DNA of 64,000 bases. Source: an uncultured Clostridia bacterium. Its GTDB lineage: Bacteria; Bacillota; Clostridia; Oscillospirales; CAG-272. A program made the position numbers and the translations under genes. Of this stretch, positions 1 through 64,000 are shown piece by piece. The stretch lies in the NCBI GenBank assembly GCA_946407735.1, contig CAMJPL010000003.1, positions 62,001 through 126,000 on the forward strand. The letters are read 5' to 3'. The notes below the pieces were generated by a model that was not told where the DNA came from, did no database searches, and saw only the letters and a program-made list of their open reading frames with translations. Position 1 is the first letter of the stretch. Each line of letters opens with the position of its first letter.

Positions 1-524
1 CATATGCAGTCCTGCCACCTGTCCTTCTCGAGATCGAACACTGTTGCGCCTTCCCTGTAATACGGATCCGGGACCGCCGTCTCCCCGACGTTCTCGACGG
101 AGACATTGAGATGGCAGACATACACGCCGGAGGAACGCGGACGGGCTTCGAATCTGAGCCGGTTATAAGGCCGCCAGTCGGATCTGTCCGGGGTGAAGCT
201 GACCGAGGCGGTGCCGAAGTTCGAGTAATCCCCGTCCGGGGACGCCCCGTCGGGCCAGCGGTCGCTTCTGAGCGGAGCGGAGAAGGATATCATGCCGTCG
301 CGTTCGGTCATCGCCGTGTTTTTTGACGGAAAAGGCTTCAGAACCTCCGGGTACAGCCGCTGCGTCCTCGTCACCTTTTTATCGGCGAATCCCGCCTCAA
401 GGCTTTCCTCGCGGTGAAGTGGCAGGGGAGAATGGATATACAGCGTATCCCGTATCTCCCGAGCGAATCTGTTTTTTATCTCTCGTCTTGTCATCTGTTG
501 CAGATCCTCGGTTTTATTGTCCAT
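1..524 (-). CDS. Hypothetical protein, partial (runs off the left edge); translation begins MDNKTEDLQQMTRREIKNRFAREIRDTLYIHSPLPLHREESLEAGFADKKVTRTQRLYP
   Basis: Manual reverse-strand translation is open from ATG at 524 to position 1. Not in the ORF track because it has no stop inside the window. Family not recognised. Confidence 0.7.
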   Translation of the reverse strand, partial: MDNKTEDLQQMTRREIKNRFAREIRDTLYIHSPLPLHREESLEAGFADKKVTRTQRLYPEVLKPFPSKNTAMTERDGMISFSAPLRSDRWPDGASPDGDYSNFGTASVSFTPDRSDWRPYNRLRFEARPRSSGVYVCHLNVSVENVGETAVPDPYYREGATVFDLEKDRWQDCI

Positions 525-605
525 ACTTGAGTGAGAGCGGTGCCGGGCGACCGCCTGAATGCCGCTTCCGGGCTCTCGCAGGAAGGTGTTTCCCGCCTCT
601 CTTCG

Positions 606-1784
606 TCAGGTGTTCTCCTCGAAAGCGGCTATGGTTTTCTCGATCCCGCCCTCCAGCTTGGAGCGGTTCTTTTCGAGCAGGGACTGCAGCCCCTCGCCTT
701 TTATGAAGGCCGTTTTAAGAGCCGAGTCAAAGGATGCCCATTGGAAGATGTCGGAGTTGTCCAGCATGCAGTTCTTGAAGATTATGTCGAGCATTTCCGA
801 CGATTCCTCGTCGCGGACGTATTTTCTCGTGAGGCAGATGTCATAGTAGACCGGAAGGACATCCTTTCTGCTCGCCTCGGCGATTGCCTGAAGGATATAT
901 CCGGACGTCTCCGGGTTTTTGGCGGTGGCCGGAACGCAGGCTGGGCTGATGCACCATCCGTCGGCGAACTGATAATATTCCTGCTGAGCCTCGTCATATT
1001 TCGGCACGGGGAGAAGCCCGAAGTTGACATCCTGAGCGCGGTGAGTCAACAGATGATATATGACGATCGCCATGAACAGGGATCTGCTGTCCATGAAGGT
1101 GTTTGAGACGTCGCTGTCGCTCATCGTTTTGATCGCCTGAGTCTGGCTCATCATGCCTGATATGCGGTCGAACACAGCAGTGCTCCTCTCGCCGCCGAGG
1201 GATATGTACGGCTTTTTCTCCTCGTTGAGATCTACCACATGTTCGCCGGCTCCGTAATAGAAGATTATCCCCGATTCGGACGACTGGAATACCAGACCCC
1301 ATCTGTCCTTCAATGTCATGGCCGAGTCTCCGTCAAGATCGCCGGCTGCCGCGAGCGACATGCTCTCTATCGCGTCAAGCGTCCATTTTCCGCTTTTCAC
1401 AAGCTCATACGGGTCGTCGAGCTGATAATCGCCGAGCATATCCTTGTTGAACCAGATCGAGAAGAGCGAGTCGCGGTAGTTGACCGAGATATCCCCGGTG
1501 GCGTAGAACATCCTGTTCATGATGGACAGAGTGTCGTTGTACATCGAAGACCAGTAGCCGCTTTCAAAGTCGAGATATTTCAGCGTCTTTAGGTCAAGGA
1601 GCAGCCCCTGCTGAGCGCAGCCGGCGGCGTTGCGCACCTGCGGGAAGACCGCGTCGTATGTGTCGTCCCCGGCCAGCAGCAGCTTTGAAAGATCTGACAT
1701 ATTGGTGTCTTTGCTGGATGTGACGTTTATACGGAAGCCGTATGTTTCCTCGAGGTGCTGATTCCTGAGAAAATTCATTTCCAT
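606..1784 (-). pseudogene. Extracellular solute-binding protein-like, N-terminally truncated (no signal peptide or lipobox)
   Basis: Resembles the complete lipoprotein SBP at 22387-23859 (shared layout around GKWT.D.., DGDG..T..D..G). In-frame stop TAG about 11 codons upstream of the ATG, with no signal peptide in between. Confidence 0.6.
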
Positions 1785-2011
1785 TTCGTGATGGCTTCGG
1801 GCTTCACAAATGAACTATACATCATTTTTAATAAAATGTCAAGTGAAAATACAGAGTATTTTCGATTATCGGATTATTTTTTACATAATAACCAAAATAA
1901 TTATGTTTTGCTTGAAATTGCAGTGTGCAATTTGTCTATCGCCGAAAAAACAGTGACACGTATGGAATATCATGTCCCCATAAAAAACTCCATTCATAAT
2001 AATCAAAAACC

Positions 2012-2040
2012 TTGACTCGTGATTTGAAACATGGTACAAT
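2012..2040 (+). promoter_or_regulatory. Sigma70-type promoter TTGACT-N17-TACAAT
   Basis: Hexamers at 2012-2017 and 2035-2040, 17-nt spacer. Confidence 0.55.
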
Positions 2041-2310
2041 ATTCATGCTGTATCGTGGTTCTTTTGCGGGAGAACAAAAAGAAAACACATATGTTTTAAG
2101 AAAAACACTTGCAAATAATCGGCGTGCTGACGAAGCTCTGTATTCCGGGGGTTTACCATAGTGTTAAAGACGATTGCCGAGTCAATAAAAATGTTATTGC
2201 AATTAAACCGAAAATTTACAAAAACATCCCCATAAGAGCCGCCGGAAATGGTATAATCTATATTGAATGTCTTATCTTAAATACGCTTGATTTCGAAGGG
2301 AGAGCGGCGC

Positions 2311-3375
2311 TTGTTCGGATATATCAGACCATTCACCGGCGAGCTGAAGGTTCGCGAGCTCGAGCTGTACCGTTCGGTATACTGCGGTCTCTGCCGCGCC
2401 ATGAAAAAACAGACGGGAAATCTTTCCCGTGTCTCGATAAGCTATGATTTCGTCTTCTGCGCCATGTGCCGAGCCGCCGTTACCGGGCAGAGCTTCAAGC
2501 CGGAGCCGGGATGGTGCTTCCTGCATCCGTTCGACAGCCGCCTCATAGCCGGGGAGAACGAGGCTCTCAATTCATGTGCCCTTATGAGCGCCGTGCTCAC
2601 GAGGGAGAAGGCATACGACAACTACAACGACAGCCGCTTCCTCTCGAAGCTCGGCAGCGCGATGCTCCTGCCCGAGGCCGACCATATGCTGAAAAAGGCC
2701 GTGAAGGCCGACGGCGGGGTCGATGATGTGAAAAAGAGCGTCAGGCGCCATATGGACGACCTGTACTCGCTCGAGAAGGCGAAGTGCCAGTCGCCGGACG
2801 AGACTGCTCAGGCGACGGGAGAGATGCTGTCCGATATCTTCGCCTACGGACTTGACGGACGGAGAAAGAGCATAGCGTCTGCCATCGGTCTTCGCGTCGG
2901 CAGATGGGTATATCTCGTGGACGCGGCGGACGACTATTACAAGGATCTCAAATCGGGGAGCTACAACCCGTTCATCGAAGCGGGGAAGAAGCCGGACGAA
3001 AGCCTGTTCGAGGCGCTGCGCCTCGAGCTCGGTGCGGCGAAAAGAGCCCTCGATCTCGCCGACGGCGTGGACGAGAGCGTGCGCTCGATAACCGAGAACA
3101 TCCTCTGCCTCGGCATGACCGGTCCGATCGAGGATATGCTCGCGGCAAAGCTCATGCGGGAAGGCGCCGATGTGAAAGCGACGGAAAGCCCCGGAAAGGA
3201 AGCCGCGCCGGACGGGGAAGAGACCGAAAAAGCGCCCGAAGACGCCGCGGCAGCCGATACGCCCGGCGAAAAACCGTCATCCGATCCGGCATCGGAAAAG
3301 GAAGGCGAAGGCGCGAAGGAGGCTCCGAAGGCGGGGCACGACACACAAAAAAACAAGAAGAGAAAGCATAAATGA
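2311..3375 (+). CDS. DUF5685-family protein with low-complexity charged C-terminus
   Basis: [31 protein letters not shown] is typical of DUF5685. Start trimmed to TTG at 2311, after RBS-like GAAGGGAGAG. Confidence 0.75.
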
Positions 3376-3995
3376 CCGATCCCTATAAAGAGCTCGGCGT
3401 TTCCGCCGACGCGACGGACGATGAGATCAAGCAGGCGTACCGGGCGCTGGTAAAAAAATACCACCCGGACAACTACGCCTCCGATCCCGATCTGAAGCAG
3501 ATCGCCGAGGAAAAGATGAAGGCGGTCAACTCGGCTTACGACGAGATACAGAAGCTTCGCAAGACAGGTCAGACATCCTTCGCCGACAGTCAGGGATATT
3601 CCGCCCCCGAGTATGATTTCTCGGCATATACCGGCGAGTATATCCATATAAGGGAGCTTATAAACGCCGGCGAGATCACGATGGCGGAATCGCTCCTCAT
3701 GTCGGTAGGCACCGGGAGCCGCGGCGCCGAGTGGAACTTCCTCATGGGCGCCGTCATGACCAAGCGCGGATTCTATTACGAGGCGCTGAACTACATCAAG
3801 ACCGCCTGCTATCTCGATCCCTACAATCAGGAGTACCGCAGTGCCCTGAACACCCTGAACCGTCAGAGCGCCTTCGACACCGACGACCGCGACTATACGG
3901 TGTCGCGGACGGGATGCGACACCCTTCTCGGCGCCTGCTGTCTCGGTGACTGCCTGTGCGGGCTTTGCGGAAACAATCTGTGCAGCTGCTGCTGA
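3372..3995 (+). CDS. J-domain (DnaJ-like) protein with Cys-rich C-terminal tail
   Basis: N-terminal J domain [33 protein letters not shown] (HPD motif); C-terminus [21 protein letters not shown]. Overlaps the upstream CDS by 4 nt. Confidence 0.88.
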
Positions 3996-4000
3996 ATATC

Positions 4001-4549
4001 ATGACTGACAAGAAAAAAGCCGGTATGACCAAGACCCACAAGATGGTCATGAGCGCCGTGCTCAGCGCTCTTTCGGTCGCCGCGATCTATCTTTCGTCGT
4101 TCACGCCGCTCGATCTGACGGTGATCGCGCTGACGAGCCTCGGAGTCTTCTTCGCCGTTATCGAGCTCGGCGGAAAATATCCGCTCCTCATCTACGCCGT
4201 CACCGGCATACTCGTGCTGCTCCTTCTGCCGGACAAGACGACCGCCCTGATATACGTGATGGTGGTCGGCTGGTATCCGATGGCGAAGGTGGTTTTCGAG
4301 CGATATCATTACGTCGTAGCCTGGGCGCTCAAGCTGTCCGCATTCAACACGGCGCTGCTCGCCGCCATCGTGATGACGGTGTATGTCCTTCATATACCGG
4401 ACGACGACACTCTCGCGATGAAGATCACTGTGATCCTTCTCGCCAACTTCACCTTCGTGATGTGCGACCTTCTCGCCACGAGGCTGATACAGCTATATAT
4501 GGTGAAGATCCGCCCGAGGCTGGGCTTTAAAAACTACTTCGAGAACTGA
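4001..4549 (+). CDS. Multi-pass integral membrane protein, unknown function
   Basis: Several hydrophobic segments (VMSAVLSALSVAAIYLSS, LLIYAVTGILVLLLL). Start trimmed to ATG at 4001. Confidence 0.7.
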   Translation: MTDKKKAGMTKTHKMVMSAVLSALSVAAIYLSSFTPLDLTVIALTSLGVFFAVIELGGKYPLLIYAVTGILVLLLLPDKTTALIYVMVVGWYPMAKVVFERYHYVVAWALKLSAFNTALLAAIVMTVYVLHIPDDDTLAMKITVILLANFTFVMCDLLATRLIQLYMVKIRPRLGFKNYFEN

Positions 4550-4557
4550 GGCTTTAT

Positions 4558-5550
4558 ATGCGCGGTATAATTCTTTGCGACGGCGCCGTGTCGCACGTCT
4601 GGCGGGAGAAGGAGCTCTCCGCCCTCAAGGCCGAATTCGGCTTCGACGGAAGGGTCTATAAAAGCTCCGATCTGAATGAAACGGATTTCAAAGACGTCGG
4701 GTATGTCTTTTCCACATGGGGGATGCCGTCCCTTAAGGCGGATGACATAAGGCGCTTCCTTCCGTCGCTGAAAGCGGTGTTTTACGGAGCCGGATCGGTA
4801 CAGGGCTTCGCCTCGGAATTCCTTTCGGCGGGAGTCAGGGTGTTCTCGGCATGGCAGGCCAACGCCGTGCCGGTCGTCGAGTACGCCGTCTCGCAGATAA
4901 TCCTCGCGAACAAGGGCTATTTCGTCTCGATGGGAGTAAAAAGCCGCGGCGATCTGAATGCCAAACGAGCCGTGTCGCATCTCTATCCCGGAAATTACGG
5001 CGCGGCGGTCGGCATCCTCGGCGCCGGACAGATAGGGCGGCGCGTCATAGAGCGGCTCAAACGCGATTATCGGCTCGAGGTCCTCGTCTTCGATCCCTTC
5101 CTGCCGGATGAGACGGCAGAAAAGCTCGGCGCTTTGAAAACCGATCTTAAGACGATATTCTCCTCCTGCGTCACGATATCGAATCACCTCGCCAACAATC
5201 CTCAGACGATCGGAATCATCACGCGCGAGCTGCTGATGTCGATGCCGAAGAGATGCACCTTCATCAACACCGGGCGCGGCGCTCAGGTGGACCACGCTGC
5301 TCTTTACGACGCCATGAAGGAGCGTCCCGATGCGGCGGCCCTGCTCGACGTTACATGGCCGGAGCCGCTTGACGACGGCGATCCTCTCTATACGCTGCCG
5401 AACGTCATCATAACGCCGCATATCGCCGGAAGCCAGGAGGACGAGTGCGAGAGGATGGCGGAGTATATGCTTGACGAAGCCAGACGCTTCGACGCCGGTC
5501 AGCCGCTCAGATACGAAGTCACCGCCGAAATGCTGAAAACCATGGCCTGA
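4558..5550 (+). CDS. D-isomer-specific 2-hydroxyacid dehydrogenase family protein
   Basis: GILGAGQIGRRVIERL Rossmann motif; FINTGRGAQVDHAAL and DVTWPEPL...PNVIITPHIAG signatures. Confidence 0.85.
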   Translation: MRGIILCDGAVSHVWREKELSALKAEFGFDGRVYKSSDLNETDFKDVGYVFSTWGMPSLKADDIRRFLPSLKAVFYGAGSVQGFASEFLSAGVRVFSAWQANAVPVVEYAVSQIILANKGYFVSMGVKSRGDLNAKRAVSHLYPGNYGAAVGILGAGQIGRRVIERLKRDYRLEVLVFDPFLPDETAEKLGALKTDLKTIFSSCVTISNHLANNPQTIGIITRELLMSMPKRCTFINTGRGAQVDHAALYDAMKERPDAAALLDVTWPEPLDDGDPLYTLPNVIITPHIAGSQEDECERMAEYMLDEARRFDAGQPLRYEVTAEMLKTMA

Positions 5551-5689
5551 TACCTGCCGGGCGCATCACGCGTCCGGCTTTTGTCAACTTATAGGTGACA
5601 AATTTCCGTCTTTGATGTATAGACGAAAGAAGAAAAATGCGCTATAATATTGTCAGCACGGAAAATCATTAATCAGGAGGTATCGGGAT

Positions 5690-6712
5690 ATGACATTCGG
5701 AAGCAAGATATGCGAGACGCGAATGAGGATGGGGATCAGTCAGGAGAGGCTGGGAGAGCTAGTCGGCGTATCGCGTCAGACGGTGTCGAAGTGGGAGCTC
5801 GATGAGGCTTTGCCGGAGACGCCGAAGCTGATAAGACTCTGCCGATTTCTCAGCGTTTCGGCGGATGAACTGCTGTCTTATGCCGTTTCGTCGGAAGATT
5901 CCGTCATGGATGGATACGGAATGTACAGGGGCGATAAATGCGAGATCGTTCTCACTTCGCGTTTCGCTCTGTCGCTGTATGCCGAAGGCGATATGATCGG
6001 TATGCGCCTCTATATGGGCGATGACAGGCGCAAAAAGCTCTGCGCCGTCTGTGAGCGGGATCTGAAAAGCAAAACGACGGATTATTCTTTTGTCACGGAG
6101 AAGTCGGGCGATATCATCAGCTCGGCAGACGGATGCGGTCATCTTATCGGGTCGGAGTTCGACAAAAGCGCTTTAAGCGGGATGCGCCTTCTCGAGAAGA
6201 TCAATATCGACCGCTCCGACACTCCGCTCCCGTCGGTAGGGGAATACGGGGTGGCGCGGTGCCTGTCCGCATGGCGAAAGATGGCGGAGTATCGCTCGGA
6301 ACCGCATCATTTCTCCTTCAACCTCTGCACAGACAGACTCGAATATGTGTTCTCGATCATGCCGGAGCACAACAATATCTATTGCGGAGCGTCGAACAAT
6401 CGCGTATTCGATCTCGGGCTTATCGGGGGCACACAGTATTTCAGGATGCGCAGCTATGATGACGACAGCGCGCCGTTCTGCGCTTTCACGGCGGATTTCG
6501 GCTATGAGCCCGCCGATCTGAAGATCCCCGCCGCCGAGGTGAATGTAACTGACGCCTGCAGCGTAAGGAATTATTCAAGAGGAAAGGTCGGCAGCAGCGG
6601 GATGATATTCTTCGTAAAGCGCTACACCGACGACAGCATAATCCTCGCCGGCTGCGGAGGGGATGAGTACGGCTATTACCGCGACGGTCCATTCATCGAG
6701 AGGATCATATGA
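5690..6712 (+). CDS. XRE-family HTH transcriptional regulator with long C-terminal domain
   Basis: N-terminal HTH: RMRMGISQERLGELVGVSRQTVSKWELDEALPE. Confidence 0.85.
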   Translation: MTFGSKICETRMRMGISQERLGELVGVSRQTVSKWELDEALPETPKLIRLCRFLSVSADELLSYAVSSEDSVMDGYGMYRGDKCEIVLTSRFALSLYAEGDMIGMRLYMGDDRRKKLCAVCERDLKSKTTDYSFVTEKSGDIISSADGCGHLIGSEFDKSALSGMRLLEKINIDRSDTPLPSVGEYGVARCLSAWRKMAEYRSEPHHFSFNLCTDRLEYVFSIMPEHNNIYCGASNNRVFDLGLIGGTQYFRMRSYDDDSAPFCAFTADFGYEPADLKIPAAEVNVTDACSVRNYSRGKVGSSGMIFFVKRYTDDSIILAGCGGDEYGYYRDGPFIERII

Positions 6713-6720
6713 CGGCAAGG

Positions 6721-6744
6721 AAAGCCGCCCGGAAGGGCGGCTTT
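6721..6744. terminator. Bidirectional hairpin terminator
   Basis: AAAGCCGCCC-GGAA-GGGCGGCTTT followed by a T-rich stretch, between convergent genes. Confidence 0.8.
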
Positions 6745-6746
6745 GC

Positions 6747-8606
6747 TCATTCTTTTTTATCCTCATCTGCGGCGTAATACTGCGCCTGCGCTCCCCACAG
6801 CTCGGCGTATTTGCCGTCTTTCTCGCCCAGCAGCTCGTCGTGGCTGCCGGTCTGGACGATGCTCCCGCGATCGAAGACGGCGATCATGTCGCAGAAGCGG
6901 CATGAGGCGAGACGGTGGCTGATATACACCGCCGTGCGGTCGCCGGCGATGGCTGAGAAGCGGGTGTAGATATCGTATTCCGCTTCGGGATCGAGCGAGG
7001 CGGTCGGCTCGTCGAGGATGATGAACGGGGCGTCGCGGTAAAGCGCCCTCGCGAGGGCGATCTTCTGCTTCTCCCCGCCGGAGAATATGACTCCGCTCCC
7101 GTCGTAGCCCTTGTCGATATAAGTCCCGGCTCCTTCCGGCAGCTCGTTTATCCTCTCCGCGATCCCGGCCTGCGAGAGGACGAGCTTCATCCTCTCGCCG
7201 TCGATTACCGTCGACGCGGCGACGTTCTGCCCGACGGTGAAATCGAACAGTCTGAAATCCTGGAAGACCACCGAGAACAGCTTCATGTACTCATCGTAGT
7301 CATATTTGCGTATATCGACGCCGTTGAGGGTTATGACTCCCTCGGTCGGGTCGTACAGGCGGCAGAGCAGCTTTATGAAGGTCGTCTTGCCGGAGCCGTT
7401 CTCCCCGACGACGGCAAGCTTGCCGCCGACGCGGAATCTCGCGTTCAGATGGCGCAGCGCCCAGACGTCGGTATTGGGATACCGGAAGGAAACGTCCCTG
7501 AACTCGACGTAATACTCGCGGTCGTCCCGCTTTTCCACGGTGAGACTGCCCTGATACATCTCGTTCGGTATGTCGAAATACGAAAAGTATCGCCTGAGAA
7601 AGCGGTTGTTCAGTAAAAGCTGTGTGACCGAATTCAGAAGATCGGACGACGACGACATCAGCGCGAGAAGACATCCGGCGTATTTGATGATCGAGCCGGT
7701 GCTGACGCCGCCGCGCATCGCCGATACGATAAGTATGATATATATGACCGTCTGAACGGCGCCTCTGAATACGCTGTCGGGGAGCGAGATCAGCGCTTTC
7801 TTTTTCTGGTGTTCCGTTTTGAGAGCGGCGGTCTCGTCCCTTACCTGACGGTTCTTTTCGACTATCATGCTCCCCGTGCCGTAAAGCCTCATGTCCTTGC
7901 CTTCGCTGAAAAGATATTCGTTTGTGTGCTCGAAGACAAGGTTCCACCGCGCGCTGAGCTCGCTCTGGGCGTATTGATGCTCTGACGCCAGCCGTGCCGA
8001 GACGATCTTTATGGCCGTAGATATGACGATCAGCGCGAGGATGATGAGCTTCGCCGTGAGAGACAGCGCCGGACCGATGAAGAGCGGGGACAGCATGATC
8101 ATCGCGGTGATTATGCTGATCGCGGCGGAAAGCGCCGCCTTTGACCGGTGCATCAGCTCCCACATGTTCGCTCCGGACTGATTGTCCTTCTCGACGCGTT
8201 CCCTTAAAAGCGATGTCTCCCGATCCTCTATGCTCTGATACGACAGGGACATGGCTTTTTCGGAAAACGCCCAGAGCTCTCCCAGCTCCTGCAGCCAGTC
8301 CCGCTCGTCGCGGGCTTCGTCGAGCCATGCCTCGAGCATCCTTACGGCGAAGGTCAGCCCGACGGTCAGCGCGGCGCAGATCCCGGCCTCGCGGAGCCTG
8401 CCGCCTTCAAGGATGAGATCGATCAGCACCGCCGACATGTACATCGGAAGGTAAGGCGCGAGCGAGCCGACAGCCGACGCGAGCAGATGGAAGGAAAACG
8501 CCTTCGTGTCAAAGCTGCGGAGCATCCTGAGGCCGCGTCTTATAAGCGCGATATGCTCTTTCAGAGTGATTTTTTCGCTGCCTTCAGCTCTTTTGTTCGC
8601 TGTCAT
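6747..8606 (-). CDS. ABC transporter, fused permease/ATP-binding protein
   Basis: Walker A GENGSGKTT, signature FSGGEKQKIALARAL, Walker B IILDEPTASLD; N-terminal TM segments. Confidence 0.9.
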   Translation of the reverse strand: MTANKRAEGSEKITLKEHIALIRRGLRMLRSFDTKAFSFHLLASAVGSLAPYLPMYMSAVLIDLILEGGRLREAGICAALTVGLTFAVRMLEAWLDEARDERDWLQELGELWAFSEKAMSLSYQSIEDRETSLLRERVEKDNQSGANMWELMHRSKAALSAAISIITAMIMLSPLFIGPALSLTAKLIILALIVISTAIKIVSARLASEHQYAQSELSARWNLVFEHTNEYLFSEGKDMRLYGTGSMIVEKNRQVRDETAALKTEHQKKKALISLPDSVFRGAVQTVIYIILIVSAMRGGVSTGSIIKYAGCLLALMSSSSDLLNSVTQLLLNNRFLRRYFSYFDIPNEMYQGSLTVEKRDDREYYVEFRDVSFRYPNTDVWALRHLNARFRVGGKLAVVGENGSGKTTFIKLLCRLYDPTEGVITLNGVDIRKYDYDEYMKLFSVVFQDFRLFDFTVGQNVAASTVIDGERMKLVLSQAGIAERINELPEGAGTYIDKGYDGSGVIFSGGEKQKIALARALYRDAPFIILDEPTASLDPEAEYDIYTRFSAIAGDRTAVYISHRLASCRFCDMIAVFDRGSIVQTGSHDELLGEKDGKYAELWGAQAQYYAADEDKKE

Positions 8607-10434
8607 GTTCCGTCACTCCCTCTCTGTACCAGACGCTCTGCATATCAAACATCTTCGCGTATCCCCCGCCGAGGCGCATGAGCTCGCCGTGGCTGCCGGA
8701 TTCGGTGATCATGCCGCCGTCAAGATAGATTATCCGGTCGCAGAAGCGGCAGGACGCCAGACGGTGGGAGATGAACACCGCGGTCTTCCCGGAGGCCATC
8801 TCGCTGTAATTTCTGTAGACTTCATTCTCGGCAAGCGGGTCGAGCGCCGCCGTCGGCTCGTCGAGCACGAGGACGGGAGCGTCCTTGTATATGGCTCTCG
8901 CCAGCATCAGCTTCTGCAGCTCGCCTCCCGAGAGCTCGACGCCGTTTTCGTTCACCTGCTTGTCGAGCGGAGTATGTATGCCGAGCGTCAGGCTGTCGAT
9001 CTTGTTTTTCAGCCCCGCCTTTCTTATACACTCCTCTGCGCGGGGAAGATCGGTCGCGCTCTCCCATTCGCCCGAGACAGTCTCGGCGATGGTGAAAACG
9101 GAAGCCTTGATATCCTGAAACACCGGAGAGAACAGCCTGTAATAATCGGAATTGCGGTAATCCTTTACCGGGTGACCGTTTATCCTGATCTCGCCCGACG
9201 TCGGCTGATAAAGCCCGCACAACAGCTTTACAAGCGTCGTCTTTCCGGCCCCGTTAGGGCCGACGAGCGCGATTTTCTCGCATGGCTTTATCGTAAGCGT
9301 CAAACCGTGTATCGTGTCCTCGTCGGCGCCTTCATATCGGTAGCAGACGTTGTCGAAGACGATCTCGGGACCGGAGACGACGTCTTCGGATCTCGCCTCT
9401 CCGCTTCCGTCCCTGTCTGGCAGATCGAGATATTCGCGCAGATCGCAGATGACGAGCGATGTGCCCCGCATGCCGCCGAACGCCGACACGATCCCGCCGA
9501 TGAAACCGGCAAAGGATGATATCGCGCCGAAGCAGAGCACGAATCTGTCTGGCGTCATCTCGCCTCTCGCCGTCATGATGATGAGAAGGGCATACGCGGC
9601 GCCGTCGCGGATGAGGATGAGGATAAGATCGGCGGCGCGGACGAGGAATTCCCGGGCGAGCCGTTTGTTTCTGTACCTTACGCTCTGCTCCTTTATATCC
9701 CTGTAAAGCTCACGGAACCATCCGGCGAGTCCGTATATCCTGATGTCCTTTGCGGCACCAAAGTCACCGGGCAATAATGTGATATATCCCAGTCTGCGTG
9801 ATACGGTCTCGACCTCTTCGCGGATGGAATATTCCCAGCGCTGATAGATGCGGCCTGCCAGCCAGTTGACAGCCGGAGCCAGCGTCAGCACCGGGATGAG
9901 CCATGGGGAAACAAGCGAGACGATCCCTCCGCACAAAAACCATAGAACGATATTCTTTATCAGGCTCAGTGCGTGATTCGGCAGATCGACAGACGGAACG
10001 GCCCCATACCACATCTGTGTCGAGCGGCTTGCCTGTTCGCGGAGGACGCGGGTGCGCTGACGCTCGGTAAGTTCGTAATACATCGACGCCGTTTTTTCGT
10101 CGACCCTGCCGCTGATATAGTTGCGGTATTTCATGCCGACCGTGTATTTGAACTGCCCCGTGAAGGTGCCCGCTATGCCGAGCAGCTGACTTGCGAGGAC
10201 AAGTCCGCCGACAGAGATCACGGCATGGCTCATGGTGAAGCCGCCCGACGCTTCGCGCACCGCGACAGACGGCAGATATATCCCGATAATCGTCGTGAAT
10301 ATCGTGATGACGGACAGTATCGCTTCCGATATGAACGCCGCCGGGGCATGCCGCAGCATCTCGCCCCACGACCACAGCGTGTTCGATATGACTGATTTAT
10401 ACGGCTTCTTCTTCGGAGCTTTTACTTTTTTCAA
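8584..10434 (-). CDS. ABC transporter, fused permease/ATP-binding protein
   Basis: Walker A GPNGAGKTT, signature LSGGELQKLMLARAI. Start moved to TTG at 10434, preceded by AAGGGAGGGACAGGA; ATG 10464 abuts the -10 element. Confidence 0.88.
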   Translation of the reverse strand: MKKVKAPKKKPYKSVISNTLWSWGEMLRHAPAAFISEAILSVITIFTTIIGIYLPSVAVREASGGFTMSHAVISVGGLVLASQLLGIAGTFTGQFKYTVGMKYRNYISGRVDEKTASMYYELTERQRTRVLREQASRSTQMWYGAVPSVDLPNHALSLIKNIVLWFLCGGIVSLVSPWLIPVLTLAPAVNWLAGRIYQRWEYSIREEVETVSRRLGYITLLPGDFGAAKDIRIYGLAGWFRELYRDIKEQSVRYRNKRLAREFLVRAADLILILIRDGAAYALLIIMTARGEMTPDRFVLCFGAISSFAGFIGGIVSAFGGMRGTSLVICDLREYLDLPDRDGSGEARSEDVVSGPEIVFDNVCYRYEGADEDTIHGLTLTIKPCEKIALVGPNGAGKTTLVKLLCGLYQPTSGEIRINGHPVKDYRNSDYYRLFSPVFQDIKASVFTIAETVSGEWESATDLPRAEECIRKAGLKNKIDSLTLGIHTPLDKQVNENGVELSGGELQKLMLARAIYKDAPVLVLDEPTAALDPLAENEVYRNYSEMASGKTAVFISHRLASCRFCDRIIYLDGGMITESGSHGELMRLGGGYAKMFDMQSVWYREGVTEHDSEQKS

Positions 10435-10464
10435 ATCCTGTCCCTCCCTTCCGTACACGGTCAT

Positions 10465-10493
10465 ATTATATCACATGATCACAGCAAAAAGTA
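10465..10493 (-). promoter_or_regulatory. Promoter of the ABC pair: perfect -10 (TATAAT) with poor -35 (TACTTT)
   Basis: Minus-strand TATAAT at 10470-10465; the 17-nt-spaced -35 position 10493-10488 reads TACTTT. Confidence 0.55.
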
Positions 10494-10530
10494 AATTCGT
10501 GCACGAACCGCGTCCCGGCGTGCACGAATT
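10494..10530. promoter_or_regulatory. Candidate LytTR-type binding site: AATTCGTGCACG-N13-CGTGCACGAATT
   Basis: Perfect 12-bp inverted repeat. CGTGCACGAA also recurs as a direct repeat with 20-bp start-to-start spacing. Lies immediately upstream of the -35 position. Confidence 0.6.
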
Positions 10531-10536
10531 GCATAT

Positions 10537-11187
10537 CTACGGAAGCGCGGGGACCAGAAACTCGGTCGTGAACGCGCCGTCCTCGCTGTTCAGCTTGATC
10601 CATCCGTCGTTCGCTTCGATTATGGACCGTGCCCGACGCAGCCCGAACCCGTGAAGCCCGCTCTTTTCGGTGCGGAACAGTCCTTTCGTCTTTTCAAGCT
10701 TTTTCCCGGATGAGTTCAGCATCGAGAAATACAGCATTTTGCCCTTCATCGTCATGTACAGACGGATGAACTTCTCGCCTTCGGCCCGCCCGCAGGCTTC
10801 GATGGCGTTGTCGAGCAGATTCGCCGCCGCGGCGCACAGCTCGGCGTCGGGGATGGTCAGCTTCTCCGGCACGGCCGCCTTCACGCTGACCGAGATGCCG
10901 TTTTCCTTCGCCTGACCGAGCTTCGCCGAAAGTATGGCGTCGAGCGAGACGTTTCCCGTCCTGTATATCGTGTCGATGCTGCGGAGCATGTCGTCAAGCT
11001 GTCTCACGTAAGACAGCGCCCGATTTGTGTCCCCGGCCTCAAGATAGGATCTAAGAAGCTCGAGATGGCTGTGAAAATCGTGCTTGTAGCTCCGCATCTC
11101 GCGGTGGATCGCCCTCACCTCGTCAAGGTGCTTCTGCGCCAGCTCCGCCTGCCATTCGGCGAGCTTTAGGTATGTTCGTTTCCTCAT
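10537..11187 (-). CDS. Soluble GHKL-type sensor histidine kinase (no transmembrane region)
   Basis: H-box-like YKHDFHSHL; LLDNAIEAC N-box; HGFGLRRARSIIEANDG G-box. No hydrophobic N-terminal segments. Confidence 0.82.
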   Translation of the reverse strand: MRKRTYLKLAEWQAELAQKHLDEVRAIHREMRSYKHDFHSHLELLRSYLEAGDTNRALSYVRQLDDMLRSIDTIYRTGNVSLDAILSAKLGQAKENGISVSVKAAVPEKLTIPDAELCAAAANLLDNAIEACGRAEGEKFIRLYMTMKGKMLYFSMLNSSGKKLEKTKGLFRTEKSGLHGFGLRRARSIIEANDGWIKLNSEDGAFTTEFLVPALP

Positions 11188-11188
11188 A

Positions 11189-11884
11189 TCACATCCTCCC
11201 GATGAAGGCCTGATTCACGGCGTCGTATTTTCCCCGCGCCAGCGGCAGGATGCCGCCGCTGTCGAGCGTCACTTCCGAGCGGGTGATCCTCACTATATGC
11301 CTCAGGTTTACGATCACGCTCCTGTGGACTCGGAAGAAATCCTCCGACAGCCGCCCGGAAAACACGCCGAGCGGCTCTTTGATCTTATATTCTTCCGCCG
11401 CCGTATGTATAACGAGATAGTGAAGGAGCGCTTCTGTATATAGGATATCTTTTTCTTTCAGCCTTATCGTCTGCCCGTCGCACGATATCACGATGAAAGG
11501 CGGCTCCGCCGATATCCGTTCATGCGCCTTTGTCAGCACTTCAAAGAGCTTCCCGTCACGGACGGGCTTCACGAGATAGTGCAGGGCGTCGACGTCGTAC
11601 CCTTCGCCGGCAAGCTCGAAGTGCGATGTGACGAAGACGATCTCTGCGCCGCATCCTTCCTCTCTCAGCCTTTTCGCAAGCGCTATCCCGTCCTCGCCCT
11701 CCATCTCGACATCGAGAAGCAGAAGATCGACGTCCCGGTTTTCAATGAAACGGAACGAGAAAGCTTCGGCTGAGGGAAAGATGTCTATCGAGGCCGGGAT
11801 GCCGCTCTTTTCCGCCCATAGCCGCGCGGCGTCGCGAAGAGAGTTCGCGTCTTTTTCGTTGTCGTCGATTATCGCTATCCGCAT
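11189..11884 (-). CDS. LytTR-family response regulator
   Basis: Receiver MRIAIIDDNEKDANSLRD...LLLLDVEMEGEDG; C-terminal LytTR-like FFRVHRSVIVNLRHIVRI. Start trimmed to ATG 11884. Confidence 0.87.
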   Translation of the reverse strand: MRIAIIDDNEKDANSLRDAARLWAEKSGIPASIDIFPSAEAFSFRFIENRDVDLLLLDVEMEGEDGIALAKRLREEGCGAEIVFVTSHFELAGEGYDVDALHYLVKPVRDGKLFEVLTKAHERISAEPPFIVISCDGQTIRLKEKDILYTEALLHYLVIHTAAEEYKIKEPLGVFSGRLSEDFFRVHRSVIVNLRHIVRITRSEVTLDSGGILPLARGKYDAVNQAFIGRM

Positions 11885-11927
11885 GAGCTTCCGCCTCCGA
11901 TGTATGACTCTGACTTTATCCGTTATT

Positions 11928-11956
11928 ATTATATCACAAACACGGCGCGGTTGCAA
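11928..11956 (-). promoter_or_regulatory. Promoter TTGCAA-N17-TATAAT for the response regulator/kinase genes
   Basis: Hexamers at 11956-11951 and 11933-11928 on the minus strand. Confidence 0.6.
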
Positions 11957-12030
11957 TCGCTGTTTTTTGCGTCAGCGATTTTTCTTCCCGGATGCCCCCT
12001 CAATTTGCCTTCCCAATTCCGTCTTTTCGA

Positions 12031-12059
12031 TTGACAAGACAGATCGAATCTGCTATAAT
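12031..12059 (+). promoter_or_regulatory. Consensus promoter TTGACA-N17-TATAAT with palindrome in the spacer
   Basis: TTGACA 12031-12036, TATAAT 12054-12059; CAGATcgaATCTG at 12040-12052. Confidence 0.75.
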
Positions 12060-12106
12060 GTATTAAAGACTGCGGCGGCAAAGACCGCAAAAGGGAGGAA
12101 GATAAC

Positions 12107-14122
12107 ATGGGAAGATACATAAATTCCGAAGCCGATAGCTGGTACGGGAGAGTGAGCGGCGATCTGTCGCTTCTGCCGTTCGTTTTCAAGTACGGCGGCA
12201 GAGACACCGCTCTCGGCGAAGCCGAAATCATCAGCCGGGAGACGTCCGAAAAAAGCGGGCGGATCGACGACAGATACCTGCTGTCCCTCGACGGAAAGCT
12301 GAAGATCGGTCTTCTTCTTACGCATTATCCCGAATACGGCGCCTCCGAGTGGACCGTCCGCTTCATAAACGACGGCTCCGAAGACACCGACGTCATATCC
12401 GACGCGAGGACGGTGCTCAGCTTCAGGGGCGGCGATCCGGTCCTCAGCGGCATACTCGGCGACCATGTGAACCAGTATAAGCCGTACGAGCATCCGCTCG
12501 AAGGCGATCCGATATCGTTCGTCTCCGAGAGCGGCCGGCCGACTCACATCAATTTCCCATATTTCGATCTCGCTTATGGAGACGGCGGGGCGCTGCTCGC
12601 TATCGGCTGGGCCGGGACGTGGACGGCCGACTTCGCGTATGACGGCGAAAGCACGAACGTGACGCTGAGATCGACGAACGCCCTGAATACCGTGCTTCAT
12701 CCCGGCGAGAGCATAAGGACGGCTCTGTACGTCTGCATCCCGTACATGAAGCGGGACGAGGGGTATTCCTCGAATCTCTGGCGGAGCTGGTTCATAAACT
12801 GCTCGATGCCGAAGGCCGACGCCGCTGGAAATGACGTCAGGCCGTTTTCGACCTCCTGCCTCTCGGGGGACACCGGCCTTCCGAACTCGGACGGCAGCAT
12901 ATCGGAAAGATATTTCACATGGCGGCCGTCGCTCGAAAAGATACTCGAGGAGAAGCTGAGCATAGATTTCCGCTGGTTCGACGCCGGATGGTACCTCGCC
13001 CCCGACGGCGGCAGCCCGACCGAGGACTGGTGGGGCACCGTCGGCACATGGGAGCTCGACAGGAAGAAATGGCCGGGTGACACCCTGCTCGAGTCCACCG
13101 ATTTCGCGAGAGCGCACGGCATGAAGACGCTGATGTGGTTCGAGCCGGAGCGCACGACCGATGTCGACGATATGGTGAAGAACTACGGCTACAAACGCGA
13201 ATGGGCCATCGAGCGTGACGGCGAGAAGGGATGGCATGACCGTCACGACGTCGTGAACAATATCGGCAACAAGGACTGCCTCGCCTGGACGACCGAACGA
13301 ATCTGCAAGGTGCTGCGCGAGAACAAGGTCGAGATGTACCGAGAGGACAACAACTTCAATCCCGCCTCGCTCTGGAACGAGCTCGACGCGAGGGAGGGGG
13401 AGGACCGCCGCGGCATAACCGAATGTCAGGTGGTGGAAAACCACTATAAGATGTGGGACGATATCATCGAATGCACGAAATCCTTCGGCGGATGCGGATT
13501 CGTCGACTCGTGCGCCAGCGGAGGCGGCAGAAACGACCTCGAGTCACTGAGAAGGGGGATCCCGCTGCTGCGCTCCGACGCCGACCGCACGACGACGGCC
13601 CTGCGCCTGTCGATGTCCTACGGCTTCAACAAATGGGTGCCGTTCTGCGGAGCGCTGACCAACGACAAGACCGAGGAGCTTTCGACCGACGGGATATCCG
13701 ACGTCTACGCATGGCGCGCCTCGTACCTGCCGGTGCTCAACATAAGCTCGAAGTTCAGGTTCGAAAATCGCCCGGAATGCTTCGACATGCTGCGCTTCGG
13801 CATCGGCGAGTGGCGCAGGATAAGCCCGTATCTGCTGAAAGACTTCTATACCCACACCCCGTGGCACACAAAGGACGACAAAAAGGGCTTCACGGCGTTC
13901 TCGTATTTCGATCCCGACAAGGAGGACGGATATCTGTTCGTCTTCCGTCAGGAGGACTGCGCCGAAGACAGAGTGACGCTCAGCCTTCCCTATACGCGCG
14001 GCGGCGGCTTCGAGATGACGGACGAGGACACGAAAGAGAAGACCGTAATAAGCGGAGCCGAAAATGAGTTCTTCCTCGGCGCTCCGAGGACGGCAAAAAT
14101 GTATTATATAAAGAAAGCGTGA
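12107..14122 (+). CDS. Alpha-galactosidase-type glycoside hydrolase (GH36-like), no signal peptide
   Basis: WFDAGWYL, KTLMWFEPER, YREDNNF, DSCASGGGRNDLE: melibiase/GH36 motifs. Confidence 0.85.
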   Translation: MGRYINSEADSWYGRVSGDLSLLPFVFKYGGRDTALGEAEIISRETSEKSGRIDDRYLLSLDGKLKIGLLLTHYPEYGASEWTVRFINDGSEDTDVISDARTVLSFRGGDPVLSGILGDHVNQYKPYEHPLEGDPISFVSESGRPTHINFPYFDLAYGDGGALLAIGWAGTWTADFAYDGESTNVTLRSTNALNTVLHPGESIRTALYVCIPYMKRDEGYSSNLWRSWFINCSMPKADAAGNDVRPFSTSCLSGDTGLPNSDGSISERYFTWRPSLEKILEEKLSIDFRWFDAGWYLAPDGGSPTEDWWGTVGTWELDRKKWPGDTLLESTDFARAHGMKTLMWFEPERTTDVDDMVKNYGYKREWAIERDGEKGWHDRHDVVNNIGNKDCLAWTTERICKVLRENKVEMYREDNNFNPASLWNELDAREGEDRRGITECQVVENHYKMWDDIIECTKSFGGCGFVDSCASGGGRNDLESLRRGIPLLRSDADRTTTALRLSMSYGFNKWVPFCGALTNDKTEELSTDGISDVYAWRASYLPVLNISSKFRFENRPECFDMLRFGIGEWRRISPYLLKDFYTHTPWHTKDDKKGFTAFSYFDPDKEDGYLFVFRQEDCAEDRVTLSLPYTRGGGFEMTDEDTKEKTVISGAENEFFLGAPRTAKMYYIKKA

Positions 14123-14127
14123 GACGG

Positions 14128-14958
14128 ATGAAAAGCAGATTCATGCGCTACCCGGGCTTCAGGCCCAAGGCCGTGACGCTCAGCTATGACGACGGCACGA
14201 TATACGACAGACGCCTCATAGAGATAATGAGCGGATACGGCGTTTACGGCACCTTCAATCTCAACAGCGGCTTCATGAGCGGCAGAGACGACGGTTATCA
14301 TATATATAAGGAAGACGTTCCGAAGCAGTATCTCGATACCGGCAACGAGGTCGCCCTGCACGGCAGATATCATATGTCCCTCGCCGACTATCCCGATCAG
14401 GACGGCATCGCCGACGTCTATGAGGACCGACTCGAATGGGAGCGGATATGCGGCAGACCCATAAGAGGCATGGCTTACGCCAACGGCTCGTACAGCGACA
14501 GGGTGGTGGATTATCTCGGAAAACTCGGCGTGAAGTACAGCCGCACGACGGTATCGACCCGGGGCTTCGCCCTGCCGAAGGACTGGCTGAGGCTACCGGC
14601 GACCTGCCACCACAACGATCCGAAGCTCGATGAGCTCACGGACGAGTTCGTTTCGCTCGACCTCTCAAAGCAGTACAACAAGCAGCCGAAGCTGTTCTAT
14701 CTCTGGGGACACAGCTACGAGTTCAACAACAACGGCAACTGGGACGTGATCGAGCGCTTCTGCGAAAAGATCGGCGGGCATGACGACATCTGGTACGCGA
14801 CGAACGGCATGATATACGATTATGTCAAGGCCTATGAGTCGCTCGACTTCACCCTCGACGGCGGTGCAGTCTTCAACCCGACGTCGACCGACGTATGCTT
14901 CGTAAGCGACGGGACGGAGTATGAGGTCAAAGCCGGCGAATCGCTCAGGATCGGATGA
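14128..14958 (+). CDS. Polysaccharide deacetylase (NodB-like) family protein
   Basis: KAVTLSYDDGTIYDRRL; ALHGRYHMSLAD; YLWGHSYEF. Confidence 0.8.
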   Translation: MKSRFMRYPGFRPKAVTLSYDDGTIYDRRLIEIMSGYGVYGTFNLNSGFMSGRDDGYHIYKEDVPKQYLDTGNEVALHGRYHMSLADYPDQDGIADVYEDRLEWERICGRPIRGMAYANGSYSDRVVDYLGKLGVKYSRTTVSTRGFALPKDWLRLPATCHHNDPKLDELTDEFVSLDLSKQYNKQPKLFYLWGHSYEFNNNGNWDVIERFCEKIGGHDDIWYATNGMIYDYVKAYESLDFTLDGGAVFNPTSTDVCFVSDGTEYEVKAGESLRIG

Positions 14959-14964
14959 CGGGCC

Positions 14965-16170
14965 ATGCTTGAAAAGGGTATAAGGATCGGCTCAAAGGAT
15001 ATCTCTAACCGCGTCGTCCTGCAGCCGATGGAGGGGTGCGACTGCCTCGAGGACGGCTCGCCGAGCGAACTTACGCAGGCGAAATACGACTCCGCCGCCA
15101 TGTCCGGCGCCGGAGTCATATGGTGCGAGGCGACGGCTGTCTGCCCCGAGGGGCGGACGAATCTCCGCCAGATGTATCTGACGGACGCGAACGTCGGCAG
15201 CTTCGCCGGACTTGTCGGGCGGATGAAGGAGAAGGCGGTGAAGGAGTGCGGCATCGAACCTCTTATCCTGCTTCAGCTTACCCATTCCGGGCGGCAGAGC
15301 ATAACGCCGATGATAGCCTACCGGAACGCGGTGTACGAGAAAAAAAGGCCGATGACCGATGAAAACATCGTCACCGACGAATATCTCGACACGATCCCCG
15401 ACATGTACGCAAGGACCGCGTCTCTCGCGCGGAAGGCGGGCTTTGACGGCGTCGACGTAAAAAGCTGCCACGGCTATCTTTCGCAGGAGCTTCTGTCGGC
15501 GTATAACCGCCCGGGAAGATACGGCGGCAGCCTTGAGAACCGCTCGCGGCTGTATCTCGACTGCGTGAGAGCGGTCAAGCCAGAGACTGACGGGGATTTC
15601 ATCCTCGCGGCTCGTTTCGGCGTCAGCGATATGGTAGAAAAGCCTTACGGATTCGGGACGACGGAGGACGGCAGACTCGATCTTACCGAAAGCGACATAA
15701 TTATCGACGAGCTCGTTTCCCTTGGCGTCTCGGCGCTTAACGTCACAGTCGGAAATCCTTATCACAACCCGCATGTCAACCGCCCCTTCCGCAGGGGAAG
15801 CTATCAGCCGCCGGAGGAGCCGCGGACCGGCATCGAGCGCTTCGAGACGATAGAAAAGCATATAAAGGAGAGGCATCCGTCCCTTCCGCTCGTCGCCTCC
15901 GGGCTTTCGTATCACCGGGCGGATCTGTTCGAGTACTCGGAGAGGCTGCTGACGGAAGGATTCTGCGATCTCGTCGGCTACGGCAGGATGTGGCTCGCCT
16001 ATCCCATGTTCTGGCGGGATCATCTGCGCGGGAGATTCGATACGAAAAGGTGCTGCGCCGCCTGCTCAAGGTGCACCGAGCTCATGAGGGCCGGATGCGT
16101 GTCGGGCTGCGCCGTGTTCAACGATTATTACAGGGAACTGTACAGGGAGAAAATATCATGCCGAAAATAG
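14965..16170 (+). CDS. NADH:flavin oxidoreductase (Old Yellow Enzyme family) ending at a Cys-rich motif
   Basis: GVDVKSCHGYLSQELLSAYNRPGRYGGSLENRSRL barrel motif; C-terminus CCAACSRCTELMRAGCVSGC. Confidence 0.82.
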   Translation: MLEKGIRIGSKDISNRVVLQPMEGCDCLEDGSPSELTQAKYDSAAMSGAGVIWCEATAVCPEGRTNLRQMYLTDANVGSFAGLVGRMKEKAVKECGIEPLILLQLTHSGRQSITPMIAYRNAVYEKKRPMTDENIVTDEYLDTIPDMYARTASLARKAGFDGVDVKSCHGYLSQELLSAYNRPGRYGGSLENRSRLYLDCVRAVKPETDGDFILAARFGVSDMVEKPYGFGTTEDGRLDLTESDIIIDELVSLGVSALNVTVGNPYHNPHVNRPFRRGSYQPPEEPRTGIERFETIEKHIKERHPSLPLVASGLSYHRADLFEYSERLLTEGFCDLVGYGRMWLAYPMFWRDHLRGRFDTKRCCAACSRCTELMRAGCVSGCAVFNDYYRELYREKISCRK

Positions 16171-16892
16171 CTCTTGTTACCGGATCGTATCAGGGAATAG
16201 GGCGCGGTATCGCCGACAAGCTGAAATCGGACGGCTATACCGTCATCTATTCCGACGTCCATGAGACGATGGACGGCGAGATATATCATAAATGCGATAT
16301 CTCGAAGGCTTCCGACAGGGAGGCGCTGCTTTCGTATATCGACTCCGAATACGGGAGGCTCGATCTTCTGGTGAACAACGCCGGCGTCGCCTGCAAGGTC
16401 AGGCTCGACATCCTCGAGACGACAGAGGAGAGCTTCGACAGGGTTGTCGGCATAAACACGAAGGGCACCTTCTTCATGTGCCAGCTTTTCTCGAATTACA
16501 TGATAAAGTGCCTTTCAAAGGGGCTTGACGATTACTCGCCGCGCATCGTCAACATCGCGTCGAACTCGAGCTATACCTCAAGCACGTCGAGGGGCGAGTA
16601 CTGCATATCGAAGGCCGGGGTGTCGATGATAACCCTGCTGTTCGCCGACAGGCTCGCCGAGTACGGCATACCCGTCTTCGAGGTTCGTCCGGGGATCATA
16701 AAAACGCCGATGACCGAGGTGGTTTCGGCAAAATACGACAGGCTCATCGCCGAGGGGATCACCCCGATAAAGCGCTGGGGCACTCCGGAGGATGTCGCGA
16801 ACTGCGTCGCGGCGGCGGCGAGCGGGCTGCTCGATTTCGGCACCGGGACGGTCCTCAACGCCGACGGCGGCTTCCATATAAGGAGACTGTGA
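16158..16892 (+). CDS. Short-chain dehydrogenase/reductase (FabG-like)
   Basis: ALVTGSYQGIGRGIADKL; NNAG; YCISKAG. Start trimmed to ATG 16158. Confidence 0.88.
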   Translation: MPKIALVTGSYQGIGRGIADKLKSDGYTVIYSDVHETMDGEIYHKCDISKASDREALLSYIDSEYGRLDLLVNNAGVACKVRLDILETTEESFDRVVGINTKGTFFMCQLFSNYMIKCLSKGLDDYSPRIVNIASNSSYTSSTSRGEYCISKAGVSMITLLFADRLAEYGIPVFEVRPGIIKTPMTEVVSAKYDRLIAEGITPIKRWGTPEDVANCVAAAASGLLDFGTGTVLNADGGFHIRRL

Positions 16893-18787
16893 TGAACGGG
16901 ATAAATACGCTGTCCTTCGACGCCGTCGTCGTCGGATCGGGATGCGCCGGCTACAACGCCGCCGACTGGCTTTATACGCTCGGAAAGAAGAATATAGCCG
17001 TCCTGACCGAGGGGCGGACCTTCGGCACCTCGCGCAACACCGGCTCCGACAAGCAGACATATTACAAGCTCTCTCTCGCCGGTGACGAGGGCGACAGCGT
17101 CATGGGTATGGCGAAAACACTGTTTTCCGGCGGCGCGGTCGACGGCGATACGGCTCTCGCCGAGGCGGCGAATTCCGTCCGCTGCTTCATGAAGCTGAAA
17201 AATCTCGGCGTCCCGTTCCCGACGAACGAATACGGCGAGTTCGTCGGCTACAAGACCGATCACGACCCGTACCGCCGGGCGACCTCGATAGGCCCGTACA
17301 CATCGAAAAAGATGACCGAGGTGCTTGAAGCCTCGGTCATGGAGAAAAATATACCGATACTCGACGGATATCAGGCCGTCAGCATCGTCGTCGAAAACGG
17401 AAGGGCCGTCGGGCTCGTCGCGATAGACAGGAACGTGAAGGACAGAGCCGAGCTCGTCGGGATAAAGACTCCTTACATAATCCTCGCCGTCGGCGGTCCG
17501 GCCGGGATATACAAAGACAGCGTATATCCCGAATCGCAGACCGGCGGCTCGGAGCTCGCGCTCGAGGCGGGAGCCGGGTTCGTGAATCTCGACGAGTGGC
17601 AGTACGGTCTCGCCTCGGTAGATTTCAGGTGGAACGTCTCAGGCACATATCAGCAGGTGCTGCCGAGATACATCTCGGTCGACGAGAGCGGGATAGAGAG
17701 GGAATTTCTCACCGAATACTTTTCCGACAGCCGGGAGATGCTGAAAAACATCTTCCTCAAGGGCTATGAATGGCCGTTCGACGTGAGGAAGCTGCGCGGC
17801 TCGTCGTATATCGATCTTCTCGTCTACAACGAGACGGTGATAAAGGGCAGAAAGGTATATCTCGACTATACCCGCGAGCCGTCAGGTCTCGAGGACGGCT
17901 TCGATGGACTTGACGAAACGGTATATGACTACCTGAGAAACTCTGACGCCCTGACGTCCCTTCCGATAGAGCGCCTCAGGCGGATGAATCCCCGCGCCGT
18001 CAGCCTGTACGGTGAGCACGGCATAGACATAACGAAGGAGCCGCTGAGGATCGCGGTCTGCGCACAGCACTGCAACGGCGGGATAGCCGTCGACAGCGAC
18101 TGGCAGACGGATATAAAGGGGCTTTACGCCGTCGGCGAATGCGCCGGGACCTTCGGAATATTCCGTCCCGGAGGGACGGCGCTGAATTCGACTCAGGTCG
18201 GCAGCCTCAGAGCCGCCGAGCATATCGTTTACGGCGCCGAAAATGACGTATCTCCCGATTCCGACGCGCTAATAAATTCGGAAGCCGAAAGGATATCCGC
18301 CGTCATAGCCGCCGCGCGCGGAGACGCTTCATCCGTTTCGGACAGCCGAAGGATGTATCAGATCGATATGAGCCGCGATTTCGCCTTCATCCGCGAAAAG
18401 GAGCGGCTGGGTCCGGCTCTCGCCTCGATATCCGAAAAACGCAGGGCGTTCGATGAAACCGAGAAGTGGAGCGATCCGAAGGAGGTGCCGGACTGGCTGA
18501 AAAACAGGGGCATACTGGCGATGCAGGAGGCGGTCGCGTCCTCGGTGCGCTATGCCGCCGAAACCTTCGGCTCGCGCGGATCGTCGCTCGTCATCGGCAG
18601 CGGGAGCTTCATGGACAGATGTCCCGAGCCCGAGGACGAAGCCGGCAGGGAGCTTGTCGTTACCGCCGTCAGAAGCGGCGGAAATGTCAGCGTCTCATCG
18701 AGACCGGTACGGCCTGTGCCCGAGCGCGAACTGTGGTTCGAGAAGGTGTGGAACAGCTATAACCGCCGCACCGAAGGGAAGAGTTGA
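16889..18787 (+). CDS. FAD-dependent oxidoreductase (fumarate reductase/aspartate oxidase-like flavoprotein)
   Basis: DAVVVGSGCAGYNAADWLYTLG dinucleotide fold; GLYAVGECAGTFGIFRPGGTALNSTQVG. Confidence 0.83.
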   Translation: MMNGINTLSFDAVVVGSGCAGYNAADWLYTLGKKNIAVLTEGRTFGTSRNTGSDKQTYYKLSLAGDEGDSVMGMAKTLFSGGAVDGDTALAEAANSVRCFMKLKNLGVPFPTNEYGEFVGYKTDHDPYRRATSIGPYTSKKMTEVLEASVMEKNIPILDGYQAVSIVVENGRAVGLVAIDRNVKDRAELVGIKTPYIILAVGGPAGIYKDSVYPESQTGGSELALEAGAGFVNLDEWQYGLASVDFRWNVSGTYQQVLPRYISVDESGIEREFLTEYFSDSREMLKNIFLKGYEWPFDVRKLRGSSYIDLLVYNETVIKGRKVYLDYTREPSGLEDGFDGLDETVYDYLRNSDALTSLPIERLRRMNPRAVSLYGEHGIDITKEPLRIAVCAQHCNGGIAVDSDWQTDIKGLYAVGECAGTFGIFRPGGTALNSTQVGSLRAAEHIVYGAENDVSPDSDALINSEAERISAVIAAARGDASSVSDSRRMYQIDMSRDFAFIREKERLGPALASISEKRRAFDETEKWSDPKEVPDWLKNRGILAMQEAVASSVRYAAETFGSRGSSLVIGSGSFMDRCPEPEDEAGRELVVTAVRSGGNVSVSSRPVRPVPERELWFEKVWNSYNRRTEGKS

Positions 18788-18834
18788 CGGCCTGAATAAA
18801 ATCCTTTGCTTATTGCATAAAAACGATAACAGTA

Positions 18835-19701
18835 TCACACGTTCCCGAAATAATCGAGCAGCCGCCTCACCGCGAGTGAGGCGGTCTTTCTGTTTTTGAA
18901 TATGACGCCGAAATCTATATACGCCGGAAGATCGAGCTCCCTTACCTCGATGCCGTACGACGCATTGCAGAGGGACAGTCCCGGCATGATGGTGACGCCC
19001 AGCCCCTTTTCGGTAAGGGACAGCACCGTCTGATCGCCCGACGCCGATATCTTCGCTTTCGGCGACAGCCCGCTGTTCTCGAATATGAGCGTGATCTCCT
19101 GCTTCATGCCCTTTTCCGGCATAATGAACGGATAATCGCAGAGCGTCGCTGGAGGGACGGCGGCATCCCGGGGCGGCGCGTACGCGGCGGGGAAGACAGC
19201 CATCAGCCTGTCCTGAGTGAGGAAGACGCTCTCCATATCACCCGGGGCGGGGAGCTTCGACACCGATATGTCGATCATCCCCTGCTCCAGCCATGCCGAG
19301 GTCTCCTCGTCCGATCCCGTCATGATGTCGATGCCGATGCCGGGATAATCGCGCGAGAAGGCGGCTATCACCTGCGGCAGGACGGACCGTGCCGCCGGTT
19401 CGAGAGCGCCGATCCTTACAAGTCCCGACTGCAGCCCGCTCAGGTCGTTTATCTCGCCGAGCAGCTTCTCGTATTCGCTTATAAGGCTCTTAGCGTATGG
19501 CAGCAGCGCCATGCCGTCGGACGTGAGCCTGACGCCGGCCTTGCCGCGCTCGAGCAGGATGATGTTCCACTCGTCCTCGAGGTCGCGTATCATCCTGCTT
19601 ATGCCCGACTGCGAGTAATTCAGCAGCTCAGCCGCTCTGGTGAAGCTGCCGCATTCGACCGTCTTTACGAAAGACAGATATTTCTGTATATTCCCGTCCA
19701 T
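18835..19701 (-). CDS. LysR-family transcriptional regulator
   Basis: N-terminal HTH YLSFVKTVECGSFTRAAELLNYSQSGISRMIRDLE. Confidence 0.9.
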   Translation of the reverse strand: MDGNIQKYLSFVKTVECGSFTRAAELLNYSQSGISRMIRDLEDEWNIILLERGKAGVRLTSDGMALLPYAKSLISEYEKLLGEINDLSGLQSGLVRIGALEPAARSVLPQVIAAFSRDYPGIGIDIMTGSDEETSAWLEQGMIDISVSKLPAPGDMESVFLTQDRLMAVFPAAYAPPRDAAVPPATLCDYPFIMPEKGMKQEITLIFENSGLSPKAKISASGDQTVLSLTEKGLGVTIMPGLSLCNASYGIEVRELDLPAYIDFGVIFKNRKTASLAVRRLLDYFGNV

Positions 19702-19749
19702 ATATGATAAAATGTCATGATAAACATGAGAAACATGCGCTTTTCAAAT

Positions 19750-19776
19750 CCTGTATATTATGATATAATATACAGG
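19750..19776. promoter_or_regulatory. Perfect operator-like palindrome CCTGTATATTAT-GAT-ATAATATACAGG
   Basis: 12-bp perfect arms in the divergent region between the LysR gene and proB. Confidence 0.75.
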
Positions 19777-19835
19777 ACAAAAAGTCAAGTGCATTTTGAT
19801 TAATTCAGCGAAGCGGCAGGGCGCAGGCAAGGCGT

Positions 19836-20639
19836 ATGGCTCTTTATGAAAACAGGATCGTCGTCAAGATCGGCACGTCGACTCTGATGAACGGTCTGGG
19901 AAAGAGCGATCTTGAGAACACGGAGAAGATCGTCAGGATCCTGTCCGACATCTCGAATCTCGGATTCCGGATAATAATCGTTTCCTCCGGCGCGATAGCT
20001 CTCGGCTCGGGCAGGATGAAGCTCGCCGGGAAGCCGCCGTCAAGGCTCGCGCTCCGTCAGAAGCAGGCGGCCGCGGCGGTCGGTCAGTGCGCTCTGCTTT
20101 TCATGTACGACCATTTCTTCGGCTTCTACGGAAAGACGATAGCCCAGATCCTGCTCAGCGCCGAGGATATAGGGCAGGAGAACAAGAAGGACAACCTGAC
20201 CAAGACCTTCGACACCCTTCTCGAGGAGGATATCATCCCCGTCGTGAACGCGAACGACTCGGTGAACGTCGAGGAGATAATGACGTCGGATGAGAAATTC
20301 GGCGACAACGACATGCTGTCGGCAGCCGTGGCAGTCCTCTGCCGCGCGTCGAAGCTGATCCTTCTCTCCGACATCGACGCCGTGTATGAGAATCACCCGG
20401 GCATCGGCACGCCCGAGCCCGTCGACATCGTGACCGAGATCATGGATAATACGGCGTATATAGCGTCGAGGGTGGACGGAAAGGGCATGCACGAGATCGG
20501 CACCAAGATCGAGGCCGCGAGATACGCCTCCCTCGCCGGTACCGACACCTATATCATGAACGGGAGGACCCCGGAAAAGCTCTACGATATCATTAAAGGC
20601 ATACCGGCGGGAACGCGTTTCGCCGGAAAAAAACAATAA
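19836..20639 (+). CDS. proB: Glutamate 5-kinase, short form without PUA domain
   Basis: VVKIGTSTLMNG, IIIVSSGAIALGSGRM, PVVNANDSV; 267 aa. Confidence 0.9.
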   Translation: MALYENRIVVKIGTSTLMNGLGKSDLENTEKIVRILSDISNLGFRIIIVSSGAIALGSGRMKLAGKPPSRLALRQKQAAAAVGQCALLFMYDHFFGFYGKTIAQILLSAEDIGQENKKDNLTKTFDTLLEEDIIPVVNANDSVNVEEIMTSDEKFGDNDMLSAAVAVLCRASKLILLSDIDAVYENHPGIGTPEPVDIVTEIMDNTAYIASRVDGKGMHEIGTKIEAARYASLAGTDTYIMNGRTPEKLYDIIKGIPAGTRFAGKKQ

Positions 20640-20654
20640 ACAGGAGAACGAACC

Positions 20655-22115
20655 ATGAAAATCTCAGAAGTCGTTGTGTTCATCGTCTATCTGCTGTTCA
20701 TGCTCGGCGTCGGTATCTATTTCTTCCTCAAAACAAGAGCCGGCGGCGAGAAGGATTACTTCCTCGGCGGCCGCAAGATGGGACCGTGGGTCACGGCGCT
20801 TTCGGCCGGAGCTTCGGACATGTCGGCGTGGGTGCTTATGGGTCTGCCGACCTCGATATACGCTCTCGGACTCGGACAGGTATGGATATCCGTCGGTCTC
20901 GCCATCGGATATGCCGTAAGCTGGATCGTCGAGGCTCCCCGTCTGCGTAAATTCTCGATAACGGCGAACGACTCGATCACCGTCCCGCAGTATCTCTCCA
21001 ACAGGTTTCTGTCGAAATCCTACGCGCTGCAGATCATCTGCGCCGTGGTCTTCCTTGTCGCCTACACGATCTACGCCGCTTCGAGCATGAAGGCGTGCGG
21101 AACGCTGTTCAACACCGTCCTCGGCATCGACCCGATGATCGCGATGTATCTGTCGGCGCTGATTATCGTCGGCTACGTCTTCCTCGGCGGCTTCTCGGCC
21201 GTCTGCTGGACCGACTTCTTCCAGGGCATGCTGATACTCGGCGCCCTGCTCATCGCCCCGATCTTCGCCGTCTTTATGCTGAAGCCGGACGCGATGGCTG
21301 AGATCGCGGCCGACACGCCGAATTTCTGGAACCCCTTCACAAGCGTGACCGACATACTCTCCGGTCTCGCGTGGGGCCTCGGCTACTTCGGCATGCCGCA
21401 CATCATTATCCGCTACATGTCGCTCAAGTCCCAGCATGAGATGAAAAAATCGGCGACGATCGGCATAACATGGAACGTGCTGATAGTCATCTTCGCCGCC
21501 GTGGTCGGCATAACCGGACGTATGTTCCTCGGCATGAGCGCCGATGTAGAATCCAACTCCACCGTCTTCATCCAGATGGTAAGGATGATCTTCCCCGGAG
21601 TCATATCCGGCATACTTCTCTCGGCGGTCCTCGCCGCCTCGATGTCCACGGCGGACAGCCAGCTCCTTTCGGCGGCCTCGTCATTCTCGAGCGACGTGTA
21701 TAAGCCGCTCATAAGGAAGAACAAGTCGAGCGACAAGGAGATGCTCTGGGTAGGGCGAATCGTCGTGCTCGTCGTCGCCGCCGCCGCTCTTGTCATAGCC
21801 TCTCTGCCGAATTCCGGCACCATCATGAGCCTCGTCTCAAACGCCTGGGGCATCTTCGGAGCGTCGATAGGCCCCGGCATCATGCTGAGCCTGTTCTGGA
21901 AGCGCTTCAACTTCCCGGGCGTGGTCGCGAGCATCGTCGTCGGCGCGGTCGTCGATATCTGCTGGCTGGCCTTCATGTCATGGACAGGGCTGTATGAGCT
22001 TCTGCCGGGATTCATCGCCGGTCTCATAGCCGGAATAATCGTCGCTCTCTGCACAAAGGAGCCCTCCGACGACGTCAAGGCGCTGTATGAAAAAGCTCTG
22101 AAATACGACGACTGA
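20655..22115 (+). CDS. putP: Sodium/proline symporter
   Basis: SSS-family fold: KDYFLGGRKMGPWVTALSAGASDMSAWVLMGLPTSIYALGL; STADSQLLSAASSFSSDVYKPL. Confidence 0.9.
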   Translation: MKISEVVVFIVYLLFMLGVGIYFFLKTRAGGEKDYFLGGRKMGPWVTALSAGASDMSAWVLMGLPTSIYALGLGQVWISVGLAIGYAVSWIVEAPRLRKFSITANDSITVPQYLSNRFLSKSYALQIICAVVFLVAYTIYAASSMKACGTLFNTVLGIDPMIAMYLSALIIVGYVFLGGFSAVCWTDFFQGMLILGALLIAPIFAVFMLKPDAMAEIAADTPNFWNPFTSVTDILSGLAWGLGYFGMPHIIIRYMSLKSQHEMKKSATIGITWNVLIVIFAAVVGITGRMFLGMSADVESNSTVFIQMVRMIFPGVISGILLSAVLAASMSTADSQLLSAASSFSSDVYKPLIRKNKSSDKEMLWVGRIVVLVVAAAALVIASLPNSGTIMSLVSNAWGIFGASIGPGIMLSLFWKRFNFPGVVASIVVGAVVDICWLAFMSWTGLYELLPGFIAGLIAGIIVALCTKEPSDDVKALYEKALKYDD

Positions 22116-22176
22116 TTCGGCGTTTTAACGTTACTGAAGAAAAACACACGGTGAAAACCAGATAACCCCTCCGGAT

Positions 22177-22242
22177 CGGGCCGATCCGGGACGCTGTACG
22201 CGTGACTTTGACCATCGCGCAGGAGGCTCCCGGATCGGCCCG
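22177..22242 (+). terminator. Terminator-like hairpin with 15-bp arms and about 36-nt loop
   Basis: CGGGCCGATCCGGGA (22177-22191) pairs with TCCCGGATCGGCCCG (22228-22242), followed by GTTTTGCTTTC. Confidence 0.65.
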
Positions 22243-22282
22243 GTTTTGCTTTCAGATAAATGTGCAATGTGAGATTATCCCC

Positions 22283-22311
22283 TTGCAAACTCCGGGCGGA
22301 TATAGTATAAT
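22283..22311 (+). promoter_or_regulatory. Promoter TTGCAA-N17-TATAAT
   Basis: Hexamers at 22283-22288 and 22306-22311, upstream of the SBP gene. Confidence 0.65.
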
Positions 22312-22386
22312 ATAGATAAGGCTGATCTCCCCTCGCATTTTTTGCTGCCTGCTACAAAATGAAAACCGGTTCTGCGGAGGTACGAT

Positions 22387-23859
22387 ATGAAAAAGGCTGT
22401 CTCTCTCATACTGATTTCAGCTCTGCTCGCGGCGTGCTTTGCCGCCTGCGGGGAAACCGGCGGCTCTCCCGCGTCGACTGCCGCTTCCGACCTGCCTGCC
22501 GAAACCGTCGTCGAAGAGACCGCCGCCGAGACCGAAGGCGACAGGCCGGAGATGACGGAGGCCGACTACGGAGGGGCGGAATTCAATATCCTTTATCCGT
22601 CATGGTCGCTCTACAACAATTTCTACTTCGCCGAGGAAACGAACGGCGAAGCCGTAAACGACGCGATATTCGAAAGGACCCAGAAGATCGAGGAGGCGCT
22701 GAATATCACCGTCGTTCCTCAGACTCTCGGGTATATAGACACCGTATATCCCGCCGTGAACAAGACCGTCATGGCAGGTGAGGACGCTTATCAGCTGGCT
22801 CTCACCCACTGCGCGACGAGCCTTGTCAGCTATGTAAAGCAGCAGATCGTGGTGAACTGGAACGACATCCCGAATATCGACATGGAGAAATCCTACTGGA
22901 ATCACAGCCTCAGTGACAATATGGAGGTATCGGGGATCCTGCCGTTCAACGTGAATTCGTTCATCCTCCCCGACGTGAACTCGATATTCTTCAACACTCA
23001 GCTTTACGACAACTACATTGGCGACGACCTTTACTCGCAGGTCCTCGACGGGAAATGGACATGGGACAGGCTGATCGAGAACGCCGGGAAGGCCTCGCTC
23101 GATATAGACGGCGACGGTCAGTTCACCGATCAGGATCAGTACGGCTTCGTCGGCGAGCTCGGCTGGCAGTTCGCCTCGATACTCACGTCGACCGATCAGT
23201 ACATGATCTCGGTCGGCGAGGAGGGGGCGTATATCTCCCTTTATACCGAGACGACGGTGAACCTGATAGAGAAGATAAGGTCGTTCTTAAAGGAAGGCAC
23301 CTCCGCCTTCACATGGAACTACGACGGCAAATATGATCCGAATCAGGGCGGCACGCCTCCGGTGAGCTTCAACGACGGCAAGGCGCTCTACTATCTCGTG
23401 CCGCTGTCGCTCGCCTCCAATTTCAGGTCGATGGACACCGATTTCGGCATCGTTCCGCTGCCGAAGTACAGCGAGGATCAGGACAGATACATAACGCTCA
23501 ACTGGTCGGGATTCATGTGCGTCCCGATGTCGGTCGGCGATATCGAAATGGTCGGGACGGTAGTCGAGAATCTCGGCTGGAGAAACGACGAGATCGTCAT
23601 GCCGGCGTTCTATGACATCCTGCTCGGACAGAAGATCGCCAGAAACGAGGAATCCATCAGCATGCTAGATATCATATTCAACGACAGCGTCTACGATCTC
23701 GGCGTCGGGCTCGGCATATACGACGTGTTCGGAAGCTGCGTGTCGCAGAAGAAGCCGGTCGAGTTCGCCTCATACTATGAGAAGAACCTGAAAACATGGA
23801 ACAAGAACGTGACCGACTATTCAGACGCCTGCGTCGCCTACGCCGACAGCATCGGTTGA
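22387..23859 (+). CDS. Extracellular solute-binding lipoprotein (ABC sugar-type)
   Basis: Signal peptide MKKAVSLILISALLAACFAAC (lipobox-like); SBP-type body. Confidence 0.82.
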   Translation: MKKAVSLILISALLAACFAACGETGGSPASTAASDLPAETVVEETAAETEGDRPEMTEADYGGAEFNILYPSWSLYNNFYFAEETNGEAVNDAIFERTQKIEEALNITVVPQTLGYIDTVYPAVNKTVMAGEDAYQLALTHCATSLVSYVKQQIVVNWNDIPNIDMEKSYWNHSLSDNMEVSGILPFNVNSFILPDVNSIFFNTQLYDNYIGDDLYSQVLDGKWTWDRLIENAGKASLDIDGDGQFTDQDQYGFVGELGWQFASILTSTDQYMISVGEEGAYISLYTETTVNLIEKIRSFLKEGTSAFTWNYDGKYDPNQGGTPPVSFNDGKALYYLVPLSLASNFRSMDTDFGIVPLPKYSEDQDRYITLNWSGFMCVPMSVGDIEMVGTVVENLGWRNDEIVMPAFYDILLGQKIARNEESISMLDIIFNDSVYDLGVGLGIYDVFGSCVSQKKPVEFASYYEKNLKTWNKNVTDYSDACVAYADSIG

Positions 23860-23908
23860 CGGCTCGCGCAGATAATAACCGAACATAAACCACATACGGT
23901 GAACATCT

Positions 23909-26698
23909 ATGGCTGATATCATAGGCTTCGACAGCCGGGAAGAACGCGTCAACAGGCTGACGAACACTCTTGACGGAAATCTCGTCCTTTACATCTACGC
24001 CGAAAAAGCCGCCGGGATGACGACGGTGTTCGTCGACGGCTCAGAGGTGCTGAAAAGCGACGCCGGGGAGGGAAGAAGCCCGTTTCTCTGCGGGAGCGTG
24101 TCGATCCCGCGCGGCGAATTCACCTTTGAGATCGAAAGCGGCGCCGATGTCGGCAGGATCATACTCGCCGAATCGGATTCGATAGACACATCGGAAAAGT
24201 TCGATCTTGCGTATATGAACCGGAAGATGACCGCGCTGTTCGAGCATGACCCGGTCGAATACACTCCCGAAGTGCTCGGGCTGCTCATGCGTCACGGATT
24301 CATATACGAGCAGGCGCACGACACGGCGGACGGACTCGAGCCGTCCGGCGTCCCGCTCGGAGGCATGGGCTGCGGCAAGCTCGAGATAACCGGGAACGGG
24401 ATGTTCACCGCCTTCACCGGCAACAACAATCAGGACTGCCCGATCTACCGCATGCCCGGATCGTTCATGGCGATCTCGGACGGCAGGGAGACGAGGATAG
24501 TAAGAAAAGACCCGCTCGGCCTGCCGTATGTCCCGGCTGAGAAGGCGGAATCCGATCTTGAATTCCCATTCGCCGTGATACGCTGCTCTGACAACGGACT
24601 CGGCGCGGCGGCCGAGATAAGGGCGTTTTCGCCGCATATCCCCGGGAACGCCGCCGATTCCTCGCTCCCGTGCGTGTATTTCGACGTCGAGCTGAGAAAC
24701 GTGTCGGACAGTCCGATAAATGCGGCTTTCTGCTTCTCATGGGAGAACATCATCAACGTCGGCGGAAGCATGATGACGCACAACGCCGGAGAGCGGCTTT
24801 TCCCGCTCTGCTATCACACATGGAACCCGTCATACCCGTGGTCGGACAGAAGAAAGAACAGATGCGAAAGGAAGGGCAGCGCCCTGATCTTCGGCGCCGA
24901 TGACGACAGGGGAAATCCTTCGTCCTTCGGAAATCATATCCTCTGGTGCTCGGATGGAAGCGCCGAGTGCCTGCCGGACAGATCGATCATGCCGGAGCGC
25001 GAGGCGGATTTCGCCGCTCATCTGCGGGGCGGGGAATACAAGCCGGGAACTGATGAAAGCGAGTTTCGCGCCGGGGCGTGGATCGTTCGGCGGGACCTCG
25101 GTCCGGGGGAGTCGGCTAAGTTCGGCTTTATCCTCGCATGGTATATGCCGAGCCTCATCGGCGCGGACGGGAAGGATTACGGCGTAAGATACGCCGCCCG
25201 CTTCTCCGGCGCCGAAGATCTGCTCTCATACCTTATATCGGAGAAGGAGCGGCTTTATAACGGGACAAGGATAGTAAATGACGCGGTGAACCGCTCGTCC
25301 CTGCCCGGGATGTTCAAGCGCCGCCTTCTCGACGACCGTTTCGTCGTCAACACCTGCTCATGGTATGACAAGGACGGCAATTTCTCGATAAACGAAGCGC
25401 CGACCGGGATGTCGGGATGCCTCGGCACGCTCGATCAGCGGACGGCGTCGCAGGTATATTACAACTCCTTCTTCCCCGAGCTTGACGACAACGAGCTTGA
25501 GCTTTTCCGTCTCTCGCAGGCAGAGGACGGCATGTGCGCCCATGAGATCGGGTTCTCGGCGCTGACGCTCGAGGCCCGTCCCTTCTCCAAATGGCCGGAT
25601 CTCGCCGATTCGTATATCATTCAGGTGTTCCATCACTATCAGCGGACAGGGGACATCAGTTTCCTTGAAAGGCACTGGCCTCATATGAAAAAGGCGATAG
25701 AATGGACCCTGACGCTCGACGACGCCAAATGCGGGATCCCCTTCATCTGCCCCGGGCGCGGCACGACATATGACAATCAGTTCTGGGAGGGGATAAACTC
25801 TTTTATCTCCACCATGCAGATCGCCGCGTACAGGATAGGCGCGAAGGCGGCTCGTACAGTCGGCGAGCCGGAGACGGCGGATAAGTGGGACGCCCTCGCG
25901 GATAAAGCGCAGAGATACCGTATGGATCATCTGTGGAACGAAGACGGCGGCTATTTTTACAACGCCTACGACCCGAACAGGGACGCGACCGATCAGTCGT
26001 GCTTTATCGCGTCTCTCGCCGGAGAATGGGCGGCGGCCCGCGCCGGTATCGTTCCCGATCTCGGGTATGACAGGATGAAGCGCGCGGCAAGTGAGATACT
26101 CGCGCGCTGCACGTCCGACACCGGCATAACCGATCAGGGCGGCAGAAAGGAAGAGACCGCCGGATTCATGCAGTACCCGATGGCGTATCTCGCCTCCGCG
26201 GCGCTTTACGGCGGCGATACCGATACCGCATGGCGCTTCGCCGAAATAAACGACAGGGTGATAAACCGGCCCGGCGTGTCGACGCATTTCGATCAGGGAC
26301 TTACCTACATGATCGACGACAGCCGCCACGGGCTCCCGTATTATATGACGGCCCCCGCGTCTTGGAACATGCTCGAGGCCCTTGCTGGTCTCTGCGCCGA
26401 CAGAGCGTCAAAGGTGCTCAGGCTTTCCCCCTCTGCGATAAACGGCATACGGCTTCCGGTATTCCTTACGGGCTGCGGATTTGAGATCATCACCTACAAT
26501 GACGGGGATGAGATCGTGATGCGCCTCGAGCCGCTGTATTCCTTTGCCGACTGCGGCTTTGAAAGGCTGATGATCGCCGGAAAATGGCAGTGCGATGAGA
26601 CTGAGGGCAGCTTCGACGGCGGATATACCTCATTCGATATCGCCTTCGACCCGGGAAAGCATGCGCTTACCCTGAAAGGAAATGCGGACATAAGCTGA
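23909..26698 (+). CDS. GH116-like glycoside hydrolase (DUF608/beta-glucosylceramidase-type)
   Basis: SGVPLGGMGCGKLEITGNGMFTAFTGNN; GRGTTYDNQFWEG; no signal peptide. Confidence 0.75.
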   Translation: MADIIGFDSREERVNRLTNTLDGNLVLYIYAEKAAGMTTVFVDGSEVLKSDAGEGRSPFLCGSVSIPRGEFTFEIESGADVGRIILAESDSIDTSEKFDLAYMNRKMTALFEHDPVEYTPEVLGLLMRHGFIYEQAHDTADGLEPSGVPLGGMGCGKLEITGNGMFTAFTGNNNQDCPIYRMPGSFMAISDGRETRIVRKDPLGLPYVPAEKAESDLEFPFAVIRCSDNGLGAAAEIRAFSPHIPGNAADSSLPCVYFDVELRNVSDSPINAAFCFSWENIINVGGSMMTHNAGERLFPLCYHTWNPSYPWSDRRKNRCERKGSALIFGADDDRGNPSSFGNHILWCSDGSAECLPDRSIMPEREADFAAHLRGGEYKPGTDESEFRAGAWIVRRDLGPGESAKFGFILAWYMPSLIGADGKDYGVRYAARFSGAEDLLSYLISEKERLYNGTRIVNDAVNRSSLPGMFKRRLLDDRFVVNTCSWYDKDGNFSINEAPTGMSGCLGTLDQRTASQVYYNSFFPELDDNELELFRLSQAEDGMCAHEIGFSALTLEARPFSKWPDLADSYIIQVFHHYQRTGDISFLERHWPHMKKAIEWTLTLDDAKCGIPFICPGRGTTYDNQFWEGINSFISTMQIAAYRIGAKAARTVGEPETADKWDALADKAQRYRMDHLWNEDGGYFYNAYDPNRDATDQSCFIASLAGEWAAARAGIVPDLGYDRMKRAASEILARCTSDTGITDQGGRKEETAGFMQYPMAYLASAALYGGDTDTAWRFAEINDRVINRPGVSTHFDQGLTYMIDDSRHGLPYYMTAPASWNMLEALAGLCADRASKVLRLSPSAINGIRLPVFLTGCGFEIITYNDGDEIVMRLEPLYSFADCGFERLMIAGKWQCDETEGSFDGGYTSFDIAFDPGKHALTLKGNADIS

Positions 26699-26713
26699 AA
26701 CGGAGAGCCTACA

Positions 26714-27559
26714 ATGATCAAAGGAAGAAAGACAGGATTTTTCGCCAACGGCAGCTTCAGGGAGCATTCTCTCGCCGAGGCCTGCTCGATACTTAAGAAA
26801 ATCGGATATGACGCGATAGAGCTCGATATGGGCTGGATCGGCGGCGCCGGAGCGGATGAAGCCGTCAGGACGGTTTCCGAATGCGGTCTGATATTGTCGG
26901 AGGTCATGCTCCAGTACGACTATGTCTGCATGGACAGGAGCGAATCCGAGGCGAACATATCCAAAACCGAGGAGGACATCCGCCGCTGCGCCGACGCCGG
27001 CATCGGCGTGTTCAATCTGTTCACCGGCCCACGCCCGTGGATCAAAAATAAAGTGATCATCGGGGAAAACATGACGATGGGTCAGGCATGGGACATGGTC
27101 TTTTCCGCCTTCGACAGGCTGGTGCCGCTCGCCTCGAAGCTCGGCGTCAAGCTCGCCGTCGAGAACGTATGGGGTATGCTGTGTCATGACTTTTATACGG
27201 CGTCGTATCTGATCGGTCGATATGGCTCGCCGTGTCTCGGCGTCAATTTCGATCCGTCGCACGATCAGCTCGCCGGGAACACCGATATGGAGTTCATCGT
27301 CAGGTCATGGGGAAAAGAGCGGATAAAGCATGTCCATTTAAAGGACGCAGCCGGGACTCAGAAGGCGGGGCTTTTCACCTTCCCTCCGCTCGGAGAGGGA
27401 TATGTCGACTGGAACGGATTTTTCAAGGGACTCGACGAGATCGGCTATGACGGCGTCCTTTCGGTCGAATACGAGGCCGACGGACGGCTGAACCGGCTCA
27501 AAGGCGACTGGATCCGCGCGGCGGAGGAATCGTATAAGGCCCTGCTTGATTTGATATGA
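26714..27559 (+). CDS. Sugar phosphate isomerase/epimerase (xylose isomerase-like TIM barrel)
   Basis: LAVENVWGML, LGVNFDPSHDQLAG, IKHVHLKDA, LSVEYEAD. Confidence 0.82.
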   Translation: MIKGRKTGFFANGSFREHSLAEACSILKKIGYDAIELDMGWIGGAGADEAVRTVSECGLILSEVMLQYDYVCMDRSESEANISKTEEDIRRCADAGIGVFNLFTGPRPWIKNKVIIGENMTMGQAWDMVFSAFDRLVPLASKLGVKLAVENVWGMLCHDFYTASYLIGRYGSPCLGVNFDPSHDQLAGNTDMEFIVRSWGKERIKHVHLKDAAGTQKAGLFTFPPLGEGYVDWNGFFKGLDEIGYDGVLSVEYEADGRLNRLKGDWIRAAEESYKALLDLI

Positions 27560-27573
27560 TCGGAGGCATGAAG

Positions 27574-28587
27574 ATGGACGGAACAATCAGACTCATGATG
27601 GTCGGCTGCGGCGGGATATCGTACGAATGGCTCGAGGCCCTGAAGGACAGGGATGACGCCGTCATCACGTCGCTGGTCGATCTGAACCGGGCGGCGGCCG
27701 AAAAAAGAAAAGAGGAATATTCCCTTGACTGCCCGATATACGGGGATTATGACGAGGCCCTGAAACTTGCGAAGCCCGACGTGGTGATAGATCTCGCGAA
27801 CGCGTGGGCTCATTTCGACATCACGATGAAGGCCCTCGCCGCCGGATGCTCGGTGTTCGGCGAGAAGCCGATGTGCATGTCCCGCGAGGAAGGCCGGATC
27901 CTTATGGAGGAAGCGAAAAAAACGGGTCTCGCCTTCAACGTGATGCAGAACCGGCGCTTCCTCCCCGGCGTGAGGGCGCTGAGAGAGGCGGTCAGGAGCG
28001 GCGCTCTCGGCAGGATATGGAACGTCTGCTGCGAGATATACGTAAACGCCGATCTCACCGGAGGGAGGAACACTCTCGAGTACCCGATGCTGCAGGATCA
28101 GGCGGTGCATTCGTTCGATTCGGCGAGATTCATCCTCGGCGCCGACGCCGTCAGCGTCTACTGCCACTCCTACAATCCCGTCGGCTCGCACTACAACGGC
28201 GACGGCTCGGGAGCCTGCATATTCGAGATGAGCGACGGCTCGGTGCTGACGTACAACGCCGTCATGGATACCAATGTCATGAAAACGGCGTGGCACTCCC
28301 AGTGGCGCGTCATCGGGGAGAATGGAACGGCATTATGGAACGGCTTTGACGATCTTCCGACCGCCGAGATCCGCTCGGATGACGGCTCGGTCAGCCGGAT
28401 CGAGCTTCCTCTGCCGAAGGACTGGGACGGCATAAGCTGGTTCCCCGGCGGCATAAACGAGATGCTGACAGCATACAGGGAGGGCAGGGAATCCGAGCTC
28501 ACCTGCTTCGGAAATTACGGCAGCGTCGCCATGACCTTCTCTGCGATAGAGAGCGCTAAGACGGGGCGGAAGACCGCCGTGAAATGA
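27574..28587 (+). CDS. Gfo/Idh/MocA-family oxidoreductase
   Basis: IRLMMVGCGGISYEWLEAL; GEKPMCMSREEG. Start chosen 8 nt after GGAGG. Confidence 0.85.
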   Translation: MDGTIRLMMVGCGGISYEWLEALKDRDDAVITSLVDLNRAAAEKRKEEYSLDCPIYGDYDEALKLAKPDVVIDLANAWAHFDITMKALAAGCSVFGEKPMCMSREEGRILMEEAKKTGLAFNVMQNRRFLPGVRALREAVRSGALGRIWNVCCEIYVNADLTGGRNTLEYPMLQDQAVHSFDSARFILGADAVSVYCHSYNPVGSHYNGDGSGACIFEMSDGSVLTYNAVMDTNVMKTAWHSQWRVIGENGTALWNGFDDLPTAEIRSDDGSVSRIELPLPKDWDGISWFPGGINEMLTAYREGRESELTCFGNYGSVAMTFSAIESAKTGRKTAVK

Positions 28588-28605
28588 GCGCCTGAATACA
28601 ATAAC

Positions 28606-28637
28606 AGCGCTGACAGCCTAAAGCGGCGGTCAGCGCT
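28606..28637. terminator. Hairpin terminator between convergent genes
   Basis: AGCGCTGAC ... GTCAGCGCT then TTTGTTT. Confidence 0.7.
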
Positions 28638-28664
28638 TTGTTTATGTCGATGCAGGTGATGCCT

Positions 28665-29843
28665 TCATTTCGCGAGCAGCCACTCGGGATCGAACTCGGC
28701 GATGCTCATGCCGAACTCGTACGGATGGCTTTCGCCCTTCTCATACAGAAGGACGAAGTTCCCCTCAGCCTTGTTGTAATCGAGACTGGAATAGGCGCAG
28801 GCCCCTTCGTATACCGTTTTGATATGAGACCAGCTTTTCCCGCTGTCAAAGCTGACGCAGACGGTCATGTTCGTCCTCGTCTCGGAGCGTGGGTTGGCGA
28901 AAAGGGTGATCGAGTCGGCGCTGTCCGGCAAAATCGACGGATCGGCTAGATCGCCGCGCTCGACATGGAGGAATGATGCGTTGCAGCCGATGTTCTTTTC
29001 CTCGATCAGGTGATCGTCGGTCCTGAAATCTTCCCAGCTCTCGCCTCCGTTATGGCTTGTCGCAAGATAACGCTTCTGATCATGGAAGCAGCCGCGGGAG
29101 TTGTATGTGAGCGAGCCGTCTTCGTTTTCGATCAGCGTCCCCTCGCCGGTGCCGCGCTGGACAGGCGAGGACGCACGCCATGTAAGCCCGCGGTCGTCGC
29201 TGAAAACGGCGTTGTTGTAGCTGTATCTCTGAAGCCCTTCCCAGTCGCTGTATTCTCCCGCGGCGAACCTCGACGGGCAGATGAGCCGTCCGGCGTGCTC
29301 ACCGTGTCTCAGCCGTATGCCGTGAGCCGATCCGTGGCAGCTGCCGCCGATCTTTACGGTGTCGCCGTCGATGTTGACGAATTCGGCCGGAGCTATGTCC
29401 ATCGGCCGCTCTTTCCAGCTCTCGCCGCCGTCGTCGGTATATATAAGGAACGAGCCGCTTTTTACCCCGGCTTCCCTCGCTTTCCTCTCGGCCTCCTCGC
29501 GCATCCTCTTTTTGTCATCCTCGGTGTATTTCCCGAATTCGTTTTTCGCGACCGGGTTTCTGTATACCGAGCAGAAAACGGTGTCAGATATGTCGTCGTA
29601 TAAAGCGCTGCCGATGACGCACGCCCATCCGGGAACATGCGCTAAAGTCATCGGCTTGCTCCAGCCGAAATACGGGCGCTTTATCCGGCAGACGAGGTCG
29701 GTCTCTTCGGCGTGATCGATCAGGGTGTCCCTGCGGTCGTTGCAGAAGGCGTAGACGTTTCCGCGCCTGTCGGCGACGACGCTGGGTATACGGTAATTCG
29801 AGCGTCCGCCGCTGCCGAAAAGTATCGATTCTGAGTAGTACAT
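28665..29843 (-). CDS. Sialidase/BNR-repeat family protein, no signal peptide
   Basis: YRIPSVVADRRGNVYAFCNDRRD; repeated Asp-box-like DDGGESW, DDRGLTW, HNGGESW, DSGKSW. Confidence 0.82.
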   Translation of the reverse strand: MYYSESILFGSGGRSNYRIPSVVADRRGNVYAFCNDRRDTLIDHAEETDLVCRIKRPYFGWSKPMTLAHVPGWACVIGSALYDDISDTVFCSVYRNPVAKNEFGKYTEDDKKRMREEAERKAREAGVKSGSFLIYTDDGGESWKERPMDIAPAEFVNIDGDTVKIGGSCHGSAHGIRLRHGEHAGRLICPSRFAAGEYSDWEGLQRYSYNNAVFSDDRGLTWRASSPVQRGTGEGTLIENEDGSLTYNSRGCFHDQKRYLATSHNGGESWEDFRTDDHLIEEKNIGCNASFLHVERGDLADPSILPDSADSITLFANPRSETRTNMTVCVSFDSGKSWSHIKTVYEGACAYSSLDYNKAEGNFVLLYEKGESHPYEFGMSIAEFDPEWLLAK

Positions 29844-29859
29844 GGCATCATCCTCCGGG

Positions 29860-30912
29860 TCAGGCGCGCTTTTTCGGCCTGTCAGACAAAAACATCAGGT
29901 TGCTCGTGTCGTGGTTCTTGACCTCGAACGGATCGACGGAAAGGCTGAGATGCACACCTCTGTCGATCGTGCAGGAAAACACCTTTTCCATGTCGTTCAG
30001 ATGAGGCTGCGACATGTTTATCCCGTTCAGCCCATTTAGCCGGGCCAGCCTGTCGATGAAATGATCGCCCCTGCCGCAGAAGTGGACTATGCCGCCGAAT
30101 TCAGACAGCAGCCGTCCGTCATACGGAGCGATGAATTCGTCATAGAACTCCGGCTGCAGGTTCATCGCCGAGTCGTCCCTGACGGCGATGCAGCCCTTCT
30201 CCCGGTGACGGAAGTAATTCGCCTTCCCGGCGTTTTCAGGGAACAGCTTCAGCCACTCGTTCATCGCAAGCGAGATCATGTCGGTTATCATACCAAGCAG
30301 GGCGTGGACGGTGTCGGGCTCGTCGTACAGCGCGTAGAACACCTCGCTGCCCCAGAGAAGCTCAAGATTGTCCATCGGTCCCTGCAGGTCCGGCTGCTCG
30401 GCGTGGACGTACTTTCCTATAAGCGGATAGCTGTCGAATATCTCCCTTATCCGTCTTCCGACGCGGAAGACGGGACCGAGATTTCCCGCCGTCATGTCCG
30501 GCAGCTTCGTGCCGATCAGCTCACGGCAGCGGTCGGGGCCGATGCCTATCGCATTAGGCAGGGTGTTGGTCTCTCTCGGCATGACGAACAGCCCGGCGCC
30601 GAATGACGTCGCCATGTTCGCCACACCGTAGTTGCTCCTCACGCGGAGCGGATAGCTGCCGCCGATGGAGAGCCTGTCGCTTACGCCCCTGAACTCCCTT
30701 ATCAGCATGAGATCGTCGTCTTCAAGCGCGTCGTTTATGTTTATGTCGGGCCATACGACTGACGACGGCGACGGATCCCTGCCGGACGGCATATCGTCCG
30801 CTCCCGCTTTGTGGTCCGACCATCTTTTCCAGAATTCCGATATCGTCTCCTCGGCGCCGCTGTCTAGGCGGCTTTCGATATCGTCGAGATAAACCGACAG
30901 CTTTTCAGTCAT
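29860..30912 (-). CDS. Uroporphyrinogen decarboxylase (URO-D)-like protein
   Basis: C-terminal FYDEFIAPYDGRLLSEFGGIVHFCGRGDHFIDRLARLNGLNGINMSQP resembles URO-D/MtaA-like folds. Start trimmed to ATG 30912. Confidence 0.65.
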   Translation of the reverse strand: MTEKLSVYLDDIESRLDSGAEETISEFWKRWSDHKAGADDMPSGRDPSPSSVVWPDININDALEDDDLMLIREFRGVSDRLSIGGSYPLRVRSNYGVANMATSFGAGLFVMPRETNTLPNAIGIGPDRCRELIGTKLPDMTAGNLGPVFRVGRRIREIFDSYPLIGKYVHAEQPDLQGPMDNLELLWGSEVFYALYDEPDTVHALLGMITDMISLAMNEWLKLFPENAGKANYFRHREKGCIAVRDDSAMNLQPEFYDEFIAPYDGRLLSEFGGIVHFCGRGDHFIDRLARLNGLNGINMSQPHLNDMEKVFSCTIDRGVHLSLSVDPFEVKNHDTSNLMFLSDRPKKRA

Positions 30913-30954
30913 TTCTCCGCTCCGTTCCGGCAGTGCGTCACTGTCATTTTCAAT

Positions 30955-30983
30955 AGTATAGCACACAAAGAAGGGATTTTCAA
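30955..30983 (-). promoter_or_regulatory. Promoter TTGAAA-N17-TATACT
   Basis: Minus-strand hexamers at 30983-30978 and 30960-30955. Confidence 0.6.
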
Positions 30984-31141
30984 CAGATGGCTGAAAATTC
31001 CGGCATATTTTTTGCGCGCCGCGCATCTCATTGAAAACAATATTATCACACCTTCTGTGTAGATTTTTTTACAATTTAAATGTTATAATTATAGAAGGAT
31101 TTTATCCTGGACGTTTTGTTTATTTATCGAGGCACACTGAA

Positions 31142-31819
31142 ATGAAGCTATTTATAGATACCGCGAACTTCAACGAGATTACCTCGGCACTCGAACTTGG
31201 CGTCATCACCGGCGTGACGACGAATCCGTCGATCATAAGCCGCGATCTTGCCGACCGCGACGCCGACAGTTATTACAGCCATATAAGTCGTATTCTGACC
31301 CTGATGGCCCCGGTACCGGATTCCCTTGTGAACGCCGAGGTCATCTCATCCGAGAGCGACGAGATGATAAAAGAGGGCATCGCCCTCGCGGCGCTTTCCT
31401 CATCCTCAAGAGTAGTCATAAAGCTCCCCATGACCACAGCCGGTCTGCGCGCCTGCAGCATCCTTACCGGACGCGGCATCAGCGTCACCATGACGCTCGT
31501 CTTCTCCGCGGCTCAGGCGCTTCTAGCCGCCAACGCTGGCGCGAGATACGTCGCTCCGTTCATCGGCAGGATGGACGATATCGGCGGCAGCGGGATCGAG
31601 GCTCTGGCCGAGATCGTCGAGGTCATGAAGCCGTTCGACACGAAGGTGCTCGCCGCCTCCGTCCGTTCCCCGCTCCACGTCGTGCAGGCGGCGAAGGCCG
31701 GAGCCGATATAGCGACTCTGCCGTATAAGGTCCTTACCCAGATGGCGTCGCATCCTCTGACGGCGGCCGGTCTGAACCGATTCAGCCGTGACTGGAACGG
31801 CACCGGAGGAACAAAATAA
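31142..31819 (+). CDS. Transaldolase / fructose-6-phosphate aldolase-like
   Basis: MKLFIDTANFNEITSALELGVITGVTTNPSI; ISVTMTLVFSAAQALLAANAGARYVAPFIGRMDDIG. Start trimmed to ATG 31142. Confidence 0.88.
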   Translation: MKLFIDTANFNEITSALELGVITGVTTNPSIISRDLADRDADSYYSHISRILTLMAPVPDSLVNAEVISSESDEMIKEGIALAALSSSSRVVIKLPMTTAGLRACSILTGRGISVTMTLVFSAAQALLAANAGARYVAPFIGRMDDIGGSGIEALAEIVEVMKPFDTKVLAASVRSPLHVVQAAKAGADIATLPYKVLTQMASHPLTAAGLNRFSRDWNGTGGTK

Positions 31820-31836
31820 CCCCCTGTAATGATCAT

Positions 31837-31880
31837 GGTCCCGGCTTTTCCCGGCTTGGCGCCGGGAAAAGCGCCGGACC
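31837..31880. repeat. Long imperfect hairpin in the intergenic region
   Basis: GGTCCCGGCTTTTCCCGGC ttg GCGCCGGGAAAAGCGCCGGACC, one small bulge, no clean U-tract. Confidence 0.65.
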
Positions 31881-31911
31881 GTGACACAAGGGAAAAGGAA
31901 CGGCATTTTAT

Positions 31912-33663
31912 ATGAAAACGCTGCTCTTATTTATAAAAAAAGCCCGTAAATACTGGGTATATATAATAATCGCCGCTGTCGCGCTGATTTTTTCCTCACT
32001 TTTCAGCCTGATGACGCCGCGCATGGTCCAGAAGCTTGTAGCTCTTCTCGGAAATCCGGATGATGTGACTGTGGACGGTCTTGTCAGGCTGTCGCTTATT
32101 CTTGTGGCGGCTTATCTCGGCAGGGCGGTCTGCCGGTTCATCTCGATGTCGCAGAACCACGTCGCTGCGTGGAATTTCGTCGGAGACCTGACGCTCGAAT
32201 GCTACGACAAGCTCCAGTCGCTTTCGATGAAGTATTACAGCGACAAGCAGACCGGACAGCTGATGAGCACGATGATAAACGACAGCCGTCAGATCGAGCT
32301 TCTTATCGCTCACGCTCTGCCTGATCTCTGCTCCAACGTCATTGTTATAATCGCCGTCACCGTGTCGATATTCATAATCGACCCGAGACTGGCGGCGCTT
32401 ACGATGATCCCTGTCCCGCTCGTTATATTCGTCTCGTCCCTCTTCTCGAAGAAGGTCGCCCCTCTTTTCAAGATAAATCAGCAGGTCTACGCCGAGCTCA
32501 ACGGCATAACGCAGGATAACCTCTCCGGCATGAAGGAGATCCAGGCCTTCTCGCGCGAGTGCTACGAGCACGGGAAGATGAGGGAGTTCTGCAAACATTA
32601 TTCGTTCGTCAACATACGCGCCAACTACGCCGCCGCGACCTTCCATCCGTCGGTTGAGCTGCTCACCAGCATCGGCACGGTGATCGTGCTGTTCGCAGGA
32701 GGTCTGTTCGTCGCCGCCGGGTCGATGGACGTATCGGAGATCGTCGGCTTCTTCATGTATCTCAGCATGTTCTACACCCCGCTCGCGGCGCTGTCGCGTC
32801 TTACCGAGGACGTCCAGAACGCCCTCGCCGGAGGCGAAAGGGTGCTGAAGCTGCTCGAGACCGAGCCTGATATCGTCGACGCCGACGACGCCGAGCCGAT
32901 ACCGGACGACGCCTCGCCTTCTCTCGAATTCGACGACGTCTGCTTCTCGTACAACGAATCCAATGAAGTGCTGAAGCACATCAGCTTCACCGCCGAGGCG
33001 GGGAAAATGACGGCGATCGTCGGCGTGACAGGCGCCGGAAAGACGACTCTGATGTCGCTCGCCGAGCGCTTCTATGAGCCGACTTCGGGAAGGGTGCTGT
33101 ACGGCGGCCGCGATATCCGTGAATACACGATAGAGTCGCTCAGATCGAAGCTGTCGATGGTCATGCAGGACATATTCCTGTTCAACGGTACCGTGTATGA
33201 GAACATCGCCTACGGCAGAGACGGCGCGACGCGCGAGCAGATAGAGGAAGCGGCGGTTACCGCCCGCGCCGACAGGTTCATAAAGTCGATGCCGGAAGGG
33301 TACGACACCAAGATCGGCGAGCGCGGCGTCAAACTGTCCGGCGGACAGAAGCAGCGCATCGCGATAGCGAGAGCCGTGCTCCGCGGAACGCCGGTAATGA
33401 TCCTCGACGAAGCCACGTCAGCCGTCGACACCGAGACGGAATACGAGATCCAGAAGGCGATAGAGAACCTTCACACGGGAAGCGAGAAGAAGACGCTGAT
33501 CGTCATTGCCCACCGCCTTTCGACGGTAAGACGCGCTCAGAAGATCATCGTCCTCGAGGACGGCTCGGTTGCCGAGCAGGGAACGCATGAGGAGCTGATC
33601 GCGAAGGGCGGCATCTACGCAAGGCTCTGCGGAGTGCAGGAAGAGCTGATAGACGAAAGCTGA
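31912..33663 (+). CDS. ABC transporter, fused permease/ATP-binding protein (MsbA-like)
   Basis: GVTGAGKTTLMSL; LSGGQKQRIAIARAVL; MILDEATSAVD. Confidence 0.9.
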   Translation: MKTLLLFIKKARKYWVYIIIAAVALIFSSLFSLMTPRMVQKLVALLGNPDDVTVDGLVRLSLILVAAYLGRAVCRFISMSQNHVAAWNFVGDLTLECYDKLQSLSMKYYSDKQTGQLMSTMINDSRQIELLIAHALPDLCSNVIVIIAVTVSIFIIDPRLAALTMIPVPLVIFVSSLFSKKVAPLFKINQQVYAELNGITQDNLSGMKEIQAFSRECYEHGKMREFCKHYSFVNIRANYAAATFHPSVELLTSIGTVIVLFAGGLFVAAGSMDVSEIVGFFMYLSMFYTPLAALSRLTEDVQNALAGGERVLKLLETEPDIVDADDAEPIPDDASPSLEFDDVCFSYNESNEVLKHISFTAEAGKMTAIVGVTGAGKTTLMSLAERFYEPTSGRVLYGGRDIREYTIESLRSKLSMVMQDIFLFNGTVYENIAYGRDGATREQIEEAAVTARADRFIKSMPEGYDTKIGERGVKLSGGQKQRIAIARAVLRGTPVMILDEATSAVDTETEYEIQKAIENLHTGSEKKTLIVIAHRLSTVRRAQKIIVLEDGSVAEQGTHEELIAKGGIYARLCGVQEELIDES

Positions 33664-33690
33664 AACAAACAGACATAAAGGAGAATAAGA

Positions 33691-33999
33691 ATGAAAGAGA
33701 TTACAATCACCTCCGGGAATTTCAAGTCCGAGGTCCTCGAGTCCGACAAGCCGGTGCTTCTCGACTTCTGGGCGACATGGTGCGGCCCCTGCCGCATGGT
33801 CGGTCCGATCATTTCCGAGATCGCCGATGAAAGGGACGACATCAAGGTCGGAAAGATCGACGTCGACGAGCAGCCCGAGCTCGCGAGACAGTTCGGCGTC
33901 ATGAGCATCCCGATGCTCGCCGTTATAAAGGACGGCAAGCTCGTGAAGAAGTCGGTCGGCGCGAGACCGAAGGACGAGATCCTCGCGCTGCTTGACTGA
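33691..33999 (+). CDS. trxA: Thioredoxin
   Basis: LLDFWATWCGPCRMVGPIISEIA; 102 aa. Confidence 0.93.
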   Translation: MKEITITSGNFKSEVLESDKPVLLDFWATWCGPCRMVGPIISEIADERDDIKVGKIDVDEQPELARQFGVMSIPMLAVIKDGKLVKKSVGARPKDEILALLD

Positions 34000-34015
34000 G
34001 AAAACGGCACAAATA

Positions 34016-34041
34016 CAGGCTCCCGGATTATCGGGAGCCTG
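34016..34041. terminator. Bidirectional hairpin terminator overlapping the end of the MBL-fold CDS
   Basis: CAGGCTCCCG-GATTAT-CGGGAGCCTG. Confidence 0.75.
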
Positions 34042-34966
34042 TTTCATTCGCTATGTAATATATCCTGTCCCCGTCAGAGACAAAGGTGATCGTTCCGAGC
34101 ATATCGGTCCTCAGCACCGCCGCCCCGATATCCTCCAGCTTCCTCAGCGTCACGGCGTGAGGATGACCGAAGTCGTTGTCTCTGCCGCAGCTTATGACGG
34201 CGTACTCGGGCATAACGGCCTGAAGGAACCTCACGGTCGATGATGTCGACGAGCCGTGATGCCCGACTTTAAGCACGTCGCTTTTGAGATCGGATATGCC
34301 GTAGATGTCAAGTATCTCGTTTTCGCTCTGCTCCTCGGCGTCTCCGGTGAAGATAAGCGACGTGTTTTTGTATTCCAGCCTCAGCACGACGCTCATGTCG
34401 TTGAGGTTTTCGGACGAAGCCGAGTTCGGCGCCAGTATCCGGAAAGACGCGCCGCCGAGCTCAAAGCTGTCGCCCGATCTCGGGAATACCGTCTCGCAGC
34501 CGGTGAGGCTTATCGCCCGTCCCAGACGATAATACGACGGGATGTCGAACTCGGTTTCCGGCATTATCACCGTCTCGACGCCGAAGTTCAGCAGCACCTC
34601 ATCCGCTCCGCCGATGTGGTCGGCGTGCGGATGCGTGAATACCGCGTATCTTATCTTTTCGACGCCCCGGGCGTTCAGCCACTCGATGAGATCGTCCGAG
34701 ACCTCGGGAGGCCCCGCGTCGATGATCATGAACTGCCCGTCGGGAGCTTCGATGAGCGCGGCGTCTCCCTGCCCGATGTCGATGAAATCGACCGTCAGCA
34801 TCCCGCTGCCGCGGGGAAGGGCGGTCTCGTTTCCTCCCGCGGCCTTCCATCCTCCCGGCTGGCGTATCACCGCGTAGACGGCGCCGAAGATAAGCGTCAG
34901 TATTATCGGCAGAAACCGCCCGAGATATGAAAGGAGCTTCTTTTTTCTTCTGTCTCTTGATGCCAT
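34028..34966 (-). CDS. MBL-fold hydrolase (ComEC C-terminal-like) with N-terminal TM segment
   Basis: VDFIDIGQGDAALIEAPDGQFMIIDAG; FTHPHADHIGG; LKVGHHGSSTSS. Start trimmed to ATG 34966. Confidence 0.85.
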   Translation of the reverse strand: MASRDRRKKKLLSYLGRFLPIILTLIFGAVYAVIRQPGGWKAAGGNETALPRGSGMLTVDFIDIGQGDAALIEAPDGQFMIIDAGPPEVSDDLIEWLNARGVEKIRYAVFTHPHADHIGGADEVLLNFGVETVIMPETEFDIPSYYRLGRAISLTGCETVFPRSGDSFELGGASFRILAPNSASSENLNDMSVVLRLEYKNTSLIFTGDAEEQSENEILDIYGISDLKSDVLKVGHHGSSTSSTVRFLQAVMPEYAVISCGRDNDFGHPHAVTLRKLEDIGAAVLRTDMLGTITFVSDGDRIYYIANETGSR

Positions 34967-35019
34967 GCTTAGATCGTGATCCCGCGTCCGCCGGGCATCA
35001 GCCCGGCGAGACTGGGAAA

Positions 35020-36831
35020 TCAATCGGCAGTCTCATATTCGACGACGGCGCTGGTGTGCGGCTCGGGACATCTGATCGTGATCCCGGCGGCAAAGTCGGC
35101 GCCCGACATGATACGGGTCTCGCTGTGATAATTTTCGTCGGTTATCGTTATTTTGTAGCTTCTGCCGGCCGAGATCCCGGAAGGCCTGAATGTGAACTCC
35201 TCTTCTTTCGCTTCGGCGCGGCGGAAGAATTCGGCGAATCCCGACGACGGTCCGGCAAACTGCCATCCGCACCACACCGACTCGTCGAGCGTTGCCACGG
35301 TGAGCGGGATGAAGTCGCAGGTCCAGAAATGAGCGTGTCTTTCCGTCTCGGAGAGGACGTTTTTCGCCGCTTCGAAGTCGAATTCGGGATTGAGTACGTC
35401 GAATGTGCAGGCGAGACCCGAAGTCGCCGCCGAGCGGATGTCGTTCGCTTTCGGCTCCCAGCAGGCGCAGGCGTGGTATGGAAGATATTCGGCGAGCCCG
35501 AGGGTCTCGTTCTGATTCCAGACGTCGTTGTGTGCCGTCTCGGTTATCGGATGGCAGGTGATGTCCGACCGCCACATCGGCACCGAGCGTCTCATCGTCT
35601 CGAAATCTATCCTTCTGCCGCCGGATGCGCAGTCATCGATCATGAGATTCGGGAAGTCCTTTTTCAGCGCGTCCCAGAGACGGTAAAGCCCGTTTATGTA
35701 TTTTATCTCGCAGACGCCGGTCCTTCCGGGAAGATCGTTTTTCTGCCAGAATATCTGCGGCTCCATGTTGAAGTCCTGGCGGTAGTTGTCGATGCCGTTG
35801 TCCCTTATGAAGCCGCTGAGGGTCTCATAAAGCCACTGCCACGCCTTTTCATCGCCGAGATTATACAGGAAGGTGTATTCGTCCCCCACCGAGAGCAGGA
35901 AATCGAAGTGGTCTTTCCAGACCTCGGAGCCCTTGAATACGCGCTCCGGCTCGAACCACACCATGAATCTCATCCCGCGTGCGTGCACGGCGTCTGAAAT
36001 CGGTCTGAGCCCGTTCGGGAAGCCCGATTCGAACGAATAGTTCCCAACGCCGGTCGGGAAGCCGTCCCTGAACCACGCCGCGTCGATCCAGAGCGTGTCG
36101 AACGATCCGCATTCGCAGGCCTTCCCGAGAGTCCTTATCTGTCCCTTTTCCGTCTCCCATTCGGCGTTCTGGCGGAAGTAACGGTCAAACGGCTGGATCG
36201 ATATCGGGAGATGATCCATCCCGGCGGGAAGCGGATTGAATCTGGTCCGCATGACTGATCTGAACTTTTTCAGCGTCTCGTGACGGCTGCCGCTTTCGAC
36301 CGTCATTACGGTCGGGAGCGTGAATTCCTCTCCCTGCGTCATGTAGAAGTCAGCCGTCTCGAGCCCGATCTCCACCGTGATCTCATCGCCGTGTCTCTCT
36401 ATGACGGCCTTCCACTGGCCGCTCCATCCGACGGCGAACATGCGGTCGGTCACGCCGAAGTCGATGTCGAAGAAGGGGAACGCCGTGGTGTTCGACGAGC
36501 GTCCGCCGGTCGGGGCGAAGGTCAAGATATCGCCGTCCGTAAGATCAAACGAAAGCGGCAGGAAGCTTTCCTTTGAGCAGTTGTCGCCTTTCAGCGTCCG
36601 GAGCACCGCCTTCCCGGAGCACTTGGCGGCGAAGCTGAGCGAGCGTATATCCTTTATGCTTTCGCTTTTTTCGCCTTCGCATGAAAGCTTCGGCGTCAGA
36701 AGATCGCAGCTGTCGTCAACGGTTTCCTTTTCAAGGGATATCCCGATCCCACCGCGGCTGTATATGCCCCCGTATGGCAGAGCGATTGTATTCCCGCCGA
36801 TCACGGCGGCGAAATTGTATTCAGCGTTCAT
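35020..36831 (-). CDS. Alpha-galactosidase-type glycoside hydrolase (GH36-like), second copy
   Basis: LWIDAAWF, RFMVWFEPERV, YRQDFNMEP, DDCASGGRRIDFE. Confidence 0.85.
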   Translation of the reverse strand: MNAEYNFAAVIGGNTIALPYGGIYSRGGIGISLEKETVDDSCDLLTPKLSCEGEKSESIKDIRSLSFAAKCSGKAVLRTLKGDNCSKESFLPLSFDLTDGDILTFAPTGGRSSNTTAFPFFDIDFGVTDRMFAVGWSGQWKAVIERHGDEITVEIGLETADFYMTQGEEFTLPTVMTVESGSRHETLKKFRSVMRTRFNPLPAGMDHLPISIQPFDRYFRQNAEWETEKGQIRTLGKACECGSFDTLWIDAAWFRDGFPTGVGNYSFESGFPNGLRPISDAVHARGMRFMVWFEPERVFKGSEVWKDHFDFLLSVGDEYTFLYNLGDEKAWQWLYETLSGFIRDNGIDNYRQDFNMEPQIFWQKNDLPGRTGVCEIKYINGLYRLWDALKKDFPNLMIDDCASGGRRIDFETMRRSVPMWRSDITCHPITETAHNDVWNQNETLGLAEYLPYHACACWEPKANDIRSAATSGLACTFDVLNPEFDFEAAKNVLSETERHAHFWTCDFIPLTVATLDESVWCGWQFAGPSSGFAEFFRRAEAKEEEFTFRPSGISAGRSYKITITDENYHSETRIMSGADFAAGITIRCPEPHTSAVVEYETAD

Positions 36832-36868
36832 GTTATTATACCGTCCATACCATTAATGATTTATCTGA

Positions 36869-36897
36869 ATTATACCATATAACAGGCGAAATTTCAA
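36869..36897 (-). promoter_or_regulatory. Promoter TTGAAA-N17-TATAAT
   Basis: Minus-strand hexamers at 36897-36892 and 36874-36869. Confidence 0.65.
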
Positions 36898-36978
36898 GTG
36901 CTTTGGCGATTTAATTCTCTTTGTGCGCAGAAGGCGGGAGACAAAAACTAGTTAATCTCAAATTTACCGTAAATACAT

Positions 36979-37007
36979 TGACATATCCGATAACGGGTGG
37001 TATAATA
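36979..37007 (+). promoter_or_regulatory. Consensus promoter TTGACA-N17-TATAAT
   Basis: Perfect hexamers, 17-nt spacer. Confidence 0.75.
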
Positions 37008-37056
37008 TTATCCGCATTCTTAAATTGACCGCAACCTATTTAATGAGGTAATCAAA

Positions 37057-37782
37057 TTGGATTTCAAGACTACGAGCAAATATTTTGACGATATCAGCAA
37101 TGTCTTCCGCTATATCGGCTTCGGGGCTCTGGCTGTCGGCGTCGTGCTGTTCCTTCTCAACCTGATACTCGATATGTTCCAGCTGATGAGCATGGGCATC
37201 ATACTCATCGTCATCGGCGTGGTGCTGGTCGTCTTCGACAGCGGGCGCCGGACGAAGGACACCGATCTCGAGAAGTTCATCCACCTCGAGCTCGACAAGA
37301 TGCCGGAAAAGGCCGCCGACAAGATGGAAAGCGACCGCCGTCATCTCCATGAGATACAGAAATACGAGTTCTACTCCTATGATTTCCGCGACCTTGACAG
37401 CGTGAAGGTCAAGCGCGGCAGCGACAGCCGTCTCAGATCGTCGAAGGTCTACTATACCGCGCTCTACTATGTCACCGAGGCGCATCACGCCAAGGTCATG
37501 ATATATGAGAACGGCTTCTCGCTTCTGAAATACGACCGCACCGAAAACCTCACCGAGATACCCGAGGAGAACCTCGAGTCGGCCGAGCTCGTCCAGAAGA
37601 CCGTCAGCGTCATGCCGGTCGGCGCGAAGGGACCGTCCGAATACACATACGCTCTGATCAACATCGCCACGAGCGACGGAAAGGTGATATCCTTCCCGGC
37701 GAAGAACGACGCGACGTCGGACGACGTCGTCGCCACCATCAACCGCTCCATCAGAAAGAGAAAGCTCGAGGCGGGCGAATGA
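37057..37782 (+). CDS. Hypothetical protein with two N-terminal TM segments
   Basis: IGFGALAVGVVLFLLNLILDMFQLMSMGIILIVIGVVLVVF; has promoter and terminator. Confidence 0.75.
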   Translation: MDFKTTSKYFDDISNVFRYIGFGALAVGVVLFLLNLILDMFQLMSMGIILIVIGVVLVVFDSGRRTKDTDLEKFIHLELDKMPEKAADKMESDRRHLHEIQKYEFYSYDFRDLDSVKVKRGSDSRLRSSKVYYTALYYVTEAHHAKVMIYENGFSLLKYDRTENLTEIPEENLESAELVQKTVSVMPVGAKGPSEYTYALINIATSDGKVISFPAKNDATSDDVVATINRSIRKRKLEAGE

Positions 37783-37789
37783 AACATCG

Positions 37790-37812
37790 GCGGCGGGCAT
37801 CATGCCCGCCGC
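37790..37812 (+). terminator. Rho-independent terminator
   Basis: GCGGCGGGC-ATCAT-GCCCGCCGC-TTTTT. Confidence 0.88.
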
Positions 37813-37908
37813 TTTTTCACGCCTGATATGAATCAGGTCAAAAAACGGAGAAAAACGGAGCTTTGCCAAAGCTAAATTAAAATAAATGAAAAAAAATGCG
37901 TTTTGCTA

Positions 37909-37937
37909 TTGACAAAGGACCGGAGTTGTGATATAAT
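37909..37937 (+). promoter_or_regulatory. Consensus promoter TTGACA-N17-TATAAT for rplM-rpsI
   Basis: TTGACA 37909-37914, TATAAT 37932-37937. Confidence 0.85.
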
Positions 37938-37958
37938 ATTCGGCGTTGAATCTTTCGA

Positions 37959-38033
37959 CCCGGGGAGATTTATCTTTCCGGGCTTATCGATAACACAAAT
38001 ATCACCGACGCACCAATGCGTGATGCGCCGGTG
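37959..38033 (+). promoter_or_regulatory. Structured 5' leader of rplM (two hairpins)
   Basis: CCCGGGGAGA-TTTA-TCTTTCCGGG (37959-37982, with G-U pairs) and CACCG-ACGCA-CCAA-TGCGT...CGGTG (38003-38033), ending just before RBS GGAGG. Confidence 0.55.
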
Positions 38034-38053
38034 CATTACGGAGGAAATTCAAA

Positions 38054-38482
38054 ATGCCCACTTTCGCAGCTAATAAGGACAAGCTTGAAAGAAAATGGTA
38101 TATCCTCGACGCGGCCGGAAAGCCGCTCGGGAAGACCGCTGCTCAGGCTGCCACGATCCTGCGCGGCAAGCATCGTCCGGAATTCACCCCGAACGTTGAC
38201 TGCGGCGAATTCGTCATCATCATCAACGCCGACAAGGCCGTTCTCACCGGCAAGAAGCTGGAGAACAAGTTCTACCGTCATCACACCGGCTATATCGGCA
38301 ATCTCAAGTCTGTAAATTACAGAACTCTCATGGAGAAGAACCCCGAGTTCGCCATGACCAAGGCCGTAAAGGGAATGCTCCCGCACAATCACATCGGTGA
38401 CGTCTGCTCCGCCCGCCTCAAGGTCTACCGCGGCAGCGAGCACAAGCAGCAGGCGCAGAAGCCCGAAGTTCTCGAGTTCTGA
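38054..38482 (+). CDS. rplM: 50S ribosomal protein L13
   Basis: [28 protein letters not shown]13 signature. Confidence 0.97.
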
Positions 38483-38504
38483 TGAAGGGAAAGGAATTTA
38501 GATA

Positions 38505-38915
38505 ATGAACGAATCATACGCCAGCGCGAAGCCTTATTTCTACGGCACCGGCAGAAGAAAGAAGTCGGTCGCACGTGTACGTCTTTATCCCGGAAGCGGC
38601 GCCATCCGCATCAACGGCCGCGACATCGACGATTACTTCGGTCTCGACACCCTTAAGCTGATCGTCAACCAGCCCTTCAACACCACCGACACCGTCGGCA
38701 AGTTCGACATCGTCACCCGTGTCGCCGGCGGCGGCATCTCCGGTCAGGCCGGCGCCATCCGTCACGGCGTAGCCAGAGCTCTGCTCCAGGTCAACCCGGA
38801 ATACCGCACCCTTCTCAAGAAGGCCGGATTCCTCACCCGCGACCCGAGAATGAAGGAAAGAAAGAAGTACGGTCTCAAAGCCGCCCGTCGCGCTTCCCAG
38901 TTCTCAAAGAGATAA
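38505..38915 (+). CDS. rpsI: 30S ribosomal protein S9
   Basis: [19 protein letters not shown]...[24 protein letters not shown]. Confidence 0.97.
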
Positions 38916-38972
38916 CCCGCGCGTCTGCGTTCGCGTTTTTGTCTCGATCGGCGAAATATTTATTGCAATTAC

Positions 38973-39001
38973 GATCGCCCCTGTCAAGCGCGGGGGCGAT
39001 C
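38973..39001 (+). terminator. Hairpin downstream of rpsI
   Basis: GATCGCCCC-N11-GGGGCGATC. Confidence 0.5.
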
Positions 39002-39034
39002 ATGTTAGATTCTCAGTTATGAGGAATATCCCTT

Positions 39035-40852
39035 ATGCCTGAAAAAGCCAGGAAAATCGGAGGCGGTAATTATTTTCAGTCTGCCCCGCAGAAAAAATCA
39101 AAGACTCCGCACAAAACCGAAGAAGCGGTAAAGGACATCGAAGCCGGACAGGATAACGGATCCGACGGCGATGAGATCTCCGCTTCCGGCATGGAAGACA
39201 GCGGAGCTTTTGATCTTGCCGCGGCGCAGGCCGCCTTGAATGATCTGACTTCGGATCCCATGACCGCTACGAGTGATTCCATATCTGAAGACCTTGACAT
39301 ATCAGGGGACATATCGGACGAAAAGGAGAATACCTCCGGCGGCTTCATCAATATCACCATCCCTCCCGAGCTGATCTCGGATGATAATCAGACGTCGGAT
39401 AAGGCGCCGGACGATGAGCCGGACGAGTCCGGCGATGAAGAGATCACGGAAGAACCTTCAGAAGAGAATACTCAGGAGGACGCCTCGTATATCCCCGAAA
39501 CCGTCGGATATGAGCCCGCGGCAGCAGAAGATCTGCCTTCGCGGGAAGAAAACGAGCCGCTTGAAGAGCCTTCCAATGACGCCGCAGTTATCGCTCCGGC
39601 AGCTGAAAGCGACGCCGCCCCGGCGGCGGAAAAAGTGCCGGATGTTTCTGACGATATCCCGGACGATGACGTCATATCCGATGACGATACCCCCGCGCCT
39701 GCGGAGAAGCCGTCCGACGTCTCTGACGACGTCCCGTCGGCGCCGGTGATTTCTCCGTTCCTTATCGCAGCCGCGGAGGCGGCGCAGGCCGAAAAAGCCG
39801 CCGAGGGTATCGGTGCGGCGGAAGCCGGAGAAAAGGACGCCGGAAAAATCGGCAGAACGGACAAAGATCAGAAGATCTCATATAAGCTCGGACCGGTCAT
39901 CGGCATAGCGGCTGCCGCCCTCTTCTTCGGGGCGATAGCGTTCGGCGGCACGAATTATGTCTACCGCCATATGCCGCTCGGCCTCAACACGCATATCCGC
40001 TCGGCCGAGACTTCCTACTCGGCGTCCGCCAGAAACAGCGCCGTGGACGGTCTGAACGACGATATAACGTTCAGCTACTCGGTCGAGGGCGCTGCGATGA
40101 AGTCCCATACGTCGGGGAAGATCACCGTCGGCGAGTTCATCAGATCTATCGGGGACGAGCTCAAGCACGAGTCGTCCGACGGGGAGAAGTGGGAATATGC
40201 GTCGAACTATCCCAATTCCACCGTTCTCGAGGACGGGATGGAGGTAAAGATCGACCTTGTGAGCTCGAAGACCGTCACATCGACCGACGTGCTGAAATAC
40301 TCGACTGAGGTCATCGGCACCGAGGATCTTCCGAAGGGCGAGCGTGTCGTTCTCCGTTCGGGCATCGACGGTCTTGTCCGCCGCGTGTACAGCCAGAAAT
40401 TCGTCAACGGCGAGATGATAGCCAACGACATCACCGAGCAGGAGATCATAGCCGAGCCTCAGAGCGAAGTCGTCTATGAGGGCGTGGGAGGCGTTTTCGT
40501 CTCTCCGACCACCGGCAAGTCGTATGAGTATCTCTATTATATCGACTGCGAGGCGACGGCCTACGGCGTCGACACCGGATTCGGCGGGGACAGCCCGTGG
40601 GCGTACTCCGGCAAGCTCATCGAGATCGGCGATATAGCCGTCGATCCCGAGGTCATCCCGCTCAAGACGAAATGCTACGTCTACTGCGACGAGTATGATA
40701 TCGGCTACTGCTCGGCCGAGGATATCGGCGGCGCGATAAAGGGCAACAAGATCGATATATACATGGGAAAGGATTACGAGGCGCAGAAGCAGTTCGGACG
40801 CCGTCAGGTCAGAGTGTATATCCTTGAGCTCCCGGAGGAAAACGGCGGCTGA
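39035..40852 (+). CDS. Membrane-anchored G5/3D-domain protein with long acidic N-terminal region
   Basis: About 280 acidic residues rich in D/E/P/A, then TM IGIAAAALFFGAIAFGGTNYVY, a G5-like region, then 3D-like ATAYGVDTGFGG...GDIAVDPEVIPLKTKCYVY...AEDIGGAIKGNKIDIYM. Confidence 0.82.
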   Translation: MPEKARKIGGGNYFQSAPQKKSKTPHKTEEAVKDIEAGQDNGSDGDEISASGMEDSGAFDLAAAQAALNDLTSDPMTATSDSISEDLDISGDISDEKENTSGGFINITIPPELISDDNQTSDKAPDDEPDESGDEEITEEPSEENTQEDASYIPETVGYEPAAAEDLPSREENEPLEEPSNDAAVIAPAAESDAAPAAEKVPDVSDDIPDDDVISDDDTPAPAEKPSDVSDDVPSAPVISPFLIAAAEAAQAEKAAEGIGAAEAGEKDAGKIGRTDKDQKISYKLGPVIGIAAAALFFGAIAFGGTNYVYRHMPLGLNTHIRSAETSYSASARNSAVDGLNDDITFSYSVEGAAMKSHTSGKITVGEFIRSIGDELKHESSDGEKWEYASNYPNSTVLEDGMEVKIDLVSSKTVTSTDVLKYSTEVIGTEDLPKGERVVLRSGIDGLVRRVYSQKFVNGEMIANDITEQEIIAEPQSEVVYEGVGGVFVSPTTGKSYEYLYYIDCEATAYGVDTGFGGDSPWAYSGKLIEIGDIAVDPEVIPLKTKCYVYCDEYDIGYCSAEDIGGAIKGNKIDIYMGKDYEAQKQFGRRQVRVYILELPEENGG

Positions 40853-40897
40853 TTTTCCCTGCGGCATTATAACTGTTATTCAAATTTGCTATATCGG

Positions 40898-40920
40898 ACC
40901 GGCTCATTTTATGAGCCGGT
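40898..40920 (+). terminator. Rho-independent terminator
   Basis: ACCGGCTCAT-TTT-ATGAGCCGGT-TTTC. Confidence 0.8.
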
Positions 40921-40924
40921 TTTC

Positions 40925-40953
40925 TTGAATTTATCCCGAATATGATGTATAAT
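40925..40953 (+). promoter_or_regulatory. Promoter TTGAAT-N17-TATAAT for gdhA
   Basis: Hexamers at 40925-40930 and 40948-40953. Confidence 0.65.
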
Positions 40954-40958
40954 TATAA

Positions 40959-42362
<1,404 letters not shown>

Positions 42363-42409
42363 TAAGGCTTGAATAAGCTCAGACTTTCGATCTGTCATTT
42401 ATAAATTGT

Positions 42410-42436
42410 AACGGCGGAGGATCATCCTCCGCCGTT
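42410..42436. terminator. Perfect 12-bp hairpin overlapping the sortase stop codon
   Basis: AACGGCGGAGGA-TCA-TCCTCCGCCGTT then TCTTTCTG. Confidence 0.75.
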
Positions 42437-43270
42437 CTTTCTGTTCTTTTTCGATCTGTGTCCGGCTGCCGCGGCAAGTATGACGAGCATGATGATCACG
42501 GCGCAGGAGACGGATATAACGAGTATAACCGGGAAGTCGAAATATGCGTCGCCGACCACTCTCGCAGGTTCGTCGATATCCGGCGTCTCCGTCCTTTTTC
42601 CCCTTACCAGCAGCCGATGCGTGTTTATGCCGTACGGAGTGCATGTGTAAAGCGTCACATGATCTTCGCCGGGGATGATGTAAAGATCCGAGATGTCGTC
42701 CGGCAGCACGGTCTTTATCTGATCCACCTCGTAATACAGCGTCCTGTCGAGGAAGGTTATGCTGAACAGATCTCCCGCCTTCACGCGGTCGAGATCGGTG
42801 AACATCTTAGCCTTTGAAAGGCCGGAATGAGCCGATATCACCGTGTGCCTGCCGGGGCCTCCCGACGGCAGGGAAGAGCCGACCCACCATCCGGCGCCCG
42901 CCTGCAGACTGCTCTCGTCGAGACCTGTGTAGATCGGCAGCCTTATATCCTCCCCGGGAACGGAGACGACGCCGACGATCCCGCCTGTGACGGCGTTTAT
43001 CTCATCCAGAAGCTCTTTTTCTTCATCCGATTCGACGAACTGCGATCCCTTCCCGGCGACATAGTCGTTGTACTCGTCTATCATCTCCCATATCGGCGAA
43101 TAGTCGACCTTATCCGGCGTCACTATCTCGTTGTATCTGGTAATCTCCCTCGCTATCGAGCGCTCGGTCCTTATACGGCTGATCAGCGGGATGGAGGCGT
43201 ACGCCGCGCCCGATACGGCGATGAGGATAAAGATCAGCAGCTTTATCCTGAAAGCGCGTTTGTTTTTCAT
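42422..43270 (-). CDS. Class C-type sortase
   Basis: N-terminal TM, RTERSIAREITRYNE; HTVISAHSG; VTLYTCTPYGINTHRLLVRGKR (catalytic Cys/Arg); C-terminal TM. Confidence 0.88.
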   Translation of the reverse strand: MKNKRAFRIKLLIFILIAVSGAAYASIPLISRIRTERSIAREITRYNEIVTPDKVDYSPIWEMIDEYNDYVAGKGSQFVESDEEKELLDEINAVTGGIVGVVSVPGEDIRLPIYTGLDESSLQAGAGWWVGSSLPSGGPGRHTVISAHSGLSKAKMFTDLDRVKAGDLFSITFLDRTLYYEVDQIKTVLPDDISDLYIIPGEDHVTLYTCTPYGINTHRLLVRGKRTETPDIDEPARVVGDAYFDFPVILVISVSCAVIIMLVILAAAAGHRSKKNRKNGGG

Positions 43271-43283
43271 ACCCTGTGAAAAC

Positions 43284-43306
43284 CGGCGGAGGATCACCCT
43301 CCGCCG
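43284..43306. terminator. Hairpin between pilin-like CDS and sortase
   Basis: CGGCGGAGG-ATCAC-CCTCCGCCG; nearly the same sequence as the hairpin at 42410-42436. Confidence 0.6.
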
Positions 43307-43315
43307 TGTCTTTTA

Positions 43316-45004
43316 TCATTCTTTTTCGGCTTTGTCAGCGGTTTTTCTTTTTTTCATGATGAGCACTGCTATCCCGGCAAGTCCGCCGATGAAGACGATC
43401 GCACCGGGGATGAGATACGGGAGCATCTCGAGCAGAGCCCGACCGCCGGTATGCGGATACGCAACGTTGGCGAACCTGACCTCGGCGATATATGTCGTCT
43501 TGTCGGCTTTTTCGGCGACGTTGACGGTTATCGGCGTGTCGCTCTTTACGTAGTCGTTCGGCGCCTTCGTTTCTGTCAGCTCATATGTCCCCGCCGCGAG
43601 GCCGTTGAAAACGAGATGTCCCGCCGAGTCGGATTTTCCCTTATACGAGACGTCGTCTCCGCTCAGCGTGAATTCGGCGTCGGGGAGCGGAGCGTTTGTC
43701 GCCTGGTCGAACTTGAAGACGTCGATGCCGTAGGTCGTGACGGTAACGTTGGAATCGACCGACTTCTTGTCCGTCTCATACGTCACCCACGCCGTATTGG
43801 TCCTGACGCCTGCAGCAGCCGAGGATGAGAGATTCGCCGTATAAATAACGGCTATTTCGGGACAGCTGTCGATCTCATCAAGGGTGTAATATCCGTTTTC
43901 ATACAGCTCGACAAGATCCATCGTTATGGTGAATTCGGCTCCGGCGCCGGATGTCCCGGCGATCTGATACAGCGACGCGTCGAGAGCCCTGCCGTTGACC
44001 GTTATCGACGATATCGCGGCGAAGGTCATGTCCGGATCGAGCCTGTCGTGTATCACAAGCGGATAGCTTCCGCGAGTGACCGACGTCGGAGCCGCTTTTA
44101 TAGACTTGATCGTCGGCTCCGGGACGTCACCCGGCTGTATATACTCTCCGAGATAATCAGGGACGGTTGCGGTGAGCTCGAACGTCAGGGTCTCGCCTTT
44201 CGCTGCGCTGATTTCGGTCTTACCGTTCGATGTCTTCGTGAGTCCCGGCTCGCTCGTCTTTTCCTCGCCCGTATTGCCGCCTGTCCCGGTGCCGCCGCCG
44301 GAGGATGTGCCGACGTCAGCCCATATAGCGTACAGAACGGTGGTCTCGGCTGTGACGGTCACAGCGGCTCCCGGAGCGTATGACGCGGTTTCGGCTCCGC
44401 TCTCAAGCGACCAGCCGAGGAATGTCTTGCCTGTCTGAGACGGCTGTGCGAGCGGAAGTGTTATATTGCTGTCGGTGCCTGAAACCGGGTCGGGAGCGCC
44501 TGTTCCGCCGTTGGCGTTGAAGATGACCGTATATGTAATGGTCGGTGCAGCAGTTATCGGTTTATCGCCTGTGACGGTTATAGCAGAACTATATCTTTGA
44601 GTTGCATTTGATTCCCATGTAATGGTATCGCTTACAGTAGCGGAAGCCTCGCTCATATCGCGGTTTTTTACCACTACATCGGTGACCTCATGCTTTAAGG
44701 TACCGTCATACGTTATGTCAAGATTTAAGTTCCACCCATCCGTATTGCTGCCGGTAAAATAAGCGTTAATAGTAACAGTCTTGGTGTCGTTTTCACCATT
44801 GACTTTAATGTCGGAGGCACTGATATATGCGGAATCAATCGTGATCGAATTTGTGTTCGCTCCCTCGATGTCAACATCAGAGCCGAAATCAAGTGTGAGA
44901 GTCAGTCTGTACCGCTGCATCGCGAAAACGCCGAGACCTGAACAGGCTACAAGCATAATCACACAGATGAGGGCGAAAACTCTTGATAATCTGTTGTTTT
45001 TCAT
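43316..45004 (-). CDS. Pilin-like surface protein: SpaA-like domain, InlB-type repeat, C-terminal YPHTGG sorting signal
   Basis: Signal peptide; TVIFNANGGTGAPDPVSG...KTFLGWSLE; DIFKFDQATNAPLPDAEFTLSGDDVSYKGKSDSAGHLVFNGLAAGTYELTETKAP; YPHTGG + TM + KKRK tail. Confidence 0.87.
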   Translation of the reverse strand: MKNNRLSRVFALICVIMLVACSGLGVFAMQRYRLTLTLDFGSDVDIEGANTNSITIDSAYISASDIKVNGENDTKTVTINAYFTGSNTDGWNLNLDITYDGTLKHEVTDVVVKNRDMSEASATVSDTITWESNATQRYSSAITVTGDKPITAAPTITYTVIFNANGGTGAPDPVSGTDSNITLPLAQPSQTGKTFLGWSLESGAETASYAPGAAVTVTAETTVLYAIWADVGTSSGGGTGTGGNTGEEKTSEPGLTKTSNGKTEISAAKGETLTFELTATVPDYLGEYIQPGDVPEPTIKSIKAAPTSVTRGSYPLVIHDRLDPDMTFAAISSITVNGRALDASLYQIAGTSGAGAEFTITMDLVELYENGYYTLDEIDSCPEIAVIYTANLSSSAAAGVRTNTAWVTYETDKKSVDSNVTVTTYGIDVFKFDQATNAPLPDAEFTLSGDDVSYKGKSDSAGHLVFNGLAAGTYELTETKAPNDYVKSDTPITVNVAEKADKTTYIAEVRFANVAYPHTGGRALLEMLPYLIPGAIVFIGGLAGIAVLIMKKRKTADKAEKE

Positions 45005-45028
45005 TATGATATCTCCTATTCTATGATG

Positions 45029-45811
45029 TCACATATTCGGCTCAAATCCAAGCCATTTCAGCACTGTCCTTATCTTATCGTCCCAGTATCGCCAGCTGTG
45101 GTCGCCGTGCGACTCCTCATACGTAAGGTTGTAGCCGTTTTTCATGAGCGCGTCGCGCATCGTCCTGTTCTGATCGAGAAGGAAATCCTCGGTGCCGCAC
45201 CACATGTATATCTTTGGGAGAGGCTGACCGCTTTTCGCCAGCTTTTCAGCCTGAGAGACGAGATCGAACCTGCTTCCGGCGAAATCCTCCCGCTGTCCGA
45301 ATATGCTGAGCCAGTAAGGCTCGCCGTCCGACGTCAGATTGTCCACATCGCGGTGAGCCATATCCACGGCGCCCGAAAGCGAGGCGACGGCGCAGAATCT
45401 GTCCGGCGCGTTGAGACCGATATTCATGGCTCCGTAACCTCCCATTGACAAACCAGCGCAGAAATTATCCTCACGCTCTCCCGATATCTGCGGGAACAGG
45501 AGCCTGACGGTCGACGGCAGCTCGGCGGAGATAAAATCGAAATAGCCTCCGTACCGCCCGAGACAGCTCATGTTAACATACCACGACATCTGAGCCGACG
45601 GCATGACGACGGCGAGGTCGAGCCCGTCGACATACCGCTCGATGTTCGTAAGCTGCAGCCACGACATGCTGTCGCCGCTCATTCCGTGAAGCAGATAGAG
45701 AACCGGGAATTTTCCGTCCGGCCGCGGAGATCTTCTCTGCGGAAGAATCACGTTCATCTCGGTCTGCATGCCGAGAGCTTCCGAAAAGAAACGGGTCTGG
45801 CAGATAACCAT
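45029..45811 (-). CDS. Esterase (esterase D/tributyrin esterase-like alpha/beta hydrolase)
   Basis: VLYLLHGMSGDSMSWL; CAGLSMGGYGAMNIGL. Confidence 0.85.
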   Translation of the reverse strand: MVICQTRFFSEALGMQTEMNVILPQRRSPRPDGKFPVLYLLHGMSGDSMSWLQLTNIERYVDGLDLAVVMPSAQMSWYVNMSCLGRYGGYFDFISAELPSTVRLLFPQISGEREDNFCAGLSMGGYGAMNIGLNAPDRFCAVASLSGAVDMAHRDVDNLTSDGEPYWLSIFGQREDFAGSRFDLVSQAEKLAKSGQPLPKIYMWCGTEDFLLDQNRTMRDALMKNGYNLTYEESHGDHSWRYWDDKIRTVLKWLGFEPNM

Positions 45812-45848
45812 AGTAATCACATCCGAATTAAATATATTATTTTAAATT

Positions 45849-45877
45849 ATTATACAATATCGGCGGATGATTTTCAA
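45849..45877 (-). promoter_or_regulatory. Promoter TTGAAA-N17-TATAAT
   Basis: Minus-strand hexamers at 45877-45872 and 45854-45849. Confidence 0.65.
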
Positions 45878-45921
45878 GATGTCAGCGAAAAAAATTCCCG
45901 GAATCCGCAAAAAATAAATCG

Positions 45922-45947
45922 GCCGGTCCGCGTTATCGCGGACCGGC
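45922..45947 (-). terminator. Rho-independent terminator
   Basis: GCCGGTCCGCG-TTAT-CGCGGACCGGC; T-rich on the minus strand (GATTTATTTTTTGCGG). Confidence 0.8.
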
Positions 45948-45972
45948 TTCAAAAAAGTGTGATTTCAATATA

Positions 45973-46740
45973 TCATTCGCTTTCCGTCTGCGCTTCGTCT
46001 ATCTCAAGCGCTTCGGGATCGTAGCCCTCCGGGAATTCAAAGGCGAACAGGTCGCGCATCATCTCGGCGTTCCAGTTCCATTTTTCCTCTGTCTTCTCTC
46101 TGCCGGTGAAGATGGATATCGTCGATATCGTCCTCATGCAGAGCACCGTGTCCTCGGGAAGTCTCGCGAAGACCTTGAAATACTGCGCGAAGTTGGTGTC
46201 GCTGAGCAGTACGCCGTAATCGTCTATCGCGTAGTCCGGCTTTGAGCCGAGGACGTCTGACAGCTTCACGAAACCGGCGGCGGCTTTGACCTCGTTGTAC
46301 CAGTACGGGTCGAGAAGACATATCACCACCTCGCCTGCGAAGATCTGCTGATTGAAGCTGTTTTCGGCTTCGCGCAGACCGTTCCCGTCGATGACGACGT
46401 TGTCTATGGCATCCGCCGAGTTCGAGCCGGTTTTCGCGTTCTGCCGCACCTCGCGCACCTGATCGTCGGTGAGAAGGACGATGTTGGTGAATTCGGCTCC
46501 CATCTCGCCGTCGCCGTTGTAGTCCTTCGACATGACGGCCTCGAACGCCGCCTCGACCTCTCCGACCTCGCGCGGGGAGAAGACATACGGCCCGGTGTAC
46601 AGGATATTCACGTCGATCTTGTCCTTCGTCGTCATCTGGACGATGCCGATTATGCAGAAGATGCCGAAAAAGAGGGCGATCAGCGTCGGCCATTTGTAAT
46701 GATACCAGTAATTATCGAGCTTTTTCAGCAGATTTGACAT
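45973..46740 (-). CDS. Hypothetical single-pass membrane protein
   Basis: N-terminal TM YKWPTLIALFFGIFCIIGIVQM; own promoter and terminator. Confidence 0.75.
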   Translation of the reverse strand: MSNLLKKLDNYWYHYKWPTLIALFFGIFCIIGIVQMTTKDKIDVNILYTGPYVFSPREVGEVEAAFEAVMSKDYNGDGEMGAEFTNIVLLTDDQVREVRQNAKTGSNSADAIDNVVIDGNGLREAENSFNQQIFAGEVVICLLDPYWYNEVKAAAGFVKLSDVLGSKPDYAIDDYGVLLSDTNFAQYFKVFARLPEDTVLCMRTISTISIFTGREKTEEKWNWNAEMMRDLFAFEFPEGYDPEALEIDEAQTESE

Positions 46741-46772
46741 GATTTCAGATCCTTTCCGTATTATCTTCCGCT

Positions 46773-46801
46773 ATTATATCATACGGCAGGCGTCATTTCA
46801 A
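46773..46801 (-). promoter_or_regulatory. Promoter TTGAAA-N17-TATAAT
   Basis: Minus-strand hexamers at 46801-46796 and 46778-46773. Confidence 0.65.
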
Positions 46802-46871
46802 GATGATATAGATGAAATGAATCTTAATTTGCGCTTATATGAGCGAAACGTGATCTTTTCCCGCGATCATC

Positions 46872-46900
46872 TTGAAATTCCGCCGGAGTCATGTTATAAT
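46872..46900 (+). promoter_or_regulatory. Promoter TTGAAA-N17-TATAAT
   Basis: Hexamers at 46872-46877 and 46895-46900. Confidence 0.65.
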
Positions 46901-46989
46901 ATACTTCAAAGAAAAACGCGGCGGATAATAAACGTGAGATATCGGTCCGGCCGCGGGAGAATATCTTTCCGGATGCGGAGAATCAGGAT

Positions 46990-49245
46990 ATGGGAATTGA
47001 TATCGTCAGAAAAACGGCGGCGGTCATGCTGTGCGTTCTCATGATTATCGGCGCGCTGCCGCTTTGCATATCTGCCGAGGAGCGCGATACGTCGTTTGAA
47101 AGCGGGCTTGCCTCCGATCTCAAGGCGCTCGGTCTGTTCAAAGGAGTTTCCGACACCGAGTTCGACCTCGGGCGGGAGCCTACGAGGATCGAGGCGGTGA
47201 TCATGCTCGTGAGGCTGCTCGGAAAAGAGGGCGAGGCTACCGAGAAGAAGCAGTACTGTCCGTTCGCTGACGTGCCCGAATGGGCGAACAACCACATCGG
47301 CTGGGCGTGGAGACAGGGACTCACCGCCGGACGGTCTAAGGTAGAATTCGGCGCGGGCAACTGCTCGGCGGCGGCTTTTCTCACCTTCGTCCTGCGCGCC
47401 CTCGGCTACGACGATACCGATGGCAGGGATTTCACATGGGACAAGCCGTTCGATCTCGCGAAGGAAGCGGGGATACTGCCGGATTATGTCGATCTCGATA
47501 CATTCCTCAGAGCCGACGCCGTCGTGGTGGCGTACGCCGCGCTGTCATCGAAGATAAAGAACGGCGACGTGACCCTCGCCGAAAAGCTCGCTTCGGAAGG
47601 CGTTTTCTCACAGCAGGCGTTCCGCGAGATTTACCGCCCGTCCGCTGTCGGCTCCCATAAAGGCGGCAAAAAAACTATGACCGCGGCCGAGATATACGAG
47701 ATGTGCTCCCCGGCGGTGTTCTATGTCGAAACTAAGGATATCGACGGCGATACCTATGCGTCGGGGTCGGGATTCTTCATCTCGGACAACGGGACGGCGG
47801 TGACGAACCGCCACGTCATCAAAAACGCTGCGTCGGCGGACATCTATCTCACCGACGGCAGGACAGGGCATATCACATCCGTTTTGTATTCGCTGTACGG
47901 CCTTGACAGCGTCGTTGTGGCTACCGATCTCGACGATACCCCGTATCTTGAGCTCGCCGACTCGTCGTCCGTCACCGGAGGCGAGGAGATCTTCGCGATA
48001 GGCAATCCCGAGGGGCTGAAAAGCACGATATCCGACGGGATAATATCGAATCCCCGCCGCGACGATTTCGACGGCATGATCCAGATAACCGCCCCCATAT
48101 CTCACGGCTCGTCGGGAGGCGCGCTGATCGACAAGAGCGGCAGAGCTGTCGGCATCACCACGGCGACACTCGAATCGGGGCAGAATCTCAACTTTGCCGT
48201 ACCGATAAACGAGGCCGTGCCGCACCGCGTTTCGTCGTACACCGAGGTGGGAGGCTTATCGCTTTCCGAGTTCCTTGCGCAGGACGCGGTCGATCTGTAC
48301 GAGAACCGCCCCGAGCCGGGCGCCTGCGCCTGGCTTGAGTCTGAGCCGAACAACACATTCGACCGTGCCGGAGAGCTTGAGAACGGCGATACCTTCTACG
48401 GATCGCTGTCGGACGGCGATATGGATTTATGGCTCTACTGGGCCAACACGACCGGACGGATGATCGTTACCCTATATACCGACGCCGAGCTCGAGGCTGC
48501 GAAGTACATAGCCCTGGCGTCGTACATCTTCTTCGACGCCACGGATCTCAGATACGGCGATCTCGTCTCGTATGACGACGGCACGTACGGTCAGACGCTC
48601 GAGTTCGATGTCAAAACGCCGGGCACGTACGTGGTGGATATATCTATATACGGCAAGGATGATGTCGGTGATCTCGACTATGTCTTCTACTTTGAGTTCA
48701 TCCCCGACGATTCCAGCGGCGGATCGTATTCATCGAACGCCGTCGACGAAACGTCCGCGGCCTCGGCGTGCGCCGAGATAGGGCGATATCTTGAGCGGAG
48801 CGGCGATACGGAGGAGGATCCTGACGGCGGGACATATTATTACATCGAGAACCGCGTCCCGTCGGACGACGTCGAAAAGACCTTCTCGATGGTATGGTAT
48901 CCGTCGAACGGAGCGCTGATAGCAATGCTCGTCTATGTCGATGACGCCGGAATGGAGACTTTCGCGTATCTGAGATACGACGATTACGGCGCCGGCTCCG
49001 ACAGCAGGATATTCGCGATAGAGGAGTATGACGGCGATCTCGAGCGGTACGGCGACGGGACTCTCAGCCCTTCATCGTTCGGTCCCGACACGGCGCTCAC
49101 CTTTGAGACATACACGGGATCGGGCCTGTACAGGACGAGGATGCTGTCGGAGGCGGTCAGGATGATATCCGAGATACTTTCCCTCACCGATGAGTTCTGC
49201 GCCGGGTACGGCATAAGCGCCGATACGTCGCAGCTCGGTTTCTGA
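46990..49245 (+). CDS. Secreted trypsin-like (HtrA-type) serine protease with N-terminal SLH region
   Basis: Signal peptide; SLH-like CPFADVPEWANNHIGWAWRQGLTAG; protease motifs AVTNRHVIKNA and ISHGSSGGALIDKSGRAVGI. Confidence 0.87.
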   Translation: MGIDIVRKTAAVMLCVLMIIGALPLCISAEERDTSFESGLASDLKALGLFKGVSDTEFDLGREPTRIEAVIMLVRLLGKEGEATEKKQYCPFADVPEWANNHIGWAWRQGLTAGRSKVEFGAGNCSAAAFLTFVLRALGYDDTDGRDFTWDKPFDLAKEAGILPDYVDLDTFLRADAVVVAYAALSSKIKNGDVTLAEKLASEGVFSQQAFREIYRPSAVGSHKGGKKTMTAAEIYEMCSPAVFYVETKDIDGDTYASGSGFFISDNGTAVTNRHVIKNAASADIYLTDGRTGHITSVLYSLYGLDSVVVATDLDDTPYLELADSSSVTGGEEIFAIGNPEGLKSTISDGIISNPRRDDFDGMIQITAPISHGSSGGALIDKSGRAVGITTATLESGQNLNFAVPINEAVPHRVSSYTEVGGLSLSEFLAQDAVDLYENRPEPGACAWLESEPNNTFDRAGELENGDTFYGSLSDGDMDLWLYWANTTGRMIVTLYTDAELEAAKYIALASYIFFDATDLRYGDLVSYDDGTYGQTLEFDVKTPGTYVVDISIYGKDDVGDLDYVFYFEFIPDDSSGGSYSSNAVDETSAASACAEIGRYLERSGDTEEDPDGGTYYYIENRVPSDDVEKTFSMVWYPSNGALIAMLVYVDDAGMETFAYLRYDDYGAGSDSRIFAIEEYDGDLERYGDGTLSPSSFGPDTALTFETYTGSGLYRTRMLSEAVRMISEILSLTDEFCAGYGISADTSQLGF

Positions 49246-49280
49246 TCCTATTCATGAAGTGAGAAATAATTGTATATAAT

Positions 49281-49313
49281 ATCCGCCTCCGCTCGGTCAG
49301 AGCGGAGGCGGAT
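49281..49313. terminator. Perfect 14-bp hairpin between convergent genes
   Basis: ATCCGCCTCCGCTC-GGTCA-GAGCGGAGGCGGAT. Confidence 0.8.
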
Positions 49314-49330
49314 CGTTAATAAGTCAATCT

Positions 49331-50308
49331 TCAGAGCAGGTGACTTACGTCGATGTAGCAGTGCCCGAGATCGCGGATGCCGCCGTCGCCGAAGCGGACG
49401 ACGGTTCCGCCGTTCAGACGCGGATCCCAGTAGCATCCGGCGCCGCATTTCAGCGAGTAGACGAGATCGACGCCGCGGTAGTTTATGACCGTGTTGTTTA
49501 CATGATCGTGCCCGGCTATGAGGATCTTCGTATGGCCGAGCTTATGTATCACTTCAAAAACGCCGTCGTCCGCGGGATAGCTGCCGATGCTCTCGTACGT
49601 TACGCCGTAGGATGAACGGAAGTCATCCTTCCATCCGATGCCGAGCGCGCTGTCGAGCGGGGTGATCGCCTTTTTGTCGGCGTCCGGAAGGTATGCCGCC
49701 GCCAGAGCGTCACGGTATGCGTAGACCGGGATATGCATGATAAGGACCGAATCGGGGCATCCGGAGGCTCTGAGAGCATTCACCTGTTCTTCATACCAGA
49801 CGATCTGCTCCGGCAGCAGCTTCGCCCAGCCGCTGTCAACGGTCCCGTCCTCCTTTGTATACGGCATCCTGTCGTGGGAATCCATCATGATGACGCCGGA
49901 GATGATCCGGCCGCCCGACTCGACGGATATAACGTAGTTGCCGTTTCCGAGGGCCTTATCGCCCTTTTCATATACAAAGTGAGCCTTGGAAAGATAGTAG
50001 TCGGCAATCGAATCTATATATCCGGGTCCGTCCTGATTGTCATGATTTCCCCATACGGCGCACCACGGTATGCCGTATGACTCGACAAGATCGGCGAGCA
50101 TATGATACGCCCTTGTCTGACCCGCCCAGGCGAGGTCGCCGGAGATCGTTATCAGGTCCGGCGACACCCGCTTTATCGTTTCGGACACCGTGTACTCGAG
50201 GATGGCGCGGTTTTTGTGTCCCGCCTCCCATTCGCCGTCGCTCAGCTGAGGATCGGAGAGGTTGAGCAGGATGAAATCCCTGCCGGGATCTTTGCGGAGC
50301 TTTATCAT
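49331..50308 (-). CDS. Calcineurin-like metallophosphoesterase
   Basis: LNLSDPQL, ITISGDLAWAG, AVWGNHDNQ, ILIAGHDHVNN. Confidence 0.88.
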   Translation of the reverse strand: MIKLRKDPGRDFILLNLSDPQLSDGEWEAGHKNRAILEYTVSETIKRVSPDLITISGDLAWAGQTRAYHMLADLVESYGIPWCAVWGNHDNQDGPGYIDSIADYYLSKAHFVYEKGDKALGNGNYVISVESGGRIISGVIMMDSHDRMPYTKEDGTVDSGWAKLLPEQIVWYEEQVNALRASGCPDSVLIMHIPVYAYRDALAAAYLPDADKKAITPLDSALGIGWKDDFRSSYGVTYESIGSYPADDGVFEVIHKLGHTKILIAGHDHVNNTVINYRGVDLVYSLKCGAGCYWDPRLNGGTVVRFGDGGIRDLGHCYIDVSHLL

Positions 50309-50311
50309 CCC

Positions 50312-51475
50312 TTACCTCAGCTTCGCTGCCATGGCGTCGAGCCCGGCCTCGTCCAGATCGGGATTCACGCCGACGTATACGGCTCTCGACAGCAGATCGA
50401 GGGTCTTTTTGCACATATCGGCGGAGTAGTCGGTCTGCAGCCCCTGATTTTCCTCGAATTTGAAGGGATCGAACTTCGGGTTGAAGGCTCCGCGCTTCTC
50501 CATGATAGGCGTCCAGTTCGAATAGACGTGCTTTCCGGTGTCTATCGGGCGCGTGCCGCCGATGCCGGCTTCGTCGGCCTTCGCCTTGAAGGCGAGAGCC
50601 TCCTTCTCGGTATCGAAGAAGAAGGGAAGGGTTGTCCCGCAGTCGCCGTCGATATCGTTCGACTTTATGAACCCGTAAACGTCCCCGAGCTTGTCCATCA
50701 GATAACGCTTATTGCGCCTAAGATCGGCGAGTATCGGATCCAGCTTTTTCAGCTGCTCGCGCATTATCGCGCCTGTGAACTCGGAAACCCTGAATTCGGT
50801 GCCGCAGAACTGCGCTTCGGAGATGCCGTCGAGCTGATTGCCGAAATAGGCTATCGCCGACGAGTCGTGGTAGATGAGCCCGCGCTCGTATATCGTCCTG
50901 TCGTCGGTCACGAGAGCGCCGCCCTCGCCGGAGGTTATCACCTTGAAGAAGTTGAAGCTGAACGCGCCGGCGTCGCCTATCGTGCCAAGCCTCTTTCCTT
51001 TATACGATCCGCCGTCCGACTGGCAGGCGTCCTCAAGTACGAACACGCCGTGCTTCTTTGCGATGGCGCGGATCCTGTCCATGTCGCAGGGGAAGCCCTG
51101 GATGTGCACCGGGATGACGGCCTTCGTGTGAGAGCTGATCTTCTTCTCGAAATCGTCGGGATCGAGGGTAAGCGACTCGTCGGCTTCGGCGATCACGGGC
51201 ACGGCTCCCGTCGACGTCACGGCGATGGCGGTGGCGATATATGTGTACGCCGGCACTATGACTTCGTCTCCCGGGCCGACTCCCATGCCGATGAGCGCCG
51301 ACGTCAGCGCGGCGCTGCCGCTCGTCATCAGCAGCGCGTACTTCACGCCAAGCTTTTCCTTCAGCTCCTCCTCGAAGTGCATGCACTCCTTGGCTCCGCC
51401 GTTTATCTTGAACAGATCGCGGCTTTTTATGACGCGGGTAATGGCGTCTATCTCTTCCTGTCCTATCCTGTACAT
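50312..51475 (-). CDS. DegT/DnrJ/EryC1/StrS-family PLP-dependent aminotransferase
   Basis: GSAALTSALIGMGVGPGDEVIVPAYTYIATA; EDACQSDGGSYKGKRLGTIGDAGAFSFNFFKVITSGEGGALVT. Confidence 0.9.
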   Translation of the reverse strand: MYRIGQEEIDAITRVIKSRDLFKINGGAKECMHFEEELKEKLGVKYALLMTSGSAALTSALIGMGVGPGDEVIVPAYTYIATAIAVTSTGAVPVIAEADESLTLDPDDFEKKISSHTKAVIPVHIQGFPCDMDRIRAIAKKHGVFVLEDACQSDGGSYKGKRLGTIGDAGAFSFNFFKVITSGEGGALVTDDRTIYERGLIYHDSSAIAYFGNQLDGISEAQFCGTEFRVSEFTGAIMREQLKKLDPILADLRRNKRYLMDKLGDVYGFIKSNDIDGDCGTTLPFFFDTEKEALAFKAKADEAGIGGTRPIDTGKHVYSNWTPIMEKRGAFNPKFDPFKFEENQGLQTDYSADMCKKTLDLLSRAVYVGVNPDLDEAGLDAMAAKLR

Positions 51476-51479
51476 ATGT

Positions 51480-52790
51480 TTACACTCCGCTTTCGATTAT
51501 TCTGAGATTATCGTTTACGGCGTACCAGTCGGCGTTGTCCACCATATTGAACAGACCGGCGCACCTGAACACATCGACCTCATATCCGCCGCGGCAGAGC
51601 TCGCTCTGCACCGGCAGATATCCGTTGGTTCCGTTCGAGCAGGCGAGACTGAGGGTGTGGCGTATGCCTGAGTACTGCCTGAGCCTTATCGAGATCTCGC
51701 TGAAGATCTCGAACGGGAAGGGGATGAATACGATATCGCCGACGCGGATGATGGTCTGGTCGATGATATATCCCTCCGGCATGTCGGTCCTTCCGGACTC
51801 GAGGTATTCCTCGACCTCCTTCAGATGACCGTACCACAGCTTCTGGACGTTTATCAGCTTTTCCGGCTCGGTGTAGCCGGAGAGCTCCTTCTTCACAGCG
51901 TCAAGCTCCGGCATCGGCTTGTAGGGAAGCGTCACCTTTCCGTGATAAGCCGTTGTCCCGGGGACCGAATAGGTCTTTATCTTATTGTATATCCTCATCG
52001 CGTCCGAAGCCGCCTGCGAGCCGAGCTCCTCGACGTAGCTTATGTCGCCTACCGTCAGTCCGTTCGTCAGCCTCGGCCCGACGTCGCCCTCGGCTCCGTT
52101 TATGTACGTGCTGATCGTGCCGGTGAGCTTTTCCATACGGTCGAGCATCATGCCGGACCAGTCGCGGGTGATCTCATGCGCGCAGCCGCACGCCGTCCCG
52201 TGGCAGCCGTAGTGGACGATGTTCACTATGCCTTTTTTGTCGTCGGCGCGGCGTATCGCCATTACCGTCATGACGGGATCGAACGCCCCCCACGGGTTCT
52301 GACCGAGGGATATCCTGTCGTCGCGGTTGAGCTGACGGCGGTTTATGCCGACAAGGCTCTCGCCGTCCTCGACTCCCATCTCCGCCTCGCAGAGATTTTC
52401 CGCCGCTTCCTTCGCCGCCCTGGCGACAGCCGGGCGGAGTATCGATTCGATATACCCGAAATCGACTTCTCCCCAGCCGTCCATGCCTGCGACGTTAGGT
52501 GCGCAGTGGGTGTGCGTGGCGGCGAGGATGATGTCCTTCCGCTCGAGCCCAGCGGCCTCGGCGGCCGAGTCGCGAAGCGACTCGGATATGTCGTTCCTTA
52601 TCTCACAGACGGTAGCCGAGATAAGTATGTTTGTCTTCACGCCGTCGGAAAATGCCACGGCGGTGACATCGAGCGGGTCGTGGACCGACGTCGAGAAGAC
52701 GTCAGGCCTGTACCCGAATAAAGCCGTCCCGATCGGAGGCGTGATATCCTGTTTCGAAGCGCCGCAAAGGAATTTCATATCAGAATTCAT
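51480..52790 (-). CDS. Neutral/alkaline ceramidase-like protein, no signal peptide
   Basis: CGASKQDITPPIGTALFGY; ILAATHTHCAPN; INGAEGDVGPR. Confidence 0.72.
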   Translation of the reverse strand: MNSDMKFLCGASKQDITPPIGTALFGYRPDVFSTSVHDPLDVTAVAFSDGVKTNILISATVCEIRNDISESLRDSAAEAAGLERKDIILAATHTHCAPNVAGMDGWGEVDFGYIESILRPAVARAAKEAAENLCEAEMGVEDGESLVGINRRQLNRDDRISLGQNPWGAFDPVMTVMAIRRADDKKGIVNIVHYGCHGTACGCAHEITRDWSGMMLDRMEKLTGTISTYINGAEGDVGPRLTNGLTVGDISYVEELGSQAASDAMRIYNKIKTYSVPGTTAYHGKVTLPYKPMPELDAVKKELSGYTEPEKLINVQKLWYGHLKEVEEYLESGRTDMPEGYIIDQTIIRVGDIVFIPFPFEIFSEISIRLRQYSGIRHTLSLACSNGTNGYLPVQSELCRGGYEVDVFRCAGLFNMVDNADWYAVNDNLRIIESGV

Positions 52791-52797
52791 CTCACTT

Positions 52798-54765
52798 TCA
52801 GTAATCTATGACCGCCATCGCGTGCAGATCGAGTTTGTCTACAGTATATGTGAGCTTTCCGTTTTCATAACTGAACGGGATATCGCGGTTTTCGGGCGCG
52901 AGATATACCCGCTTAGGCTCCCTGCCGATGTTCAGGGTGACGCTGACGTTATAGAGCGGGATAACGTCCTCGATGACCTCGATCCCGCTGCCGCGTCTTA
53001 CCGGCGAGGCGTAAAGGAGGTGATTCACGAGGCGGTGCTCATCCTGCTGATCCATCAGGGTCACGACGCCCTGAGCCGGAAGATCGGTCGTGAGGGTCTT
53101 TTTGTCCCCGAGCAGAAGGTCGATCATATTGACCGCGATCAGCTTCGCTATCAGGCTGCCCTTGTGCGCGTACTCGCAGAAGATCTCGGTCGAGATATAT
53201 CCGCCGTCGGCGCCGGTCGTTGCCGCCGGGAGGCAGGTGGATTTGTCGTTCGGCGTGTGCTGATGGGAGGAGAATGCGAAGGTGGTGCGGTTGAAGTATG
53301 GATTCTCGCGAGTTATCGGGATCTCCGCTCCTTCCTTCGCCTTTATGTCATGCGACTGCTCGTAGATGACATAGGCGGAATCGCCGAGGCATCCGAGATC
53401 GAACTTCGGACGGAAATATACCGGACGGTAAGCGCTCGGGCCGACATAGTCGCAGCCGAGATCGAGCGCGAAGGCGTCGCCGTCGCCGAGCCCGCTCTCG
53501 CCTGTCGCCAGGACCTTGCCGCCCTTGGAGGTGAAGTCCTTTATCTTCGCCGTAAGCTTCGCGTCGAGGCGGATGTGGTCGGGAAGGATGAGCAGCCTGT
53601 AGCTGTCGAGCGGCTGCTCGGTGTCGATCACGTCGAAGAGATATTTTCCCTCGAGCATTATCCTGACGGCTCCGGCGTCGGCGTCGGCGCCGCTGTGATG
53701 CATTATTTTGGCCGAGCCGTAGTAGTTGGCGGCGGCCTCCTCCGACAGGATCGCGATATCGGCGACGCTCTTTACATTGTCGAGCCACGGCTCGCGCTCC
53801 TCTACCTCTTTATACGCTGCTCCGATGAGATCGTATGTGGCCTCCTCGAAGTGACCGTCGGGATGGAGCTGGTCGCCGATAGAGCATTTCGCTCCGAAGG
53901 CGGTGCAAAGAGCCTCCTCGTATCTCAGCGCGTTCGGATGCTTGAAGCCGCCGAATTCGCCCCATGTCGTATGGAATTTGCCGGTCATGCCGAGGAACTG
54001 CTTTCCGAGGGTGCGGGAATAGGCGGCGGAAAGCGGGAAGTGATCGTAGCCCCAGCCTCCGGTCGGCAGCGACTCGAGCTCGAGATGGGTGTCGACGTCG
54101 GCGAGATCGCGGCGGCCGCGGCGGATGTGTCCGCTGTTGTGGAAGACGGGGAGACCGGGCTTGATCGAGTCAACGGCTTCTCTAACCCTGCGGCAGTAGT
54201 TTTTATAGACCCTTTCGCCGAGCTCGCGGGCGTTCTCGTCGTCATAGGGATCCTTGCCCTCTTCAAGCAGCGTCCTTACGCAGTACTGGCACCAGCAGGT
54301 GCGGACTCCGACTATGTCGAGGAAGATGCCGTCGGCGTCGTAGTTGCGGACGACTTCCTTTATCTGCGGGATGAGATAGTCGAGATACGGCGAGTTCATG
54401 CAGAACTCATGATACATCGGGTATTCCCAGTTTATCTTGTCGTCCTTGCCGCGCCTCAGCCATTCGGGATGACGGCGCGCCATCTTCTCGTCGAGACCGG
54501 CGGACAGATATACCGGGGTCTTCACCCCGATCTCATGCGCGGCTTCGATCTGAGCGCCGAGCAGGTCGAAATGAAGGTTTGGATGCTGCTCGTTCGCCAT
54601 CGACGGATGATAGGCCCATCCGTGGTGGCATTTGGAGAACACCGTTATTGAATTCACATGTCCGCGGCGCAGGGCGTCCTGAAACTGTTCCTTGGAAAAC
54701 TTCGATCCGATCCCGGGGATCTTCTCAGAGGTGTGGAAATCAAGATGTATCTGTCTGAAATTCAT
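52798..54765 (-). CDS. Beta-galactosidase-like TIM-barrel protein with trimerisation-like domain
   Basis: Putative glycosidase barrel (GVKTPVYLSAGLDE, ADGIFLDIVG, TWGEFGGFKHPNAL), then a DYRLLILPDHIRLD...FTSKGGKVLATGESGL-type domain. Confidence 0.68.
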   Translation of the reverse strand: MNFRQIHLDFHTSEKIPGIGSKFSKEQFQDALRRGHVNSITVFSKCHHGWAYHPSMANEQHPNLHFDLLGAQIEAAHEIGVKTPVYLSAGLDEKMARRHPEWLRRGKDDKINWEYPMYHEFCMNSPYLDYLIPQIKEVVRNYDADGIFLDIVGVRTCWCQYCVRTLLEEGKDPYDDENARELGERVYKNYCRRVREAVDSIKPGLPVFHNSGHIRRGRRDLADVDTHLELESLPTGGWGYDHFPLSAAYSRTLGKQFLGMTGKFHTTWGEFGGFKHPNALRYEEALCTAFGAKCSIGDQLHPDGHFEEATYDLIGAAYKEVEEREPWLDNVKSVADIAILSEEAAANYYGSAKIMHHSGADADAGAVRIMLEGKYLFDVIDTEQPLDSYRLLILPDHIRLDAKLTAKIKDFTSKGGKVLATGESGLGDGDAFALDLGCDYVGPSAYRPVYFRPKFDLGCLGDSAYVIYEQSHDIKAKEGAEIPITRENPYFNRTTFAFSSHQHTPNDKSTCLPAATTGADGGYISTEIFCEYAHKGSLIAKLIAVNMIDLLLGDKKTLTTDLPAQGVVTLMDQQDEHRLVNHLLYASPVRRGSGIEVIEDVIPLYNVSVTLNIGREPKRVYLAPENRDIPFSYENGKLTYTVDKLDLHAMAVIDY

Positions 54766-54830
54766 TTAGGCCTCCTGTCGGTCGTATGTTGCTTATTTTA
54801 ACACAAAATTATGTTTTTACCGATTCTCCA

Positions 54831-54860
54831 TTGACAAACGGTTAAGCGAAGAGTTATAAT
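54831..54860 (+). promoter_or_regulatory. Orphan consensus promoter TTGACA-N18-TATAAT
   Basis: TTGACA 54831-54836, TATAAT 54855-54860; no credible plus-strand gene downstream. Confidence 0.6.
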
Positions 54861-54865
54861 ATTAA

Positions 54866-54878
54866 TGATGTTACATCA
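54866..54878. promoter_or_regulatory. Operator-like palindrome TGATGT-T-ACATCA
   Basis: Perfect 6-bp arms at the predicted transcription start of the orphan promoter. Confidence 0.45.
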
Positions 54879-54894
54879 ATAAATGATTGTAGTT

Positions 54895-55368
54895 TTATTT
54901 CAGCTTTCCGCTCCTGACGCGGCCGAGCAGGGCCTCGCAGCCGGAGTATATGTCGTCGTAAGCCTCCGAGAACCTCCCGCTGTACCACGGATCGGAAATG
55001 ACGCCGGTCCCCGAGTAGCTGCCGAGGAGCCGGAGCTTTCCGTCGGGGTCGCCGCCGAACAGCTCCCTCATCTGGCGCATGTTGATCTCGTCCATGCCGA
55101 TAAGAAGATCGAAATCGTCATAGTCGCTTTTTCTGAGGACTTTCGCCCGGTGCTCGCGGAAGCTGAGCCCGTGCTTCTCGAGCTCATATTCCGCCGGAGG
55201 GAATATGGGATTCCCGATGCCGTTCACCATCTCCTCCGCCGTCGCCGCCGAGGACGCGCACGATACCTTATCCGAAAGCCCGGCTTTCTCGATCATGTCG
55301 GAGAATATCCTCTCGGCCATAGGGCTGCGGCATATATTCCCCCAGCAGACGAACATTATCCTTATCAT
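54895..55368 (-). CDS. Low-molecular-weight protein-tyrosine phosphatase
   Basis: MIRIMFVCWGNICRSPMAERIF (CX5R); DPWYSGRFSEAYDDI. Start trimmed to ATG 55368. Confidence 0.92.
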   Translation of the reverse strand: MIRIMFVCWGNICRSPMAERIFSDMIEKAGLSDKVSCASSAATAEEMVNGIGNPIFPPAEYELEKHGLSFREHRAKVLRKSDYDDFDLLIGMDEINMRQMRELFGGDPDGKLRLLGSYSGTGVISDPWYSGRFSEAYDDIYSGCEALLGRVRSGKLK

Positions 55369-55997
55369 AAGCCTTCTCCGATCCCCAGTATCCCGGCGGC
55401 CGCGTCGAGGACGCGGTGAGCCATCATGCAGTGCCCGGCCTCTGTCGGATGGACGCCGTCCCATATCCAGTATTTGTCGCCGTTCTCGGCGGCGAGACGG
55501 CTGAACTCGTCCTGAAGCGGCACGAACACCGCCCCGTAATCCTCCGCCACCTTTTCGGCCGATCTTCTGAGCGCGTCGACGGTCTTTACCGTTTCCGCGT
55601 CCTTTTTCAGCGTGAACGGCTCGAGGATGACGAGCCTGAGCTCCGGCGACACGCCTTTCAGGCTGTCTATCAGCTCATGGTAAAGCGCGGGATAGTCTTC
55701 GAGAGTCATTTTGCCGCGCATGATCGCCCCGGCGTCGTTCGCGCCGATAAGGATCATCATCACGTCCGGCTTTATGTCGAGCGCGTCCTTCTGCCATCTC
55801 GCCTTGAGATCGAGCAGGGAATTGCTTGAAACCCCGCGGTTCACGCACTCGAATTTCCCGGGATAGCGGTACATGAGCTCGCCCGTGACGATATAAACCC
55901 ATGTGTGTCCGATCTGGTGGTTCAGATCCCATCGGGACGATTCTTCCTTCAGCCTGTTGCCGTCGGTTATCGAATCTCCCTGAAACAGTATTTTCAT
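55365..55997 (-). CDS. SGNH/GDSL-family hydrolase
   Basis: KILFQGDSITDGNR; MILIGANDAG; WDGVHPTEAGH. Start trimmed to ATG 55997. Confidence 0.9.
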   Translation of the reverse strand: MKILFQGDSITDGNRLKEESSRWDLNHQIGHTWVYIVTGELMYRYPGKFECVNRGVSSNSLLDLKARWQKDALDIKPDVMMILIGANDAGAIMRGKMTLEDYPALYHELIDSLKGVSPELRLVILEPFTLKKDAETVKTVDALRRSAEKVAEDYGAVFVPLQDEFSRLAAENGDKYWIWDGVHPTEAGHCMMAHRVLDAAAGILGIGEGL

Positions 55998-56033
55998 AGA
56001 TCTATTCTCCTGAAAGTAATCGGCTTCCCGTAT

Positions 56034-56062
56034 ATTATACCATAAAGATATCCAAAAATCAA
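56034..56062 (-). promoter_or_regulatory. Promoter TTGATT-N17-TATAAT
   Basis: Minus-strand hexamers at 56062-56057 and 56039-56034. Confidence 0.6.
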
Positions 56063-56116
56063 TTTTTCCGGAAATATTCTTCGGCAAATTCAAAACTTGA
56101 CAAGGAGCTCTGAGAT

Positions 56117-58648
56117 ATGCGATCAGTATTCAGCGAAATGCTCTCGGGCGGCAATTATATCGCGCCCTTCCTGTGGCTTCACAACGAGGACGACAGCCTT
56201 ATCGTCCGCGAGCTCGAAAGGATACACGAATGCGGCATCGGCGCCGTCTGCCTTGAGTCCCGCACGCACGACGAGTTCTGCCGCGACGGCTGGTGGAGCG
56301 ACATCCGACTGATCTTTGACACCTGCAGAAGACTCGGCATGAAGGTTTGGATACTCGACGACAAGCATTTCCCGTCGGGCTATGCCAACGGAGCGTTCGA
56401 GCACGGCCATGACGACCTTCTGATAAAGGAGATCTCCGAGCATCACGTCGATATCGTCGGACCGGTCAGGGGCGGCGCGATAATCGCCGACGGCTTCAAG
56501 GAGGAAAAGGAGGACGAGCTTCTCGCCGCGATAGCCATGAAGCGCCTGCCGGGCGAGCAGATATACACCGGCGAGATGTACGACCTTACGGGCGGATATA
56601 AAGACGGCATGCTGTATTTCGATCTCCCCGAGGGCGTTTACAGCGTAGCCCTGCTGATGAAGACCCGCTCCGGCGTAAGGAACCGCACCTACGGTGACAA
56701 GCTCGACCCGAGAGCGACCGACGTTTACATAGACGCCGTCTATCAGCCGCATTACGACCGCTTCGCAGACGAGTTCGGCGGTACCTTCCTCGGCTTCTTC
56801 TCTGACGAGCCGGGGATATACAACGACTCGAAGCGCAGCTTCGCCGCGCCTATCGGCGAGAGGTTCACGCATTACCCGTGGAACGATTATGTCGCCGCCG
56901 AGCTTGAAAAGACATTCGGCGCCGGGTATATGAAAAAGCTGTGCGGCATATGGTTCGATTTCGCCGACGGCACCTCGCAGACGGCGCGCACCGAATACAT
57001 GAACATCGTAACCCGTCTTTACGACGAGAATTTCGGCTCGAGGATCGGCAGGTGGTGTGAGGAGCACGGCTGCATGTACATCGGCCACGTCATCGAGGAC
57101 AACAACACCCACTACAAGCTGACGAACGGGAACGGGCATTATTTCCGCGCCCTCGCGGGTCAGCATATGTCTGGGATAGACGTCGTGCTGCATCAGATCG
57201 TGCCGGGACTCACCGAGTACTCGAATACCGGCTGCGTCAGCTACAGGCAGATGGACAACGTCTTCTTCCACTATGTCCTCGCCAAGCTCGGCTCGTCTCT
57301 CGCCGTCCTCGACAAAAAGAAGAACGGCCTCGCCATGTGCGAGATATTCGGCGCGTACGGCTGGGCCGAGGGTACGAAGCTGATGAAATACCTCACCGAC
57401 CATATGCTGGTAAGAGGCATCAATTATTTCGTCCCTCACGCCTTCTCGCCGAAGCCGGACGATCCCGACTGCCCGCCGAACTTCTATGACAGCGGCAAAA
57501 ACCCGGAATACCGCTATTTCGGCGCTTTGATGCAGTATATGAACAGGATGTCGCGTCTTCTCAGCGGCGGGGAGCATGTCTGTGACGTCGGGCTCATATA
57601 TGACGCCGAGGCGGCATGGTCGGCGAAGGACAGGACGCCGATGCAGGATATCGCGAAGGTTCTCTACGATTCCCAGATCGACTATGAGATCGTGCCGTAT
57701 GACCTGCTGAGCGAAAGCGCCGGGCGCTACAAGGTGATCATCCTGCCTTACGCGTCGTATATCCCGCCCGAAGATCTCGCGGCGCTGAAGAAGATCGGCG
57801 GCGCGCCGGATGTGAAGCTCATCTGCGTCGGCAGCGGCGGGAGATCCGTTCCCGGCTTCGGCTTTGTGCCTCTGGATTCGCTTGCAGGGTATCTTTCCGA
57901 CATGAGAGACGTCACGCTCTCGGACAGCAGCAAATTCGTCCGCGCGATGCATTACAGGAAGTCCGGCTCCGACGTCTATATGCTGATAAACGAAGACATA
58001 ACGAAGACCGTCGAAACGTCGGTCAGGTTGAGAGGTTTCGGCGGAGGGAAATATCTTCTCTCTGACATATACGGCTGCCGCGCCTCCGTTTTTGACAGCC
58101 CGAACGGTCTTATAGACGTGACGCTCCCGCCGTACCAGTCCGTCGTCATAATCCCCGGCGAGTCTGACACGGGAGAGTTCGAGCCGTATGACGAGATCCT
58201 TTACAGGGATCTCCCCGGCGGGCGCACCGTCAGACCCGAATGGGAGATATCGGTATGCGCCGAGAAGGACTATCCCGATTTCAGACCGTACCGGACGGTG
58301 TCGGAGCTTATCAACATCGCGTCCCCGGACGAGATGCCCGATTTCGCCGGGCATATAATGTATAAGGCGGTGTTCGATCTCGATGACAGCGAGGGTGACG
58401 GGCGGCTGATCCTAGATCTGGGCGATGTCGGGGAGGTCTCGCAGGCAGAGCTCAACGGCAGACCGCTCGGCGTCCGCAGGCTCCCGCCGCACAGATACGA
58501 CATCACCGACAGCGCGGTAAAACAGGGCAACGTGCTTACCGTGACGGTGTCGACTACGTCGGCGTACAGATACCGCGACCCGTTCTCGAAGTTCCTTCTT
58601 CTTGAGCCCGAAGGGCTTCTCGGACCGGTGAGGATCATAAGGGTTTGA
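56117..58648 (+). CDS. Large putative glycoside hydrolase (GH106/alpha-L-rhamnosidase-like), no signal peptide
   Basis: APFLWLHNEDDSLIVRELERIHECGIGAVCLESR...RRLGMKVWILDDKHFPSGYANGAF; C-terminal beta-sandwich-like region. Family assignment tentative. Confidence 0.6.
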   Translation: MRSVFSEMLSGGNYIAPFLWLHNEDDSLIVRELERIHECGIGAVCLESRTHDEFCRDGWWSDIRLIFDTCRRLGMKVWILDDKHFPSGYANGAFEHGHDDLLIKEISEHHVDIVGPVRGGAIIADGFKEEKEDELLAAIAMKRLPGEQIYTGEMYDLTGGYKDGMLYFDLPEGVYSVALLMKTRSGVRNRTYGDKLDPRATDVYIDAVYQPHYDRFADEFGGTFLGFFSDEPGIYNDSKRSFAAPIGERFTHYPWNDYVAAELEKTFGAGYMKKLCGIWFDFADGTSQTARTEYMNIVTRLYDENFGSRIGRWCEEHGCMYIGHVIEDNNTHYKLTNGNGHYFRALAGQHMSGIDVVLHQIVPGLTEYSNTGCVSYRQMDNVFFHYVLAKLGSSLAVLDKKKNGLAMCEIFGAYGWAEGTKLMKYLTDHMLVRGINYFVPHAFSPKPDDPDCPPNFYDSGKNPEYRYFGALMQYMNRMSRLLSGGEHVCDVGLIYDAEAAWSAKDRTPMQDIAKVLYDSQIDYEIVPYDLLSESAGRYKVIILPYASYIPPEDLAALKKIGGAPDVKLICVGSGGRSVPGFGFVPLDSLAGYLSDMRDVTLSDSSKFVRAMHYRKSGSDVYMLINEDITKTVETSVRLRGFGGGKYLLSDIYGCRASVFDSPNGLIDVTLPPYQSVVIIPGESDTGEFEPYDEILYRDLPGGRTVRPEWEISVCAEKDYPDFRPYRTVSELINIASPDEMPDFAGHIMYKAVFDLDDSEGDGRLILDLGDVGEVSQAELNGRPLGVRRLPPHRYDITDSAVKQGNVLTVTVSTTSAYRYRDPFSKFLLLEPEGLLGPVRIIRV

Positions 58649-58704
58649 CGTGAGCCGCGCGGAAAAGGCGCGATATATTCAGGAAAGACTGATCGGAGGA
58701 AGAT

Positions 58705-60222
58705 TTGTACAAAAACGGACTGCGTAAAAAACTCAGGGAGGCTGTTGTATCGGTGCTTCCCATCGCCGCAATAGTTCTGATCCTCTGCGCGGTCGTGACA
58801 CCTGTGGCTACTGACACAATGCTTGCATTCATAGTCGGGACCGGGATGCTGATATTCGGTCTGGGGGTGTTCGCGTACGGCGCCGAGAACTCGATGACCA
58901 AGATCGGGAACCTCATCGGATCGAAGCTGACGGCCACCAGGCGCGAGCCGCTGATAATCATTCTGAGCTTCGCGCTCGGCGCCATAATCACGATAGCCGA
59001 GCCGGACCTCGCCGTGCTCAGCGACAACGTGCCGCATATAAACTCGCTCGTACTCAAGATCACGATAGCTGTCGGAGTCGGACTGTTCCTTACTCTCAGC
59101 ATGTGGAGGATCCTTCACGGTTTCCAGCTCAGGATAATCCTTATCGTCTCGTATGTCATCGTCTTCATCCTCGCCGCGATCTCCGATCCGAGATATCTCG
59201 CGGTCGCCTTCGACGCCGGAGGCGTGACGACGGGACCCATGACCGCGCCGTTCATCATGGCGATGGGCATCGGTGTCGCGGCGATACGTTCCGACCGCAA
59301 CGCCGAGGCGGACAGCTTCGGACTCGTCGGGCTCTGCTCGGTGGGACCGATACTTGCGGTGCTGATACTCGGTTTCTTCTATAAAGGAGAGGAAGGGATC
59401 ATCTCGGCCGCCGAGGCCGGGAGCTACGCCGACACCTTCGAGCTCAGCGCCAGCTATGTGAAGGCCGTTCCGCACTATATCTTTGAAGCCGGGATGTCGC
59501 TCCTTCCGGTAGCCCTGTTCTTCCTCGCGTTCCAGATATTCAGCCTGAAGCTGTCAAAGCTGCCGCTGATACGTATCCTCGCCGGCATGATGTTCACCTA
59601 TACCGGCCTCGTGATCTTCCTCACCGGGGTGAACGTCGGCTTCTCGTCGATGGGAGTCATACTCGGCAGGAGCATGGCGGGCGGATGGAAGATGTATCTC
59701 CTCGTCCCGGTGGCGATCCTGATAGGCTGGTTCATAGTCAAGGCCGAACCGGCGGTCATAATCCTGACTAAGCAGGTCGAGGAGATCTCCGCCGGAGCGG
59801 TATCTGAAAAGGCGATGAACGCCGCGCTGAGCGTCGCCATCGCCTCCGCCGCCGGCATAGCCATGCTGCGCGCTTTGACCGGGATAAACCTGTACTGGTT
59901 CCTCATCCCCGGCTACGCCGTGTCGCTGATCCTGTGTTCGGTGGTGCCGCAGATATTCACGGCGATCGCCTTCGACGCCGGCGGCGTCGCATCGGGACCG
60001 ATGTCCACCACGTTCATGCTCCCTCTTGTGATGGGCGCGTGCCAGGCGTCGGGAGGGAACATCCTGACCGACGCGTTCGGATGCGTGGCTCTGATTGCCC
60101 TGATGCCGCCGATAACGGTGCAGATAATGGGGCTCATCACGGTGCTGCGCTCCCGCCGCGCCGAGACCGTGCCGCCGGAGAGCTTCGCCGACGACGAGAT
60201 AATCGAGCTCTGGGAGGTCTGA
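58705..60222 (+). CDS. DUF1538-family integral membrane protein, internally duplicated
   Basis: VAFDAGGVTTGPMTAPFIMAMGIGVA and IAFDAGGVASGPMSTTFMLPLVMGACQ repeats; EPDLAVLSDNV / EPAVIILTKQV repeats. Confidence 0.85.
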   Translation: MYKNGLRKKLREAVVSVLPIAAIVLILCAVVTPVATDTMLAFIVGTGMLIFGLGVFAYGAENSMTKIGNLIGSKLTATRREPLIIILSFALGAIITIAEPDLAVLSDNVPHINSLVLKITIAVGVGLFLTLSMWRILHGFQLRIILIVSYVIVFILAAISDPRYLAVAFDAGGVTTGPMTAPFIMAMGIGVAAIRSDRNAEADSFGLVGLCSVGPILAVLILGFFYKGEEGIISAAEAGSYADTFELSASYVKAVPHYIFEAGMSLLPVALFFLAFQIFSLKLSKLPLIRILAGMMFTYTGLVIFLTGVNVGFSSMGVILGRSMAGGWKMYLLVPVAILIGWFIVKAEPAVIILTKQVEEISAGAVSEKAMNAALSVAIASAAGIAMLRALTGINLYWFLIPGYAVSLILCSVVPQIFTAIAFDAGGVASGPMSTTFMLPLVMGACQASGGNILTDAFGCVALIALMPPITVQIMGLITVLRSRRAETVPPESFADDEIIELWEV

Positions 60223-60225
60223 TTT

Positions 60226-60891
60226 ATGGTGCTCAACCTTGTGACGGTCATCACTGACCGTACGAACGAAGATATAATGATCGGTATATGCGGCGAGCTC
60301 GGGCTGTCGGTCACCTTTACCGTACTCGGCCACGGCATGGCTAAAAGCGAGCATCTCGCGCTGTACGGCCTTGAGGCGACCGAAAAGGCGGCCGTGCTCA
60401 CCTTCGCTGACGAGGACAAGACGAAGGAACTTATAAAGAGCGCGAGAAGGAAACTCAGCATAGACATACCCGGCAACGGCATACTGGTCAGCGTGCCTGT
60501 CAAAAGCATCGGAGGAGGCAAAACCTTGGCGTATCTCACGAACAACACCGTCCCGGGAGGGAAGAGCCCGGAGCTGAACGTCAGCCACGAGCTTATAATA
60601 TGCATCCTGAATCAGGGCTATACCGACGACGTCATGGCGGCGGCGAGATCCGCCGGAGCGTCGGGCGGCACCGTCCTTCACGCCAAGGGCACAGGCGCTG
60701 ATTTCGCCAGAAAATTCCTCGGCGTCTCGCTCGCCAGCGAGAAGGAGATACTTCTCATAGTCGCCGAGGCGGAGGACAAATCCGCCATAATGAAGGCTAT
60801 CACGGAGAAAACAGGCCCGCAGACCCCCGCCGGAGCGATAAGCGTGTCGCTTCCGGTTACCGAGGTCGCCGGACTGAGAGCGAAGATATGA
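60226..60891 (+). CDS. Tandem PII-like (GlnB-fold) signalling protein
   Basis: C-terminal half ELIICILNQGYTDDVMAAARSAGASGGTVLHAKGTG...EKEILLIVAE is PII-like; N-terminal half is a divergent copy. Confidence 0.78.
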   Translation: MVLNLVTVITDRTNEDIMIGICGELGLSVTFTVLGHGMAKSEHLALYGLEATEKAAVLTFADEDKTKELIKSARRKLSIDIPGNGILVSVPVKSIGGGKTLAYLTNNTVPGGKSPELNVSHELIICILNQGYTDDVMAAARSAGASGGTVLHAKGTGADFARKFLGVSLASEKEILLIVAEAEDKSAIMKAITEKTGPQTPAGAISVSLPVTEVAGLRAKI

Positions 60892-60921
60892 CACATCTCT
60901 GTGATCTGCCTGAATGATATG

Positions 60922-60946
60922 AAAAACCGCCCCGCGGCGGTTTTTT
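60922..60946 (+). terminator. Rho-independent terminator
   Basis: AAAAACCGCC-CCGC-GGCGGTTTTTT. Confidence 0.88.
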
Positions 60947-60978
60947 CTTATTTACGGATCGTATGATTTCGGCCTCTG

Positions 60979-62337
60979 TCACGCCAGATTCGCCGAGCCG
61001 CCCTCCGACAGCTTTTTCGCTACCGATCTTCCGTCGAGCGAACGCACCGATACACCGGAGCTGATCGAAAGATAAGCGGCGACTCCGGCAGCCTCGCCGA
61101 GCTGGTTGAGGTTTACCATCACCCTCAGAGCGCCGAAAGAGAAGATATCGGCGTTTATCATCCTGCCGACGGCTATGAGATTGTCGTGGCGGACGGGGAC
61201 GAGGCAGGAGAAGGGGAGAGAGTAATACGTCGGGATCGGAAGGCTCTCGTCGATACCGAGCTCACGCCGCCAGCTCCCGGTGACCCTGCCGCCGTCGGCG
61301 AGCTCGGTGTTGAAGCTGCCGTCGAAGTGGTGGAAGGTTATGCTGCCGTCCGGCAGATGCACGTCGACGTTGTATGTCCCGTTCATGACGCAGTCGTCGT
61401 ATCTCTTCCCGAGCAAAAGCTCGAATTGATCGGCTTTTTTCGCCGTTACGTAATGCGCCGTTTCCCTTATGCCTATCGACGAGCAGGAGCTGACGTTCGC
61501 GTATCTTACGCCCTCGGCGCCGTATCTGTTCAGCATCCTTATGACGGCGCGCATCTTGCGCCTGCCCTCTATCTCCGCCTTCGTTAGATCCTCCGCTTTG
61601 TCGGGGATGAGCCCGAGCACATGGGTGTCGGCGCGCATCGTTATGTTTGAGGCGTCGGGTACACGGCAGAACCATCCCCAGTCCTTCTCAAGACCGAATT
61701 CATCGCCGTGATGGCGGATGAGCCTCGTGACGTCGACATGCGACACGTCGCCTTCAAGGAGGAAGCAGGCGCTCGGCGGCTGGATCGTCTGATTGTAGAA
61801 CTTCTCTATCCCGAGATCGCGACAGATATCACCGTCGCCGCTCGCATCGATGAAGAACGAGGCTCTGACGGCTCCGCGGCCGTCCTTGTTCTCTATGATG
61901 ATATATCTGACGCTGCCGTTCTCCTCCATGCATGAGCAGTAAAGGGTGTGAAGCATTACCCTGACGCCGTTTTCGGCGCAGAGCATGTCGAGCTCGGTCT
62001 TGAGCTCGTGAGGATTGAAGAAATGCGAGTCGGCATGATTTTTCCCTCTCGTTTCCGCCGGCTCGACGCGGGACAGGATCTCCTCGGTGAGACCGGCTAT
62101 GATCTGCTTTTCTCCCGACGTGTCGTTCAGCGTGTGCCAGCAGTTCACAAGCCCGGACGTCGCCGTCCCGCCGAGGCATCCCTCACGCTCGATCACGATC
62201 ACGGAAGCGCCGAGGCGCGCCGCCCGGACGGCGGCGAACACTCCGGTGCATGATCCGCCGATGACGCATATATCCGCCTCGGCGACGACAGGGATCTTCT
62301 TCTGCGGTTCCGTTATGAATTCAGCTTCGCGTTCCAT
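60979..62337 (-). CDS. FAD-dependent oxidoreductase (FAD_oxidored-type)
   Basis: ADICVIGGSCTGVFAAVRAARLGASVIVIEREGCLGGTATSGLV; FIDASGDGDI. Start trimmed to ATG 62337. Confidence 0.85.
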   Translation of the reverse strand: MEREAEFITEPQKKIPVVAEADICVIGGSCTGVFAAVRAARLGASVIVIEREGCLGGTATSGLVNCWHTLNDTSGEKQIIAGLTEEILSRVEPAETRGKNHADSHFFNPHELKTELDMLCAENGVRVMLHTLYCSCMEENGSVRYIIIENKDGRGAVRASFFIDASGDGDICRDLGIEKFYNQTIQPPSACFLLEGDVSHVDVTRLIRHHGDEFGLEKDWGWFCRVPDASNITMRADTHVLGLIPDKAEDLTKAEIEGRRKMRAVIRMLNRYGAEGVRYANVSSCSSIGIRETAHYVTAKKADQFELLLGKRYDDCVMNGTYNVDVHLPDGSITFHHFDGSFNTELADGGRVTGSWRRELGIDESLPIPTYYSLPFSCLVPVRHDNLIAVGRMINADIFSFGALRVMVNLNQLGEAAGVAAYLSISSGVSVRSLDGRSVAKKLSEGGSANLA

Positions 62338-62494
62338 AATTTCTCCCGAATATAAAGCCATTCATCTTACGCTTCGTCTGTACGGATATATTATACAGCA
62401 AAACGCCGCCGTTTTCAATACCCACGGCCGAATTCGGGGCCGATCCGGCTTTTTTATATGAATACGGATGGGGTTATTATTAACAATAGCCTGT

Positions 62495-62523
62495 TTGACT
62501 TTTCCTTTCGGTTGTGGTATCAT
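62495..62523 (+). promoter_or_regulatory. Promoter TTGACT-N17-TATCAT upstream of phoH
   Basis: Hexamers at 62495-62500 and 62518-62523. Confidence 0.6.
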
Positions 62524-62575
62524 AATAAGGTATAATTGCCATAAAAATATCGAAGGAGCCGCAGACGAGCATACC

Positions 62576-63670
62576 ATGCCGATAAAATCAGTCCGCGCCG
62601 AAAGCGAGACGCAGATATCGGAAGTTTTCGGCGCATACGACGCGAATATAAAAATCATAGAGGAGATCTTCTCGGTCACGGCCGTGAGCAGATCGGGCCC
62701 CGAGGGCCCGGCGATAGCTCTCGCCGGAAGCGACGAAAACGCCGTTGAAGGAGCCGCGAAGGCGGTGTCGGTCCTCTGCAGGATGAATCTGCTCCAGGGC
62801 GATATCACCGAGCAGACGGCGGCCTATGTCGCCCAGATGATCCGCGACGGCAGGGAGAACGAGCTCGGCACCCTCGACGACGACTGCGTCTGCATAACCG
62901 AGCGCGGCAAGCCGATAAGGGCGAAGACGGTGGGACAGAGGCAGTATATAGAAGCCATCCGCAGCAACACCGTCGTCCTCGGCGTCGGCCCGGCCGGCAC
63001 CGGCAAGACCTTCCTCGCCGTCGCCATGGCGGTCACCGCCCTCAGATCGAAGGAGGTGCAGAGGATAATCCTCACTCGCCCGGCGGTCGAGGCGGGAGAG
63101 AAGCTCGGTTATCTCCCCGGCGATCTGCAGATGAAGATCGAGCCCTATCTCCGCCCGCTGTACGACGCGCTGTACGAGATGATGGGCGTCGAGAATTACA
63201 AAAAGAACGTCGAGCGCGGAGTGATCGAGATCGCGCCGCTCGCCTATATGCGCGGCAGGACGCTCAACGACAGCTTCATCATCCTCGATGAGGCACAGAA
63301 CACGACACCGGAGCAGATGAAGATGTTCCTTACCCGTCTCGGCTACAACTCCAAGGCCGTCGTCACCGGCGACATCACGCAGACCGATCTTCCCGACGGC
63401 GCACATTCTGGCCTCGCGCAGGCATGCGACGTTCTGGAGGGGATAAACGGCATTGCGGTGCACCGCTTCGACGACAAGGATGTCGTGCGTCACAGGCTCG
63501 TGCAGAAGATCATCCTCGCCTACGACAGATATGAGAAAAACAACCGGAGACACGGGTATGCAGGAGAAAAAGTACGTCATTATCACGCGAAACGATCAGA
63601 AGAAGGCCGAATTCACCCCGGCTCAGAGGGCTCTGATCAAAAGAGCGGCGGCGGCGGCGCTGAAAAGTGA
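62576..63670 (+). CDS. phoH: PhoH-family ATPase with extended C-terminus overlapping ybeY
   Basis: GVGPAGTGKTFLAVAMAV; ILTRPAVEAGEKLGYLPGDLQMKIEPYLRPLYDAL; FIILDEAQNTTPEQMKMFLTRLG. Start trimmed to ATG 62576. Confidence 0.9.
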   Translation: MPIKSVRAESETQISEVFGAYDANIKIIEEIFSVTAVSRSGPEGPAIALAGSDENAVEGAAKAVSVLCRMNLLQGDITEQTAAYVAQMIRDGRENELGTLDDDCVCITERGKPIRAKTVGQRQYIEAIRSNTVVLGVGPAGTGKTFLAVAMAVTALRSKEVQRIILTRPAVEAGEKLGYLPGDLQMKIEPYLRPLYDALYEMMGVENYKKNVERGVIEIAPLAYMRGRTLNDSFIILDEAQNTTPEQMKMFLTRLGYNSKAVVTGDITQTDLPDGAHSGLAQACDVLEGINGIAVHRFDDKDVVRHRLVQKIILAYDRYEKNNRRHGYAGEKVRHYHAKRSEEGRIHPGSEGSDQKSGGGGAEK

Positions 63671-64000
63671 GGGATACGATCATCCGGCCGAGATCTCCGT
63701 CACCATCGTCGACAACGAGCGGATACACGAGCTGAATCTCGAATACCGCGGCGTCGACAGCGCGACCGACGTCCTCAGCTTCCCGCTGAATGAGAGGGAC
63801 GATATACTGAGCGGCAGTGCCGACAAGGAGCTCGGCGATATCGTCATATCCATCGAAAAGGCGCTGTCGCAGGCGCAGGAATACGGCCACTCAACCGACA
63901 GGGAGCTCGCCTTCCTCACGGTGCATTCGGTGCTCCATCTTCTGGGGTACGATCATATGACCGAAAGCGAGGAAGCGGACATGTTTTCGAGGCAGGAAAA
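63558..64000 (+). CDS. ybeY: Endoribonuclease YbeY, partial (runs off the right edge)
   Basis: Manual translation: MQEKKYVIITRNDQKK...VTIVDNERIHELNLEYRGVDSATDVLSFPLNE...LAFLTVHSVLHLLGYDHMTESEEADMFSRQE. Confidence 0.92.
   Translation, partial: MQEKKYVIITRNDQKKAEFTPAQRALIKRAAAAALKSEGYDHPAEISVTIVDNERIHELNLEYRGVDSATDVLSFPLNERDDILSGSADKELGDIVISIEKALSQAQEYGHSTDRELAFLTVHSVLHLLGYDHMTESEEADMFSRQE

Follow-up and report, generated by a model that had tools for sequence, protein, structure and literature searches.

A DUF1538 gene and a tandem PII-like gene in Clostridia as a candidate operon for a monovalent cation/proton antiporter under PII control

The DUF1538 gene and the tandem PII-like gene that lie together in the window, the 64,000-nucleotide stretch of an uncultured Clostridia genome analysed here, are read as an operon that encodes a monovalent cation/proton antiporter and its PII-type regulator, with a rough probability of 0.6; within this reading it is the gating and the ligand that we infer. 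The initial annotation had proposed a duplicated PII-like protein acting on a two-repeat transporter or channel. The tie between PII and the two-repeat transporter has been upheld, the linkage of the two genes being far beyond chance, but the channel reading has become less likely.

The DUF1538 gene (58705-60222, forward strand) encodes a 505 aa protein of the fused UmpA-UmpB type, as judged from Pfam, the homology of its halves, the domain tree, the AF2 model and the K/R bias, and starts with a TTG codon 5 nt past a Shine-Dalgarno GGAGG seen in the sequence (58695-58699, forward strand). The PII-like gene (60226-60891, forward strand, 221 aa), identified by its open reading frame, Pfam, hhalign, AF2 and a fold search, begins 3 nt beyond the DUF1538 stop codon, a spacing already remarked upon and borne out by the coordinates, and a GGGAGG lies within the 3' end of the DUF1538 gene. 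A common downstream terminator had also been claimed: a hairpin with an 11-pair stem and a T run is indeed present at 60921-60946 (forward strand) but, given that about two chance matches to the terminator scans are expected in this stretch, it is weak evidence on its own that a rho-independent terminator-like element closes the two-gene unit. The neighbouring frames are one of 843 aa upstream on the same strand (56117-58648) and one downstream on the opposite strand that resembles an FAD-dependent oxidoreductase (60979-62361). Neither the window nor 16 related loci showed an Rfam element close to the gene, so that no riboswitch points to the ion or ligand.

A neighbourhood survey, suggested by the initial annotation and here weighted towards one phylum, found the linkage of DUF1538 and PII to be conserved at every level. 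Among 59 close and order-level relatives, DUF1538 is present in 35 and the PII-like protein in the same 35, with one further relative carrying a weak partial PII match without DUF1538; the PII gene lies directly downstream of DUF1538 on the same strand in 36/36 close-relative loci. For named Clostridia, PII is beside DUF1538 in 79/79 evaluable loci with a median gap of 5 nt, these coming from a set of 80 that are nearest relatives by sequence and not independent, the 80th lying on a contig that ends too early to judge. A phylum-wide sample of 250 genomes, in which PII was counted at E <1e-15, comprised 83 with both genes, 165 with neither, 1 with DUF1538 only and 1 with PII only. The sole DUF1538-only genome holds a decayed copy with internal stops (83/84 DUF1538 genomes are paired), and the sole PII-only genome shows a contig-end truncation beside a DUF1538 remnant. 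On plasmids, the two genes occur in the same 9 of 72,556 records (9/9 paired), from Clostridia and Alphaproteobacteria, with the order umpA-umpB-P-II on the alphaproteobacterial plasmids of Methylocystis rosea and Chelativorans sp.; no relatives were found on viral contigs. At one locus (L219; G114:C1, ~2161174-2161630) a decayed DUF1538 with several stops is accompanied by no PII gene, and the two genes may be lost together. Elsewhere (L224; G159:C13:84184-84525) a lone PII of the DUF1538-linked type has no DUF1538 within the 7 kb fetched, in a genome that carries a full DUF1538-PII cassette at another place. RefSeq annotation names the DUF1538 neighbour 'P-II family nitrogen regulator', and no published account of the pairing was found in the open-access papers searched.

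Pfam PF07556 matches the DUF1538 protein twice (6.4e-126, 418 bits against a cut-off of 22.6) and its halves are homologous by hhalign (99.9%, E 1.5e-33), in agreement with the internal duplication first noticed in the letters. The two motif pairs that had been described are present, namely VAFDAGGVTTGPM / IAFDAGGVASGPM and EPDLAVLSDNV / EPAVIILTKQV. The first-half E-P-D motif (E99 P100 D101; 58999-59007, forward strand, coordinates from residue numbers) is invariant in the aligned fused proteins, falls at a break between predicted helices 81-97 and 100-108, and is a candidate ion or proton site. The first-half motif AFDAGGVTTGPM (A168-M179; 59206-59241) and its second-half counterpart AFDAGGVASGPM (A422-M433; 59968-60003), both on the forward strand, each coincide with a helix break in the AF2 model, and the second-half E-P motif (E348 P349; 59746-59751, forward strand) is invariant, as seen from the alignment and the AF2 model. 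All four acidic residues, E99, D170, E348 and D424, are invariant among the aligned fused DUF1538 proteins. The alignment also picks out an acidic C-terminal tail, FADDEIIELWEV (DDEIIEL type; 60184-60219, forward strand), predicted to be cytoplasmic. A DDxIIEL-like tail of this kind occurs in 66/134 fused DUF1538 proteins and in 0 split or single ones, and is a possible contact or docking site for PII.

The AF2 model of the DUF1538 protein (pLDDT 87, pTM 0.86) has seven helix groups per half, with helix breaks at E99-P100 and approximately G173-P178 and at the equivalent second-half positions E348-P349 and G427-P432, and the alignment indicates that the helix-break residues of both halves are invariant or nearly so. 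When K+R were counted over alternating loops, with borders taken from one AF2 model so that the values are approximate, the bias was +10.8 for fused and +5.6 for split first units and -6.1 and -5.6 for the corresponding second units, with single DUF1538 proteins near zero at +1.4 (range -3 to +4). The sign is positive for all first units and never positive for second units. Under the positive-inside rule this opposite bias implies opposite orientation of the halves, which points to inverted 7+7-helix repeats in the modelled protein, and by the same rule the single DUF1538 proteins probably have dual topology. Similar values have been tabulated for dual-topology proteins of the EmrE-like kind and for antiparallel pairs (PMC3962082). 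A whole-chain Foldseek search of the PDB with the DUF1538 model gave no significant fold match (best E 0.055, TM <0.2), known elevator and CPA antiporter folds included. Nor did phmmer searches of the PDB with the DUF1538 and PII-like proteins as individual sequences give a useful match; for PII a profile was needed.

The view that DUF1538 has no assigned substrate was mistaken: Na+(Li+,K+)/H+ antiport was demonstrated in 2017 for UmpA/UmpB, a DUF1538 pair from Halomonas zhaodongensis, the two proteins forming a heterodimer whose activity was seen in an antiporter-deficient E. coli strain (PMC5484666). Given this assigned activity, an antiporter is likelier than a channel, the two having been left side by side in the initial annotation. 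The cloned Halomonas zhaodongensis fragment ends with umpB as its last ORF and PII goes unmentioned in the paper (PMC5484666). UmpAB was thus active in E. coli without added cognate PII, which indicates that PII is dispensable for transport itself. DUF1538 is also among the genes predictive of growth pH, alongside Na+/K+ transporters (PMC13255231). The window protein matches the NCBIfam UmpA and UmpB models strongly (1e-42 and 5e-41) and scores far under their equivalog cut-offs (145.8 vs 490 bits for UmpA, 140.8 vs 500 bits for UmpB), so that its substrate could differ. Two ordinary Na+/H+ exchangers are encoded in the same genome.

Each half of the PII-like protein corresponds to a PII domain. 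The N-terminal domain (residues 1-112; 60226-60561, forward strand) is a diverged A-type by hhalign, AF2 and the tree, the Pfam P-II model giving no match to this half, and the C-terminal domain (residues 119-221; 60580-60891, forward strand) is B-type by Pfam P-II (1.9e-9), hhalign and the tree. With profiles from 75 relatives, hhalign aligned the N and C halves at 98.1% probability (E 6.6e-14) in the register proposed from the letters alone, three column-shuffled controls reaching 0.3, 1.2 and 5.7%. The internal duplication of this protein is thereby confirmed, and mutual profile similarity of the halves, compared separately, holds for both proteins. In the AF2 model (mean pLDDT 84.8, pTM 0.79) each half is a twice-repeated beta-alpha-beta unit, and a PDB fold search returned single-half-length matches to GlnK1 (2j9d), PotN (7o4x) and SbtB (7obj). 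Pfam P-II (PF00543) matches 57/57 B-type domains, and the best PDB hit of a profile of these 57 is 9p1x_H (4.4e-8), a chain from an entry that contains 12 chains of one kind of P-II protein and 6 of another and that we take to be possibly of the NifI1-NifI2 kind; its assembly may offer a view of how paired PIIs assemble.

For the ligand residues, the reference was the genome's other PII, a canonical one that is fused to the ammonium transporter AmtB and forms its C-terminus in one 615 aa frame (PII domain at G000:C25:43573-43887, locus L065, outside the window). Relative to this protein, the T-loop of the PII-like protein is about 3 residues shorter, with LFG/FFG-like segments in the place of YRG; neither QKG (canonical Gln39) nor the uridylylated tyrosine is present, PGxGI or PAGAI takes the place of GDGKI in the B-loop, and the C-loop is without the arginine pair (R101, R103). 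We take GDGK, R101 and R103 to be the ATP-phosphate residues and the T-loop tyrosine to be the uridylylation site; as these are missing, the chemistry of AmtB-GlnK is not to be assumed. The PII-like domains do retain the GGT segment and the lysine that follows the T-loop, and the GGT motif together with a glycine-containing B-loop is conserved in most B-type domains. From these residues it is likely that the protein binds some ligand. A diadenylate cyclase encoded in the window genome is common and decides nothing on c-di-AMP as that ligand.

Across the loci compared the gene order is invariably DUF1538 followed by PII, and the number of units varies. Nine genomes have one DUF1538 and one PII (L191-L198, L230). 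Separate genes also occur as two DUF1538 with one PII, two with two, and two with a fused PII pair, and fused DUF1538 is found with two PII genes or, as in the window, with a fused PII. Whole umpA-umpB-PII cassettes are tandemly repeated in two genomes (L211, L212), and at L174 a second PII pair lies immediately upstream of another cassette. One locus nested in the fused group (L064; G045:C2) has a single UmpA-type DUF1538 and then a tandem PII, probably through loss of the UmpB half or through an assembly or frame problem. The domain tree separates all first units from all second units (100/100), each half of a fused protein lying with the genes of the corresponding position, and the single DUF1538 proteins form a third group outside first and second units, the tree being unrooted. 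In the PII tree, C-terminal halves cluster with single-domain PIIs (97/92). These groupings suggest an order of events in which DUF1538 duplicated, PII duplicated after it and the fusions came last. The transporter probably duplicated first, given the existence of loci with two DUF1538 and one PII, which also rule out simultaneous duplication of the two partners. The matched duplication that had been noticed therefore holds in so far as both partners are duplicated by hhalign, but not as a single concerted event.

In the mechanism proposed, the DUF1538 protein would be an UmpA-UmpB fusion of two homologous 7-helix halves in opposite orientations, and the Na+/K+ and H+ sites probably lie on the broken helices that mirror each other at the EP and FDxGGVxxGP motifs. 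The tandem PII-like protein would place a ring of PII domains on the cytoplasmic face, with clefts that may bind an adenine nucleotide or related signal, and with its T-loop region it would keep the antiporter in a closed or an open state, much in the manner of SbtB with SbtA or of GlnK with AmtB. SbtB-SbtA offers the precedent of a PII-like trimer that partly blocks its transporter from the cytoplasm with the T-loop (PMC8352866). In this scheme the substrate of the window protein, the physical contact, the direction of gating and the oligomeric state are what we infer. Weighing against a PII-gated antiporter are the activity of UmpAB without its cognate PII and the scores under the equivalog cut-offs, and the missing canonical ATP-phosphate and uridylylated-tyrosine residues weigh on it as well.

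It is possible that PII gates the DUF1538 protein but that the Clostridial branch moves another substrate, such as bicarbonate, an organic ion or ammonium. The window protein is only distantly UmpAB-like, antiport across the whole DUF1538 family rests on one study, and transporters of bicarbonate and of ammonium are known to have PII-like proteins as neighbours (PMC3831643). This scenario is nevertheless rather unlikely, given that the four acidic residues are invariant among the aligned fused proteins, that the EP and FDxGG-like motifs recur across the single, split and fused forms seen, and that DUF1538 is grouped with Na+/K+ transporters in growth-pH predictors (PMC13255231); for ammonium in particular, the transporter of this genome has its own fused PII. 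The near-perfect co-occurrence of DUF1538 and PII, the increase in PII copies along the DUF1538 series, which subunit stoichiometry would lead one to expect, and the loss of canonical ligand residues would also suit a PII-like protein that is an obligate structural or assembly subunit and not a ligand-driven gate. Such a role is improbable: UmpAB works in E. coli without co-expressed cognate PII (PMC5484666), the arrangement of two DUF1538 with one PII is common, and the GGT and glycine-containing B-loop kept in most B-type domains suggest a ligand.

The strictness of the linkage bears on two further readings. The PII-like protein might sense the state of the transporter or the energy charge and relay it to another target, the linkage reflecting shared regulation only, and this would accord with PII proteins in general, which usually act on several targets. 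However, the annotated stretches that were read show no recurrent third gene and so strict a linkage favours a direct partner, and the relay is accordingly very improbable. That the adjacency is due to chance, or that the repeats are spurious, is hardly credible: no point in its support was found, and both the linkage survey and the hhalign comparison of the halves refute it.

PII proteins are best known for coupling nitrogen or carbon status to the transport of ammonium, nitrate or bicarbonate, and among PII-transporter pairs the one described here is new in the type of its target. A broader proposal, put forward tentatively and at somewhat less than even odds, is that there exists in Clostridia and Alphaproteobacteria a separate branch of PII signalling that governs monovalent cation/proton antiport by way of a transporter fold without a PDB match, in a family that keeps every stage from dual-topology single gene to inverted-repeat fusion, its PII partner having been duplicated and fused later. 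If true, common gut Clostridia would have in a dedicated PII a direct link from their energy or metabolite state to the pH and salt balance inside the cell. The DUF1538 family, for its part, looks like a complete record of the passage from a dual-topology protein to a fused inverted repeat and of a soluble partner that followed the same path.

The pair can be compared with several known systems. As in AmtB-GlnK, the gene of a PII partner adjoins that of a membrane transporter, but AmtB is an ammonium transporter and GlnK has the canonical T-loop tyrosine and the ATP/2-oxoglutarate residues that are absent from the window PII. NifI1 and NifI2 are encoded by adjacent, divergent PII genes and work as a pair on nitrogenase; the pairing of two PIIs is shared, whereas the target here is a transporter and the PIIs are fused. 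UmpAB belongs to the same Pfam family and is a heterodimer of two homologous 7-helix units in the order A-B, which the window carries fused in 505 aa and followed by a PII-like gene, with the equivalog cut-offs unreached. SbtA-SbtB likewise combines an inverted-repeat transporter and a protein of PII fold in one operon, but SbtA is of another transporter family with 5+5 helices, and SbtB consists of one PII domain, to which some homologs add a C-terminal redox loop, and not of a tandem (PMC8352866). Finally, the dual-topology families of DUF606 or SMR type (PMC3962082) resemble DUF1538 in comprising single genes, fused two-domain forms and gene pairs whose members are oppositely biased in K/R; DUF1538 differs in that each unit has 7 helices and that the gene of a PII partner is there at every stage.
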